This document shows positions 1-64,000 of a stretch of DNA of 64,000 nucleotides, one piece after another. The position numbers were made by a program, and so were the translations under genes. Below the pieces are notes generated by a model. That model was not told the DNA's origin. It was given only the letters and a program-made list of their open reading frames with translations, and searched no databases. Origin of the DNA: Agelas oroides (lineage: Eukaryota > Porifera > Demospongiae > Agelasida > Agelasidae); the NCBI GenBank assembly GCA_949130485.1, contig OX422185.1, forward strand, positions 13,091,967 through 13,155,966, read 5' to 3'. The first letter of the stretch is position 1, and every line of letters starts with the position of its first letter.

Positions 1-1867
1 CAAAATGGATGCCTCCATATTCCTGACACGCAGTGGTAGTCTGTTAGAGGGGTAACTACCACTGTACTCGTAAATGAAAAATTTCATCTACAAAACAACA
101 ATCGAGCATTCACTTGGGTAATGTATAACTATGTCGTAACTGTAATCAATCATTATACATTTTGTACACAATTAATTTTGTTCTTGCTATTGAAAAAAAA
201 AACATCAAAATTAAATATGTATGTAGGATATATTGTTTCAAAGACTTTAAGTGTTATTTTTTGTCTTTAAGGACTTTCTGGTAGGTTTAAGGGAAAACCT
301 CTGAGAAAAGGACAACCTCTCTACAAGGGACAAATGGCCTTTTCCCCAATGTGTCCTTTGTTCGGAGGTTTTACTGTATTACGAACACACGCATATAATA
401 TACACATGCAAGAATTAAAATACATTAAAAATTGAAAAGGGTATAGGGATGGCGTGCCAAAAGTATTAAAGCGTATGTAACTGCCCCACAGCATGCCATC
501 CTATGCTGTGGGGCAGTTACATTTTAATACTGTTTAGTGTTTCCCTCCAAATTTGCAGGTTTGTGATTACACTGTGCTTGAAAACCATCCTGACTTCACA
601 TTGCAACTGAGGAAGACAGTCAAAAAAGTTCAGAACAAGAATTAAAAAACGTTAAAAAAAATGTAAAAAGAAATAGGGATGGCATGACAAAAAGTATACA
701 CAGCATAGGTTGTCTGGACCAGACTTAGTCACTTAAGCCAAAGCGACAACAAACATTTGTGAGGCTAGGACAGATCCTCTAGATCTTTTGCCCAGTCTGA
801 AGGGCCAGGCCTTAATCTTCATTCTTGTCGTCTATGTCCCTGCATAGCTTTAGCCAGTGTTGTAGCCCATTCCAAGACCTTCATTCCAGCTTAATAATTG
901 CACCTACATGGTGTCAATCAGCCTTGCCATGCTTGCATAAGGCACTAGTGGTTAGGTGTGTGCCAGTCTCATTCCCAGCAGGTGGTGGTTTGGGATTGAG
1001 ACAATGTGTGTGCATGTGTACATGACCACAAAATGGTGTCGCACAGCAATGGACAGCTGGCTTAGTGTGGCTATGAATAGCTAGTATGAGTGCAGTTCAA
1101 GCTGAATGTTCGTAGACCTGCACATTTTGATGAGCATCCATTTTGTGCGTAAATGACAATGAGCATTTGTAAGTTATCATCATTGGACAAAAACATGATG
1201 AAAAAAAAACTGCACTTTCACTGCCACAAACTTTTGTGTTTGACTGTTTTGCATGATGCTTTTGGGAAAGCTTGTGAGTTTTGCTGGTTGTAAAATCACT
1301 CAAAGATATATATATATGGGAGCTTGTTTGAGCTTATAATGCGTTCGTGGTTGAGTTTTTATGGCTTTTGCTCAAGTATTGTCCGTGTCCTCCCTTTATA
1401 GAGAGTCTACCGACTCTCTGACAATAGCAGCACACGACATGCAGCAAATGGCTCATAAATGGTACTACCATGTGGCATGTTAATTTTAGATTCCATTCTT
1501 GTGGGTAATTTGGTATAGTCACAAGTCTCCCAGCTACGAAATCCACCATCCATGAAAGCTATGCCTCTCTTCCACTACCTGCATCCTGTTGATACCTGAT
1601 TCTATGTGGACAGTTAAGGCCAGACAAAGTACAATTAGGTGCAGTTTCACATCAATAACCCTGCCTGTCACATCATTGCTCTTTTACCCCACTACGCTGA
1701 GTTTCAGGTAGACAGTTGATTGTGTAGTTCAAAAACTCATTACAACAATCCAGTCAAGCCTGCCACTCACTCATCTGCATCTAAACACCAACACAGTTAT
1801 GTGTCAGCCTAGCTACCTGCCTGTTATTGAGATGCAGTTCAGGCTTGGATGGAAAGATGATGGCTAT
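1..1867. other. Non-coding stretch with hairpin and A-rich repeats
   Basis: No frame here looks like a gene. A strong hairpin occupies 477-520 and can be extended to about 464-530. The A-rich block before it (415-470) recurs in diverged form at 625-695, including an ATAGGGATGGC core, and a looser relative appears near 60360-60425. A short stretch at 285-375, ending in a TTTTACTGTA-like end, resembles a fragment of the pogo-type MITEs seen later. Confidence 0.5.
477..520. repeat. Perfect 17-bp-arm hairpin
   Basis: GTAACTGCCCCACAGCA is followed ten bases later by its exact reverse complement. Flanking AGTATTAAA and TTTAATACT extend the pairing. It looks like a miniature foldback element; no target duplication was identified. 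Confidence 0.7.
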
Positions 1868-2066
1868 TATGACACAGCAGTCTTGACTAGAAATCAAACA
1901 TTATTCTGTTATATGTGTATTTTGGTTGCATTACTGCATTCAAAGTGCTGCAGCACAACTTCTGTTAAGGGCAGGTTTCATACACACTGTATAGATGCAG
2001 GAATAACTGACACGTCTATGCAGCGTGCATGAGCCCTGCCCTTAACGGAAGTTGTGCGATTTGCAG
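1868..2066. mobile_element. Palindromic MITE family A, diverged copy
   Basis: Matches the layout of the intact copy at 4919-5183: a degraded CAGTC...AGAAATC end, then CTTCTGTTAAGGGCAGG, a spacer, and the inverted GCCCTTAACGGAAG. The right arm is truncated near 2066. Confidence 0.65.
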
Positions 2067-3373
2067 TCATTGTGCCTTTGTCAACCTTTTACTTTATTGC
2101 CGAGCTCCTTAGCGCGACGCTCTGAATCAGGGATCTATTCTTGGGATGTACATGTGTATGAACGTACGTACGTACGTATCAGTCATGCTTAGGAATGTCA
2201 ATTTGCGGTATTGCTTAAGAATGTCAATTTGATGTCACGCTCGGAATGTCAATTTGGGCTCACGCCCGGGTAGGATATCGGATACATGCATTACACGACG
2301 ATGTCGGGATGACGTTTCTTGGCGACGAAGGACGGGGAGGACAGTGCAGCTGGCCTTTCGCAACGTACGTATTTCGCGGAGCCAAGTGCATAAACGAGTG
2401 CTGAATGCAGCCAACGGCTGGCGACTCTGACAAAAAAAAACGAAGAAGTCAGCCCACGGTAGAAGCCAAGAGAGCGACAGAAGAACAAGAAAGAGTTCAA
2501 AAGTAGAAAGCACGTATTGGAGATTCTTCACAAGCCAGGTATTTAGGCTCACTCTTCACGTTATCGTTGTTTTGTACTGTTCTTTGGACTCCCACTAAAC
2601 GAGCAACACCTGACACCTGCGCCGCGCGCCCCATCCACGCATGGTGCTTGGCACGGCGCGAGGCATCATACGCATGCGTAGTCCTAGTTAACTGTCCAAT
2701 ACTAAGTAAACACATGTGCAGATGAAGCCTCACACCACCCACATACTGAAGCCTCACTTGTGGCATTTGTTACTACACACAAATGTAGCAGTACAGGGAT
2801 CACCAAAGTGAAGAAGAAAGGGCTTGAAGGAAGCACGTAGACAAGTTACCCCACAAATTACACGTAATGTTACCATTATGTGGGTCTAATTAAACCAAGA
2901 TGTACCTCTGTCAAATAGATTCCTGTGTGCACTTCTCCGTTCCCTGCCTCATAGCAAAAACACATTGAGCTAGAACCTTGAGATGAACGTATGCTAGTCC
3001 CTTGGTGTTGCACCCTCCTTCTCCTTCCTGCCTCTACATGTCTCCCTTTGTTCTTTGGTGACCCGTAATTCTGTGTGTGTACTCTGCTGAGCCACCTCCT
3101 ACAATTTCAAAAATTCACCAGTTACAGGCTCAGCCACATTCCCAGCCAACTCAGTGCTATGCCCGAGCAATTCAGCTTGCAACATTGTGCACATACATGT
3201 ACACTACCCAACTTGCATAGTGTAGTCACTGTGTTGTTTAGTAACGGCAGCATCGAACAGTAAAGTGCTCCCACCTAATACCTCGTCAACGAAACTGAAT
3301 ATTTACTGTGCTGCGGGTGCGATCCTGGATGATCTGTTATTGGCATGATGTGTCGATGACCACACTATGAACT
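2067..3373. other. Non-coding stretch, short direct repeats and CpG-rich patch
   Basis: GAATGTCAATTTG occurs three times between 2190 and 2260 at about 30-bp spacing, after an ACGT microrepeat (2163-2178). A CpG-rich patch follows (2610-2680). At 3240-3310 lies a single unexpanded copy of the sequence that seeds the 26-copy array at 26311-27194: GGCAGCATCGAACAGTAAAG followed by CTCCCACCTA and AACGAAACTG. Overlapping minus-strand frames at 2235-2766 show no domain. Confidence 0.45.
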
Positions 3374-3661
3374 GTGTCCAGGCAACTTGAGTCTCCTGGC
3401 TATACCACTTACATTCTTGCTGGTGCGCATGTGTCCAGGCAACTTGAGTCTCCTGGTTATACCACTTACATTCTTGCTGGTGCGCATGTGTCCAGGCAAC
3501 TTGAGTCTCCTGGTTTTACCACTTACATTCTTGCTGGTGTGCATGTGTCCAGGCAACTTGAGTTTCCTGGTTATACCACTTACATTCTCTTGCTGGTGCA
3601 CATGTGTCTAGGCAACTTGAGTCTCCTGGTTATACCACTTACATTCTTGCTGGAGCACGTG
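3374..3661. repeat. 57-bp tandem repeat, five copies
   Basis: Units begin GTGTCCAGGCAACTTGAG at 3374, 3431, 3488, 3545 and about 3605; the fourth has a 3-bp insertion. As 57 is a multiple of three, both strands stay open through the array, which produces misleading open frames. Nothing suggests translation. Confidence 0.9.
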
Positions 3662-3735
3662 TGTGCATCAGCCTGTATAGATGTATGTCATAATAATGGC
3701 GTAGCAATTAGCTTCGTAAGTATTACGGACAGACG

Positions 3736-3989
3736 CATATGTGGCAGTTCTGACAGAACTCGAATATTATTCCGTCATGTATTTCAAGCGCATCACCGAG
3801 TTTGACGCACTGTTACCACTGAGCTTCTGGTAAGGGCGGGGCTTCTACATGAATGCATGAATATCTGATACATCTACAAAGTGTGTATGAGTCCCGCCCC
3901 TAGTGGAAACTTAGTGAAACAGCACTTCAAACTCAGTGATGCACTCGAAATATGCGACGGAATAATATTCAAGTTCTATGCCACATATA
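3736..3989. mobile_element. Palindromic MITE family A, copy
   Basis: Starts CATATGTGGCAGTTC and ends ATGCCACATAT. Arms of about 115 bp carry TATTCCGTC...AAGGGCGGGG and its complement CCCGCCCC...GACGGAATA. Abuts the next copy at about 3990. Confidence 0.85.
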
Positions 3990-4256
3990 CATGTGGCAGC
4001 CCCGAATAGAAATCGAATATTATTCCGTCGCGTATTTCGAGCGCATCACCAAGTTTGACGCGCTATAGCGCTGAGCTTCCGCTAAGGGCGGGGTTCATAC
4101 GTGCTTCATAGACGTATCAGATATTCATACGTTTACACGTCGCGTATGAGCCCCGCCCTTAGTGGAAGCTCAGCGCTATAGCGCGTCAAACTCGGTGATG
4201 CGCTCGAAATACGCGACGGAATAATATTCGATTTCTATCCGGGACTGCCACACATG
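3990..4256. mobile_element. Palindromic MITE family A, well preserved copy
   Basis: Long near-perfect inverted repeat from CATGTGGCAG to CTGCCACACATG, with GCTAAGGGCGGGG and CCCCGCCCTTAG near the centre. Flanked by TA at 3988-3989 and 4257-4258, consistent with insertion at TA dinucleotides by a Tc1/mariner-type transposase. The superfamily assignment is an inference. Confidence 0.85.
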
Positions 4257-4481
4257 TATATGTATTATATACACAAGTGTGATCTCCACACTGCATGATT
4301 ACTTGCCTCAAATATAGCACTTGACATTTATACTATCAAGGGCTTATTGAGCTGCTGATGTGCCATGGGTGATATGTTCACTCACCTGAAACTCAGCTAA
4401 CAAATGTACAGTGATGGGTGACCTTTTGGTGAAAACCATTGTACTAATGAGTTGGTATCATGTGATACATATTAGTACAAG

Positions 4482-4729
4482 ATATGTGACAGTCCTGTGA
4501 AGAATTGATTATTCCATCGCATATTTCATTACATTGCCGCATTCTAAGTACCATATCTTTGAACTTTTGTTAATGGGGAGGCTCAAATACACTTTGTAAA
4601 TTCATTAGACAGTCATGTATCTATGAAGTGTGTGTCCCACCCTCAATGGAACTTCAGTGATATGATGTTTGGAATGTGGTGATGTGATCAAAGTACACCA
4701 TGGAATAATCTACACGGACTGTCACATAT
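4482..4729. mobile_element. Palindromic MITE family A, decayed copy
   Basis: ATATGTGACAGTCC at the left and GGACTGTCACATAT at the right are intact. The interior has lost most CpG sites (for example GGGGAGGCTCA for GGGCGGGGCTCA), as expected for an older, methylation-decayed copy. Confidence 0.75.
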
Positions 4730-4739
4730 CTTTCATTAC

Positions 4740-4924
4740 TGCTACCACTGAACTTCTGCTAAGGGCGGGGCTCATGCTTGCTTTGTAGACTCATTAGACA
4801 GTCATGCATCTATAAAGCGAATGTGAGCTCTGCCCTTAACGGAAGTTCAACGATACGGTGCTTCGAATGTGGTGATGTGAACAAAATAAGCAACAGAATA
4901 ATTTCTACACAGGACTGTCATATG
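4740..4924. mobile_element. Palindromic MITE family A, left-truncated copy
   Basis: Starts inside the left arm (CTGAACTTCTGCTAAGGGCGGGG) and runs to a complete right end (GACTGTCATATG). It shares that CATATG end with the next copy. Confidence 0.75.
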
Positions 4925-5183
4925 TGGCAGTCCTGTGTAGAAATCGAAGGTTATTCCGTCGCGTATTTCGATCGCATTGCTGTGTTTGAAACGCCGTATT
5001 GCTGAACTTCCGTTAAGGGCGGGGCTCATACATGCTTCGTAGATGCATGAATATCTATGCAGCGCATATGAGCCCCACCTTTAATGGATCCGAAGTTCAG
5101 CGATACGGCGCTTCGAAGGCAGCAATGCGGTCGAAATACGCGACGGAATAACCTTCGATTTCTACACGGGACTGCCACATATG
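4919..5183. mobile_element. Palindromic MITE family A, full-length copy
   Basis: About 265 bp from CATATGTGGCAGTCC to GGACTGCCACATATG. The two halves are near-perfect complements: AATCGAAGGTTATTCCGTC left, GACGGAATAACCTTCGATT right. Used as the reference for the other copies. Small open frames on both strands follow from the palindrome and are not genes. TA follows the right end (5184-5185). Confidence 0.9.
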
Positions 5184-5791
5184 TATTAATGAGTATTTGA
5201 AATTTCTGGTGAAATCGGAAGATGCAAATCTTACCATTCCATGCTGATTAAGTTAGCTGATGTCACCTTCAGTTTACACAGCTACTTAGAACCAGTGTGT
5301 GTTACATTGTAACAGCTGTGAATGCTTGTAATTTTTGGGTGTTTATGTTTATGGGGTGCTAATAGACACATGTAAGCACAAGTAATAGCAGGATAGCATG
5401 AAGTTGCTTGGGATCGTATTAACCATGTTAGGTACGTTTTATAGGCCTAAAGTTTCTGTTTTTGCAAATTCTTGTCCCATGTTCCTGACTTTTCAAGAAC
5501 CAGTGATATAGCCGGCACTTGTTTGTTTGTTGTCAACTCCCAACCACCAACATACAGCAATTGAAACTACCACTATCCTTTAGGAGGTTTTTGTTGATTC
5601 CTGAAAGTGCTTTATTGAGAGGCTTTGGCTATATGCTGCTCTTTACCTTATCCCAAAAACATAGTTGCAATTGGAGATAGATATGACGTAGGTTAGCCCT
5701 TATGTTCAGCAGTTAACTTCTGTCCAGGCATTAGTGGGTGCTTTCTTATGTGCAGTCGGGTGCCTATTAATTCTTGTATGAGTACTTAATA
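5184..5791. other. No feature seen
   Basis: AT-rich sequence without open frame, splice-framed exon or recognisable repeat. Confidence 0.4.
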
Positions 5792-6269
5792 CAGTGGAAC
5801 CCCACCCTATGGACACCCCTGAAAAGCAGCCATCTACGATATTGCGGACACTTTGTTAGGTCTGAATCCATTTACATATGTTTGTGTACAATCAAAACCC
5901 CTGAAATGCAGAACCCCCCGATATTCTGTGAAGTGGACAGGTTCCCCAGTCCCAACAGTACCTGAACTGTACAAAATTCACTCGATAATGCGGACGTTTG
6001 TCTACTACAATTGTAAGATTGTGCACCACCTCCAGTGGATCCAAAGACCGGGCATTATATTAGCAATGTCGTTCATCGTGCTAACCTTTGTCAACATTGT
6101 ACGGCAATGGAGAGGTCCGAAAACACAGTCTTTTTGTGCTCAACAGCCCGAGTAGACATTACCACACCTACTGGAAATACACCAGACGCCCCAGAAATAC
6201 GGATATCTCCATATATTACAGACACACAGCAGAGATCACAACAATGTCTACTTTAGAGGGGTTCCACTG
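5792..6269. mobile_element. pogo/Tigger-type MITE, TA target duplication
   Basis: Starts CAGTGGAACCCC and ends GGGGTTCCACTG, with TA on both sides (5790-5791 and 6270-6271). CAGTNGAACC ends plus TA duplications are typical of pogo/Tigger-like elements. Internal short frames (5853-6155 and others) show no transposase motif, so it is non-autonomous. Confidence 0.85.
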
Positions 6270-8037
6270 TAAACGCTGATAAGGTTTTTGTAATCTGGGT
6301 AGGTACCTATAATCATATGGTGCTTCTTTTCTTTGGTGTCTGTTAGCTCATTGTACAGTAGCGGATGAGCTCAAAGCAGGTATTTGTCAAAACACGCCAT
6401 CATGCACTCTGAGTGACTTCAGTGTGAATTGGTACCGTTTTGCCTGCTCTCATTTAAGCCTATATAGACCAGAAAGTGGCATTTCACGTACTCATTAAAC
6501 ACAATTTAACTACAAGAACACAGGGCATTGTTGGAAGTTGGGGTGTCAGGTTGGGGAGCACCAACACTGCTACGCACATCGTAGCTCCCACTTGTTAAGG
6601 CAAGGCTTGCATAGTTATGTAGCCTGTGCCTACTCCTAATGTGTGAGGATCATTGAGGGGGAGTGGGGGGTGATGGCCACTTGTTCTGGATTGTGCTACC
6701 TGTGGGTGTGTGGCTGAATAGTTCAGGGGATCCGGGTAAGGATTGTTTGTGCTGGAACCTAGTGCTAGGGAAAGTGGTGGGGCTAAGTGGGGTCCTGGGG
6801 GGAGTTAGGGGTAGGGACATGAGCTGAGCTTGGGGTGGATGTGGGGCTAAACAGTAGCAATCTGCATTGCTTGTAGTGACAGGGGACACCCTGCGTAAGC
6901 TTGTACCACGAGTGACAAAAACCTATGTGGTTGCTCGCAAATGAGCCCTGGGATTCCTTGTGTACGGTTTTACAAAAGCACCCATTGACTGAGCTAAACC
7001 ATAAGTCCACAAGAAGATGCTCACTACGAGGTGTTTGAATGAGTGAAAATGACCTATGTAAGGGTAAAGCGATTGGAGGTAATTTGCTTGAAGGGGGGAG
7101 CTTATGGTAATTGTAGTCAGAACAGTCACTGCATTTCAGTATTTTACAGTAGAACTGAGGCTCAGATTTCTCAGATGATCAAAGTACATGCAAGCTTTCA
7201 GTCGAACATGTTTAATGTTTTTCTCAAGTACAAAATGTGCTGGGGTGACTGGCAATGGGTGATTTGTTACGATCAGCTACTTGGAAACCTGTGAAGTGCA
7301 TGCGGGCGCCAGTTGTTTACATAAGCAATTATAGTTGACATAGTACACAATAATTATTTATTGCGGGAGCTGCACAAACGAACGTCCCCAAACTCACTGG
7401 GCAATGCTCAACATCTTGCTGTATTTCGAAGGCAGATTGCTTATCCTTGCGCCTTGCAAGGAAAGCATTTCTTCTGTGTTCTGGTGTGTTGTACGCATAA
7501 TGTAGTGTATTTAGCAGGGCGGCATGTAAAGAGATCTTGAAAATTGGACTTGAATTGTAGATTCTACACTCGAAGCCTATCTCTTACCCCTGAAGCAGGT
7601 AAATTCCTACAAATTCCTACTAAAAGTATACGTAAAGTCTTTACATGTTGACCTAGCAGATATCATGTAGTAGTACAATAAAAACTTTCATGATCAAACT
7701 CTTTACAGTTGCCTAATAATTTGTCACAAGGGTGTTCAAGGGGTGCAGTTAATTGCTGGTTCGAATGTGTTGGGGCGTTTTTAAACAGATTTTTTTTTTG
7801 TCCCCAAATGCTATCTTTCTTTCATGTGCTGTTGGACTGTAACTTGTTTGAGATAAATATCAGTTATGGTTTTGGAGATATTAAAACGATAAATTTACAC
7901 TGCCAGCAGCCTCCTGCACAGTTGATCGTAACCTTGTTTGTTGACAAGAAGGTTTGAACCCTGCCCCTTGTTGTTGGCTATGAATGTACTGAGTGACTGT
8001 AGTCTGCATAAGATTTGTGAGTTGAATGGTTTCATAG
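6270..8037. other. Non-coding stretch
   Basis: No gene supported. 6650-6890 is G-rich on the plus strand and gives a proline-rich spurious frame on the minus strand. Confidence 0.4.
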
Positions 8038-8046
8038 GGGTGTAAC

Positions 8047-8637
8047 TAGGCTCATTCCCAGGCCCCGCCCAGCTTTTCATCACTTGTAGTACGGAAAAGC
8101 GGGAGAATGCCTGGAATAATTTAAAGCGTAAGTGACGGACAGGGTAGAAAGAAGGTAGAGAGGACTTAATTGAGCATAGGCGGATCACCAATGTGCCATA
8201 CATGTAGTTGTGCAATCGACATAGCCATGTTGTGCTAGGAGCCCATTCTGGCAGTTTATCAAACAATAAGCGCATAGAAGGTTTGAGCAAAGCCTGGGAA
8301 GGAAAGCCTTGGCATTTTCTCCAGGCTGTACAGCAGTCAGTTTGCCATGTAAGTGAGCAAGTTAGCATGATTTTCAAATGTAGTCAGTGTATGCTTAACA
8401 TAGCTTACTGTACTGCCAGGTAATGTATCGTGGTGCCGTCTAGTCTTGTTCTGTCAGCCATAAAGCTCTCACAACTGAATGAGTACTACATCAATAAAGC
8501 ATGGGAGAGTTCATTTGTTTGTCCACATGTAATTAATTTCTCGCTACCTTTAATGTGATAAAATTTACATTGCTCTCCCCTTTAATTCCTTTCGATTTTT
8601 CATTCGAGTGCATGGGGAGAGCCTGGGAACAAGGCTA
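8047..8637. mobile_element. TAG...CTA element (family B), full copy
   Basis: Begins TAGGCTCATTCCCAGG and ends CCTGGGAACAAGGCTA. Flanks are GGGTGTAAC (8038-8046) and CGGTGTAAC (8638-8646), a 9-bp target duplication with one mismatch. The interior matches the copy at 27883-28543 in opposite orientation, for example the stretch AGAGAGGACTTAATTGAGC. Encodes no recognisable transposase. Confidence 0.85.
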
Positions 8638-8646
8638 CGGTGTAAC

Positions 8647-9779
8647 CTGACCCTGACATCATTGTGCAAGCCGGGTAGTGGTGGTATATACATGCGCCTA
8701 TTTAGAACTTTTTCTTACTGTTGTTTGGGAATTTTCACAGTGGATTTATATAATTATATAACCACCAAGTATCATTCCAATTATTGCACACTCAATCCAT
8801 GACTTTGCACACATGTCCTCTTACACCTACCCAGCCACCACCTGACTTCCAACCACCCACGAATTTTAGGGGGTATAAAGACAATGGGTGGTACGAAGGA
8901 GAACTCCACCAACGTCGTGGGATGTTTTCATGCTGTTACACTCAATTTCAATATTCCCGTGAGTTAATTAGGATCCAATGCAAATGCAGACTTTGTGTAC
9001 TAGTAAACATGATTGTAATGCAACACAGTGCTGTTACTGTAGTCTCATGAAAGAGTACCCACCCTTGAAACAGTGCCCATGCCTTGAAACAGTGCCCATG
9101 CACCTCCTGCTTTTGGCCTAATTTTCTGTATAGGGTCAAAGTTTACTCAAATGAGCACCCTCCCTGGGGGGAGCGACTAAGGAGAGCACACTCCAATGCT
9201 ATGCATATCTGAAGTAAGAAACTTCGTATTATACTTCACCGAAGGTTATTATTACAAGGTATAGCTTTGCTTAGGCAGATGCCTCTGGTGCACTAGCTAG
9301 TACACCATGCTCATGGTAACATGTTGCCATTCAGAGTGTTGTGTGCCATCAGGACTTGACTTTGAAGGCTGGTCGCTCCATTGTACATTATTTGCTTCAA
9401 GGGCATCAAGCAGTTGTAAACATACTTGGGCGCTCTTTGTGCCTAAATGTGAAAGCACTTGAAAGAGCGCCCACCCTCCTCTCTGGCAGACTTGTAAGGT
9501 GCTTTGCCCATGGGCGCTCTTTCGCGAGACTATGGTACATGATTTTCAATGTTGTAAAAAAAGAAAGTTTCTCAAAAATTTAATCTAATCACTTGTGTAT
9601 ATGAGTGAGACAGCTGAATATGGTTTGTGAGTATGATGAGCTTTTCAGAGTATTGCTTTGTGCATGCATGAACATAACTTCCTGTTCCGATGATGTTTGG
9701 GTGGGATTGTTGCTCTCGTCATGATTTATTGATTAAAGAGTGGGTGTATACAAACACTGTAGTAAGTTTTATTGTTGCA
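8647..9779. other. Non-coding stretch with small repeats
   Basis: A 20-bp direct repeat (CTTGAAACAGTGCCCATGC) lies at 9065-9105. An inverted pair around GGGCGCTCTTT (9428-9525) looks like a decayed foldback element. No gene-like frame. Confidence 0.4.
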
Positions 9780-10020
9780 ACATAACAACAATATAAATTA
9801 TTATAATGATTGTAATTCCAATAGCACATTGTAATCATTATATTCTTGGGGGTGGTCATTTTACACATTGGCATAGTCTGACATCCATGTGTATGACTAG
9901 TCTCGTGCCCAGCTGTCCAGGCACCCCGGGGGGCATGGACAGCTGGGCACGAGACTAGTGTATGACCATCCCCAATGGAGGGATGTAACCCTTATATACC
10001 TGTTGTCTAGATTATGCCAC
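9780..10020. mobile_element. Family C repeat (CCCTCC/TGGTCATTTTACACATTGG)
   Basis: GGGTGGTCATTTTACACATTGG left and CCCCAATGGAGGGATGTAAC right are an interrupted version of the hairpin repeat at 60892-60994. An inner inverted repeat TATAATGATT/AATCATTATA spans 9799-9842. A 60-bp TAG...CTA element is inserted at 9898. Confidence 0.6.
9898..9957. mobile_element. 60-bp TAG...CTA mini-element, perfect 9-bp duplication
   Basis: TAGTCTCGTGCCCAGCTGTC pairs with its reverse complement around a short C/G-rich centre, making an almost pure hairpin. GTGTATGAC is duplicated exactly at 9889-9897 and 9958-9966. It is nested inside a family C repeat. Confidence 0.9.
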
Positions 10021-10539
10021 TAAGTACTTACCGAGCAGTGCTGAATGACAGTTTCTTGAGCAGTGTGTCACACCATAATCCTGAGCGTCTGCCCTACCTA
10101 GATAATGAGCACAGTTCCTAGGATCTTGTCAAGGTGGCCCACTAGGGTAGAATCTTTCTATCAACTTGGTTCTCATGTAGAAGGTTATGTGCATATGTAC
10201 TGTTTCTATTTGTGACCACCACATACGTGTGTGTAAGGTATTTAGTTATGTAGTACCACTTGCATAAACTCCCCACAGTCATGCAGTTGTGATGAGTATT
10301 GTTAACCTACTGACCATGAGGACACATATGACTGAAAATTTTTGAGGGACAAAATAATATTGCTGTTCTTGCAAATTAATCTAAAGCTCATAGTTTCAAC
10401 TTATGTGAAAGTGAGGAGCATTGTGCTAAAAGCGAGCTACTTTTGGGGACGGCTACTATGCCAAGGAGTTGCCTGCACTCATGGCTGTTTTCAGGCTTGT
10501 TCTTGCAAGGACACTCCTCACCAATCATAGGTACCATAT
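10021..10539. other. No feature seen
   Basis: AT-rich; no frame, exon or repeat that can be defended. Confidence 0.35.
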
Positions 10540-10650
10540 TTCTTCGATCAGACGCCGCGGCTACTGTTTATTTCGCTGCTCATTTTGTGCGGCTACTATT
10601 CGAAGGCGGCGTTTATTTCTTTGGAAAGCCTGGAGACATCAACAAAGGCT
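10540..10650. repeat. GCGGCGTTTATT-type inverted repeat
   Basis: TTCGATCAGACGCCGCGGC is followed by the related, inverted CGAAGGCGGCGTTTATTTC. Probably a decayed foldback element. Confidence 0.5.
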
Positions 10651-10859
10651 AGATAAGGTAGGTACGAGAGAGACGGTGACGGTTGCTAGACGCTGTCAGT
10701 AGTACGCGCAGCCTCTCAGTCCTGCTGTCAGCCGTGGGAACGACTCGTACAACAAAAAAATGCCTAGCGCTTACCTAGGCTGGAGTATTATGGCAAAACT
10801 GTGCACTAATTTATTACTTGCATATAAGTACTAGCACAATGAATGTGCATATGCTTCTA

Positions 10860-10893
10860 GTGTGTGTCTGTGTGTGTGTGTGTGTGTGTGTGT
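10860..10893. repeat. (TG)n microsatellite
   Basis: Simple TG repeat with one TCTG interruption. Confidence 0.9.
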
Positions 10894-11081
10894 ATTTGGG
10901 AATAAAAAGATAATAAAATATGGTAGGCTACTGATCTGTCCTGCAACAGGTTTGTAGACCAAAATATCTCTTTTTTTGTGGTTATGGGACAAAATATCTC
11001 TTTTTTTTTTGTGGTTATGTGACCTTTTTCTATTAAAGGACCCACCAATGATTTTGTGCTATCCTAATGTTTGATGTATAT

Positions 11082-11320
11082 TAGTCTTGTTCCCAGCCTG
11101 CACTTGCCTCCTGGTGATAAACGGTCTGGTGAACAATGTCCAATTTCTTGGGCCTATTCCAAATATGTGGTAAGGACCAATGAGATTGCGGGTTTGGCGC
11201 AAAATGTTTTCAGTGTTGCTAGGTTACACTGTCGGAAGGGCATGCACTAGCCCAAGAAATTCGACTTGGTTCACCAGACTGTTTTTCCTCATGAGAGGGT
11301 GGGGTCTGGGGATGAGACTA
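11082..11320. mobile_element. TAG...CTA element, 239 bp
   Basis: TAGTCTTGTTCCCAG at the left and CTGGGGATGAGACTA at the right. Target duplication GATGTATAT (11073-11081) and GATGTATGT (11321-11329), 8 of 9. Inner arms AATTTCTTGGGCC and GCCCAAGAAATTCG are also inverted. A right-end fragment lies at 13088-13132 and an inverted truncated relative at 25082-25355. Confidence 0.8.
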
Positions 11321-11431
11321 GATGTATGTAATGTCATGTTGGTCGTCTGGGACTTCCACTATTCCCAAATTTGTTGGTATTAAGCAATGCAGTTGCCTAG
11401 CTTTAAACTACCCTTTCCGTGGCCCATACTA

Positions 11432-11433
<2 letters not shown>

Positions 11434-11528
<95 letters not shown>
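11434..11528. repeat. (TG)n microsatellite, about 95 bp
   Basis: Pure TG run grading into TGCATGTG variants to about 11600. Open frames of Cys-Val or Thr-His here are artefacts of the dinucleotide. Confidence 0.97.
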
Positions 11529-11529
<1 letters not shown>

Positions 11530-11837
11530 ATGTGTGCATGCATGTGTGTATACGTTGTATGCGTGCGTGTGTGTGGGTCTGTGTGCATATGTGTGTCAGA
11601 GTATGTTGTGTAACAGCCATGCACTGTGTATGGACAATAGGAAAATTTTTTACTTTACCATCATGAATCAGCCAGGATAGGAGATTAAGTATTTCAGTGT
11701 GAATGAAGACGATTATGAAAGGGCCAGCTAGAGCATGAACTACTACTGTATGAGAGCTAGCAGTATACTTACCGAACACAGAAGGTGACAGAGGAGTTGA
11801 ATCGTCATGTACTTAAGCATGCATGGTGATTCCTTCT

Positions 11838-12180
11838 GGACTATACATGCATGACAAGCCAGGCTGTGTGTTCACGGACAACAGATGTCAATAGGAGGCC
11901 AGACATATCCTGTGTGCACAGTAAGGACTATACATGCATGACAAGCCAGGCTGTGTGTTCACGGACAACAGATGTCAGTAGGAGGCCAGACTTATCCTGT
12001 GTGTACAGTAAGGACTATACATGCATGACAAGCCAGGCTGTGTGTTCACTGACAACAGACGTCAGTAGGAGGCTAGACTTATCCTGTGTGTACAGTAAGG
12101 ACTACACATGCATGACAAGCCAGGCTGTGTGTTCACTGACAACAGACGTCAGTAGGAGGCCAGACTTATCCTGTGTGCGC
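11838..12180. repeat. 87-bp tandem repeat, about four copies
   Basis: Units begin GGACTATACATGCATGACAAG at 11838, 11925, 12012 and 12099. 87 is 29 codons, so the plus-strand frame stays open for 118 codons. There is no splice context and no domain, so it is annotated as a repeat and not as a gene. Confidence 0.9.
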
Positions 12181-12599
12181 AGGCATTTGATAAATTGGCT
12201 AGAATAGCTGTGTAATTGGCTCCATTGTGTGGTATATCTCATTGTGACAAACTATTCTCTCCGTCCACGATGATTCCTCTCTCTCATGAGAGGACTTGTT
12301 CACAGGTTGCTCACAGACAGTAGAGATTGACTATCACTGCTGGCTACAGTGTACTGACATGCTTGGTCTGTATGGTGTGATCTGGTAATGCACTGGTAAT
12401 TAGCCAAATTATGCTGCTCTTCATTGCTCACTCAAGCCACGCCCCCACAATGTTCTACCTTTCCACATGGCATGTTGTATGGCAAGCATTTATGTATGTA
12501 GATAGTGACTGTGTGTGTGCATGTGTATGTTTTGGCAGTAAATTATGAACAAGCTTTTTCCTCAGTGGGAACATGCTATAGCACAATAGGAATCAGTGG
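12181..12599. other. No feature seen
   Basis: Nothing defensible beyond short TG-rich runs. Confidence 0.35.
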
Positions 12600-12749
12600 A
12601 GTGAGTGGGTGGTGTAACCATAGCAACATTGGACTAACCCAAAGCACAACTAACCACAGGCCCACACTGTGTACACAGTTTACATAGTGCATTGTGCAGA
12701 TAGTACCAAACATGGAAATGTTCATTATCCCAATCAATTTGGTGACTAG

Positions 12750-12755
<6 letters not shown>
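12600..12755 (-). repeat. Family G interspersed repeat next to (CA)n
   Basis: Read on the minus strand it starts AGTCACCAAATTGATTG and ends CCAATGTTGCTATGGTTAC. The same sequence lies on the plus strand at 35425-35545, also beside a (TG)n run. Diverged relatives occur at 56146-56300 and 58093-58135. Confidence 0.65.
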
Positions 12756-12793
<38 letters not shown>

Positions 12794-12806
12794 ACACACA
12801 CACACA

Positions 12807-12867
<61 letters not shown>

Positions 12868-13020
12868 ACAGACACACACACACACACACAGACACACAGA
12901 CACACAGACACACACACACACAGACACACACACACATACACACAGACACACACACACACACACAGACACACAGACACACATACACACACACAGACACACA
13001 CACACACAGACACACACACA
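12756..13020. repeat. (CA)n/(CACAGA)n microsatellite
   Basis: About 265 bp of CA repeats broken by regular CAGA units. All long frames through it are simple-sequence artefacts. Confidence 0.97.
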
Positions 13021-13159
13021 CATTCATGGAGAAGCCACTCATGTGTTCATATTTGTTGTGTGTAAGCATGCTGATGTTTTTTGGGGACCACCAGACCATT
13101 TTTCTCGTGAGACGGTGGGGTCTGGGGATGAGATGCACACACACACCACACACACACAC

Positions 13160-14855
13160 GCACACACACGAGTGGTGTATGTGTGAAGTACTTTCGTGTA
13201 TTAGAAGCCACTCATATGTTCAGATTTGTTGTGTGTAAGCATGCTTACGCTTTTTGGTAGTGTATCGAGCTAGACTGCCTTCCGGCAAGTGATAGAAGGT
13301 GGTCTAGCTCGATAGACTAGCTTTTTGGAGACCTTGGGTAGGCAAGTTATTTCTAGTATACTGTCTTTTTTTTTTCCTCATGGTCTTCCCATTACACTCA
13401 GCTGCCACAGTTTTATTACAGGACAAGAATCAGTATTCTCCTTGAGACGAAGATTAGCATTTTCTCTTAGGAGGGGAGTTGGTTTGAATAATTTGCTTAT
13501 GACTAACTCCAAAGGACGTGGAGCTCAGAATCAGTTGGTAGCAACAGAGTATAGTGTTATACATTATTATGCCAGGAATCATGTGACTCATCTGATGACA
13601 AACCAGCAGTCAGACATGTGGTACTTGCACAATAAGAAATTTACCCTAAGATGCTCAAAATTGCTTTTAACCACCTAACATGCTTGAAATTATGCTGGCC
13701 TATTGTGTGTGTGTCATTGGCCATAAAGATACAGGAAGATTTATGAGATAGAGATACTTTGTAGCTGAAATTGAACCCAAGGCAGTCACTTGCTTGTGTA
13801 TGCCATCATGAAGTTCTTCACGAGACAGGACTGTGTAAACTGCTTATTATTGTTTGTATCATCTGATGATCTTAATTTCAACACACCACAACTGCTTCAT
13901 AGCTTGTACGTAGCTCTCACATGGCTGTTGTACAGAATAGTAGTGTCCATCAAACTGGAAATGTAGGAACCAAGTTTGAATTGTGGGGACACACAGTGGC
14001 GTAATCAACGGAACCAATTGTGGGGACACACACACACACACACATTCATGGGTGGTCTATGTGTGAAGTAGGTTTGTGTATTAAGAATGAAGAAGTCACT
14101 CTTGTGTTCACATTTGTTGTGTGTAAGCATGCTTATGCTTTTGGGGGACCTTGGGTAGGCAGGCACATTATTCTCAAGTTCTATCTAGTTACACTGTTTA
14201 TTTGTCCCTGATGGCCCTGATGGTCTTCCCATTACGCTCAGCTGCCACAGTTACACCATTTTATTATCTGACAAGAATCAGTATTTTCCTTGAGATGAGA
14301 ATTAGCATTTTTCCTTAGGAGGGGAGTTGGTTGATTGTGACTAACTCGAAAGGATGTGGAGCTCAGAATCAGTAATTGGTAGCCTCACAGTATAGTGTAG
14401 TACATTATTATGCTATTGATCATGTGACTCATCTGATGACAAACCAATAGTCAGACAGGTGGTACTTGCACAATGAGCCTGTGCCAGAAATTTATCCTAA
14501 TATGCTCAAAATTGCTTTTAACCACCTAACACGCTTGAAATGATGCTGGCTTATTGTGTATGTGTCATTGGTAAAGATATAGGCAGAATTTATGAGATAA
14601 GAATACTTTGTAGCTGAAATTGAACCAAGGCAGTTAGTTACTTGCTTGTGTATGCCATCACGAAGTTCTTCACGAGACAGGACTGTGTAAGCTGCTTATT
14701 ATTGTTTGTATGATCTGATGATCTTAATTTCAGCACACCGCAACTGCTTCATAGCTTGTACGTAGCTCTCACATGGCTGTTGTACAGAATAGTAGTGTCC
14801 ATCAAACTGGAAATGTAGGAACCAAGTTTGAATTGTGGGGACACACAGTGGCGTA
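13160..14855. repeat. About 0.85 kb tandem duplication, two copies
   Basis: Copy 1 (about 13160-14000) and copy 2 (about 14030-14855) align along their length. Both contain GGTCTTCCCATTAC, AGGAGGGGAGTTGGTT and CACGAGACAGGACTGTGTAA, and both end AAGTTTGAATTGTGGGGACA. A third partial start lies at 13021-13087. Copy 1 carries a 62-bp insertion that copy 2 lacks. No frame is conserved between copies, so it is non-coding. Confidence 0.85.
13258..13319. mobile_element. 62-bp TAG...CTA mini-element with empty site in sister copy
   Basis: Arms TATCGAGCTAGAC and GTCTAGCTCGATA. GCTTTTTGG is duplicated exactly at 13249-13257 and 13320-13328. The neighbouring duplicate, at about 14125-14142, has the uninterrupted site once (GCTTTTGGG), so the insertion followed the segmental duplication. 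Confidence 0.9.
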
Positions 14856-14914
14856 ACCAAGGGTGGCCCAGGGTGGGCCTGGCCCTTCAAGGTTGTCAGT
14901 AGGCCCACCCAAAC

Positions 14915-15289
14915 CAAGGGCGTAGGAGTAGGGGGGGCTAGGGGGGCTACACCCCCCCTTCACAGCTGCTGGGGAGGCTTAGTCCCCCCTCCTTCACTGT
15001 ATTTATATAGGTACTCGGATGAGTACTTACTTAGTTGTGCATGTCCACAGGTAATTAATAACAGGAGCATCTCTAGCTTGTACAGCAACAGGTTGAAAAT
15101 GAAGCGATTATCGTTTTTTGAATCATGCCTGTATCTGATTCCATGTTGGAGAAGAGAGTGCATCCGAAGGCGAGTTTTTCACCAATTATTGGGCATGGTT
15201 TCAAAAAGTTTCGTAGTGCGAAGCGGTATCTTTTACCTACACTACTAAAGCTTAGCCCCCCCTACTAAATACCCTTTCCTACGCCACTG
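14915..15289. mobile_element. hAT-type MITE, 8-bp target duplication
   Basis: Left end CAAGGGCGTAGGAGTAGG, right end CCTTTCCTACGCCACTG: terminal inverted repeats close to CAGTGGCGTAGGA. Flanks ACCCAAAC (14907-14914) and AACCAAAC (15290-15297). The 8-bp duplication and CA...TG ends fit hAT. A C-rich run (14950-14995) lies inside. The frame at 14835-15248 is not a gene. Confidence 0.75.
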
Positions 15290-17037
15290 AACCAAACTTC
15301 AAGGTTTGAATCAGTTGTTCATAGTCAGATGACTTTGTTTGTTATCTTAGTCTGTATAGCACAAGTGCCAGTAAATACTGATATCTCGTGAGCATATCCT
15401 TCGGCAACACGGTGATCAAAATATTTATCATTGCTGGCACTGTTGCTTTTCTTATGCAGATAGCTAGTACCAAGAGACTTATCAACTCGTAAAATGCTAG
15501 TCAAAATGCAGGCTGTCAGTAGGCCGACCCAAACTTCACGGTTTGAATCATAGTCGGATGACATTGTTTGTTATCTTAGACAGTCTATATAGCAAGACGA
15601 CAAAGAGAGTGATGCAATGCAACAATTAGAACCTTCCATTCAGAACTATCAGACAACAGTCAGAGCTTACGAGATGGAAAAGAAGGCAATGCAACAGTCA
15701 GAATTTTCATGTGAACCCCCCCTCACATACCCATCTCCTAAATTTGTTGCACATCCTCCTGTGTGCCCACCCTTATGCTTATCGTCTGATTACTCCTTTT
15801 GTGGGGACACATGCCACCCTCCCACGTTCTGACACTTGTGTAGATTTGCATGTGTGAAAGTTATCTGTATGTGTATGTGTACTGCTTGAATGTGTTAGGT
15901 ATATGGTGCTGCTAGTACTGTAGGCACTCTAATTATCTAATTTTGTGTCAAAAAAGGCATCGGAGTATGGAGACATACTTTCTTTTATTGCATCACACAA
16001 AGGCTGAATGTTGGTGCTGTGCTGTCACTGTTGCTATGTGAAGGCACATGTTGATGTATGAAGGTGCATTTGTGACATGGTTGAGTCATTGGAAGTGTAA
16101 CAGCATCAACTCGTTTCATTTTCTGTACTGTGCTTTATTTGAGAATACCATGAGTGCCAGTGAATACCAATATCTTGTGTGAGCATATCTCTCAGCAACA
16201 CAGTGATCAAAATAGTTTATCATTGGTGTCGCTGCTGTCTCTTATACCTTGCCTTGCTGATGTAGATACTAGATAGATAGTATCTAAAGACTTATTAACT
16301 CACTCAGGTGTATTAAGGCATGGGAGGTCTGGCCAAGCTCTTGCAAAGTACTAAATTGCTTACAGGTGCCTAAGGCATACTGCTTTGTGTATGAAACTTG
16401 GTGAGAACGTTTTATGCACCACAATGACTTAAAACCATGCCCACGCTAATGAGTGTTGTATAAACAACACTCATTCACAAAAGTTTTTGGTAGCAAAAGG
16501 CGGACGACTTCCTACTCACGAAATGATGCGCAGCACATATACTAAGAAAAAGACATTAAAATGACCGAAGGGGAAGTTGCTATTGTTCATACAACGGTTT
16601 CCAGAACTATTTTAAGGCTATTTGTGCTATAAATAGACCTTTTGAGCACATAAATCACAGCATAACGTTTGAACTAAGCTACTGCTATTATTCCCCCGGA
16701 GCCAGTAGCTGATTCAATGCCTACCTTCACATTTTAAAGCGGAGATACATCTAAGGACCGAGTATAAGTCATCCGCCTCACAACAAGTTGTTTTCAACGC
16801 TTTCAGCTCATGGACACATTTTCAAACCGCACATTAGCACCAGAATGGGAATTGGATGTTGTACTGCGAATGCAATTGGCCAGTTTCCCGTGACCTGTGG
16901 TGATAAGACTGGTGAAGTCAGATTCGGTTAGCCAAAGAATGCTGCTTTTTTGCTTGCTCAGGCTCGCCCCACGATGTCCTACATTTACACTAGTTAAAAC
17001 ACCGAGGGTATGGATGCATATTGAGTATCTATATACT
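15290..17037. other. Non-coding stretch
   Basis: 15300-15345 and 15525-15580 are a diverged direct repeat (AGGCCNACCCAAAC...GGTTTGAATCA). A small hairpin ATGAGTGTTG/CAACACTCAT spans 16450-16476. No gene supported. Confidence 0.4.
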
Positions 17038-17430
17038 GTAATCTCGAAAATACACCCATGGCCAATAAACTTACATGTAAGTGGCTCCTGAAAGAGGGGA
17101 GTGGGCATATTTTCGAGAGTTGTGATATTTCTCTCGAAAATACGCCCACCTCACATGCAGTTAGTCTAGCCCTAGTTATGTATGCATATAGTGATTCTGC
17201 AGTGCCTTCTGCAAAGCCCACTTGCTTATGCAACAACAGCAAATGGTGTCTGCCTTCATTTGTTAGTCCCTCCTCTTCGTTAGTGCTGCTTCTTCGCTTC
17301 ACATAAGAGCATGTACTACAGCATAAATGGATGGGTGTACTTTCGGGAGAAAAGCACCCTTTGCAACAACTTCATTCACAAAAGGGGGGTGGGCTTAATT
17401 TCAAGGGTGGGCCTATTTTCGAGGGATTAC
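17038..17430. mobile_element. Foldback element, GTAATCTCGAAAATA ends
   Basis: GTAATCTCGAAAATACACCCA at the left and GGGCCTATTTTCGAGGGATTAC at the right are inverted. An inner pair of the same TTTTCGAGAG motif lies at 17110-17150. Interior 17085-17290 is repeated, diverged, at 22010-22240. Confidence 0.6.
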
Positions 17431-18485
17431 CCATAAACCGTCCTAGCACAAGGAAGAAAATTTGGGGTGCGGGCATTTGCACAGAGGAATTTTGATTGTG
17501 CAAGTCTCCATCCTGCCCCAAGTCGACTCTTGAAACCATGAAGCACTAGCCTCCCAGTTGAATGTCACAGTCTCAGAGTACCATGCCACCGGCTGACATG
17601 TAAAATTGAAGCCAGCCCGAGGTCAAAGTGTAAGTCTGCAGCATGTACGTGCCTCATGTTTTACACTTGACACACTCCTCTGTTAAACATGTCAGCTTGG
17701 TATCTGCTTCAGCTGAATCTCTAACAGCTGGCCTGAATCATTGTTCTTTTCCTCCGTCTTCCTCTCAATGACTGTGACCAGGTGGAGGTCTAATTGTTTG
17801 CTCTGGAGTATGTTCCTTACCTAAGCTTGCACTTTGTCCTTTGAACTCAACACTCCCTTCTCCTCAATTTATGAATCCACAAAATACATTGTCAGTGCCA
17901 TCAAAATATACATGACATGAGTTCAGAGACAATACTGTTAACCAGATGTGTTAGCTAATGATTTGAGTCATGCACACATGATTATGCCAAAATTTCAAAT
18001 GGTGGTTGATCACACACAGAACCTAGCTCACAACTGTTGGGACTGTAAAAATGGGATGGTTACTGGGATGGGATGCTCGGGGCAATATGGTAGTGTCATA
18101 CCGAGGGGAGTAGTTAGTTTCATACTCAGACCCTCCCGTGGTTATGAGACTGTATGTGCAGTACATGTGTTGTGTCTGTATGTCAGTGTCAGTGTTGTGT
18201 AATGCTAATGTGTATGTATCGGTATATGTTATGTGACTGTGGCCTAAGTGTTATGAATTATATGTGTATATGACCTCATGTGTGTGTTACGTATATGTTA
18301 ATATAGTATGTATGTATAATTCATACAGAGTAGAATTTTATTTTTAACTATACGAATGATTAGAGTACCAAGCGTTTCTAAAAAGGGTGGTGTACGAATA
18401 AATAGAGAATTTGTACCGGTTAATTAGAAGGAAAGTGTTTGGGTTGGAAGACAAAGAAACTGGTTTAGCAACTCTGTGCAGGTAC
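17431..18485. other. No gene seen
   Basis: TG/TA-rich at 18140-18320; no exon or repeat can be defended. Confidence 0.35.
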
Positions 18486-18494
18486 CATCTATAC

Positions 18495-18925
18495 TAGCCT
18501 CATTCCCATGCTTTGTTCATTCGGTATAATACACATGTGGCAAAAAAACAAACAGGAAGGCCTGGGAACGCCTGTTATGTGAATGACATCAGGTGAACAT
18601 GGAGTGGACATGAAAAGGGGCGTTGTCCATGTACAAATGTGTACTCACTTAATAATTCTGAGAGTGAGTTTCTTACAAATTTGTACTCTTGATCACATGG
18701 ACGTCTCGAGTCCTGCCTAGCGGTGAAAATGCCCGATGAAGTCCAGTGCACTATTTGAATATGGGCAGTGCCCCCCTAAGTCAACCTCATGTCCACCTCA
18801 TGTGCACCTGACGACATTCTTGTTGTGAGTGTTCCCGGGTCTTACCTGTTTTTTGCCACTCTTGTATTCTTTTTCAACGCAAACTGAAGAACAAGAAGAA
18901 ACAGGGAAGACCTGGGACAAGGCTA
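18495..18925. mobile_element. TAG...CTA element, 431 bp
   Basis: TAGCCTCATTCCCATGC to GACCTGGGACAAGGCTA. Flanks CATCTATAC (18486-18494) and CATATCTAC (18926-18934) match at 7 of 9. Inner inverted sequences include ATCAGGTGAACATG and CATGTGCACCTGA. Confidence 0.7.
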
Positions 18926-19447
18926 CATATCTACCCTTCATGCAGTTAGATGCCATAGTGTACAACTGCTAGTAGCTTAGTAGCCTTAGCCTTATATCTG
19001 CCTACACTGGGTGAGCAAGTGTTGTGCAATGCAGTCTCGCTAGTGTGGGGCTCACTCAGGCTCCCCCCAATTACAAACATCTCTAGCATGCTTGCAACAG
19101 TCACTCCACCTTTATTTTGCAAGGCTTCGCAAGACTAGACCTACATATATAGGAAACATGGATTGGACCGCAGCATATGTCGAGATCATCCCTGGTCACA
19201 CAGTAGACACCAAGAGCCAAAACAACTCGTTATTTGCACTTCTGGAGGTCGGAAGTCCATCTCACCATAGTTACATTTTTCTGCTGTACAAATCGGTTGC
19301 TTTTGCATGTATGAATCTATTGGAGGGTATAAATTACTATTTTGGGGGATGTATGAATTATTGGGATGTGTGAATTATTAAAAATTTATGGTATGTATGT
19401 GTCTTGTGAGTGTGTATTATGTGTACGCTGGTGGGTGTGTATGAGCT
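18926..19447. other. No feature seen
   Basis: A short frame at 19092-19373 has no recognisable domain and no convincing splice sites. Confidence 0.35.
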
Positions 19448-19642
19448 AATGTGGCAGTCCCATGTAGGTTATTCCGTTGCATATTTCGATCACTTCGCTG
19501 CGTTGAAAACGCCGTGTCACTGCACTTCCCTTAAAGGCGGGACTGATATCCGCTTTGTAGACTTATTAGATATTAGTGCTACTACAAAGCACGTATGAGC
19601 CCCGCCCTTAATGGAAGTCCAGCGTACAGTGCTTCAAACATA
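19448..19642. mobile_element. Palindromic MITE family A, copy
   Basis: ATGTGGCAGTCC left end, CCTTAAAGGCGGGA and CCCCGCCCTTAATGGAAG in the arms. The right end is truncated. Confidence 0.75.
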
Positions 19643-20057
19643 TATGCAAGGAGACATGGCAAAAGGGATCTAGAGGGTTTGGAGGTCAAAGGCCTGTGAC
19701 CTTTGAACTCTAGAATGAAGATGACTGTACAACAATAGGACAAACATTTTGGGTTTTAGTCCTTATTTCCAGTTTGATTATGTCAAAACCAAGGAGGCAT
19801 GACCTTTGAACCCCAAAGGTCATTTCCCCATGCAGTTATTGAATATAATGAGCAGCTATTCTATTAGCAAGCTTCTTTTCCTTCCAGTATTCATGGTAAC
19901 TTCAGTCGACGTACCTCACCACTGAAACGTTTGGCCTATGTGTTAGCTGCTGCAAACTGGAAAACTTTTATCTTAGTGCCAGCAACCATACTGCTGCAAC
20001 ATTTGATATAATGAGGTGCTATTGTTAATCTACCATCTGTTTCCTCCCTGGCTGCAG

Positions 20058-20336
20058 ATATTCCACTAAATGTGGAACACCTTTTGAAAGCTGTTGAGTA
20101 TGTCAGTTTGAAATCACTTTGTTACTGTGTCTACCTGCCCGACTCAAAGAAACATGAACTTCCTTCAGATGAAAGTGTCGCCAGGAGGATGCTGGTAGAG
20201 TACTGGTTACTCAATGATCCAGCACCCTCCTGGCGACGAATATTACAAAGACTTGACTGGGCTTACTACATCCATGATGACATGTCATGTACATCGGCAG
20301 CGGATGCCATTCGCCACGCCACAGAACCCATTCAGG
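20058..20336 (+). CDS. Death-fold-domain protein, exon
   Basis: A 279-nt exon between CTGGCTGCAG and GGTATGTTG splice sites, entering and leaving in phase 1, so it is a symmetric module of 93 codons. The peptide has a Leu-rich helix (LKAVEYVSLKSLCYCVYLP) and then the segment LVEYWLLNDPAPSWRRILQRLDWA. An amphipathic helix followed by PxPSWxxIxxxLD is the pattern of helices 4-5 in death domains and is common in exon-coded death modules of early-branching animals. Such domains assemble apoptosis and immune-signalling complexes in the cytosol by homotypic contact. Family call is by motif only. Upstream exons were not found, so the start of the gene is unknown. The next exons on this strand (24274, 35979) keep the same phase. 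Confidence 0.6.
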
Positions 20337-20817
20337 GTATGTTGTTTACATTCTTGTATGTGTAATCTTAAATTTGATGATACAATATTTGACCACCCTA
20401 CAGTTTGGTATGCATAGGTAACTTGCATACTACCAGTCCCTGACAAAATGTGCAACATTAATGTCTGAGCTTACTGTTGTAACTAGGTCACAAGCAAGCC
20501 TTCCACAGCTTAGTCGAATACATCTTTACAACCCCCAGCCCCATTCCCATTTTCCAAAGTCAACCATAGGATACCCCCTTGGTGAAGAGATAATTGAGCC
20601 GGAGGCTGAGGTGGTGGATAGTGAGAGTATCCGCTCAGGCAATGTGCTTGTACAGTCAACCCACCCAGGCCCGCAACCCCATCCGCAGGGGATCTCCACT
20701 TAGCTACCACAGTGTATTTAATTGCGAGAGGAAGGACAGCTGTTGTCAAAAAGACCCCGTCTTTATCCATCTCCACATAGATACACGTGTATAAAGTATA
20801 AAGCCCTTATCCTAACA

Positions 20818-21075
20818 CACTCACACTCGTAATTTAAAAATTATGCGAATGAGCTTCACACCCATAACGTAACAGTAGTAACTGAAGTGTGAATGAGCTT
20901 CACACTCATAATAAATGTGAATGAACTTCACCCCTTACCTTAGCGTAACAGTATATGTGGTAACTCAAGAGCGTAACTGTGAGTGAGCCTCACAGTAGTA
21001 ACTCAAGTGTGAGTGAGCCTCACACTCGTAATTTTTAATGTGAATGAGCTTCACACTGTGAGTAAGCCTCGCAGA
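20818..21075. repeat. Array of GTGTGAATGAGCTTCACAC-like self-complementary units
   Basis: Six to eight units of the form GTGNGAATGAGCNTCACAC, each able to form a short hairpin, separated by CGTAACAGTAGTAACTCAAG or ACTCGTAATTT spacers. Unit spacing is irregular (about 20-60 bp). Confidence 0.75.
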
Positions 21076-21720
21076 TAACACAGAGCATCCCCAACCCAGC
21101 CCTAGCCCTAGCTCAGCCTTATGGAACCGACTACACCCCTAGGCGTACCATTACTATAGTAAAGCACACGCCATAACTAGCGTAACAATGCCGTTACTAG
21201 GATTGGTACGCCGTTACTAAGAGAAGCATGCTACCATTTCAAGCCCGTCGACCGAGTATCACACACAAACAACTAATAATACTCACCTTGAAATAGTAGC
21301 CGCAGTACAGACCCAAATAATCTTCGGTACAGGAGCGCCTACCAGCGAAGAACAAGCCTCCCAGACGTTCCACCAAGACGACACGATAGCGAGCCAGAAT
21401 CCCGTACGTTAACCGTTTGCCCATCCCCCTAGTTATTATAAGTTAATATGGTAACTCCACCCATTGAGCCCCACCCCCAATTTGTTTAGTAAATTGAATA
21501 TTTATAGCACTGTGAATGTCCATAGCACTATGTGGCAACCAAAAGCTGGGCTCCTCAAAGCAAACCTTAGGCGGGGAGTGGTCCCGCCCTTTCTGTAGTA
21601 GGCCACGGGTCGGGAGTTCAAAGGGACCGAAACCCGTGATCATGCGAGGACCGGAAAGGGTACTCCTCTGAAGACCAGTATTTTTTTGAGCATATCTCCC
21701 AAAAAACAGTAACTAACCGC

Positions 21721-21845
21721 CCCATCCATTTGAGCCATAAATGCCCCACCCATTTAAGTCATAAATGCCACACCCATTTAAGTCATAAATGCCCCACTCA
21801 TTTAAGCCATGAATGCCCCACCCATTTAAGCCTTAAATGCCCCAT
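21721..21845. repeat. 24-bp tandem repeat, about five copies
   Basis: CATTTAAGCCATAAATGCCCC units with one or two substitutions each. Confidence 0.9.
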
Positions 21846-22492
21846 CCCCATCTCCCTTTATGTTTTAACTTCACACTATATGTATGTGTGAAATTTTGAA
21901 CATCGATGTGCCAGCGGTGTTGGTGCTCCCCCACTCAACACACAACTACCCCTATGCTTTGTAATTGTCCCCTATAATATTACAGGCACCACTGATTTTC
22001 TTCTAAGTACATAAAAGAAATGTGCCCATGAGTGATGAATTTTAGTAACTCCTCAAAGAGGGGGGTGGACGTATTTTTTAAAATACACGTCACACAAATT
22101 GATTTAGTTCTATGTCTGTATGCATACAAGGACTCAACAGTGCCTCTTGTCATGTGACTGCTTAATTGGTGCCTGCCTTCATTTGTTGATTCCACCTCTC
22201 CAATGTTTTCCTGCTTGATATAATCAGTTAATGTTGTCGACACTGCATTCAGCTTAATGTTGATGGAGAAAAAATGGGAAAATACAAAGCTCCTTGAGAA
22301 TAGAAGGCTCGTTTGAGCTCATCAGATTTTCACATATGTAAGTAGAGTTAACCTTCATGTCACAAACTGCTACTCCGACTCAATAGGAATGTTGTTAGCT
22401 GGCTTTGCATGTTTACATGCCTTACCTTTTTAATTATGTAATTAATTAGTGACATAACTACTTGTTGATATTCACAAAAGCAGATGGTATAT

Positions 22493-22991
22493 ACCGTAGA
22501 TCTGGAAATTTTCATTGTAAAAATATTTTTGTGGTTTGCGTAAACCACGAAAAAAACACGAAATATATCTTACAACGGATAATCTTTACGTCAGCACATT
22601 TCGTACACACAGTTTCACGACACAGCCAGCCAGTTATTTCGTGCGAGACGGCCTCTTCTTCGATACCGCCGCAGGTGACTTGTTGCCAACGCGTGACAAC
22701 TTTCTTAGTATCTGATAAATCGTCCGTCTTTACTGACACAGTACTATGTGCCTACAGCATACCCTGGTTTTCTTTCGCACCCAAGTAGTTCGCCAACAGC
22801 TGTGTGGTAGCCACAAATGCAGCAAGCTGTTCGTTCTCCATATTTTCTTGGCGTGCATAGTCTCATTCCAAATCACTAAACCACGGAACGTAGAATCAAT
22901 TTAATACCGTTAAAAAATTTTCGTGGGTATCCGAAACCACAAAAATATTTATACACGAAATATTAACACAAAAATTTCCAGATCTGCGGTT
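22493..22991. mobile_element. Foldback element, ACCGYAGATCTGGAAATTTT ends
   Basis: ACCGTAGATCTGGAAATTTT at the left and AAAATTTCCAGATCTGCGGT at the right. Inner arms AAAATATTTTTGTGG and CCACAAAAATATTT extend the pairing to about 45 bp. A relative with ACCGTAGATCGGGAAAT lies at 38925-39255. Target duplication not resolved. Confidence 0.75.
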
Positions 22992-23589
22992 GAGTACATA
23001 TCAAGTACCCACCACAGAGCGAGCACTAACACTGCTCTTTTTACTCACATTCCTACACATGAAATGAAATAAAGGGTCGATTATGGATTGCAGACACAAC
23101 AATTCATTGATTGAATGTAATGGCTAAATTTTGCCTGTAGTTTTAAAAATTAAATGACCTGTGGGCACAAAATAAAGGCCAGCTTGTAGCTCTGGCTGCT
23201 CAATCATGCATATGCCCACGAAACAGCAAAAGGATATATTAGTTCCAAGTGCTAGAGATTGGTAGGCTGGGGTCACAGCAACCATTAATTGATTGCTGAC
23301 TGTATTGCTGTTTTTTTTTGTTCTTGAAAAGCTATGGACATAGAACATGGGACAAAGATTGACAAGTAGAGATATTCTAAGCCTAAGAACGTATCCCAGC
23401 TTGAGCAGCGTATACATCGTACAACAAACATGGGCACTTAATACGTACTCTACGGTATAACGCTTCCTGGGGCACTATTCTTGGGGCCTCATGTTCTGCA
23501 TATACGGAGGTGGAGTAGTGTAGCAAGTGTCTATTCAGCATTGCATCTAGTGAAGTACTGTAACAGCTGACATACATATGTTTGGTTCA

Positions 23590-23940
23590 GTGTAGTATTT
23601 TGGTAAATTGAAATGACACCAATGACAACTCGTAAATTGACGCTGTCAAGCATCATTTTCTGTTACAACCTACCCATAGTACGCTACCCATGTACGCTAT
23701 TGTTTCACAGCATTTCACGTAATGTTGAGACAGAAAAACTGAGAAAGTGTGAGGCACTAGTAGTTGCAGTTACCACAGACACTGCTATTCTGACTGCTGG
23801 TAGGAAAAATAACAACTCGATTTGTTTACATACTTTTCAGTTAGCACCACTTAGCATCATAATTGCATTCCACTGATATTCACAAGATGCAAGGTTATCT
23901 ATCATAGTTATATCCCTCCCTGGGGTGTGGTCATTTTACA
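23590..23940. repeat. Family F interspersed repeat, reference copy
   Basis: Shares TTTCACGTAATGTTGAGACAG, GAGGCACTAGTAGTTGCAG and TGATATTCACAAGATGCAAGG-like blocks with copies near 22330-22480, 27420-27790, 28685-28950 and 32260-32575. All lie between the same two exons, suggesting local duplication. No conserved frame. Confidence 0.65.
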
Positions 23941-24273
23941 CATTGGTGTCAGTTACGTTTTATATCGTTACCTCGGCAACACCATTGCAGAAGTAACCGT
24001 TCTTCAGTGTTACAAGCAATGGATAGTCCTTGCTTGAGGTAGCTTAGTGTGAGGAATGCAGAAACTAGAACAGCTGTAGTTAGAGATACCAAGAGTACTT
24101 AGTTTTAACAACTAGAAGGCTTTATTTAGCCTGTTATCTGCTGAAATGTCTAAAGATGTCAATACCTTGCCATGCACTTAATGATAAATGACATCTAAAG
24201 GCATGTTGCTATGGCTATAAGCTATCACAGCCCAAGGCGAATGGCTACATGCTTTGTGTCCTGTCTGTTTTAG

Positions 24274-24492
24274 GTAGGGTCCCCCCTACAATTAAGTGGG
24301 TTGGTCTAAAAGTTCTCAAGGAGGGGAGCACAATGAATGCTAGAAACCCGAGTGGTTTTCTTGTTTACCTTGATCGTAAAGATTTTCCTTTTGATGCCTG
24401 CAAGCAGGGTTTCATAAATATCAAGTCAATTGTGGAGCTGCACCTTGTTATCATCAAAAAATACCAAAGATGCTACACACATGACACAGCAG
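24274..24492 (+). CDS. Death-fold gene, middle exon (no domain recognised)
   Basis: 219 nt between CTGTCTGTTTTAG and GGTAGGCGTC, phase 1 at both ends, 73 codons open throughout. Starts G-RVPPTIKWVGLKVLKEGS and ends near KYQRCYTHDTAG. Composition is that of a folded protein, with balanced charged and hydrophobic residues and no low complexity. I do not recognise the domain. Assignment to the same gene as 20058 and 35979 rests on strand, order and identical phase. It could belong to a separate gene. Confidence 0.45.
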
Positions 24493-25978
24493 GTAGGCGT
24501 CCTCTGTAAATATGTAGTCACAAATTACTTCTCAAAAACCAAGTTCTAGAACACCTTCATAGAGCTTCTCTCTGCTTCTTTTCTCTGTAGCAGTTTGTTT
24601 GACTTCTCTAAATCTTTAAATCCTTAAAAACAAAAAGCTTTATGAAATGGCTTAAACATGAATTTAATTTTTCTGGGCTTGAGGTTGATTGCATTCCATT
24701 TAATTTCACATGTATTTGGTTAATGACTAGACTGGTTGCTAGTGATACCATCCATTGGCTTGATGTAGATGAGGAGTAGTTGTCACACTTTGACTGGATG
24801 GTCCTGCCCAGTCACAATTCTTGTAGTACTTGGTTACACCCAGCTTTCCACCCATTCACAGTCTGTACAGTTTTAATGGGAGCTGGTAGGATCCTGGTGT
24901 TGGTAATGACTTCATCGGTGAGATATGATCTGATATCACATTGTCTTTAGACTCAATCTGTACCAAACCAAGGAGGATAACTGTGATAGCTAATGAGAGT
25001 GCATTAGTCAGGAATAATAGGCTAAAGAAATTCTGACTCACATGATCACCAGTGTGCTTATGTATTGTGCAATCACAAAGCTAGTCTCGTCCCCAGACCC
25101 CCCCCCCCTCTCACGAGAAAAAACGCTCACGAGAAAAAGCGCTCTGGTGAACCAAGTCGAATTTCTTGGGCTAGTGCACACTCTTGTGACAATGTAACCT
25201 AGCAACATTCACATTATTAATGAACGAAAGAAAGAAATGGTACTGTTACCCTAGTAGAGATAAAATTTGTAAGGGGAAGTACACATAGTAATTAACGATC
25301 TCGCGATCTCATTTGTCCTTACCTGTTTCGGGAATAGGCCCAAGGAGGTTGGGCAAAGTCAAGATATGTGTGTCACCGGTGGTTAAGATAGTATGCTACA
25401 AGAACAGCAACGCAATGATGTGGTCAGTCAAGGTGGCTGCTCATCATGAACTAGGAAGTGGAGCACTAAATGGAAGAAAACATAATTAAATTAACTCAAC
25501 CAACCTGGTATCTACAACAGTGTCCAAACCAAGAGTGGTGGGATAGTCCCAGTGGGCGTACTTTATGAAATATATTAACACAAAATATTCCGTACAGAAT
25601 TCATCCCAGCACTACAAAACCTACTGAATGTGAAGTAGGGAGGGTAGTGATGCGTACAGGAAAAAATCGTTGAAGTAGCTCACATTGTAGCCACAGTAAG
25701 TACATGAGTGTCCCTGCAAACTATTCACCAAAAATCTACAGTACGAAGTACGCTAGCGACTTGATCTCGCTGCATTAATAAACTCTAGGGTGGCTCGAAA
25801 CGTGTTTGCCACTACGGTAAATGGTACTCGAAATAGAAAGGAAAAACTTACTGTCTTACCAAATTTCCTTGAAACAACGGGACGTAACGTTGCAACGGAA
25901 GACGATATCGCAAAAACTGCTTCGAGTCGCCCTTCACAAGGTATTTTTGCATAGTTTCACCGTCTTCGCTAGTTGTAA
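24493..25978 (+). other. Intron sequence, no exon seen
   Basis: Apart from the repeat at 25082-25355 nothing is recognised. 25520-25565 and 26160-26205 share ACGACAGTGTCCAAACCAAGAGTGG-like sequence, a diverged direct repeat about 640 bp apart. Confidence 0.35.
25082..25355. mobile_element. Truncated relative of the 11082 TAG...CTA element
   Basis: CTAGTCTCGTCCCCAGACCC, GAATTTCTTGGGCTAGTGC and GGGAATAGGCCCAAG match the 11082-11320 element in reverse order. The far terminus is missing. Confidence 0.6.
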
Positions 25979-26310
25979 ATCAGTCTCCATGACTTTTTTT
26001 GGTTACAAAAATGTTCGATAACTAGCATTGTAACGGCTGAGTTCAAAGTTCAAAGTGAATAGCACATGCGCATATATACGTTCAATTAGGAATTACGGTA
26101 TCTTAATTTATTGCTACGCGCGCGCCGTACGCACAGAACAGTATCCTGCCACCTTAAATGAACTCAACCAAGCTGGTATCTACGACAGTGTCCAAACCAA
26201 GAGTGGAGACCATAGAGGTGTGGTAACTAGCAAATTTAGCATGGATGTGCACACAGACGGCCAGTGGCATAGTGTGCAAATACTCTACAGCTAGCATGGG
26301 GGTAGCCGCT

Positions 26311-27194
26311 GTGCTGGGTAGTAGCGGCAGTATCAAACAGTAAAGTGCTGGGTAGTAGTGGCAGTATCAAACAGTAAAGTGCTGGGTAGTAGCAGCAGTA
26401 TCAAACAGTAAAGTGCTGGGTAGTAGCGGCAGTATCAAACAGTAAAGTGCTGGGTAGTAGCGGCAGTATCAAACAGTAAAGTGCTGGGTAGTAGCAGCAG
26501 TATCAAACAGTAAAGTGCTGGGTAGTAGCGGCAGTATCAAACAGTAAAGTGCTGGGTAGTAGCGGCAGTATCAAACAGTAAAGTGCTGGGTAGTAGCGGC
26601 AGTATCAAACAGTAAAGTGCTGGGTAGTAGCGGCAGTATCAAACAGTAAAGTGCTGGGTAGTAGCGGCAGTATCAAACAGTAAGGTGCTGGGTAGTAGCG
26701 GCAGTATCAAACAGTAAAGTGCTGGGTAGTAGCGGCAGTATCAAACAGTAAAGTGCTGGGTAGTAGCGGCAGTATCAAACAGTGAAGTGCTGGGTGGTAG
26801 CGGCAGTATCAAACAGTAAGATGCTGGGTAGTAGCGGCAGTATCAAACAGTAAAGTGCCGGGTAGTAGCGGCAATATCAAACAGTAAAGTGCCGGGTAGT
26901 AGCAGCAGTATCAAACAGTAAAGTGCTGGGTAGTAGCGGCAGTATCAAACAGTAAAGTGCTGGGTAGTAGCGGCAGTATCAAACAGTAAAGTGCTGGGTA
27001 GTAGCGGCAGTATCAAACAGTAAAGTGCTGGGTAGTAGCGGCAGTATCAAACAGTAAAGTGCTGGGTAGTAGCAGCAGTATCAAACAGTAAAGTGCTGGG
27101 TAGTAGCGGCAGTATCAAACAGTAAAGTGCTGGGTAGTAGCGGCAGTATCAAACAGTAAAGTGCTGGGTAGTAGCGGCAGTATCAAACAGGAAA
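26311..27194. repeat. 34-bp minisatellite, 26 copies
   Basis: Unit GTGCTGGGTAGTAGCGGCAG followed by TATCAAACAGTAAA; 884 bp is exactly 26 units. Variants are few: R at GCGGCAG/GCAGCAG, CCGGG in two units, GTGAAG or GTAAGA in three. The last unit runs into CTCCTACCTACACTG...GAAACTG, the same sequence that follows the single unexpanded unit at 3240-3310. Confidence 0.97.
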
Positions 27195-27816
27195 GTGCTC
27201 CTACCTACACTGTCATCAATGAAACTGGGAGACTTACTGTGCTCCAAGACTGTACATAATCAAACCTGTCACCACGCCCCTTCAGCACTGTGCCCTGGTA
27301 ACTGGGTTGCTTTGCTACTCCACTACAGACTGCACTGGGCTAACACAATGTAGATAACACACTGAAGCAGCCTATTCCATATAGACATGCACTACTGTGC
27401 ATACTGTTGTCTACCTTGCATTTAGCTAACGTTGAGACAGTGAAGTAGGAAAAGGTGAGGCACTATTTTAGTTTGTTTCAAATTCAGGTGTTTAGATGGA
27501 GTTACCACTCCTAGCGCAACTGCTGTTGTGGCCCCCCAAAAATGGATTTAGCACTTGGTGTTGCAAGACACTGCCATTGTCCATCCTAACCTGTTACTAA
27601 CCATTGTTCCTACATAATTATGTGAAGTCATATTGTTCCCAAATTAGAAGATTTGGTGCTTTTATCACACCAGAAGTGAACTGATTTAGCTGGCTTCACA
27701 TGTTTACATACCTCACCTCAATCTTAAGTACCATTATTACTTCCTGTTGATATTCACATGATCAAATAGATATTGATTTTCCTCCCTATTGCTGTATGCT
27801 ATTCTTGTGCCTCTAG
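27195..27816 (+). other. Intron sequence with family F repeat
   Basis: 27420-27790 is a family F copy (AACGTTGAGACAGTGAAG, TTGATATTCACATGATCAAAT). No exon. Confidence 0.45.
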
Positions 27817-28690
27817 TTTATTGGCAGTCTCATGTAGAAATAAAAGGTCGTATATTTCAATTGTATCGCCATGGTCATAGCATAGCCTCGTTCCCAGGCT
27901 CTCCCTGCACACGAACAAAAAATCGAAAGGAAAGTGGAGAGCCTGGTAAAATTTATCACGTGAGAAACGTCATAGGTAGAGAGAACTTAATTACAAGTGG
28001 GCGAACGAATGAACTCGCCCACGCTTCATGAACAGAATATACTCGTTCAATTGCGAAAAGCTTTATGGCTGACAGAACGGGACTAGGCAGCACTACGCTA
28101 CATTACCTGGCAGTACGGCAAGCTATGGTAAGCGTATTCAGAGCATACATTCGAAACTCATGCTAACTTACTCACTTACATACCTAGGCAAACTGACCGC
28201 TGTATACCCTGGAGAATGGCTTTCAAGGTGCTATTAAATGCCAAGGGGGCCCTTTCCTAGGCTTTGCTCAAGTCTTCTCTGCCATTATTGTTCAAAAAAA
28301 AAGCCTGCCAGAACAGGCTCCTACTAAAACACAGCTATGTGTACCGTCGGTTATCGATCAATACGCAATTACGTGCGTGGGTACATCAACAATCACCCTT
28401 CGCTCAATTAAGTCCTCTCTACCTTCTCTCTACCCTCTACGTCACTCACGTGATAAATTATTCCAGGCCCTCTCCCGCTTTTCCGCACTGCAAGCGACAG
28501 AAAGCTGGGCGGGGCCTGGGAACGGGGCCTGGGAACGAGGCTAATCATAGCAATGTATTGCTGAACTTCTGTAAGAGCGGGGCTCATACGCACTTCACAA
28601 ACTTATTATGCATCTACAAAGTGAGTCCTGCCCTTAATGGAAGTTCAGCGACATGACGTTCCAAAAGTGGCAATTCAATGATACTAATGT
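27817..28690. mobile_element. Palindromic MITE family A split by a TAG...CTA element
   Basis: Left part 27817-27882 (TTGGCAGTCTCATGTAGAAA) and right part 28553-28690 (CTGAACTTCTGTAAGAGCGGGG, GCCCTTAATGGAAGTTCAG) are one family A copy interrupted at 27883-28543. Confidence 0.75.
27883..28543. mobile_element. TAG...CTA element (family B), 661 bp, nested
   Basis: TAGCCTCGTTCCCAGGC to GCCTGGGAACGAGGCTA. Flanks GTCATAGCA (27874-27882) and ATCATAGCA (28544-28552), 8 of 9. Interior matches 8047-8637 inverted. A second TGGGAACGGGGC copy sits just inside the right end. Confidence 0.88.
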
Positions 28691-28971
28691 CAGTGCATTG
28701 CCACTGTCCACCCTAACTATTTCTAACCCTAACCATTGTTCTTAACTAGTTATACGTATGTAGCTATTGTTCCCAATTAAAATGATTTTGTTGCTTTTGC
28801 AACCTCAGGAGTGAGCTGATTTAGCTGGCTTTGCATGTTTACATCCCTCTCCTCTTTATTTAGAGCCATCATTATTTCCTGGTAACATACACAAGGCCAA
28901 ATGGATAATGCTAGACTTACTTCCCACCCTAGGGCACTATATGCTATTTATAGACCTCTGATTTTACATAT

Positions 28972-29638
28972 CAGTGGCGGATTTAGGGGGGGGTAAGGGG
29001 GGTACAAATGCACCCCCCTTTAGCGGCTAGTAATGTATTTTGCGTACATAACTGCAGGAGTCCATCAAATGATTATGCAGCAGTGGCATGCAGCAACAAC
29101 AACCAGGCACAGTTACACACTCACGTATCAGTTCCTTACTGATCTCCAGACGTTTGACTAGGCCTAGAGTTGCTTCGAGATATTCAGTTTGGCCTGAGGG
29201 ATCCGCCACGGCGCGCCTTGGCGTACGAGATTTCGAAATCCATTGGATTTCACGTGGATTTCGGATTTCAGAGTGGATTTCTGGATTTCAGTTTGGATTT
29301 CTGCCGACAGGTTTCTTGTATGTTATTGGATATCTTAGTTATAATTCCCTGCTTAGCAAATAATTTTAGTTAGTTGTAGTTTTGGTTAACTAAATTTTAA
29401 AAAGGCCGTACTGAAATGTATTTAGTTAAAGTTATAGTTAACCAAAACAACACTGTCAGACAGTGTACGAGATTACTTTTGTGACGGACCCCTCGGTTCG
29501 GCCTTCCAGCTATATCTTATTTTATTGTATGAATGCGTTCATGTGACCGAAAGTGGGTGTGGCAAGCCAAAAATTTCCGGCACGCTTTGCACGCCGGTGA
29601 CTGAACCCCCCCTTTCTAAATTTCTAGATCCGTCACTG
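28972..29638. mobile_element. CAGTGGCGGA-ended element
   Basis: CAGTGGCGGATTTAGG left, CTAGATCCGTCACTG right, then C-rich/G-rich inner arms. Ends of this type are common in hAT elements, but the only direct repeat visible is the 5-bp CATAT on each side (28967-28971 and 29639-29643), so the superfamily is open. A GGATTTC-rich patch at 29235-29305 repeats internally. Confidence 0.65.
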
Positions 29639-29898
29639 CATATATGCGGCAGTTCTGTGTAGAAATTCCGTTGTGTGTTTCAATCACATAGCCATGTTTG
29701 TAGCATTGTATTGGCTGAACTTCCATAAGGACAGGGCTCATGTGCCCTTAACAGACTTATTAGATATTTATCCGACTACAAAGCACATGTAAGCCCTGCT
29801 CTTAATGAAAGTTCAGCAACAATGTGTAGGCCTCTGCAACGGATATTGGATTTCTCTATCTGGGTTGTGCTAGGCTACATACATTGGGATATCCATGG

Positions 29899-30356
29899 TA
29901 GGCCTAAGCCTATTATGCTCAAGATTGGACCTATTTTTCTTTCTGGAAATTCCTAACAATTTATCCAATTATTCCCACAACATCACCCTATTATTCTCAT
30001 TATAGCCATGCATCATGCATAGGAAAACACTAGACACTTTACAATGGCACACGAATGACATCATACATACAGTCCAGAGGGAGTTAACAGTTTAAATATT
30101 GTACGCGACTGCTCCGACGACTTTAGGGGATGCAAATGGTTCAGAAGGCTGCTTGCGGTAGCAGAACTGCTTGAACTCTGCGCTCCAGACTCTTCATCTG
30201 ACTCCACGAGTTCAACAAGTGACGGCTGCCCCCTGCTGAGTTCACCAGTTTCCGCCATGTCTACGTGAACTATTCCCGATTATTCCCGTATTATGCTCGG
30301 TGACAGGAAGTCCCTATTATTCTTAAAATTATGCCCGTATAATAAGCACAGGCCTA
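29899..30356. mobile_element. 458-bp hAT-type MITE, perfect 8-bp duplication
   Basis: Ends TAGGCCTAAGCCTATTATGC and, inverted, TAGGCCTGTGCTTATTATAC. ATCCATGG is duplicated exactly at 29891-29898 and 30357-30364. Contains a minus-strand frame (30258-30061) starting MAETGELSRGQPSLVELVES with a Ser-rich acidic stretch and no domain; probably a leftover 5' exon of an autonomous parent. Confidence 0.88.
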
Positions 30357-30435
30357 ATCCATGGATGATTAATTTAATTACATAATTGTCTCCACTATGT
30401 AAACTGTTATCATAGCACAAGGAAAGAAAGACACT

Positions 30436-31929
30436 TTAGAAATTTTTGTTAAAAAATATCGGCATGTCTGCATTCTCAGGAGTAAGGCTGCTCCTCTGGT
30501 TACTAATAACCAGTCCAGCAGTTGAAAATATCCTTTCGGCAGGGACGGAGGTTGCAGGGACACAAACATAGCGCTTAGCAAGCTTGGCAAGAATGGGAAA
30601 TTGTTTGCCATTTATCTTCTACCAAACGAGAGCATCAGAATCATGGTGTGTTTGGGGCTCATTCTGAAACTGCATAACCTCTTCTTTCCAGAGAGGAATA
30701 CTGTCACTATTGCACCTGCTACTTGTTCCAAGCAGAAATGACATTGCTGTTTTCTCCTCCCTCCGCTTTTTTGCTCGGGGCTGTGTACATGATGAGTCCT
30801 GTTCAGTGTGCTCATACAACGCCTCTACCTTGTCCAAAACAACATCGTGCACCTGTTTTCGCTCTTGGCCAAAGAAGAATTCGAGGTGGTGATATCGAGG
30901 GTCAAGTGCTGCTGAAAGGACTGCTGCACTCACTGAGTGAAATGGGAAACGCAGCAGCTCTCTAGTTACTACCTCCTTAAACCGCTTGATAATTGCCAGA
31001 TCACTTTCTCTAACCTTGAGATGACAGTGTACAAGTCCATTCACAACTGAGCAATATTTTGTGCTCTGCTGTTTTTCCCGTAGTATTCCCATTGCCACAA
31101 CACTATGCTTAAAATGTCCTACAATTTTGCGACACACAGCAGTTAGGCGGCTGATTATAGCCAAGTCTAACCCAGCTTTAACTGCTAACTGGAGAGTGTG
31201 GCCAAAACGTGGAAGGTCATCCCAATCCTCTAGAAACTGCGAGGCCAAAACCATGTTAGCAGCATTGTCACGAACAACAGCAACAACCTTCTCACTTACT
31301 TCCACTCCTCACTAGCTTTCATCAGTCTCTCTGATATGTGCACACCTGTGTGACACTCAGGCATCTCTCGGGTGAGAAGGACCTTACTTTCCATCTCCCA
31401 GAGTTCAGTTATAAAGTGGGCTGTCACCGTCAGATAGGCTTGTGTTGCCCTGCTTGTCCAAATGTCAGAGGTCACAGCAACGAATTGCACTGTACTCAGG
31501 GTAGTAAGCAGCCGTTCCTTTACTGCAACAAACTTTTGTGGCAGATGCTGGTTACATGTGTGCGAGAAGGTACCTTGTAGCCAGGTTCAAGAGAATGGAT
31601 CAGTTGAACCGTGGCCATCTACAATGCTTAAATGGCGCATATCCTTAGCTATAAACTCAACAATCTTCTGTGATGACAGCAGCACGTTGGGGGGAAGTTG
31701 GGAAACACTTCCGAACCAAGGTCGTCAACGAAGTTTGCTTTATAGTGCTCAAGCAATTGGTACATCGCTTGTACTCTTCTGGGTGCTTCGCCTGGAGATG
31801 ACTCAACAGGTTAGTTGTCCCGCCACCATCAGCGAGCTGTTGTTCACACAACTTGCAGGGTACTCTTCTTTTCCCCCCTCCGAAACGACCTCGGGCTCTT
31901 CGGAAAACTCCCACATGCGGCTTGTTCAC
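30436..31929 (-). pseudogene. hAT (ZBED-like) transposase remnant
   Basis: Fragments in order from 31929: a BED zinc finger (CKLCEQQLADGGGTTNLLSHL then HPEEY, a C-x2-C...H-x4-H finger); a segment with SDIWTSRATQAYLTVTAHFI; the RNase H-like core (VRDNAANMVLAS, GHTLQLAVKAGL, LDPRYHH); and the C-terminal dimerisation block (KRYVCVPATSVPAERIFSTA) ending at 30436. This is the usual order in hAT transposases, which cut and paste DNA in the nucleus. Breaks: a stop after the BED finger (near 31657), frame changes between about 31490 and 31650, a one-base shift near 31300 (between EEW and VSEK), and an in-frame TAG at 30619-30621 just before KINGKQFP. It cannot make a working enzyme. Confidence 0.85.
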
Positions 31930-32259
31930 TTTCTAGCTATTTTCATGGGAGCACGCGGAGTTCGAAGTTCAGTCAATTAGTGCGCATGCGCTAAACTATT
32001 GATGAACCTTGAACCTATCCGCCAGCTGCTGAAAGCAGATCAGGATACTACATTTAGAGACGAATATCCGGATAACTAAGATATTCATTCAGCCCTAATA
32101 CGGTGCTCCAAAGGTGGCAATTATTTATGTGATCAAATGAGCAACGAACTAATCTTCAATTTCTGCACGGGATTGTCACAGATGTGGATGAATACTGTGT
32201 CAGAGCATACAACATAGCATCTTGTGGAGAATTTTATTAGCTGATGTGAGTAGGTTGGT

Positions 32260-32575
32260 ACAGTGTAGTATTTTGACATTTAATTGATACCAACGACGCA
32301 ATGTCTGAATTGACAATATCATTTTCTGCTACACAGGAGCAGCCTATCATACTACGCTACAATGTATGCCACTGTTTCATGGCATTTCATGTAATGTTGA
32401 GACAGAAAAATATGAGGCACTATTAGTTGCAGTTACCATTCATGACACACACCACTATTGACTGCTGGTGAACCACAAATGATGAGTTAGCTTGCTTTGT
32501 TTACATACCTGACCTCTTCAATTAGCATCACTGTCATTTCATTAGTTCTCACAAGACCAAAGGATAGTTATATCC
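32260..32575. repeat. Family F interspersed repeat, copy
   Basis: Shares TTTCATGTAATGTTGAGACAG and GAGGCACTATTAGTTGCAG with 23590-23940 and ends in the same ATAGTTATATCCCTCCCTG boundary. Confidence 0.65.
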
Positions 32576-32632
32576 CTCCCTGAGTGGTTGCTTTATATAA
32601 ATAGAATCACTGAACTGGAGTAGTGTACTGGA

Positions 32633-33016
32633 TAGTCTCGGAACCAGACCCTTGCAAAATTGAAACAGAGAGTCTGGTAAATGGGCTGGGGTAGAAATGT
32701 ATACTGTGCCTGGTATGCAGACACACTTCCAATTGACTTTTGATTAGCATTTAGGTGTGCGTCTATTGGAAATGCTAACCACACGAGAGCCGTGTTCACA
32801 ACCGGCTGCATTTTGTATTATCGTAGAAAGTTGCGAAACACCAAGCTGGAAAATAAGAACACTTCTGCATGAGTTTAGGTACAGCAGAAGGTTCTACTGG
32901 TGACGAAAGGTTCAGCAATTAATAAAATTCCTAACATTTCATAGTGTACATTTCCACCTCAGCCCATTTACCAGACCCTCCTTTCCGTTTTTCGAGAAGG
33001 TCTGGGAACGAGACTA
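32633..33016. mobile_element. TAG...CTA element, 384 bp
   Basis: TAGTCTCGGAACCAGACCC to GGTCTGGGAACGAGACTA. Flanks TGTACTGGA (32624-32632) and TCGACTGGA (33017-33025), 7 of 9. Inner arms GTCTGGTAAATGGGCTG and CAGCCCATTTACCAGAC are perfectly inverted. Confidence 0.8.
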
Positions 33017-33025
33017 TCGACTGGA

Positions 33026-33971
33026 CTGGTGGACTGTCACTAAAATCATTTTTAGGCTTTCTAATGAAACTTACTTGTCTCTACAGTTGCATGGAGAGGC
33101 TGCAGCCTTTTCTCTAGCTACATGATCTCAGAGCAAATAGATCTCACTAGACCTATGAGGCTTGCAATCTGGTAAACTGTTCACACCATTTCAACATATT
33201 ATTCACTGTAACATTCCAGTGTATATTAGTGAGTAATCCACTCGATTCCCAGTACAGTACTTGTTCCTTTTCTTCTTACAAGCCTTGTCTGCATTGCAAA
33301 CCTCAGTGTTGAATTTCTTGGGAGGTAAAGTATAACAGTTAACACAGGGTGTTGCCCCTTGAAATCTTTAACACACAATTTTTGTCCCCATCCTCCCCCA
33401 TCCATGCTGACACATTTTGAAGAAAAAAAAGCCCAGGTTATGGAATGGCTATTGTCATCAAACAAATTATTGTCTTGGCATCAAATCAGTCTGTGCAAGA
33501 AGAAGGTTGTTTTGGGATATGATGATCACTGAAGTAGAGTGCATTCAATAGGTAATGGCTAATGTTGCCAGATGAATTAGTTTTTTATGTTTGTCACATG
33601 AACAGTACTAAGCTGATGCTTCATCATTGTGGGGTGACCCTGAGTGAGCAGTATGTACAGAGTATTGTGTACTGTGTATAGTAGCCAACACATGAGGTAG
33701 TGATGTGTGGACAATGCAGTCATTTGTCCTGCTTAGGTGGCTACTACTGCTTTATAAATGGAATAAGATTCACACCAAGTTAATTTCTCCTGTCAATGAT
33801 GAGCTTGTCGGTAGTGATTAGTCCCTACTTGAGGCAGATTAGACCAGGTCATCTCACCATCCACTGTCTATGAACAGAGTGGTTTATGAGGCAGTTCTAG
33901 AGGTAGGCTGCCAAGCATGCTGAAAGTACATGTACAGCTTTTTTAACCAAAATGACTTGGATTTCTGGGAA
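33026..33971 (+). other. Intron sequence, nothing recognised
   Basis: No repeat of the named families and no exon. Confidence 0.35.
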
Positions 33972-34409
33972 CTATTTTAACAGTGAAAATTTTTTGACCC
34001 GCAGTAAACTAGGAATATGTGTGCGCAGAATGTTTGCCTCATACAAGTGTTCAGTATAGTATAAGCATGATAGTGTGTGAAGGTAGGAATTTGGAAAAAC
34101 CAAGCTTTCAAAAGTTGGTGAAGTGTTTGGTTGAAGTGTACAAGAACTGCTTCTGTAAGGTAGTGCATTTCTCACCCATTGCAAAGATTCATGCTGTACT
34201 TGTGGGTCAAGAGCAAGTTGCTGAAATGATGCACCCTTGGTTGGCTTAGGTATAGCTAAATATTGCCTTTTGAGGCACTTGTCCTTTGCTTGTGCTTTTG
34301 CACGCATGATTGCGTGGAGCAGCTCTGGTTCCATTCTGCACATCTTACCAGCATTCACTAGTGTCGATATGACCATGTGCCTACAATGCCTGTGTGCACA
34401 TGCCGACAT
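33972..34409 (-). CDS. Unassigned open frame, 145 codons
   Basis: Minus-strand frame starting near 34409. The first 75 residues (including KMCRMEPELLHAIMRAKAQ and YLAIPKPTKGASFQQLALD) have protein-like composition; the remainder does not. A CAATGGGTGAG at about 34170 could act as a donor. No domain recognised, no partner exon found. It lies inside the inferred intron 24493-35978 of the plus-strand gene. It may be a fragment of a mobile element or chance. Confidence 0.2.
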   Translation of the reverse strand: MSACAHRHCRHMVISTLVNAGKMCRMEPELLHAIMRAKAQAKDKCLKRQYLAIPKPTKGASFQQLALDPQVQHESLQWVRNALPYRSSSCTLQPNTSPTFESLVFPNSYLHTLSCLYYTEHLYEANILRTHIPSLLRVKKFSLLK

Positions 34410-35335
34410 CCCACACCAATGAATGATTATTAGCCTCGTGCTAAGGTGCTCAGCAGTTACTCGAGTATATTAATACTTTTAATAAATGCTAGTCAGTTTT
34501 ACACTGGAGGCTTGACTCAAGGACACTTGGAACTGCACCATATGTATGTACCTATACCTTGGCTATTAGAAACACTGACCCATTTGGTGTACGTGTTCCA
34601 ACTTGTTTTACTAGAGTGTACATGTGTGCTTGTATTTGTGTGTTCAAAGGCTGTAGGAGCCAAGTAAAAACCTGTTTGGCTAAGTTCTGAAGGGATGGGA
34701 TGCGAAGCATGCTAAAACCCAGTGGGACTGGGGACATGCTTTCTTAAGAAATTTTGAAAATTTACTCCGAAGACTGCTTCTGGTGGCTTCTCAAAGCAGC
34801 TGAATGCTGAAAAAGAGCACCTGAGAGTTTTAGACTTGTGAAGAATTGTGATGCTCAGGTTGTTTGGATATTCATCATCCTACAGTAGCGATTGGACCAG
34901 TAACGAGCGTGTTTCTGAGTGTTTGAATGTCGAACCATGATTTATAGTCATGTAGGCTTCCTGCAAGTGGCAGCACAAAACATGATGGCTCACAAACACT
35001 GGTACATCCATGGCCATGCCAGCCGTAATGGATTCTATAAGCTTGTGTTCTAGTCTCTTGTGTTTAAGTGTGAGAGTATGCATGTGAGTGTATGCATGTG
35101 TGTGTGTGGGTATGTAGGTATGTGGGTGTCTAGAGCTGCTTTTGCATTTTTGTGTGCGTGTGAATGTGTTTGTATGTGTATGTGTGTTTGTAAGTGTATG
35201 TGTTTGTGTCAATGAATGTGTATAGAATTGAAAATTTTCATTGTTTATCACACGTCCGTAGCTGGTAGCCTGAGATAAATGTTGCTGGGATTTGTTACAC
35301 TCACATAGCAACTGACATACATCAACACCAATAAC

Positions 35336-35337
<2 letters not shown>
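34410..35337 (+). other. Intron sequence, TG-rich tail
   Basis: 35070-35225 is imperfect TG/TATG repeat. No exon recognised. Confidence 0.35.
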
Positions 35338-35366
<29 letters not shown>

Positions 35367-35545
35367 GTGTGTGTGTGTGTGTGTGTGTTGTGTGTGTGCA
35401 TGTTTGTGTATGTGTGTGTGAAGTCACCAAATTGATTGAAGTAATAGTGTTTGGAACATTTCCTGTTTGTGACCATATGCACTGTGTAAACTGTGTAGAT
35501 AGTGAAATATGTGTTGTGGTTAGTGCAATGTTGTCATGGTTACTG
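35338..35545 (+). repeat. (TG)n plus family G interspersed repeat
   Basis: TG repeats at 35338-35424 run directly into GAAGTCACCAAATTGATTG...GTTGTCATGGTTAC (35425-35545), the same repeat as 12600-12755 in the other orientation. Confidence 0.7.
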
Positions 35546-35978
35546 TTTGTGTTGTGTGTAAGAAGGCTCCTGCTCTTGTTACTGTACCAGCAGTCTCTCA
35601 TGGGATGGAGCTTAATGTGAGGGCCTAGCTCGTGTGTCTTCTGTCTGGTAGCTTGTCATACGTGAAGAGCTCATCCATCTTCATCTAGCTTCACTCTTTT
35701 GCCATGTTACAGTCATTCTGGAGCCACCAGACAACCAAATTCAGCCATCTGTCTTCCGCACAGTTTGGTATTAATGGTTGCTAGCATAGCTGTACCCATG
35801 TGCAGCAGCAACCAATCAAATATCAATCATAATCCATATTCAGGACTTATGTTTACATGGTATGATAGCTAATTAGTAGATAGTGCAAAAATGTTAATGG
35901 TTTGGAGCAAAGCACTTTTGCAGTTGTCATGCACACAGTCTTTCAAGTCTCCTGGTTTCCCATTCTCCCTTCCTACAG

Positions 35979-36221
35979 ACACTACCTTTACCCTGACTAA
36001 TGTCATGTCCACTCTGGAGACAGTACAAGGTTGGAGGGCTCTGGGTGGACAACTTGGGATACCATACACTAAGTATTGCAACAAGGGCGGTGACACTATA
36101 ATAAACTATTATCTAAGAAGCTCTCCTGGTGCTTCATGGAGTGGGCTTGCTGGTGCCCTCCACTACCGTGGTGAACAGAGAGGACTGATAAAAGTCTCAA
36201 ACTACTTCCAAAGACAACCAG
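35979..36221 (+). CDS. Death-fold-domain protein, exon
   Basis: 243 nt between CCCTTCCTACAG and GGTATGTGTG, phase 1 at both ends, 81 codons. The peptide follows the death-domain layout: LTNVMSTLETVQGWRALGGQ (helix 1-2 with the conserved Trp-x2-Leu-Gly), LGIPYTKY, then INYYLRSSPGASWSGLAGAL (helix 4-5 with the PGASWxxLAxAL signature) and a final helix ending NYFQRQPG. This is the clearest domain match in the gene. With 20058-20336 it makes a protein with at least two death-fold modules, presumably a cytosolic adaptor. No catalytic domain is seen in the window. Confidence 0.68.
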
Positions 36222-37679
36222 GTATGTGTGGGAGGGCATTCAGAAGTATATTAAGAAACTAATTAACTTCAAGTACATTTTAGGCATTTTTGTGGGCTCT
36301 GAATATTTTTCATATAATATTGTGTTAGATTTTTTTCACATATACAATGAAATGGTGAAAACATGAATACTGTGTGTGAAGATCTAACATAGTTGGTAGC
36401 CATTGTCACTGTCCTCGTTAACTGACTGATGACCTCCTAGACCCTCAGTGTGTCTCAATAATGAGGGAAGAAAAACCTGTTACCATGGTGATGGCTACTA
36501 AATGTACATAGAATTTGGTATGTACTTGAAGATAATACTGTAATTATTGTAATACTACGTATGATCCAATTTAACTAATGTAAGGAATTCAATTTCAGGA
36601 ATTTATCTTGAATCTAATGCTATGTAAGCCGGAGTCTTAATTTATTTACCCTAATCCAATTTAGTGTAAGATAATGACTGAAGCCAACCTCCAATCTTTG
36701 TGGCCTTCCTACCAGTTTCACAAACAGGTGTATTGTCTTCATAGGTCAGCGAAGTAAGTTCACAACTCCAGGAAAAAACAGCTATACACTTATCTAGCTA
36801 CACTTGGTTCAACCTTCAATGGTTGCCGAGTTTGGCAAGCCGTGTACACAATTTGAGGAAAAGCCAGCTGTACACTTACCTAGGGTAGGGAAGGACACTA
36901 GGTATTGCCTTCATCGGTTACAGAGTTCATCGACGTCTGTACACAGTTCTAGGAAAAAACAGGTATACACTTACCTTACGAAAGTAGGCCTTTGTGTTTT
37001 CACGTAGTGTGATTCTTAAGATCTAATTTTATGCAAGAAATTCAATTTCAGGAATTTATGATGAATCCAATCTAATGTAAGGTCAAAACCTAATTGTTTT
37101 TTAAGCACGTAGAATTTGAATAATTATGTTACCCATGATTATCAATAGGGTAAACTGACGTCAGATATGGTAATTAGTGAGGGTCAAAGTTTTTGTGTAG
37201 AGTAGATTGTACATTGCATACTCCCATGCATAAGAGACCAAACTTTGGAGCTGGTCAGAGAAAGCTTCCTAGTAGTTCTGTTATAGCATACAGAAGCTGA
37301 CCGTTGCCTGATTCCCAAGTGAAAGCCAACAAGACATCAAAAAAGCACTGCTGTAATGTGCTTATAATTGGCTCGGAATGTAGTTTAGTGTAATGTAATT
37401 AATAGACACAGACACGTATACACAGATGCACACAAACGCACAGTATCACATACATGTACACACAAGTGTGTACACAATAGAAAATACACAAGTGTGAAAT
37501 GACCCATTTCCCTGTTGTTTTCTCACCTTGACGATGATACAAGGAAACATTGTCAACACCATTTGATAAAAGAAACAGAATCACACAATATTTTTTGACT
37601 AGCTCCAAGATTTAATCCTTTTCTCTCCAACCGCTTCTGGTTTTTGTGTATGTGTGCATCTAAATGTGAAGTTTGTGTA
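36222..37679 (+). other. Intron sequence with a short repeated block
   Basis: CTATACACTTANCTAG-like blocks recur at 36780, 36870 and 36960, each after AGTTC or ACAATTTGAGGAAAA, giving about three copies of an 85-95-bp unit (36740-36985). GGAATTTATSWTGAATCYAAT is repeated at 36598 and 37052. Confidence 0.4.
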
Positions 37680-38575
37680 GCCTCATTCCCAGGCCTACCC
37701 CATACTTTTTCATGAGTATCATTGTCAACACAACTTGAAGACAATGGCACAAGACAAGATAATTATATTTTATGATGGCAGTGCTGGGTAGGAATTGAAG
37801 ATTATTTCGTTGCATATTTCGATCGTGTTACTGTGTTCAAAGCACTGTAGCGCAGAACTTCCGTTAAAGGCAGGGCTCATACGTCCTGTGTAGACGTGTC
37901 AGTTGTGCGTGTAAATGTGCTGCCTCGCTCCCACGCTTTCCCATATTTTTTCTCAGCTTGAAAATAATATGAGGACCTCTCAGTATCATTGTCAACACAA
38001 CTTGAAGATTAACAATGGCACAAGACAAGATATATTTTATGATGGCAGTGCTGGGTAGAAATTGGACATTTTTTTGTTGCATATTTCGATCGTGTTACTG
38101 TGTTCAAAGCACTGTAGCGCAGAACTTCCGTTAAAGGCAGGGCTCATACATCCTGTGTAGACGTGTCAGTTGTGCGTGTAAATGTGCTGCCTCGCTCCCA
38201 CGCTTTCCCATATTTTTTCTCAGCTTGAAAATAATATGAGGACCTTTGAGTATCATTGTCAACACAACTTGAAGATTAACAATGGGACAAGACAAGATAT
38301 ACTTCATGATAGCAGTGCAGGGTAGAAATTGAACTGTACAAATTCCATTGTGTATTTCGATCACATTATTGCATTCAAAGTGCTGTAGCACAGAACTTCT
38401 GTTAAAGGTGGGGCTCATGCGCCCTGTGTAGACTTGTCAGGTGTGCGTGTAAATGTGAGATTTGTGTAGTCTCATTTCCAAGCCTCCCCCATTATTTTCT
38501 TGACTTGAATATGATACGAGAATCTTGAGTATCATTGTCAACACACCTTGAAGATTAACGATGGGATATATTTTA
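37680..38575. repeat. 267-bp composite tandem array built on family A MITE
   Basis: About three and a third units, period 267-269 bp (starts near 37771, 38040 and 38307 at TGATRGCAGTGC). Each unit joins the left half of a family A MITE (ATTTCGATC...CTTCCGTTAAAGGCAGGGCTC) to a non-MITE piece (GTATCATTGTCAACACAACT, ATGGCACAAGACAAGATAT) that also holds a TAG...CTA-like end. Confidence 0.8.
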
Positions 38576-38688
38576 TCAAGAGTTTATTACTTATGATTTC
38601 AACAAATGATATATTGGACATAATTTTTTAGTTTGTTTACTCAAATCAGCCAACTTATTTTGGTGTGTATATTAACACTTCACATTTG

Positions 38689-39461
38689 CCATATTCTACG
38701 TATTATCCGCCCATGATGTATTGTCCGCCCACCCCCTTCTTCAGCCAAAAGTTATGTTGGAGGGTATTTATATATATAGTATCCGCCCACCCTTTACCAT
38801 GGGACTGCTCCCTGTACCGGGAATGACGACCACAGCAGGCAAGTAGGTGACAACATGTAGATGGCTTTGAGAATAGCCGATTTTGGCATTCCAGCTTAGA
38901 CTGTCAGTTACATTTGTCGATCGTACCGTAGATCGGGAAATAAAAAAATTTCGTGGTGTTAAATTTTCACGGTTCGTTCCATGCGTCAAATTCTTTTGAC
39001 GGTTGGTGGTTATAATATGGATGAGCGCCTGGAGCGTTCCTAGCGTTTAGTCTGCTACCAGGTATTGGGAGAACTATGTATCGCTGGCTGTAGCTGTCAG
39101 GAGTAGTCGTCGATCGGACGTTTACCTTGGGAGTTGTGGACGTGCGCGTGCAAGCTTATTCGTTGATCATCGCCGTGTAAATGTTTTTATTCTCGTGTTA
39201 AATTTTCGCAGTTGGTCTCAACTGCAAAATTGTTTTAACAGCGAAATTTTATGGTATGTATGTTTATACTCTGCTTGATTTTTCAATCATTTGTTTACAG
39301 TCAACAAAAGACTAAGTAGATAATCACATAATTGTAGATGAACTTCTTGGGTGGGTGGATACTACATCGCGTTCACCAAAACTACGTATTATCTGCCCAC
39401 CCCCCTCTTTCAGCTAGCACTTAAGTGGCCCGCCCATGGGCAGAAAATACGTAGAATACGG
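38689..39461. mobile_element. Foldback element, CCRTATTCTACGTATT ends
   Basis: CCATATTCTACGTATTATCC at the left and, inverted, CCGTATTCTACGTATTTTCT at the right, followed on both sides by CGCCCAC-rich arms. Encloses a relative of the 22493 foldback element at 38925-39255. Confidence 0.7.
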
Positions 39462-39469
39462 TACATCCG

Positions 39470-40180
39470 TGTGTACATGTGACACTGTGTGTGCACCCAT
39501 GTGTGTGTATCTGTGTCTGCCACACGCAATCTATTTGTGTGCAATGTTTATGTGTGTATCTGTGTCTACATATATTGTGCATTGTGTGTGCTTTGTGTGT
39601 GTGTTTGTGTGTGTTTAAGTGTCTTCCTGTTAAGGAGATTGGCAGGGAACATGTCCATTGCACCATGAGTCAGTGAAAATGAGATACTTAATTTTGGTTA
39701 TTTATTCCTTTTGAGGAGGGGGGGGGGGGGGGGGGGGGGGGGGTGGTTCTTGCATTTGTGTGATATTGCTGAATAATGTAATGTAAAGCTCGTTACTATG
39801 GGAGTATCACAGCAGTGACTACATATTCGACTGTTCCGCCATTTCCAGTTCACAGTTTTCTTTTTGCTGGTCATCAGGGGAGTTCCCAGTCTGATCTTTG
39901 CACAAACACAGGTTTCAGCTCCTTTAAACTCCCGACCTGTGGATGGCTACAGAAAGGGCGGAGCCACTCTGGTATGTACATGGAGTCCAGCTTAGTCTGG
40001 TAGTTGGGACATGCTGCATGTGGGCTTGGAACATGTAGGCTCACTACGTGCGATCTTACACATGCTTTGAGTCACCAGTCTTATGGTGGCTAAATGACTA
40101 TTGATTGTCATAGCTATTTGACCTTTAACTTGAATCTCTGAGAATCAAATGAGTACTTGAACTATTGTTTTTGTTTACAG
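39470..40180 (+). other. Intron sequence: TG-rich, poly-G, interspersed repeat
   Basis: 39480-39620 is TG-rich. 39718-39742 is a run of 25 or so G. 39885-39995 is the plus-orientation copy of the repeat at 21541-21652 (AACTCCCGACCTGTGG, CTACAGAAAGGGCGG). Confidence 0.5.
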
Positions 40181-40227
40181 ACCAGCAACATGAAAGTAGT
40201 AGCAATGCCAGAAGTATACTTCTATGA
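40181..40227 (+). CDS. Possible last exon of the death-fold gene
   Basis: After a good acceptor (GTTTTTGTTTACAG) the phase-1 frame left by exon 35979-36221 continues D-QQHESSSNARSILL and stops at 40225-40227. Only phase and acceptor support it. A second frame stays open to 40284 (MPEVYFYDLSLRKAMDAAR) and cannot be excluded. Confidence 0.3.
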
Positions 40228-40284
40228 CTTATCTCTTAGGAAGGCAATGGATGCTGCTAGATTCTTCTTTCTCTTCTACTTGTA

Positions 40285-40719
40285 ACTGACTTTTTTTCAT
40301 GATGTCATAGGTAGGCTATGACATCATTGGTAATTAGTTGGGTGTCTATGATAACTGTTATCTACAAGTTGTGTGACTTATCTAATTTTGGTTAATGTTA
40401 TGTAAACTCAGACAGAGAGAGAGAGTGTGTGTGCATGTGCACGTGCTTGTGTGTGCTTGTGTGTGCATGCATGGTGTGTGCATGCATGCATGTGCGTGTG
40501 CATGCATGTGTGCGCGTGCGTGTGTGCATGTGTGTGTGCGCGTGCGTGTGTGTGTATGAAGTCCCAAACTAATTGGGGTGAGCCTGAGTGAACACCACAC
40601 TAGCAACTTACTTTTTATCACTCTTTTATATATTTGTCATATGCCTTTCAATTTGTTATTAACTGGTACTATAATTCAATGTGTGCCACATACGGTATAG
40701 GGGCAAAGTCTTGCAACGA
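40285..40719. other. Intergenic, TG/CG-rich microsatellite
   Basis: 40420-40555 is TGTGCATG/TGCGCGTG repeat followed by AGTCCCAAACTAATTGGGG, a possible diverged family G start. Confidence 0.45.
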
Positions 40720-40729
40720 CGACGGGCTG

Positions 40730-40975
40730 TTTCCAATCCGTCGTCCGCATTCCATCCGCTGCCGTCCGCTTAACGTCCGCTAGAGCGGCGTCGCGCTTTT
40801 GGCTCTGGCAAGATTAAGACGGGGAAAGATGGCGCGGCAGCGGCGCTGTAGCGGTAGCGGCGCTGAAGCGGTAGCGGCGCTGAAGCGGTAGCGGCGCTCC
40901 GCGGCGCTAAAGCGGAAGCGGCGCACGGAGGGCGGTGCTGAAGCGGTAGCGGCGCTTGCGCAGGGGCAAGTTGCG
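40730..40975. promoter_or_regulatory. GC- and CpG-rich block before the BEN gene
   Basis: Sharp GC and CpG rise, with AGCGGTAGCGGCGCTGA repeated head to tail (three close copies at 40848-40900, another near 40940). It ends some 75 bp before the first ATG of the BEN gene (41049), where a CpG-island promoter would lie. No core promoter motif is claimed. Confidence 0.4.
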
Positions 40976-41048
40976 GGCGCGGCGCTACTGCAGCCGTGTG
41001 TCGTGCCTACGATCGTATGAGTACTTGCGTTTCAGTTCGTCGTCTCTG

Positions 41049-41385
41049 ATGGATCGTATTCCAGTGCAGTGTGTTGGCAACGACAGCAAACGCTACGACG
41101 GCAAAGTTTGGCTGGAGCGTCTACAAGACATCATTGAAGTCAATGGACGGCAAATACCTGAGCCGCTTTGCCCTTCAGCTTTCAAAGAGGGAGATGCTGT
41201 AAAAGTTCGCCAGCTTGTGAAAGGGGGACGTGTAAAACTATGGAATGGAGTAGTTGTTGGATCACCGCAGGAAGAAAGATCGGCGTTTAATACGACTCCG
41301 AAGCCCTGACAACAATCGCCATCCACAACAAGGAAGCGAAAGCAGCAGATGACAGATACAAAGAAGCCCAAGGCCAGAAAAATCG
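41049..41385 (+). pseudogene. BEN-domain gene, exon 1, in-frame stop
   Basis: Starts MDRIPVQCVGNDSKRYDG and includes FKEGDAVKVRQLVKGGRVKL then WNGVVV, an EGDxVxVR...WxGxVV pattern like small chromatin-associated beta-barrel domains (inference). An in-frame TGA at 41307-41309 interrupts the frame, which then continues open into a basic, NLS-like stretch (TTRKRKQQMTDTKKPKARKI) and a good donor (ATCG|GTGAGT). The split Asp codon left at the donor is completed correctly by the exon at 42824, so the continuation after the stop is real coding heritage. ATG at 41049 is preferred because the upstream frame lies in the GC-rich block. Confidence 0.6.
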
Positions 41386-42823
41386 GTGAGTTGGTACCTA
41401 GCTACATAGCAACATAAGCCTCCTACCCCGCCTAAAAGAATTGTGAAGGGAGACCCTCGAGAACATGATAGAAGTTGAGCAGTTGATAGAACTGCCCAGC
41501 ATCAGTGCCATTTGTCATTCTCGTGCAGTTGATTTTGCAGTTGTTGCAAAGTTTTACCGCCTCTCGCACTATGTAAGTGACCAAACTTGTGACTCTCTCT
41601 CACTTGATCCATGAGGCAGTATTTTTTCTTAATTTTTTTCTGGTGCAATTTGTGTGTTTGGTGTGTGTTTGGTGTGTGTTTGGTCTGTGTGTTGTCAACT
41701 AGGCTGTGTCTGTGGTTTGATTCAGTGTGTTGATAGTGGCAAGTGGGCTGGACTAGGTGGCTGACTTTAAACCTTGTGGCCTTTGTGATTCTTCCTTTAT
41801 TCTGAAGGTTACGGGTACATGTTGAGTATGTTTGCCTGTATACATATCCTGCCAAAAAGCTACCGGATTTTTACAACAACGCTACAGAGGGCATTTGGCT
41901 GTAGTTCAACATAACACTACAGTACACAGTCAAGTGACAGTAGGCGGCTGCTCGGTGGAGTACGAGTACGAACTTCTACGTCAGTTTACTACGATGGTAG
42001 GAGGAACTAGGTGCTATTTATGACTTAAACAGAGCCAGAGCAACTCACTGCTGGGCCACACGAAGCTTTTTTGCTCATATCTTGGAATAGAACAGAGCGG
42101 CAGTGGCTGAAAGGCTACTGGATACTCGAAAAACAGGTACCCAGTAACTTTGCAAACAAACTACAGCGAACTGGAAATTTTTTTCCCCTAATAACACTTT
42201 GTGTGGCCTTGCAGCGATGTCGTACAAATAGATAAAACGCTGGTATATGGCATTCTGTGTGCAAAACTGACGTAGAAGTTTGTACTCATACTCCACCGAG
42301 TAGCCACCTACTGTCACTCAACTGTGTACTGTAGCAAATTTAGTGTTATGCTGAACTATAGCCAAATGCCCTGTGTAGTGACTGGTTGTAAATATCCAGT
42401 AGCTTTCTTTTATGAAATGTTATACAGGTAAGTTTGTGACATACTAATTTTATTCATGAACTTGTACCCGTAACCTTAATGTTTGTTACATGTTTGACAA
42501 ATCCTGGCATATGATGAAGTGTACAGTTTTCACCACATATGAGTTGCTGTAATTGTGTGTTGTGCAATCTGCAAAAAAAAATTTGGCGGCAGGTACAAAA
42601 TGCAATTATAGGCTTGCAACAGACTCTCATTTGTGCTTGGGTTTGGCTTTGCCTTTGCCGGACTATGACAACCCCACTTTCCATGGATGGTATAACCTCT
42701 ATTTCACATAAGAGAGGGTTTTGTTATTTAATGATTAGTGGTTGCCAAGGATCAATAACATCTTGGATTGTGGAACTCAAGTCCATCACAAAGTAGTGCA
42801 TATTTGATTGTTTCCTTCTCCAG
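41386..42823 (+). other. BEN gene intron 1
   Basis: GTGAGT...TTCTCCAG. Mostly occupied by the inverted-repeat element at 41856-42406. Confidence 0.55.
41856..42406. mobile_element. Long inverted-repeat element
   Basis: Arms of about 140 bp: AGCTACCGGATTTTTACAAC at the left, and GCATTTGGCTGTAGTTCA...GACAGTAGGCGGC...ACTTCTACGTCAG, all repeated inverted at 42266-42406. The middle (42000-42260) is unique. No target duplication resolved. Confidence 0.8.
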
Positions 42824-43262
42824 ACAAGATTGAAGCTTGTGCGCAAGGCTCTACATGTAATGAGTCTCCAAGGAAAGCCTCATCCAGTGGAGTGTTCGTA
42901 AATTTAGTTTCAACTGTTGCAACAACAGCTGGTGGTGGAGTGCCCCCAGGTTCAGCTTTACACCTTCCAGTCCCAGCTGGTGCAGCCGGTGGTGGAGTGC
43001 CCCCAGGTTCAGCTTTACACCTTCCAGTCCCAGCTGGTGCAGCCGGTGGTGGAGTGCCCCCAGGTTCAGCTTTACACCTTCCAGTCCCAGCTGGTGCAGC
43101 CGGTGGTGGAGTGAGTCCCAGCTGGTGCAGCCGGTGGTGGAGTGCCCTCTTTTCACCCTCCCATCAGTACAGGAGTGTTTCCTTCAGTCTCAACTAGTGG
43201 CCCTGCCTCAAGTACATTGGAGTATCTACCTCTATATGCACCAATGGACAGTTCTGCACATG
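42824..43262 (+). pseudogene. BEN-domain gene, exon 2 with minisatellite and frameshift
   Basis: Begins D-KIEACAQGSTCNESPRKAS. At 42931 a 57-bp coding minisatellite starts (GGGVPPGSALHLPVPAGAA, 19 residues): three full units, then a fourth of only 31 bp (43102-43132), then the tail. The 26-bp loss moves the frame by +1. In the shifted frame the tail reads sensibly (STGVFPSVSTSGPASSTLEY then LPLYAPMDSSAH) into a good donor (CATG|GTAAGT), and the split Gly codon is completed by exon 3. The original reading frame instead stops at 43195-43197. The unit is Gly/Pro/Ala-rich and probably a disordered linker. Confidence 0.6.
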
Positions 43263-44586
43263 GTAAGTATTACTAGTGGAAACATAGAACTCTGGGGGTG
43301 GGGGGGAGCAAGCAGTGCATGCAGAACAGCAATGGTTAGCTAAAGCTTTACCGTAGTTGTGATTACCAGATAGCACATCAGCATACCGACCATGCGTGTA
43401 TGTAGCAAGAGCGCATAAGAACGGGTGGCTAGAGTAAGAGCATGTAACTCCAATAGAAGCCCACAGTCCGGTCAAAATTATTGAACTGTTACTAAAAATA
43501 GAACACCTGGCACGTGCTTAGCAACAATGGCTTATGTCTACGCGCAGCTGCGCAGTACGTGTTACTATTTAAATTTTTAGTACGGTTCAATAATTCCAAC
43601 TGGTTTCAAATTTACGTTGTTACACGCTCTTCTTACTCTAGCCGCCTGTTCTTATGCGCTCTTGCTGTAGCTATAGTGGGGATAGTTCCTCTCTACCTCA
43701 GTAACCCATGCATATGGGTTTTGCGAGGCGCACGTACTACACTACCGGCCATGCCATCGACGTCATGTTCTGGTTTCTGTACCTAGATAACACCACATAC
43801 ACAAAAGGGCCTGAACAAACACATGAATATTATGAACGTTTGAAGGTAGATTTACAGTTGCGTACAGCTGATTTCTAATTAACGCACACTCCCAATTGGC
43901 AAGTTGCATGAGCTAAGATGATGACAGAACTTGAGGCATACACTCCAAGCATATGTGAGCAAATATCTTATCTAGATGATTTGTATTGCTATCCAAGGAC
44001 ACTAAGAGTCTTGTTGCTCGTAAAAACACTTGTGATGAATGGTACGTACATTGTCATATTACATTCACCATAGTTAACATTTGCAGAGAAGTTTTAGCAT
44101 TTACATGTCTACCATATGTACTTTGAATGTTAATCCCAAAGATTCGAATGGGGTAATTTCCCATTCATTCAGGCCGTAACCTACGCACGTGTATGTGGTG
44201 GAGTCCTGCTAGTTTGGGATTTGTTTAGGGTCACCCCTAATGGGTGGCATACAAGCTTCCCTGGGGAGGTGGTTGTACTTACACACTGGTGTCATCTACA
44301 CCAGACAACAGTATGCAATACCATTGTGGTCTAAATAATGGGCTATGTAACAGTAGGGGTGGTTTACGGTGGCCTTGAAGGTTGCCCCTCACAAATGTTT
44401 TCTCGTGACGATTCTGTCATACATCACCCTTCACAAATGTTCCCTTGCGACAATCCTGTTCCCTGCCACGAGGATTGATGGAGGACAGGATTGACACGAG
44501 AGAATGTTCACAAAGGGACATTCATGAGGGGTGACCGTTTAATGGAAATGGTGTCAGAAAGAAGTTGGCTTTGCTCTCTTGTGCAG
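43263..44586 (+). other. BEN gene intron 2, with two foldback elements
   Basis: 43395-43680: GCAAGAGCGCATAAGAACGG is repeated inverted at 43650-43670 (GTTCTTATGCGCTCTTGC). 44375-44535: GCCCCTCACAAATG...TTTCTCGTGACGATTCTGTC is repeated inverted as GACAGGATTGACACGAGAG...CATGAGGGGTGAC. Acceptor CTCTCTTGTGCAG. Confidence 0.6.
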
Positions 44587-45453
44587 GTGCTAGGATAATG
44601 CAGGGAGTGAAGGACGCCCTTTTTGCATTCACAATAAAGTTCGAGTGTTTGGAAAAGCACTTGGAACGAAGGATAGAGCAGCAGATGGAGAAGTTCGAAC
44701 AGCAGCTTCGTAAAACCGAGGCCAAACTTGATTCTTCTGTGCGCCAATGTATGGCGGAATTAACGAAGCAACAAACTCATTTACAAAGGAAGCAGGATCA
44801 GCTGGCTGCTAAGCAGGACTTATTGCATACCACAATTGTCCATGATCAGTGCCCCCTACCTCCTCCCATAATGACTTCACCACCACCGTCGGTTCGACTT
44901 TCACACTCATCTCATCAAGACATTTTCAGATCACCATCAGCTGTGCGAGAGATTCTCACCGAAGAAGATAGAGAAATCGATGAGATTATCAGCTACCTCA
45001 GTGGTGAAAGTGGAACAATGGAACAATCTCGATCACAATGCTCTGAATTGCCTCACCAATCTTCACTGGTGGCTGTGGATCGGAATGGTGGATCAGCCCC
45101 TTCCACATCCTTGCTGGCAGAACAACCTAGACCTGCTGTAAGATTGGCAAGCCCATTCCCAGTTCCAATGCAAAGTGGTGGACCAGCCCCCTCTGCGTAT
45201 GTAACCAGTTCTTTTCTGGCAGGTTGTGAGCCCATGAGACAGTGGTTTTTTGGTGACTCAGTTCTTATGTCTTCTACTGTCACGGGAAAGGGAAGACCTG
45301 CACTTGATCCAGCGAAAATGGCATCACTTTATGGTGTTATTCAAAAGAATGTCTTCAAGTCAACATCATGCAGTGCACGAGTTTGAGAAAAACGTTATAC
45401 CAAGAATTAACAATGCTGTTGCTGGAATCTGCAAGCGCTTGAGAAGTACTTGA
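44587..45453 (+). pseudogene. BEN-domain gene, last exon: coiled coil and broken BEN domain
   Basis: Residues just after the acceptor form a long Glu/Lys/Gln-rich coiled coil (KHLERRIEQQMEKFEQQLRK and onward to KQQTHLQRKQDQLAAKQDLL), then a Pro/Ser-rich linker, then at 45235 the BEN-domain core (FFGDSVLMSSTVTGKGRPAL, LDPAKMASLYGVIQKNVFK). BEN domains bind DNA and act in transcriptional repression in the nucleus. The frame fails at about 45365: this frame stops at 45384-45386, whereas the +1 frame carries the expected final BEN helices (VHEFEKNVIPRINNAVAGIC) to a stop at 45451-45453. So a one-base shift lies inside the domain. With the stop in exon 1 and the shift in exon 2 the gene looks dead. 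Assembly error is the alternative. Confidence 0.7.
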
Positions 45454-45491
45454 TGTTTGAATTAGTGTAGTTTTAGTGGACCCCTGACTTT

Positions 45492-45705
45492 AGAGTTTTT
45501 GTACTCCCTTCCACTTCACACTTTTTTTAAATGTACTTTTAGTATTTTTATGGTGTGGTAGTGGAGTGCCCTCCCCCAATATTTATTCAATGTTTATTCA
45601 TTTTTTGTACTCCCTTCCACTTCACACTTTTTTTAAATGTACTTTTTAGTATTTTTATGGTGTGGTAGTGGAGTGCCCTCCCCCAATATTTATGCAATGT
45701 TTATT
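45492..45705. repeat. Two-copy ~105-bp tandem repeat after the BEN gene
   Basis: TTTGTACTCCCTTCCACTTC...TTTATGGTGTGGTAGTGGAG then TGCCCTCCCCCAATATTTAT, twice, almost identical. It follows the BEN stop directly and so would lie in the 3' UTR. Its TATGGTGTGGTAGTGGA core recurs at 51897-52185. Confidence 0.85.
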
Positions 45706-45910
45706 CATAATGTCTGAGTAGCACAGTCCCTGTCTCGTTCCCAGACCATGGGTTATGCGCGCGCGCAGGTTGGTCTGCTGAGCTGGCCGGTTGGACTGAC
45801 ATGACGTAGCGTTGTGTATAAAGCATGCACTCGCGCTCATATATTCTGATGCGACCGGCAACTGAAGACTCTCTCACCGAAGTGAAATACTATCTTGGCG
45901 TTTTAAGAAG

Positions 45911-45991
45911 ATGGGTAATCTGTTCCGAGGACGGCGGATAGCGGAACGTTCTGCAAAGACTCGAACTGCTGGTACGAAGGAGTCCTCTGAG
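45911..45991 (+). CDS. SKP1/zinc-module gene, probable first exon
   Basis: ATG opens MGNLFRGRRIAERSAKTRTA, and 27 codons end exactly at a good donor (TGAG|GTGAGC) in phase 0, which fits the next exon at 47859 (phase 0, VSEQLE...). MG-N at the N-terminus resembles an N-myristoylation signal, though the basic stretch could equally be a nuclear signal. Joining over a 1.87-kb intron is an inference. Confidence 0.4.
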
Positions 45992-47499
45992 GTGAGCCCT
46001 TTTTGTTTTCCCACTGTGTCTACATAATGTAAAGCCACTGCATTCTTAATTCGTGCGCACTCTTTATCCATGGCGGATCACCTAAACGCTAAAGAATGCA
46101 ATCAGACAGCACTTGTACTGAAGCTTTGCACGCCATAGCCGTAGGCCACAATTAACTTCTTCCCCCTATCCAAGCCCTAACCCACAGTTTGGCTGCTAAC
46201 GGTCAGGCCTACGGCCAAGGTACTGTGAATTTCACTCCTCTTCGAATGATGTAAATGCGGCGTGTAATACCATAGATAGTAGAGTAGTATTCATACTACT
46301 CTACTATCTATGGTACTCCTCGTGTGTACGTTAACGCAAACGCTACGCCACATTCACGCTATTGGTGAAATTCACAGTATCTGTTTATACCGCAAGTGCC
46401 CTGATAGCGTTCTTCACTTGATCCGCCTGGGAAAGTGCCTGCAGTACATCACTGTTTAGCTAGCTAAACTTCACACCCACTTCAGGAAAGGTCCCTGACA
46501 AGAAACTACAACATATAATGTGTTGGAATATCTCTGTGCCTTTGTATAGTGTGGTAAACTGCCTATATCGTTTAGAAGGTTCCAGTATTGCCAAGCAAAC
46601 TGGGTTATCAGGTGTGGAAAAATTCCATCTGAGAATATAACTATCTATAGAGTGGGAGACACACTGCATCATCCTGGCAAGCCTGAGCTAGTTCGTAGAA
46701 AATTTCATAGCATGTATACTGTACGAACTTGTAGGGTGACCACACATTGTGATGTTCAGCTGGAGCAGCTTATGAGTGTTGATTATGCATGGCACTTACC
46801 TGAAGCAAACTCAACCACTGTGTTATTTGTACGTCTGTAAGCAGCCTGCCCTTGTCTGTCATAGTCCGCAGTTGCCATGCGTGTGTTAACTTGAGTCGTC
46901 TTTGCTTCGAGTTTCTTGGTTTCATTCACGCCGACGCTTCGCTCTGGCATTAGATCTTCACCGACAGCAGGCTGCGCACAAGGCTATCGATCTGAGGATG
47001 TTCATGAATTCAGTCTTTGTGAAATATTTAACTGCATTCATTTAAAATTTACGGTATGTGCCCGCAAGCAAACAGCGAACGTACACACATGCATGGGCGC
47101 AATGCAGTGTGGGGCTCAATGCAGTGTGGGGCTCGCTCAGGCTCGCCCCAATTAACTGACATTTCAAAGCCTGGATACAAGCTTACAAGAACATCTCCAC
47201 AGTCTCTCTCCTTTTTATTTTTGTGTTGGTACATGTATTGAATTACTTGTGGCCTGGGAAAGAGGCAAGGCCTGAAAGCTAGTTGTTACTGACACCTAGA
47301 AATTAACAATTTACACTTTGCTTTGGGTGTGGGAATTCCTTGTGATCTGTCAAAACTGTTAAATGTGTGACTCTGGGGCCTTGAAATTGACTACTTTACA
47401 CTTAGTAGTAAAGAGTGAGACTTCTTGTGATCTGCTAAGCTGTTTATTTGTGTGAGGGATTCCTGGAGTAGACCGGCTGCTTATAGAAAATTTACTATG

Positions 47500-47543
<44 letters not shown>

Positions 47544-47858
47544 TGTGTACTTGTGTGAGGCCATTTCTGCACAAAGATATTAATTAGTGTATTGTTACCA
47601 CCAGACTGAGCTAGATATTATAGATTTGCAATAAAGATTTACCTACCAACAGAATTGTAATTATTCTGCCCATGTTATTACATCATGTATCTTAGGTACC
47701 GTATACTATATTCCATATGGTTGGTAATTTGTGCGTGTAGTGAGCTATATGTGAAAATAGAAATTGCTGTGTTTCTGGTGAGCAAATCAAATTCCAATCC
47801 AGTAGTACTGCACACTAACTAGCCGTCCTAGTATGTCATGTCTGCTAACCACCCACAG
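45992..47858 (+). other. SKP1/zinc-module gene, inferred intron 1
   Basis: Holds the nested TA-flanked MITEs at 46223-46377. 47499-47545 is a (TG)n(GA)n run. 47100-47150 and 19040-19075 share GTGTGGGGCTCRCTCAGGCT. No exon recognised. Confidence 0.45.
46223..46377. mobile_element. Mariner-type MITE with a second one nested in it
   Basis: CTGTGAATTTCAC left and GTGAAATTCACAG right, with TA at 46221-46222 and 46378-46379. Inside, 46270-46313 is a perfect hairpin (CCATAGATAGTAGAGTAGTAT and its complement, 2-base loop), itself flanked by TA (46268-46269, 46314-46315). Confidence 0.85.
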
Positions 47859-48373
47859 GTGTCCGAGCAGCTAGAGAGCTGCAAGTCAAGTGGTGGAGAT
47901 CCCCCCTTGGCCGACATTACTGCCACCCTGCCACAAGCCGCCATCCTGTCTCCACCAGTGGTGTCGGAGCAGCTAGAGAGCTGCGAGTCAAGTGGTGGAG
48001 ATGCCCCCTTGGCCGACCCTACTGCCACCCTGCCACAAGCCGCCGTCCTGTCTCCACCAGTGGTGTCCGAGCAGCTAGAGAGCTGCAAGTCAAGTGGTGG
48101 AGATGCCCCCTTGGCTGACATTACTGCCACCCTGCCACAAGCCGCCGTCCTGTCTCCACCAGTGGTGTCCGAGCAGCTAGAGAGCTGCGAGTCAAGTGGT
48201 GAAGATGCCCCCTTGGCCGACCCTACTGCCACCCTGCCACAAGCCGCCGTCCTGTCTCCACCAGTGGTGTCCAAGCAGCTAGAGAGCTGCGAGTCAAGTG
48301 GTGGAGATGCCCCCTTGGCGCCGACCCTACTGGCACCCTGCAACAAGCCGCCGTCCTCCTGTCTCCACCAGCG
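47859..48373 (+). CDS. SKP1/zinc-module gene, repeat exon 1, 2-nt insertion
   Basis: Codes five units of a ~34-residue repeat (VSEQLESCESSGGDAPLADP then TATLPQAAVLSPPV). Begins in phase 0. A GC dinucleotide is inserted near 48318 (TTGGCGCCGACC against TTGGCCGACC in the other copies), so the frame shifts and reads out of frame to the donor. Length is 515 nt, 2 over a multiple of three. As flanking exons are phase 0, skipping this exon would restore a full-length protein. It may be a dispensable or a damaged duplicate. Confidence 0.5.
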
Positions 48374-48479
48374 GTAAGTAAGAAATGTGTGTATAGTGGG
48401 GAGATTGTTGTATTTAAGACAGCTTGTTGAGAATGCGATGGTTGCTTGAAAGTACGTCATGTCTGCTAACCACCGACAG

Positions 48480-48686
48480 GTGTCCGAGCAGCTAGAGAGC
48501 TGCGAGTCAAGTGGTGGAGATCCCCCCTTGGCCGACCCTACTGCCACCCTGCCACAAGCCGCCGTCCTGTCTCCACCAGCGGTGTCCGAGCAGCTAGAGA
48601 GCTGCGAGTCAAGTGGTGGAGATGCCCCCTTGGCCGACCCTACTGGCACCCTGCAACAAGCCGCCGTCCTCCTGTCTCCACCAGCG
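48480..48686 (+). CDS. SKP1/zinc-module gene, repeat exon 2
   Basis: 207 nt, phase 0 at both ends, two repeat units, intact. Both its introns are nearly identical (48374-48479 and 48687-48792, each starting GTAAGTAAGAAATGTGTG), which shows that exon plus intron was duplicated as one ~310-bp block. Confidence 0.6.
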
Positions 48687-48792
48687 GTAAGTAAGAAATG
48701 TGTGTATAGTGGGGAGATTGTTGTATTTAAGACAGCTTGTTGAGAATGCGATGGTTGCTTGAAAGTACGTCATGTCTGCTAACCACTGACAG

Positions 48793-49191
48793 GTGTCCGA
48801 GCAGCTAGAGAGCTGCGAGTCAAGTGGTGGAGATCCCCCCTTGGCCGACCCTACTGCCACTCTGCCACAGGCCGCTGTCCTGTCTCCACCAGCGGTGTCC
48901 GAGCAGCTAGAGAGCTGCGAGTCAAGTGGTGGAGATGCCCCCTTGGCCGACCCTACTGCCACCCTGCCACAAGCCGCCATCCTGTCTCCACCAGAGGTGT
49001 CCGAGCAGCTAGAGAGCTGCGAGTCAAGTGGTGGAGATGCCCCCTTGGCCGACCCTACTGCCACCCTGCCACAAGCCGCCATCCTGTCTCCACCAGAGGT
49101 GTCCGAGCAGCTAGAGAGCTGCGAGTCAAGTGGTGGAGATGCCCCCTTGGCCGGCACACTACCACCAGCTTCCATCCCATCACCACCAGTG
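48793..49191 (+). CDS. SKP1/zinc-module gene, repeat exon 3
   Basis: 399 nt, phase 0 to phase 0, four repeat units in frame; the last ends AGTLPPASIPSPPV before the donor GTG|GTAAGG. Repeat residues are Ser/Gly/Asp/Pro/Ala-rich with one conserved Cys per unit (LESCESSGGD), suggesting an extended, possibly disulfide- or metal-sensitive, linker. That function is speculative. Confidence 0.6.
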
Positions 49192-49299
49192 GTAAGGAAA
49201 TGTGTTTTGAGCATTGTGCAAATTTATATTGGGCTGCTTGTTATGAGCTTCTTAGAGATCCTATTCCATTTCATGGAATTGTCTTGTACTTGTGTACAG

Positions 49300-49470
49300 A
49301 ACAAATTTGGAGCACACATGAGGAGATACAGGCGACTTCTAAAGATCCTTGATTCCTTTGACGACCCTCCACCAACAGCTGCTGTTTCCACTTCTTCCTG
49401 CTTAGCTGCGCAAGGGGACCATCCCCAGTCAGAAGCTACCCCATCAATCCACTTAAAACCTGTTCCCATG
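49300..49470 (+). CDS. SKP1/zinc-module gene, linker exon
   Basis: 171 nt after TTGTGTACAG, phase 0 to phase 0. Starts NKFGAHMRRYRRLLKILDSF (a basic amphipathic helix), then DDPPPTAAVSTSSC, and ends HLKPVPM at the donor ATG|GTAAGT. No domain recognised. Confidence 0.55.
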
Positions 49471-49540
49471 GTAAGTTTATTGCTGCAAATAATGGCTTTA
49501 ACCCTTGATATGCGGAAGCAGTTATTAGTCACTGTTTATT

Positions 49541-50099
49541 AACCCTCGGCGCGCATGCGCAGCGAGGGTTACAGTACTTGGTCTGTGTGTCTGTGTGTGT
49601 GTCTGTGTGTCTGTTACTCAACATCTCACTTTTCACGTGATTATTCGTGCCACAAACGATACTAACCTTCTCAGCGGCGGGTGAAGGTCGAAAATTTTAA
49701 GCGATTTTGTCTGAAAATGCTTCATTGCGAAGCTAGAGCGTTTCCTGTTGGTAGGGCTACATGATAAGTTGGCCATTTTTTACTCCGCGGAAAACGCGCA
49801 TGCGTATGAATCTGGACCACGTGGCTAGCGTCCATTTTGTTGTTGGGAGAGACGTTCTTTGCGAGTTCGATTATTGACTATTGGCAGTAAGTATGCCTCC
49901 AACAAAGGTATGCCCGCAGTGTAAAGCTGCTGTACCTGTAATTTATTGTTACGGTTTTGGATGCTACGAATGAATTGATATCGAAAGGCAATGCCGTATC
50001 AACTCGAGAGCAAACGTCATGATACTATTGTTCACGAGACAGTGATCGATTCTAGTTAACACACAAGTACAATCACATGCACTGCTGCGCCGAGGGTTT
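49541..50099. mobile_element. AACCCTCGGCGC-ended element with a CPQC open frame
   Basis: AACCCTCGGCGCGCATGCGC at the left and GCGCCGAGGGTTT at the right are inverted. It lies in the intron between 49470 and 50978. At 49893 an ATG begins MPPTKVCPQCKAAVPV, a zinc-ribbon-like C-x2-C start, which breaks off after 26 codons. A TGTGTGTC microsatellite lies at 49581-49615. Confidence 0.55.
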
Positions 50100-50977
50100 G
50101 GCACTTCAGTGCCTTTCATTAATGCGGGAAGTTGTTCAGTATTAGAATTATCAATCTGAAGTTCAAAGTGGCAAGCATTGCTAACTAGCCTTGGGCAGTA
50201 ACAGTGGTGTGATTGTGTAAATAGTGTGTATGTAGGCTGGAAAACCTGGAGGCTGTTACTTCCCATGTTCAAGAGAAAGCTTTGTGTTTGGTAGCCTTGT
50301 CAAAATCCACAATCACACATGAACTAGTACCGCCCCTTCCTGGCTTTTCTGAATAGTGATATAAGTGGAAAGGTGTGGCCTAGACTTGTTAGTATTAGGT
50401 TTTGCCCCAAAGTCTTGCTAAGCTTCTCAGGAGAGGCCTGGGAACGAGACTAGCTTGTAGCTACTTCTATGGTGGCAGTTGTAGGAGAGATGCACGGGTG
50501 GGTGTGGTTTCTGGTTTACCACTGTTCAATTTACGTTTTACAGTATATACAATGTAGCTTACAATCCCACATTCCATAAGCAAAGTGTTAGTGGCAAGAA
50601 AACATGTCTGGACTATGTACAGTTTCAGCCTAGCAGATATCAGCAATTTAGATAACACCCAGCACTTATTAAGCAACACTTGCTCTTTGACCCTGGGGCT
50701 GATACATGTACTGCTCTTTGCAGGTAGGTTGTCAATCTTGTGGTTGATTGTCTTTTGAAGCCTATGATGTCCCAGTGATAATTGATTGACCTGGTAAACC
50801 ACAAGATGAATGCTGTCTGTTTCCTTGTGACAGCCTACCTGCAAAGAGCAGTAATGCTAATTTCTGCATTGAGATATACAAGCCCACATGCAAAGCAGTA
50901 CTATTATCTTTCTAATGATGATAAATGCACGTGTAAATTTGTATATGTAACCACATGCTATATCTTTTCATGTGCAG

Positions 50978-51856
50978 GTTACACTTTCTTTGGGGGACCA
51001 ATCTATTCAGGTTCCTCGTACAGACATTGAGACAATCCCCTTTTTTGCTGTTTATTTTAAAAGGTGGACATCATCCACCCAGATGGTGTTGCCCGACATG
51101 CCTGAGCTGAAAGATCTATTGTTGCTAAAACAATTGATTGGTTACTGTAATACAACAAAAGAAGACCAGTTGCCGGACCACTTTATGGTCACTTTCAGAT
51201 TGATCAGGATGGCGGACTTTTTGGGGTGTGACACATTTCTAGAAAATACTGCCGAACAGCTTGGCACTAGTGTGCTCAAGATCAACAATAGCAACAGTGT
51301 CAGAAATGTGAGGGAATACGTCCGAAATGCTTACCGATGGGCCACTAAGTCTGCAGAAAAAAATCAACGATTCTGTTCTGTGTGCCAGAAAAGTTTAGCT
51401 GCGCAATTTCCAAGACTTCCCACCTTGACGACCATGGTTTGCTGCAAACTTGAAATCCATTTGAGTTGCCTTTCTAACTTCTCAACCTGTCCTTGCTGCA
51501 GCCAGCCATACCAACTTTTACCCTGCTGTGTTTGCAGGGGACCAATCGAAGTTGAGCCCGGACTATCCCACTGTGAAGTTTGGTTAAAGTACCAACACAA
51601 TAGAACGGAGTGCTGTGGTGCCGATATGCATGAGTCTTGTCGGAAAAATCACTTCCTGATATACTACAATCGTTGCCCAATATGTCAAGTTCCGATCAAG
51701 CAAGGCCAACCAGATCATGAAGATTTCGAAGCAATGGATTTTATATATATGCGTTCTCAGCAAAACAAAAATAACGAATTTCACCGCAAAAATAAACATT
51801 ACTTTATGCCATCCCCTTTTGCTAATGCGGCAGCAGCAGCACCACCACCACCATAA
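50978..51856 (+). CDS. SKP1/POZ-like protein with two CC-x4-H zinc modules, last exon
   Basis: 292 codons after acceptor TTTTCATGTGCAG, in phase 0 with the preceding exon, to TAA at 51854-51856. Counting from this exon, residues 1-100 resemble the SKP1/BTB (POZ) fold: VTLSLGDQSIQVPR (strand), LPDMPELKDLLLLKQLIGYC, then FRLIRMADFLGCDTFLENTA, as in SKP1 helices. Two zinc modules follow with the same spacing. Module 1 (51374-51499) is C-x2-C...CC-x4-H-x2-C...C-x2-C in FCSVC...VCCKLEIHLSC...CPCC. Module 2 (51524-51685) repeats it in CCVC...ECCGADMHESC...CPIC. The pattern is RING-like. SKP1 proteins bridge cullins to F-box subunits and RINGs recruit E2 enzymes, so a ubiquitin-ligase role is the natural inference but is not shown. 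The C-terminus is low complexity (Ala5-Pro4). Confidence 0.7.
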   Translation, partial: VTLSLGDQSIQVPRTDIETIPFFAVYFKRWTSSTQMVLPDMPELKDLLLLKQLIGYCNTTKEDQLPDHFMVTFRLIRMADFLGCDTFLENTAEQLGTSVLKINNSNSVRNVREYVRNAYRWATKSAEKNQRFCSVCQKSLAAQFPRLPTLTTMVCCKLEIHLSCLSNFSTCPCCSQPYQLLPCCVCRGPIEVEPGLSHCEVWLKYQHNRTECCGADMHESCRKNHFLIYYNRCPICQVPIKQGQPDHEDFEAMDFIYMRSQQNKNNEFHRKNKHYFMPSPFANAAAAAPPPP

Positions 51857-51896
51857 ATAAGTTCGTTTTTTTTGTTGTTGTTCTTGTTCACTGTCT

Positions 51897-52185
51897 TATG
51901 GTGTGGTGGTGGATTTGCCCTCCCGCCTAAATGTTTCTTCTGTATCGTCTTTATGGTGTGGTAGTGGATTTGCCCTCCCGCCTGAATATTTCTTCTGTAT
52001 CGTCTTTATGGTGTGGTAGTGGATTTGCCCTCCCGCCTAAATATTTCTTCTGTATCGTCTTTATGGTGTGGTAGTGGATTTGCCCTCCCGCCTAAATATT
52101 TCTTCTGTATCGTCTTTATGGTGTGGTAGTGGATTTGCCCTCCCGCCTAAATATTTCTTCTGTATCGTCTTTATGGTGTGGTATA
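51897..52185. repeat. 55-bp tandem repeat after the SKP1/zinc gene
   Basis: Five units of TTTATGGTGTGGTAGTGGAT then TTGCCCTCCCGCCTAAATATTTCTTCTG..., starting 40 bp after the stop and so probably in the 3' UTR. The core matches the array after the BEN gene. Confidence 0.92.
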
Positions 52186-52617
52186 TATATAATATATTTT
52201 GCCCTCCTGCCAACTTCTATGTACACTAGTTCGAAGCTGTTTCAACATACTTCCAACCTCTGACAGAGAAGCCAGGGTCTCCATTCTAGATTTATTATCT
52301 TGCAGCTTTGAATGGAAATCCCGTGTTTGCCTAGTTGGTCCTTTAAGGTTTCAGAAAATTAGCATATCTGAATGTCCTAATGACTAAATTTCAATGCAAA
52401 TGAATGTGGCTATATGATGGTTGCAAAAGGTGATAGAATACGAGGGCTATCTCCACTACATACTAATGAGAAATGTTGAGCCTGGATTATGTATGAAATG
52501 TAGCTGATGTGTTACAAAAAGGAACGTATGTATATTCAACTCAGAGGGCCTCTCCGCTACTGACATAAGTATGTACTGTCCAAGTTCAATAGCCTGTTGC
52601 ATCACCGTTCACCTCGA
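52186..52617. other. Intergenic, no feature seen
   Basis: Should contain the 3' UTR and terminal inverted repeat of the downstream transposon, but I could not match an end to the right side. Confidence 0.35.
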
Positions 52618-52749
52618 TTATTTTAGGGAGCACTTAAGATGACGAATGTATCGGCGGCATTTCTCAACATCAACAGTGGACCAAAACTGCTGAATTCCTA
52701 TAATTAGCTGCTGCTTTGTCGTTGGTTTCACCTCCCTTCGGATGTATTC
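52618..52749 (-). CDS. Tc1-type transposase, exon 2
   Basis: Minus-strand exon after acceptor TCGTCTCCATAG: EYIRREVKPTTKQQLIIGIQ to a TAA at 52618-52620, 43 residues. This is the usual C-terminal helix region of Tc1-like transposases, following the NPIENLWHELK block. Phase 0 join to exon 1. Confidence 0.75.
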   Translation of the reverse strand, partial: EYIRREVKPTTKQQLIIGIQQFWSTVDVEKCRRYIRHLKCSLK

Positions 52750-52883
52750 CTATGGAGACGAATAAAATACAACATGACTCTCAATCAACACACAGTACAC
52801 TACGTAACACAGTAGTCAAAGATGGAACTTATAGCCTATTGACACATGCAGTCCAAGTAGCTTTCGTAACAATGGGCATTTAC
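52750..52883 (-). other. Intron in the transposase gene
   Basis: 134 nt, AAG|GTAAAT...CCATAG|GAA. If unspliced, the frame stops after 16 further codons (52836-52838) and the C-terminal helices are lost, so splicing would be needed for a full-length enzyme. Confidence 0.7.
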
Positions 52884-53732
52884 CTTTAACTCATGCCACA
52901 GGTTCTCAATCGGGTTTACATCTGGGCTTTCTGGGGGAGTCCTCCACCAATTACTGTTTTGCTCAGAGAAAAATGCCTGTGCTATGCGAGATGTGTGCTT
53001 CAGATCATTGTCCTGCATAAAGCGATGTCCATTGGGATATACTTGGTTTAGAAATGGAACAAGACACTCTTCCAGGATTTGTATGTACAACTCGGCATTC
53101 ATGATACCGTCGAATATGCAGAGCTTTGTTGTACCGCGGTAGCTGATGCCACCCCAAACATGGAGTTTGATGGGGTGTTTTGGGCGTGGTTTATAGCGGG
53201 GCTTCTGATCCTTGCCCTTTCTCCTGCAGCAGAACCTCCTGTGTGTTTCGAGTTGCACTGTAGTTTCGTCCGACCACACGACGTCGGCAAAATCGTCATG
53301 AAGATTTTCTCGAGCCCACCTGAGGCGCTTCTCTTTGTTTTGCTGTCGAATCAGCTGGCAGTAGGCCGCCCCACGAGATGTCCAGCCAAGTAACTTTCTT
53401 CCTTTCAACACAGTGCGGAGAGATATCCAATATCCAAATTCGGATCGAATCAACAAAACAAGCTCTTTCACTGTAGTTTCATCGTCACTCTGCATTTTTT
53501 GTTCGATTAGTTCTTGTACTCTCTCCGTAAGTTTCGTAGGTCGACCGCTCCTCGGTAGAGGCTTAGTAGTTTTGTTCCTACGGTAATGGACCCAAAACCT
53601 CCACACAGTTTGCCTGCATGGCCGTATACCCTCCTTCCCAAGTTCTGTCATCGCGTGCTTCACAGTAGAATCTTCTGACATCAAAGCACTGAGCCTTTCT
53701 CGAGCATATAGAGGTTCTGCATGTGATGTCAT
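52884..53732 (-). CDS. Tc1/mariner DD34E transposase, exon 1
   Basis: Intact frame. The Met at 53732 is preferred as start (MTSHAEPLYARERLSALMSE); the frame is open a further 24 codons upstream. Domains in order: N-terminal helix-turn-helix (to about residue 55 from this Met), the GRP linker in PRSGRPTKL, then the DDE core with catalytic Asp in VVWSDETTV, Asp in FMQDNDLKHTS and Glu in SPDVNPIENLW. The second Asp and the Glu are 34 residues apart, the DD34E signature of Tc1-like enzymes. With exon 2 the protein is about 326 residues, within the usual range. Cuts and pastes its element at TA sites in the nucleus. All catalytic residues are present, so it may be, or recently was, active. Confidence 0.88.
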
Positions 53733-54097
53733 CAAAAGGGTTAAATTTATTAATTTTAATTTTAATAGTCTTGCCAATTTTTCTAGGCAATAAGGAAGGT
53801 CCAAATAGCTTAAATCTCAAGTGAAAATTCTAAATTAATGATAGTTGATTTTATATAAATTGTCAAAGTTTGATCTTTTAGCATTAACTTGTATGGCGAG
53901 TGGCAAAATTTGCCACTCGCTGTACAAATCCTATGCAAAATGTTTGACTTTAAGAATTTATATAAAATCAATGGAAAGGAGTTAGGCCTTCATATTTTAG
54001 ATTTGAGTTAGCTGGACCATCAGTATTACCTGCAAATGTTTGGAATGGCTAATTATGAATTTTAAATTGGTGATGACGTCACTGCAGAACCTCTATA
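53707..54097. repeat. Large imperfect palindrome overlapping the transposase start
   Basis: TATAGAGGTTCTGCA at 53707 is inverted at 54083-54097, and the ~190-bp arms pair along their length (GATTTTATATAAATT against AATTTATATAAAATC, ATGTCATCA against TGATGACGT). The centre, 53896-53920, is a perfect hairpin (GCGAGTGGCAAAATTTGCCA...). The left arm includes the preferred start codon. Confidence 0.75.
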
Positions 54098-55400
54098 GCG
54101 ATAGTTGGAGCCCAGGCATAACTTGCGAACACATGAACCTTGAAAACACGCGTGCACTCACTATTTCTCCTTTCACACAGTTTGAAGTACGAAGATATTC
54201 CTGGGTTATTTGTTTCAACAGACTGGTCGTCGATCCCACCGTATCGTGTACCGTAGCCGCTGCGCGTCGTCTGCGACACGCGCCGCGTAATGTATGTGAA
54301 TGTAACCGCCGCGCGCCGCGTCTCGCCTTAACGTACGTACGTACATACGTTCGTAAACGCAATCGCTGCGCCCCGCGGTGACCCGCATGCAAAGCCTTGT
54401 TGCATGACTTTTCATCTACCGCGTATGTGCATAGGTTTCCGCTGCGCGCCGCCTGCGACCCGTCGCTATCCGTCCAGCTTTCAGGCGCTGCCGGAGTTCT
54501 GTTGGAAGACTTTCCCCCTATACCGTATAAACAGTAAGATTTTCACAATTTACTTTGCATGCAGCCAGCTGTGTGTTTCAGCATGAAGACAGTTATGGAA
54601 AACAATGAGCAGCCGGAGCATGAGCTAGAGTTGTGTACACAAGCTAGGCTGCTCACGAAATTAATGTAGAGGGTATCAGACTGCTACATAGCTTCATGGT
54701 GTGTTCAATTTGAATACTTGCATATTTAGCATGCACTATAGTGAATTACGTCTGTTCTTCTCCAAACTGCTTCAAACCAGGTATATGCATGACAGACTGC
54801 ATTGTCTATATGTGTAGGTATAGATAAACATGCCCAAACTTCAGATTGTGGGTGCAGCTTGCTCAGTCTCACCCCAACCATCACCTTGTGCACCATTTCC
54901 TGTCATTGTGTGTTTACCACCAACTACTGTGGTATATATATGTACTATGTAAACTATGTATGATCAGTACAATCAAGGTTGTCATAGCAACAAGTGATGT
55001 AGCTGCACTACAGTGGACAGATGTGTGGTGTAGATAGTAATACATTTCAACTAGATGCTCCATCTTGCTATACGGGTACAATTGACAGTGGAAGTTTGCG
55101 TGTGTGGCTACTTTTGAGGCCATGACTGCATACTACCTTGTCAAATTCAGTGTGTGACTACAATTGAACCAAGCTTTGCCTTTGAGTCTCAACGTACCAA
55201 TTTAACTGATGTTTGTAGTAAGCTTTGTGTTTTCTAGCAACAAGTAGCTATTTGGATTAAGCATCTCAAGCATCTCAGCTATATAACTGTCATTGTAAAT
55301 GTTTCTTACAGCTTGGCATGTTTTCATGTGTGCTTTATACGTAGTGCACTGTGACTGTACACTAACTGGTAATATAGCTCACTGGTTGATATACTAGTGT
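54098..55400. other. Intergenic; CpG-rich patch
   Basis: 54225-54470 is unusually CpG-rich with CGCCGCGCGCCG-type runs and an ACGTACGTACGT microrepeat; it could be a promoter or a young repeat. 54840-55000 contains a diverged family G stretch. No gene. Confidence 0.4.
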
Positions 55401-56145
55401 GATGCGGAACCTCTCTAAGGTGCGGACACCATAAGGACCTCTACTGCGGAGAGGTGTTCATATTTCAGGGCTTGTGGTATATTTCAAGTGGAAGTAGCAA
55501 TCCATTTACTTAGGCCTGTATACTCTCATGGAGAATATTGTGTGAAGTCCATAGCACACAGTGGGTTTCAGTGTGGATTATATATGTTTGTAGGTATGTG
55601 TGTGCAAAGCTTAATACATATGTGGTGTGCATGTGTGTATGTGTGGGTGTGGAGGAGGTTGGACACTGTCATGTGACATACTAGTCTCATTCCCAGACCA
55701 CTGACCCTGGTGTACATGGTGACTCGGCATGTTAGGGAAATTTATATGGGAGATATGACTGAACAGTTCTCAGAGTTCCTCAGTAGCGCTTATGAGTATT
55801 TCAAGGACATTTGCATCATTTGAAAGCTTTGGGGAGTGGATTCCAATTATCTTTTCAACCTCATGTAACTCCTGGGTCACTTAGGCTTTAGAGGAGCTTG
55901 AACCTGGAGTAGTATCACGAGGAAGCTGCTAGCAGTAGTCCAACAGCAAACCTGCTCAATATGAAGCATCTTTGAGGCACTCCTACCATTCAAACTCCTA
56001 ATTGCCCAAGAAAGAGAGTTCCTATGAGATAGTATGATGCTGTTTGGTATGAATGCCATTATATTTCACATAGAACCAGTGTATAGTCACGTACACAGAA
56101 AACATGTTCAACCTTCTCTACTGTATGTTATAATTTTGTGAAATA
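55401..56145. other. Intergenic; MITE fragments
   Basis: 55408-55470 resembles a pogo-type MITE end (GCGGAACCTCT...GCGGAGAGG). 55682 has a TAGTCTCATTCCCAGACC left end without an identified partner. 55965-56145 is repeated at 57935-58120. Confidence 0.45.
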
Positions 56146-56500
56146 ATGAAGTCACCAAGTTGATGGGATATTGCACCATTACCTGTCATTGTAACAGTCT
56201 GTTGTTCATACAGTATGTTAACTATATGAGTGTAGTGTTGTCATGACAACACTACACTCCCATAGTTAACATGAGTGTAGTGTTGTCATGACAACACTCC
56301 TTCATGCCCACTACAATGGTTTTGGAGACTGTGTCACCAGGTACTGTACTTTGAACTGGTATTTAAAGTTAGCAATAATCTGACCTATTTTATTTCTTGT
56401 TCTCACCAATTCATGCTGTTTTGGACTGCCATTTATGGTTTGAAATAGCTGATTTCATTTGTTATAAGTGGTAGTTTATTCCGAGACTGCTACTTAAAAT
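56146..56500 (+). repeat. Family G repeat with perfect palindrome
   Basis: Starts AAGTCACCAAGTTGATGGG and contains the 32-bp perfect palindrome 56228-56259 (GAGTGTAGTGTTGTCA and complement), partly repeated at 56270-56300. Its second half (TTTGAACTGGTATTTAAAGT...TGCTGTTTTGGACT) recurs at 62935-63185, with the same palindrome core at 62986-63012. Confidence 0.7.
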
Positions 56501-56598
56501 TAATATCTCCCCTGTCTGTGCATGATCACTATCATGAAGGAAATTTGGCATTGTTTTGGCATATTGTCTTATCCCCTCTCAAATACCAGTTTCTCAAC

Positions 56599-56776
56599 TG
56601 TGACAGTCTTGTGCAGAAATCAAAAGATTATTCCATTGTGTATTTCAAGCACATCTCTGCATTCAAAGCATTGTATCGCTGAACTTCAGTTAAGGGTAGG
56701 GCTCATATCTACTTGTAGCCTCATTAGATATTCATAAAATGCATGTGACTCCCACCCTTAATGGAAGTCCAACAAT
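56599..56776. mobile_element. Palindromic MITE family A, decayed copy (empty site)
   Basis: TGACAGTCTTGTGCAGAAATC to CCCTTAATGGAAGTCC. Its centre reads GGGCTCATATCTACTTGTAG, uninterrupted, unlike the copy at 58266. Confidence 0.7.
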
Positions 56777-56945
56777 ACCTTGAGCCTGCAACCCAGCACT
56801 CTGAACTTAGTACCTTCATCATGGTATCATAATTGAACCAATTAGCATAGCACATGTTGTACACAAGTACACATGAAAACTCATTGTTGACCTCATGTGG
56901 ACTGAGTGATTGCTAATGTACATTGTGTTGCCATAGTAACATTAT
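56776..56945 (+). repeat. Family E interspersed repeat
   Basis: CTTGAGCCTGCAACCCAGCA...CATTGTTGACCTCATG...TTGTGTTGCCATAGTAAC. Other copies: 57213-57380, 60721-60880 and a partial one at 62418-62490. About 165 bp; no internal promoter boxes recognised, so I do not call it a SINE. Confidence 0.75.
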
Positions 56946-57212
56946 GCTGTATAATAGTGAATTTGTTTTATAAAGTAAACATTCTTGTTCTCTAGCAACC
57001 AATGTGCCTTGATTAATTATGCACATTATTACCCCACCTATAAATTGGTAATTCTGACTCCGACTTTCTTATTTTACTATCGTGGCTTTTGATTGCTATC
57101 TAGAACTAAGTTGACAGTGGAGGGTCATGATAATAACATAAATTAATGTAATTGAAAACAATGGAAACTTCACAGTTGGATTATCATGATGGCTTTAAAT
57201 GCACATAACAAT

Positions 57213-57380
57213 GTGACATTGAGCCTGCAACCCAGCACTCTGAACTTAGTACCTTCATGATTAAACTGATTAGCATAGCACATGATGTACACATGTACAT
57301 GTGAAAACACATGTGGGACTGATCTCATGTTTGACTGAGAATGATTGCTCATGTAATTGTGTTGCCACAGTAACTTCATG
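57213..57380 (+). repeat. Family E interspersed repeat, copy
   Basis: Begins ATTGAGCCTGCAACCCAGC and ends TTGTGTTGCCACAGTAAC, like the copy at 56776. Confidence 0.75.
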
Positions 57381-58265
57381 CAGGATTTAGGAAGTACACA
57401 TTATTGATACCTAGCCACCAATGTGACTCGATGAAGTTCCCAGTTACTGACTGGGTATCTGTAAAAATAACCTCCCACCTGGGCTTGTTGCAGGTAGCTG
57501 CCACAGTATGGCCTCGTTGCCAGATCTTCATGACATTCCAGTTTTGTACCATTTGCTGTTTAGTGACATAACCCACTCAGTGCAAGTCATGTGATACTAG
57601 AGGTGGAAGAAGACCTAGGAATGTGGCTACTACCAGATCACTTCCATTGTTCATTTGCACAGAAGAAGTAGCTATAGGTAGCAAGTTGGTACCATGATGG
57701 TGCCACTTCCTGCAACTTTAATGCAAGTGAATGATCACTGGATTTTCACTTCACTGTGGATGTGAGAGTAGCAAATTCTCTGGAAGAGTGTTGCTGGATA
57801 CATTACTCTGGGATGCCATATCACCACTGATGATGGTGTTTTTCATATACAAGTCTGGTAGAGTAATGCAGTATCATATTGTATGTGTTTTTGTGAGTGT
57901 TGTTGTGTATTGTGCTTTAACTGAATTATCACTCTCAAACTCCTAATTACCCAAGAAAGAGAGTTTCTATGAGATTGTACGAGGCTGTTTGGTATGAATT
58001 TCATTGTGTTTCACTCAGAACCAGTGTATAGTCACGCACACAAAACATGTCCAAACTTCTCTGCTGTGTGTGTGTTATAATTTTGTGAAATAATGAAGTC
58101 ACCAAGTTGATGGGATATGCAACATTTCCTGTCATTACTAGTGGTAGTTTATTCCGAGACTGCTACCTAAAATTAATCTCTCCCATGTCATGATCAATAT
58201 CATAAAGGAAATTTGGCTATTGTTTGGCATATTGTCTCATCCCCTCTCAAATACCAGTTTCTCAT
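57381..58265. other. Non-coding; duplicated segment
   Basis: 57935-58265 repeats 55965-56145 and 56460-56600 in diverged form (CCTAATTACCCAAGAAAGAG, GTAGTTTATTCCGAGACTGC). Nothing else recognised. Confidence 0.45.
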
Positions 58266-58866
58266 CTGTGACAAAATCAAAAGATTATTCCATCGTGTAT
58301 TTCAATCACATCTCTGCATTCAACATATTGTATCGCTGAGCTTTGGTTAAGGGCAGGGCTCATATGTACAGTGGAACCTCACTTATCCGAACCTCAAATA
58401 TCCCGCTGCTCAGATTATCTGGTTTTGAGCTCTGTGCATTCTATTTAATGCCCACAGTGTGCATGGAGCAAAGTAGCTGTACTAGATCATTTGAAGGGAG
58501 GAGTAACCATGCAAGGATGCCGGAATTTCAACCATCTGAAGCCTGAAGAGACTGAGATATGACAATTATTTGCTCCGACAATGGATAACATGACAGAAAA
58601 TGAAACGGCAGTGCTAATAATGATACATTATAGACCCTATTTGCATGGTGGTTCACATATCCGGCTATTTCACTTATCTGGCCATGGTGTGGTCCATTGT
58701 AGCTGGATAAGCGAGGGTCCACTGTACTTGTAGACTCATTAGATATTCATGCATCAAAAAAGTGAGTCCTACCCTTAATGGAAGCTCAACAGTACAGAAC
58801 TTTGAATAGCAATGCAATCAAAATACGCAATTGAATGATCTTTGATTTTGCATGGGACTGTCACTT
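58266..58866. mobile_element. Palindromic MITE family A split by a pogo-type MITE
   Basis: Left part ends GGGCAGGGCTCATATG at 58366; right part resumes CTTGTAGACTCATTAGATATT at 58727 and ends GGGACTGTCA. The insert is 58369-58724. Confidence 0.8.
58369..58724. mobile_element. pogo/Tigger-type MITE, TA duplication, nested
   Basis: CAGTGGAACCTCACTTATCC to GGATAAGCGAGGGTCCACTG, TA at 58367-58368 and 58725-58726. CAGTNGAACCTCNCTTATCCG is the typical end of Tigger-like elements. No transposase frame. Confidence 0.9.
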
Positions 58867-58969
58867 CTCTTTCATAGCATGGAGTGGGTCCATTATATAT
58901 GTTTGCAAACATGTACATGACCAAGATGATTTTGTTCCGGATATTTTAGTCAATGTGGTATGCATGTGC

Positions 58970-59540
58970 TAGCCTCATTCCCAGGCGCTCAAAAAATCGG
59001 AGGGAGGGCCTGGTACACACTGTTGGCACATGCGCGGCTCCCCAGGTTTTTCTGGTGAACTTGGAAACTTCCGTAAAATCTACTCCGTTACACTAACCTC
59101 GGTTTGTCAGTCAATTTCTCCGGTGTGAAAGATGCCTGCCATTGACCATGCAGCTCCATGCTCCGTCGAAACGATGACGAGGAAGCGATAAAAACACTCA
59201 ACTCTTCGCTTGCAAAGATTATTCGCCCATTTGTTCATTCCAGGTAAACACTGTGGCATGTGAATGATGTAATCTTTCCCTTTGAAGTTCATCGATCGTC
59301 CTGAACGAGATGATACAAGCCGTTGCTGTCAAAGCGATAGCATTTTTGACTTTAAAACCCCCCAAATGTATCCCACAGATCGCATAACTTGGCACTATGG
59401 CTTATCAGCAGGTAAACTGAAATAGGCTGTTTTGTTAGTGTAACGGATAGTATGCAGGTTACCAAGGAGACTTCGTGCATGCGCGAACAGTGTGTACCAG
59501 GCGCTCCCTCCGATTTTTCAAGCACCTGGGAATGAGGCTA
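58970..59540. mobile_element. TAG...CTA element, 571 bp
   Basis: TAGCCTCATTCCCAGGCGC to GCACCTGGGAATGAGGCTA. Flanks TGCATGTGC (58961-58969) and TGCATATGC (59541-59549), 8 of 9. Inner arms CCTGGTACACACTGTTGGC and CGAACAGTGTGTACCAGG are inverted. The 440-bp middle is unique; short frames there show no domain. Confidence 0.85.
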
Positions 59541-59549
59541 TGCATATGC

Positions 59550-60720
59550 ATGTTTGTGTGTATGGTATGCATGGTATGTGTGCATATTACCCAGGGACAC
59601 AAAGCAAGTTTTTATGTATGTTTGATGGTAAGAGGTGAAACAGATGAAAGGGAAATGCCAGTGGTAGTCAGCAGGGATTGACCCTGGCTTGAACTGTCAG
59701 TGTTTTATTCTGGGCAGGGGGAAAGCCCTGACACTTAACATGTCTCTCAAAGTGCCTTATCAGCACCAGTAAATGTGGTAACTTAGTCCATTTATAGATA
59801 CTGTAAATAACGGCACTAAGCTTTATGACCACTCAGTGTCTTCATAGCTTCAAATTTACATTGATAAAAGTGATCAGAGAACTGCCCGGCTGCAGTTCGT
59901 TGTGTAGGACACAATTTTCTTATGGCACATGCCCACATGTAGTTTCGTTCCCAGACCATATACCATGGTCATAGATCTTGAAGTGAGACTAGTGCACATG
60001 TGAAATCATGCATTTACCAGTAAGCACGGCTGGTGCAGTCTCTTCCCATGGTAGTTGGAAAGGCTTGTTGATACCATGTAGGTAAGGTAATGAATTCAGT
60101 TGCTTACTTATAGCTACACTATTTTTAGTAAAGCTGGGATGGTCAGTTTTATGCTCTATGGGTAGTTTTCACAGTCATGTGATCAAAAATCAGGAAATCG
60201 GCTTCACAAAGGGCTCAAAATCCAGTATGGAGAGTGGTTTGCCCTTCATCAGATTCCAGTTGGCATAATACATGCATGTTTGGAACCACTACTAGGTTCC
60301 ATGGTTGTGGTTACACTTGAAAGAAATATTCATATGCTTAGGTCTAATTAACTGAGATGAACATCAAAACAGTACAGAAACAACAAAATAAAAACATCAG
60401 AAATGTAAAAAGATGTAGGGATAGGGCTTTGTATATTTACCTTCACTTTTATATCATCCTTACCTTGTTTGCATACCTTTTGGCGTGCTATCTGTACATC
60501 TTTTTAAATTTCTAATGTTTTTTAAATTTCTTATGACTTTGGGTTTTCTATCTGGCAGGGAAGGTCCACATAGCTAGAATTACTTCACTTTCTGAAGATG
60601 TGTATTTTTGTGGTTACACATGAGATTCAAACTTCCTGGTTTATTTGCAGAGGATCTTCTCATTAGTGGCCGGAGCACATATCTATGTATGAATAAGAGC
60701 ATTGCCAAGGAAATACGACC
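59550..60720. other. Intergenic, little recognised
   Basis: Contains the 52-bp element at 59940. 60360-60545 is A/T-rich with an inverted ACATTAGAAATTT-like pair (AACATCAGAAATGTAAAAAGAT against ATCTTTTTAAATTTCTAATG). No gene. Confidence 0.4.
59940..59991. mobile_element. 52-bp TAG...CTA mini-element
   Basis: TAGTTTCGTTCCCAGACC and, at the other end, AAGTGAGACTA, around a short middle. Flanks GCCCACATG (59931-59939) and GTGCACATG (59992-60000), 7 of 9. Confidence 0.65.
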
Positions 60721-60880
60721 TTGAGCCTGCAGCCCAGCACTCTGAACTGACTACCTTCATGATGCTATCGTAATTGAACCAAATTAGCACAGCACATGAT
60801 GTACACATGAAAACTCATTGTTGACCTCATGCTGGACTAATTAAGAGTGATTGCTTATGTACATTGTGTTGCCATAGTAA
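60721..60880 (+). repeat. Family E interspersed repeat, copy
   Basis: TTGAGCCTGCAGCCCAGCAC...GTGTTGCCATAGTAA. Confidence 0.75.
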
Positions 60881-60891
60881 ATATTATAAGT

Positions 60892-61079
60892 AATAGTTAT
60901 CCCTCCCTGGGGGGTGGTCGTTTTATACATTGGTGTCGGGCGTAGCCCGACACCAATGTGCAAGACCACACCCCAGGGAGGGATATAACTATTATATAAC
61001 CTGTTACCTAGGCAACATCACTGTACAAGAGAGATATGGGCAACATTCTTAGATGTTGCCTGGGTAACGGGTTATATTA
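60892..61079. repeat. Two adjacent hairpins (family C)
   Basis: 60892-60994: ATAGTTATCCCTCCCTGG...ACATTGGTGTCGGGC and its complement, about 45-bp arms. 60995-61079: ATAACCTGTTACCTAGGCAA against TTGCCTGGGTAACGGGTTAT. Pieces of both occur at 9850-10020, 23930-23990 and 44264-44310. Confidence 0.8.
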
Positions 61080-61329
61080 GTGAATTTGTTTCATGAAGTA
61101 AACATTCTTGGTATCTAGCAACCAATTTGACTTAGTTGATGAAGTTCAAGTCATTAACTGGATATGGTTTAATACGTACATTATCTTTTGACTGATTGCT
61201 AGCTGTGGCTGCTTGTTCTGATGGGCCAGACCTTTTTTGAACTTGTCTGAGTATGACCTTTTGTTTGCTATTTATTTATGTAATGGCATGACGAGGGGCG
61301 TGGTATATCCCAAATCTCACTCCTGTAAC
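61080..61329. other. No feature seen
   Basis: Nothing recognised beyond a possible diverged family E tail. Confidence 0.3.
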
Positions 61330-61640
61330 CTGGTACCACATGCTATTACATGCTACGATATACCTTGACCCCCATGCATGGTATCACTATCATACACTAT
61401 CATATGCTATACTTAACATGCTATCATATACCTTGACCCCCATGCTATCACATGCTTATCACATGCTGTCACATGCTACCACATGCTGTCACATGCTACC
61501 AGATGCTGTCGCACGCTGCCACGTCTTATCATATGCTATCACATGCTTATCACATGCTGTCACATGCTACCACATACTATCACATCTTATCACATACTAT
61601 CACATGCTACACTATACCTTGACTGCTATCACATTGTTAA
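61330..61640. repeat. Short-period tandem repeat (CACATGCTAT/GTCACATGCTAC)
   Basis: Irregular 10-20-bp units built on ACATGCT, with the longer phrase ATACCTTGACCCCCATG recurring. The 102-codon frame over it is a repeat artefact. Confidence 0.85.
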
Positions 61641-61644
61641 TCCT

Positions 61645-62934
61645 GTAGCAGCATACCATCATGACAATTGTACAATGAGAAAGCACGTGTACAGAGATGA
61701 AAGCAAATTATGATACATCTAACCCACGCCAATGTATGGGAGTCAATGGGAAGCCTTGCAGCTGCACGAAGTTTATAATAAGCTGTATTTTGTACTACAA
61801 GTCACACAAGAAGCCGTATCAGTAGTACAAGTCATGCAAGAATCCCCTATCAGGTTCTACAAGTCACGTGTGTGTGTCTGAACATGCAATGAAATCAAAG
61901 GTTCCCATGATAAAATCATTATCACCATATAGTACCAAACTATACCAGAAAAAAAAAAATCAAATTTTTTGCTGTCTATTGTTAGTGCACACTCATAACA
62001 ATACAGATGGCAACAAACTCATGACATTTTCCGGTATATAGCTTTAATAATACTATGGTGATACTTACATACTATCACATGAAGGTGTACATTGAAACAG
62101 ATTGCAGTAATGAATGCTAAGGATTGCTATTGGAGTTGTAGTCAAAATTACTCTCTGAAGTTTCAATCCAGTGGAGTTCATTTCCTCTGTGTTACATACT
62201 TCAGAAATTGTGCAAACAATTACAAATACTGAAGAATGCCATCAATCTCATGAGGCTCAATGGTTGCCATATGAATGATTAAGTTCTGCCATGAACCTGC
62301 TCAATATTAGTGGAATGTTGTGCCTCTGTCGATCTATAGTTTTGGAGGCCAGACTTTCAGACTGGTCTTTGCTCGCAAGTAGAAATGTGCTGACATTGAG
62401 AAGTCTGGCGAATAAGTGCATGTGAAAACTCATTGTTGACCTCATGCTGGACTAATTTAGAGTGATTGCTCATGTACGTTGTGTTACCATAGTAAGTAAC
62501 TTCATGCGATTTATTTGGATTAAGTAGTACCTAGCCACCTGTGTCTAGTCTATCAAGCCAAACCATCCAGAATTTAGCACTAAAATAACTATAAACTTGT
62601 TGACTATTGTGGAACAGGTGCAGCTCACCTCATGTTTACCAAAACTTGTTTGTGTGATCATATGTTTTGTGGCATAACGATATTGGGTTGCTATGGTAAC
62701 AGCCAACATAATTGCTGCCATCCACAGATTGAGCATTTTGGTCCTTTCATCTCATGCTGCTCAGTCTGGGGATTGCAATTGAATTATGATCTATGACTAT
62801 GTGATAAAACTAACAAGATAACCATCTGAAATTTCATGTAGCGAATTGTTCAATTTCATATTCTTAGATAAGTATCTACAAATGTGGGTTTTTCACTAGC
62901 TTCTGATCTTAGCATTCAGTTTGTGCTACCTCAC
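61645..62934. other. Intergenic, nothing gene-like
   Basis: 61800-61870 has ACAAGTCACACAAGAA-like sequence three times. 62418-62490 is a partial family E copy. No exon recognised. Confidence 0.4.
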
Positions 62935-63190
62935 AATGTCTAACAGTTGTAACCGTCTGTTGTTGATGCATTGTTAACCATGGGAGTGTAGTGTTGTCAT
63001 GACAACACTCCCTCACATCCACTACAGTGACTGTGTGTCACCAGATACTGTACTTTGAACTGGTGTTTAAAGTTAGCAATAATCTGGTCTGTTTTATTTG
63101 TGTTCTCACCAATTCATGCTGTTTTGGACTACCATTTGAAAAGAGCTGTTTTCGTTCGTTATAAGTGGTAGTTTATCCAGAGACTGCCCT
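62935..63190 (+). repeat. Family G repeat, second-half copy
   Basis: Contains GGGAGTGTAGTGTTGTCATG, then ACACTCCC, and the GTACTTTGAACTGGTGTTTA and TGCTGTTTTGGACTACC blocks seen at 56220-56480. Confidence 0.7.
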
Positions 63191-64000
63191 GTCTGTGCAT
63201 GCTCAGAACGATTAAGGCGGCCTTAAATTTATTATTCGTAACACGGAAGTACGCGAGGATATTGCAATAGTTTACGGAAATTGAATGGCTGCCGAGTGTA
63301 AGCTCTTAGCTTTGTCATCATTGTTCTGACCGTTAGTCTTTTCTGTATAGCTTTGTTTTAGAGCTGATTGTGAAGTAGGAATGTCCAAACGTCAGAAGGG
63401 AGATCACTGAGACTGAGAGCTACGTGTTTCTGCGAGCAGAAGACAGAAGTAAAGCTCAAGTCATTTCGAGCGACGATGACCGATCGTCTTTGGCGGTTTA
63501 TGCGGAACACTCGCCAGCCTTGGGACCAAGATCTGATGGCTTTTCTGTGTACAGGAGGAGTTGAAGTTGTCATAACCAAGTGGCATTTGTGCTGTTAATG
63601 CTGTGCTGCGAAAGCCTTAATGTTTAAATGGTAAGGGCTACCCGAATATGCCCAATTTTCACCTCTTTTCAATTATATAGCAGCCGTAAAAAGGATTGCT
63701 GTTTCATGCCACTGTGTTTCTGTTAGACCATGACCAGTAGTAATAGTGGCTACAGTGGCTTAGCTCTCAGGCTACGTCTTCAGTTCCGCATTTTGCTGTA
63801 TTTATTGCTACAAACGAGCGCGGCTGCTGTTAATTAGTTGCCATGACAACAAATTGTTTTCATTTACAGAATCGGGGAGCATCATTGTTGTCTTTGTTGC
63901 AAACCCCATGTTCATACTGCCATGGGTTCATGAGATATTTACAGTTAAATTTACTATGTAAAAAGTTGATGGGTGTATGATTTGTATGCTGCCTTAACTG
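63191..64000. other. Unassigned end of window
   Basis: A CpG-enriched patch (63225-63300) precedes an ATG at 63285 in a short frame MAAECKLLALSSLF with a GTAAGC donor-like site at 63298. It could be a first exon of a gene beyond the window, but nothing else supports it. Confidence 0.2.

Follow-up and report, generated by a model that had tools for sequence, protein, structure and literature searches.

The exon at 50978-51856 (+ strand) of the window (the whole stretch of 64,000 nucleotides analysed here, C3:13091967-13155966 in an assembly of 259 Mb and 141 contigs) encodes a POZ-like half followed by two zinc modules. It is best explained, if only tentatively, as the C-terminal part of a RING-type ubiquitin ligase made of a single chain, in which a POZ domain serves for assembly. 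POZ and RING functions usually lie on separate proteins; as they appear to be joined here, the gene may code for a ubiquitin ligase consisting of one chain. POZ and zinc domains are each known, and it is their combination, together with the doubling of a C4HC3 module, that is unusual.

The last coding exon and its zinc modules

The exon opens behind the acceptor tgtgcag/GTTACA and forms an open reading frame of 292 codons, closed by a TAA stop at 51854-51856. It comprises the POZ-like domain, the two zinc modules and a tail, and the uninterrupted frame bears out an earlier note that had placed the POZ-like part and both modules in a single exon. In two distant paralogues, L014 and L016, the exon starts at the same place, behind CAG.

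Zinc module 1 (residues 133-174; 51374-51499, + strand) has the pattern C-x2-C-x18-CC-x4-H-x2-C-x6-C-x2-C, with the ligands C133, C136, C155, C156, H161, C164, C171 and C174. The RING-like module 2 (residues 183-236; 51524-51685, + strand) reads C-x2-C-x25-CC-x4-H-x2-C-x11-C-x2-C, with C183, C186, C212, C213, H218, C221, C233 and C236. Counting of residues confirms that both share the order C-x2-C...CC-x4-H-x2-C...C-x2-C, as had been read from the translation. The earlier note had made conservation of the ligands in homologues one test of its reading, and on that comparison its claim survived. Across five paralogues of the same genome (the window copy and four others that are 91, 34, 31 and 31% identical to it), 15 of the 16 ligand columns are invariant; the sixteenth holds Ser in L015 and Cys in the sister copies L017, L018 and L019. 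Cys columns other than the ligands vary among the paralogues. When every copy in the fetched loci is counted, even those that have decayed, ligand residues are retained in 344 of 376 comparisons (91.5%), other residues in 1628 of 2147 (75.8%) and non-ligand Cys/His in 83 of 119 (69.7%), counts that exclude gapped positions and hits of at least 99.9% identity and include four overlapping locus pairs twice. The shared ligand order thus goes beyond a chance resemblance, and both modules are putative zinc binders.

The doubling of the module, also claimed earlier, proves to be a true duplication. Aligned with hhalign, the profiles of modules 1 and 2 score 33.8 (probability 92%), and shuffled profiles score 10.0 ± 2.2, with 0 of 200 reaching the observed value; on these profiles the two modules are homologous duplicates.

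The resemblance to RING domains lies in module 2. When the family profile of the zinc half was compared with all PDB sequences, the best match was 6f98, the RING of an E3 ligase (E 2.2e-4), followed by HRD1 (E 2.4e-3) and AMFR (E 2.5e-3). Named E3 ligases or RING proteins make up 23 of the 25 matches at E <= 1, with a few proteins accounting for many of them through repeated entries, and the matched stretches fall at profile positions 55-120, which correspond to module 2, with the exception of one kinase hit. Module 2 is thus similar in sequence to solved RING domains, and module 1 is tied to RING solely through its homology to module 2. The window sequence alone gave just one RING match, to PCGF6 (E 0.042).

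Canonical RING domains use the ligand sets C3HC4 or C3H2C3, which are absent in both modules, these being C4HC3 with an adjacent CC pair. In the alignment with 6f98, RING ligand position 3 is taken by the second residue of module 2's CC pair and ligand position 4 by an Ala; the set is non-canonical because of this Ala and the additional Cys next to ligand 3. That Cys may stand in for the missing ligand 4. V185, between the first and second Cys of module 2, is invariant in the five copies, and in each of them Q, R or H follows the last Cys of the module; in RINGs these two positions face the E2 or ubiquitin. The RING function proposed in the earlier note is supported in part: module 2 resembles RING ligases, but neither module has a canonical ligand set, and the note's 'ligase or scaffold' is a putative role.

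The modules could instead be readers of substrates or peptides in a cullin-dependent or purely structural adaptor, whose POZ domain would bind a cullin (as BTB domains do for CUL3) or oligomerise; this is a serious but less probable explanation. RINGv/PHD fingers and Prok-RING_1 (PF14446) share the ligand order C4HC3 with C-x4-H-x2-C, and this spacing is as near to PHD/RINGv as to RING. The adjacent CC pair and the tandem arrangement set the present modules apart from these families, and PF14446 was matched by one of the five members (E 0.0063). Pfam matches of single paralogues are weak and spread over several zinc families, none of them RING proper (the best being Trm112p, E 0.0042, and Prok-RING_1), which also favours an adaptor. 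By contrast, the profile of the zinc half matches RING ligases and not PHD proteins, which argues for the ligase reading.

Other libraries gave little for the exon protein. The window protein matched no Pfam family at E <= 10, NCBIfam returned no match and PADLOC, searched with the window protein only, none either. PHROGs gave three matches, none better than E 0.035. Rfam had no match over the whole window, and tblastn confirmed no relatives in IMG/VR or prokaryote genomes.

The POZ-like half

The N-terminal half of the exon (residues 1-100; 50978-51277, + strand) is likely, rather than certain, to adopt a POZ fold. A structure model of residues 1-126, its Foldseek neighbours and profile comparison speak for this assignment; Pfam, the PDB profile search and a model of the whole exon speak against it. 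Both models were made from a single sequence and are of low confidence (mean pLDDT 43.5 for residues 1-126 and 34.0 for the whole exon). The POZ core follows the order B1 B2 A1 B3 A2-A5. In the 126-residue model the predicted elements are E2-5, E8-11, H14-19, H21-27, E35-37, H42-58, H69-81, H85-101 and H106-124, giving, at this low confidence, the order B1 B2 A1 B3 A2/3 A4 A5. A core of three strands and five helices is described in passages of PMC1257465. The low-confidence model also predicts an extra helix after the core (51290-51349, + strand), around NSNS[IV]R..VR in the paralogues.

In a Foldseek search with the 126-residue model, 46 of the best 50 of 152 matches were BTB, SKP1, elongin-C or KCTD entries, assigned by entry title and with the chain inferred in multi-protein entries; the best E value was 0.075, and none fell below 0.001. 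Among the matches listed are the CUL3 adaptors KBTBD4 and SPOP and a CUL3-RBX1-KLHL22 entry, neighbours that speak for the cullin-dependent adaptor. In a viral structure library, 20 of the best 50 of 107 matches were named BTB/POZ, SKP1, channel-tetramerisation or kelch-like (best E 0.02), many of the other listed matches having no telling name.

Profile comparison is marginal. Aligned by hhalign to 12 BTB domains from this genome, the profile of the POZ half scored 17.6, where shuffles scored 11.6 ± 2.3 and 4 of 200 reached the observed value. The score was 19.0 (1 of 200 shuffles) when L015 was removed and the profile cut to 112 columns, and 17.0 (5 of 200) when 11 fragments from additional copies were added, with one place represented twice. 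The alignment is collinear with the BTB core, residues 1-95 lying on 13-102.

These results bear on an unlikely alternative, in which the N-terminal half has some other small fold and the protein is just a zinc-finger protein with two modules. Pfam found no POZ family (BTB, Skp1_POZ or related) in any of the five members, the PDB profile search with the POZ part alone gave two weak unrelated hits (the best a designed cage, E 0.93), and the whole-exon model had no POZ entry among the 50 Foldseek matches listed. A few shuffles also reach the BTB profile scores. Against this alternative stand the order of strands and helices in the 126-residue model, the predominance of POZ-type entries among its best Foldseek matches, the POZ-type names in the viral library and the collinear BTB alignment.

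The SKP1/POZ fold proposed in the earlier note is less well supported than its zinc modules. It finds backing in the topology and Foldseek matches of the low-confidence 1-126 model, but not in Pfam or the whole-exon model, and profile scores are marginal. SKP1 as such did not hold: Pfam detects no Skp1 family in the exon protein, an ordinary SKP1 is encoded on C9, and 16 of 200 shuffles equalled the profile score of 13.7 obtained against that genome's own SKP1. Identity with SKP1 was rejected on these grounds.

Upstream exons and the proposed ligase

A gene model was built from the sequence, using GT/AG borders and exon lengths divisible by three. It would run from 45911 to the stop as a single 578-residue frame that starts with MGNLFRGRR and keeps phase 0 throughout. 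A TATA-like TATAAA (45817-45822, + strand), ~90 bases ahead of the proposed start, is a putative promoter. Proposed exon 1 (45911-45991, + strand) encodes MGNLFRGRRIAERSAKTRTAGTKESSE in phase 0 and ends at the donor GAG/GTGAGC. Two further proposed phase-0 exons would carry 34-residue Cys-bearing repeats, two of them at 48480-48686 (+ strand) and four, the last one shortened, at 48793-49191 (+ strand). A proposed linker exon, NKFGAHMRRYRRLL...PVPM (49300-49470, + strand; phase 0, donor ATG/GTAAGT), would follow. The repeat array has a 102-bp unit, equal to 34 residues with one Cys, in 12.6 copies, some outside the proposed exons; a long Cys-bearing repeat in front of the last exon, as noted earlier, is thus found again in the proposed upstream exons. 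A repeat-bearing, exon-like block of 515 nt (47859-48373, + strand) is not a multiple of three and is likely skipped or damaged; being two bases out of phase, it would need skipping.

Paralogues lend support to exon 1. Its 27 residues are the same in the copy at C3:13283709, and L016 has MGNIFKQPRSQQRR... at 5231, in the stretch separating its BEN-like frame from its POZ exon, with GTACGT coming after 69 nt (read by eye). Middle exons like those of the window were recognised in neither L014 nor L016. In the copy L009 (C1, 91%), exon 1 contains a TGA and four bases are inserted behind the acceptor of exon 6, so this copy may be decaying. The protein begins with MGNLFR in the window and MGNIFK in L016, with Gly2 present and position 6 basic (by eye). 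The usual N-myristoylation pattern pairs Gly2 with a small residue at position 6; N-myristoylation was rejected as a firm claim, position 6 being Arg or Lys and so outside this pattern.

In the proposed ligase, the POZ-like domain would hold chains together or dock a partner, and the repeat-bearing N-terminal arm would reach for targets or a membrane, the arm and the basic MGN start together placing the enzyme. The duplicated C4HC3 RING-like modules would recruit an E2, module 2 being the likelier E2 platform and module 1 its more degenerate partner. Binding of an E2, ligase activity and the parts played by the arm and the POZ domain are predictions. A wider possibility, which we regard as doubtful, is a cullin-free ligase class that unites a POZ assembly domain and a duplicated C4HC3 RING-like pair on one chain and is expanded and lost quickly, like ligase families of the immune type.

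Several known systems share parts of this arrangement. In cullin ligases, docking (POZ) and catalysis (RING) fall to different proteins, and a natural POZ-RING chain, if real, would be another way of building a ligase. Like SCF, with SKP1 and RBX1, the present protein would use a POZ-type fold and a RING-type zinc domain for ubiquitin transfer, if the reading is right; here, however, both are on one chain, a cullin would not be needed, the protein is not SKP1 and the modules are C4HC3. The CUL3 adaptors (KBTBD4, SPOP, KCTD) have in common with it the POZ-like domain and are among the closest Foldseek neighbours listed for the 126-residue model, but rely on CUL3-RBX1 for their RING; Pfam finds no Kelch, BACK or MATH domain in this exon.

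The zinc domains of BTB-ZF transcription factors are C2H2 DNA-binding fingers, whereas the zinc modules here are RING-like C4HC3. ZNRF1/2 are not known to have a POZ domain, and the basic position 6 also separates the present protein from them. The likeness to these two groups consists in a POZ domain followed by zinc domains on one chain for BTB-ZF proteins (passages of PMC1257465), and in Gly at position 2 with a C-terminal RING-like domain for the N-myristoylated RING ligases ZNRF1/2 (passages of PMC10869362). In passages of PMC13061254, CUL3 adaptors are characterised by the phi-X-E and 3-box motifs, BTB substrate receptors and RING proteins form separate classes of human E3, and a BTB-RING chain is not named. 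Titles, abstract starts and passages in open-access PMC yielded no paper describing POZ and RING in one chain, which is not proof of absence; two papers that contain such a phrase use it in other senses.

Copies, selection and neighbourhood

The gene family occupies at least 26-29 places in the genome, 29 when gaps of up to 300 bases are joined and 26 with gaps of up to 1500. These counts come from four protein queries, with duplicate listings of a place and rows of E above 0.001 excluded and the rows on C14 taken as one range, and are lower bounds, only the best candidates having been scored. The whole exon is open in four copies (the window, C1:23606355, C6:4019482 and C21:3883733) and a fifth, C2:5945354, is open from about residue 48 onward; the remaining copies have stops or frame breaks or are partial. 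L014 and L016 are 36 and 34% identical to the window copy in the genome search, and 34 and 31% in the alignment. The near copies at C3:13.28 Mb (~95-99%) and on C1 (~82-95% in collinear pieces) share introns and flanks with the window and so arose by segmental duplication; retrocopying was rejected on the same evidence.

Between the window and the C1 copy (91%), dN is 0.045 and dS 0.263 over 286 codons, a dN/dS of 0.17 (bootstrap 0.09-0.28), and the ratio is similar for the POZ (0.16) and zinc (0.15) parts; YN00 gives 0.28. Third positions hold 40 of the 69 base differences. By this substitution pattern, the exon at 50978-51856 is under purifying selection. The host family would be one that duplicates and decays quickly, and such turnover, if true, would point to a conflict-driven role.

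On C14 (L020, 2029-5236), eight tandem 402-bp units contain a decayed gene piece with module 2. At C9:2302987 (L063), the promoter and MGNLFRG run into sequence that lies 3' in the window gene, the interior missing; C9:2268265 has the same match end in the match listing.

A coiled-coil/BEN-like gene lies upstream of the POZ-zinc gene, at 44535 to ~45453 (+ strand) of the window. Its frame stops at 45384-45386, and a continuing stretch in another frame stops at ~45453 (by eye). Pfam made no BEN call on the whole BEN-like frames (E <= 1), and the C-terminal piece of the L016 copy matched BEN at E 0.025, under the cut-off. By DNA, this gene is found at eight places in the genome, the window included, and as short pieces. 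The order BEN-like then POZ-zinc recurs in the window, at C3:13.28 Mb, at C1:23.60 Mb and in the distant C21 copy, and both C9 places adjoin the BEN-like gene. A fusion of the two genes was rejected, the BEN-like frame having its own stop in L016 and stops also in the window. In the C21 copy, a HIRAN-domain frame (L016, 4047-4502; Pfam E 1.5e-6) lies between the two genes.

The pairing raises the possibility, which we consider improbable, that the genes are selfish or element-borne, the POZ-zinc gene and its BEN-like neighbour moving as a duplicating block that the protein would serve instead of the host cell. It would fit the number of places, mostly broken or partial, the recurrent gene order, and the C9 copy in which promoter, first codons and 3' part survive and the interior is missing, with its second C9 counterpart of the same match end. 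However, the near copies are homologous across introns and flanks too, the pattern of a segmental duplication, and a nearby Tc1/mariner frame and a high-copy element of the window look like separate elements.

Minisatellites with a GTGGA(G)(x)TGCCC-like core occur at 42926-43144, 45496-45708, 47853-49153 and 51896-52183 (+ strand matches), in coding and non-coding sequence of neighbouring genes; an exact search of the genome with one composite form of the core gave no match. Of the two elements, the first is a Tc1/mariner-type transposase frame at 52839-53816 (- strand), open over 326 codons (Pfam DDE_3, E 3.5e-20). The second is a high-copy element of ~390 bp with internal inverted similarity, at ~53707-54097; of 824 candidate places 40 were scored, and those not in the duplicated C3 segment are 98-99% identical.
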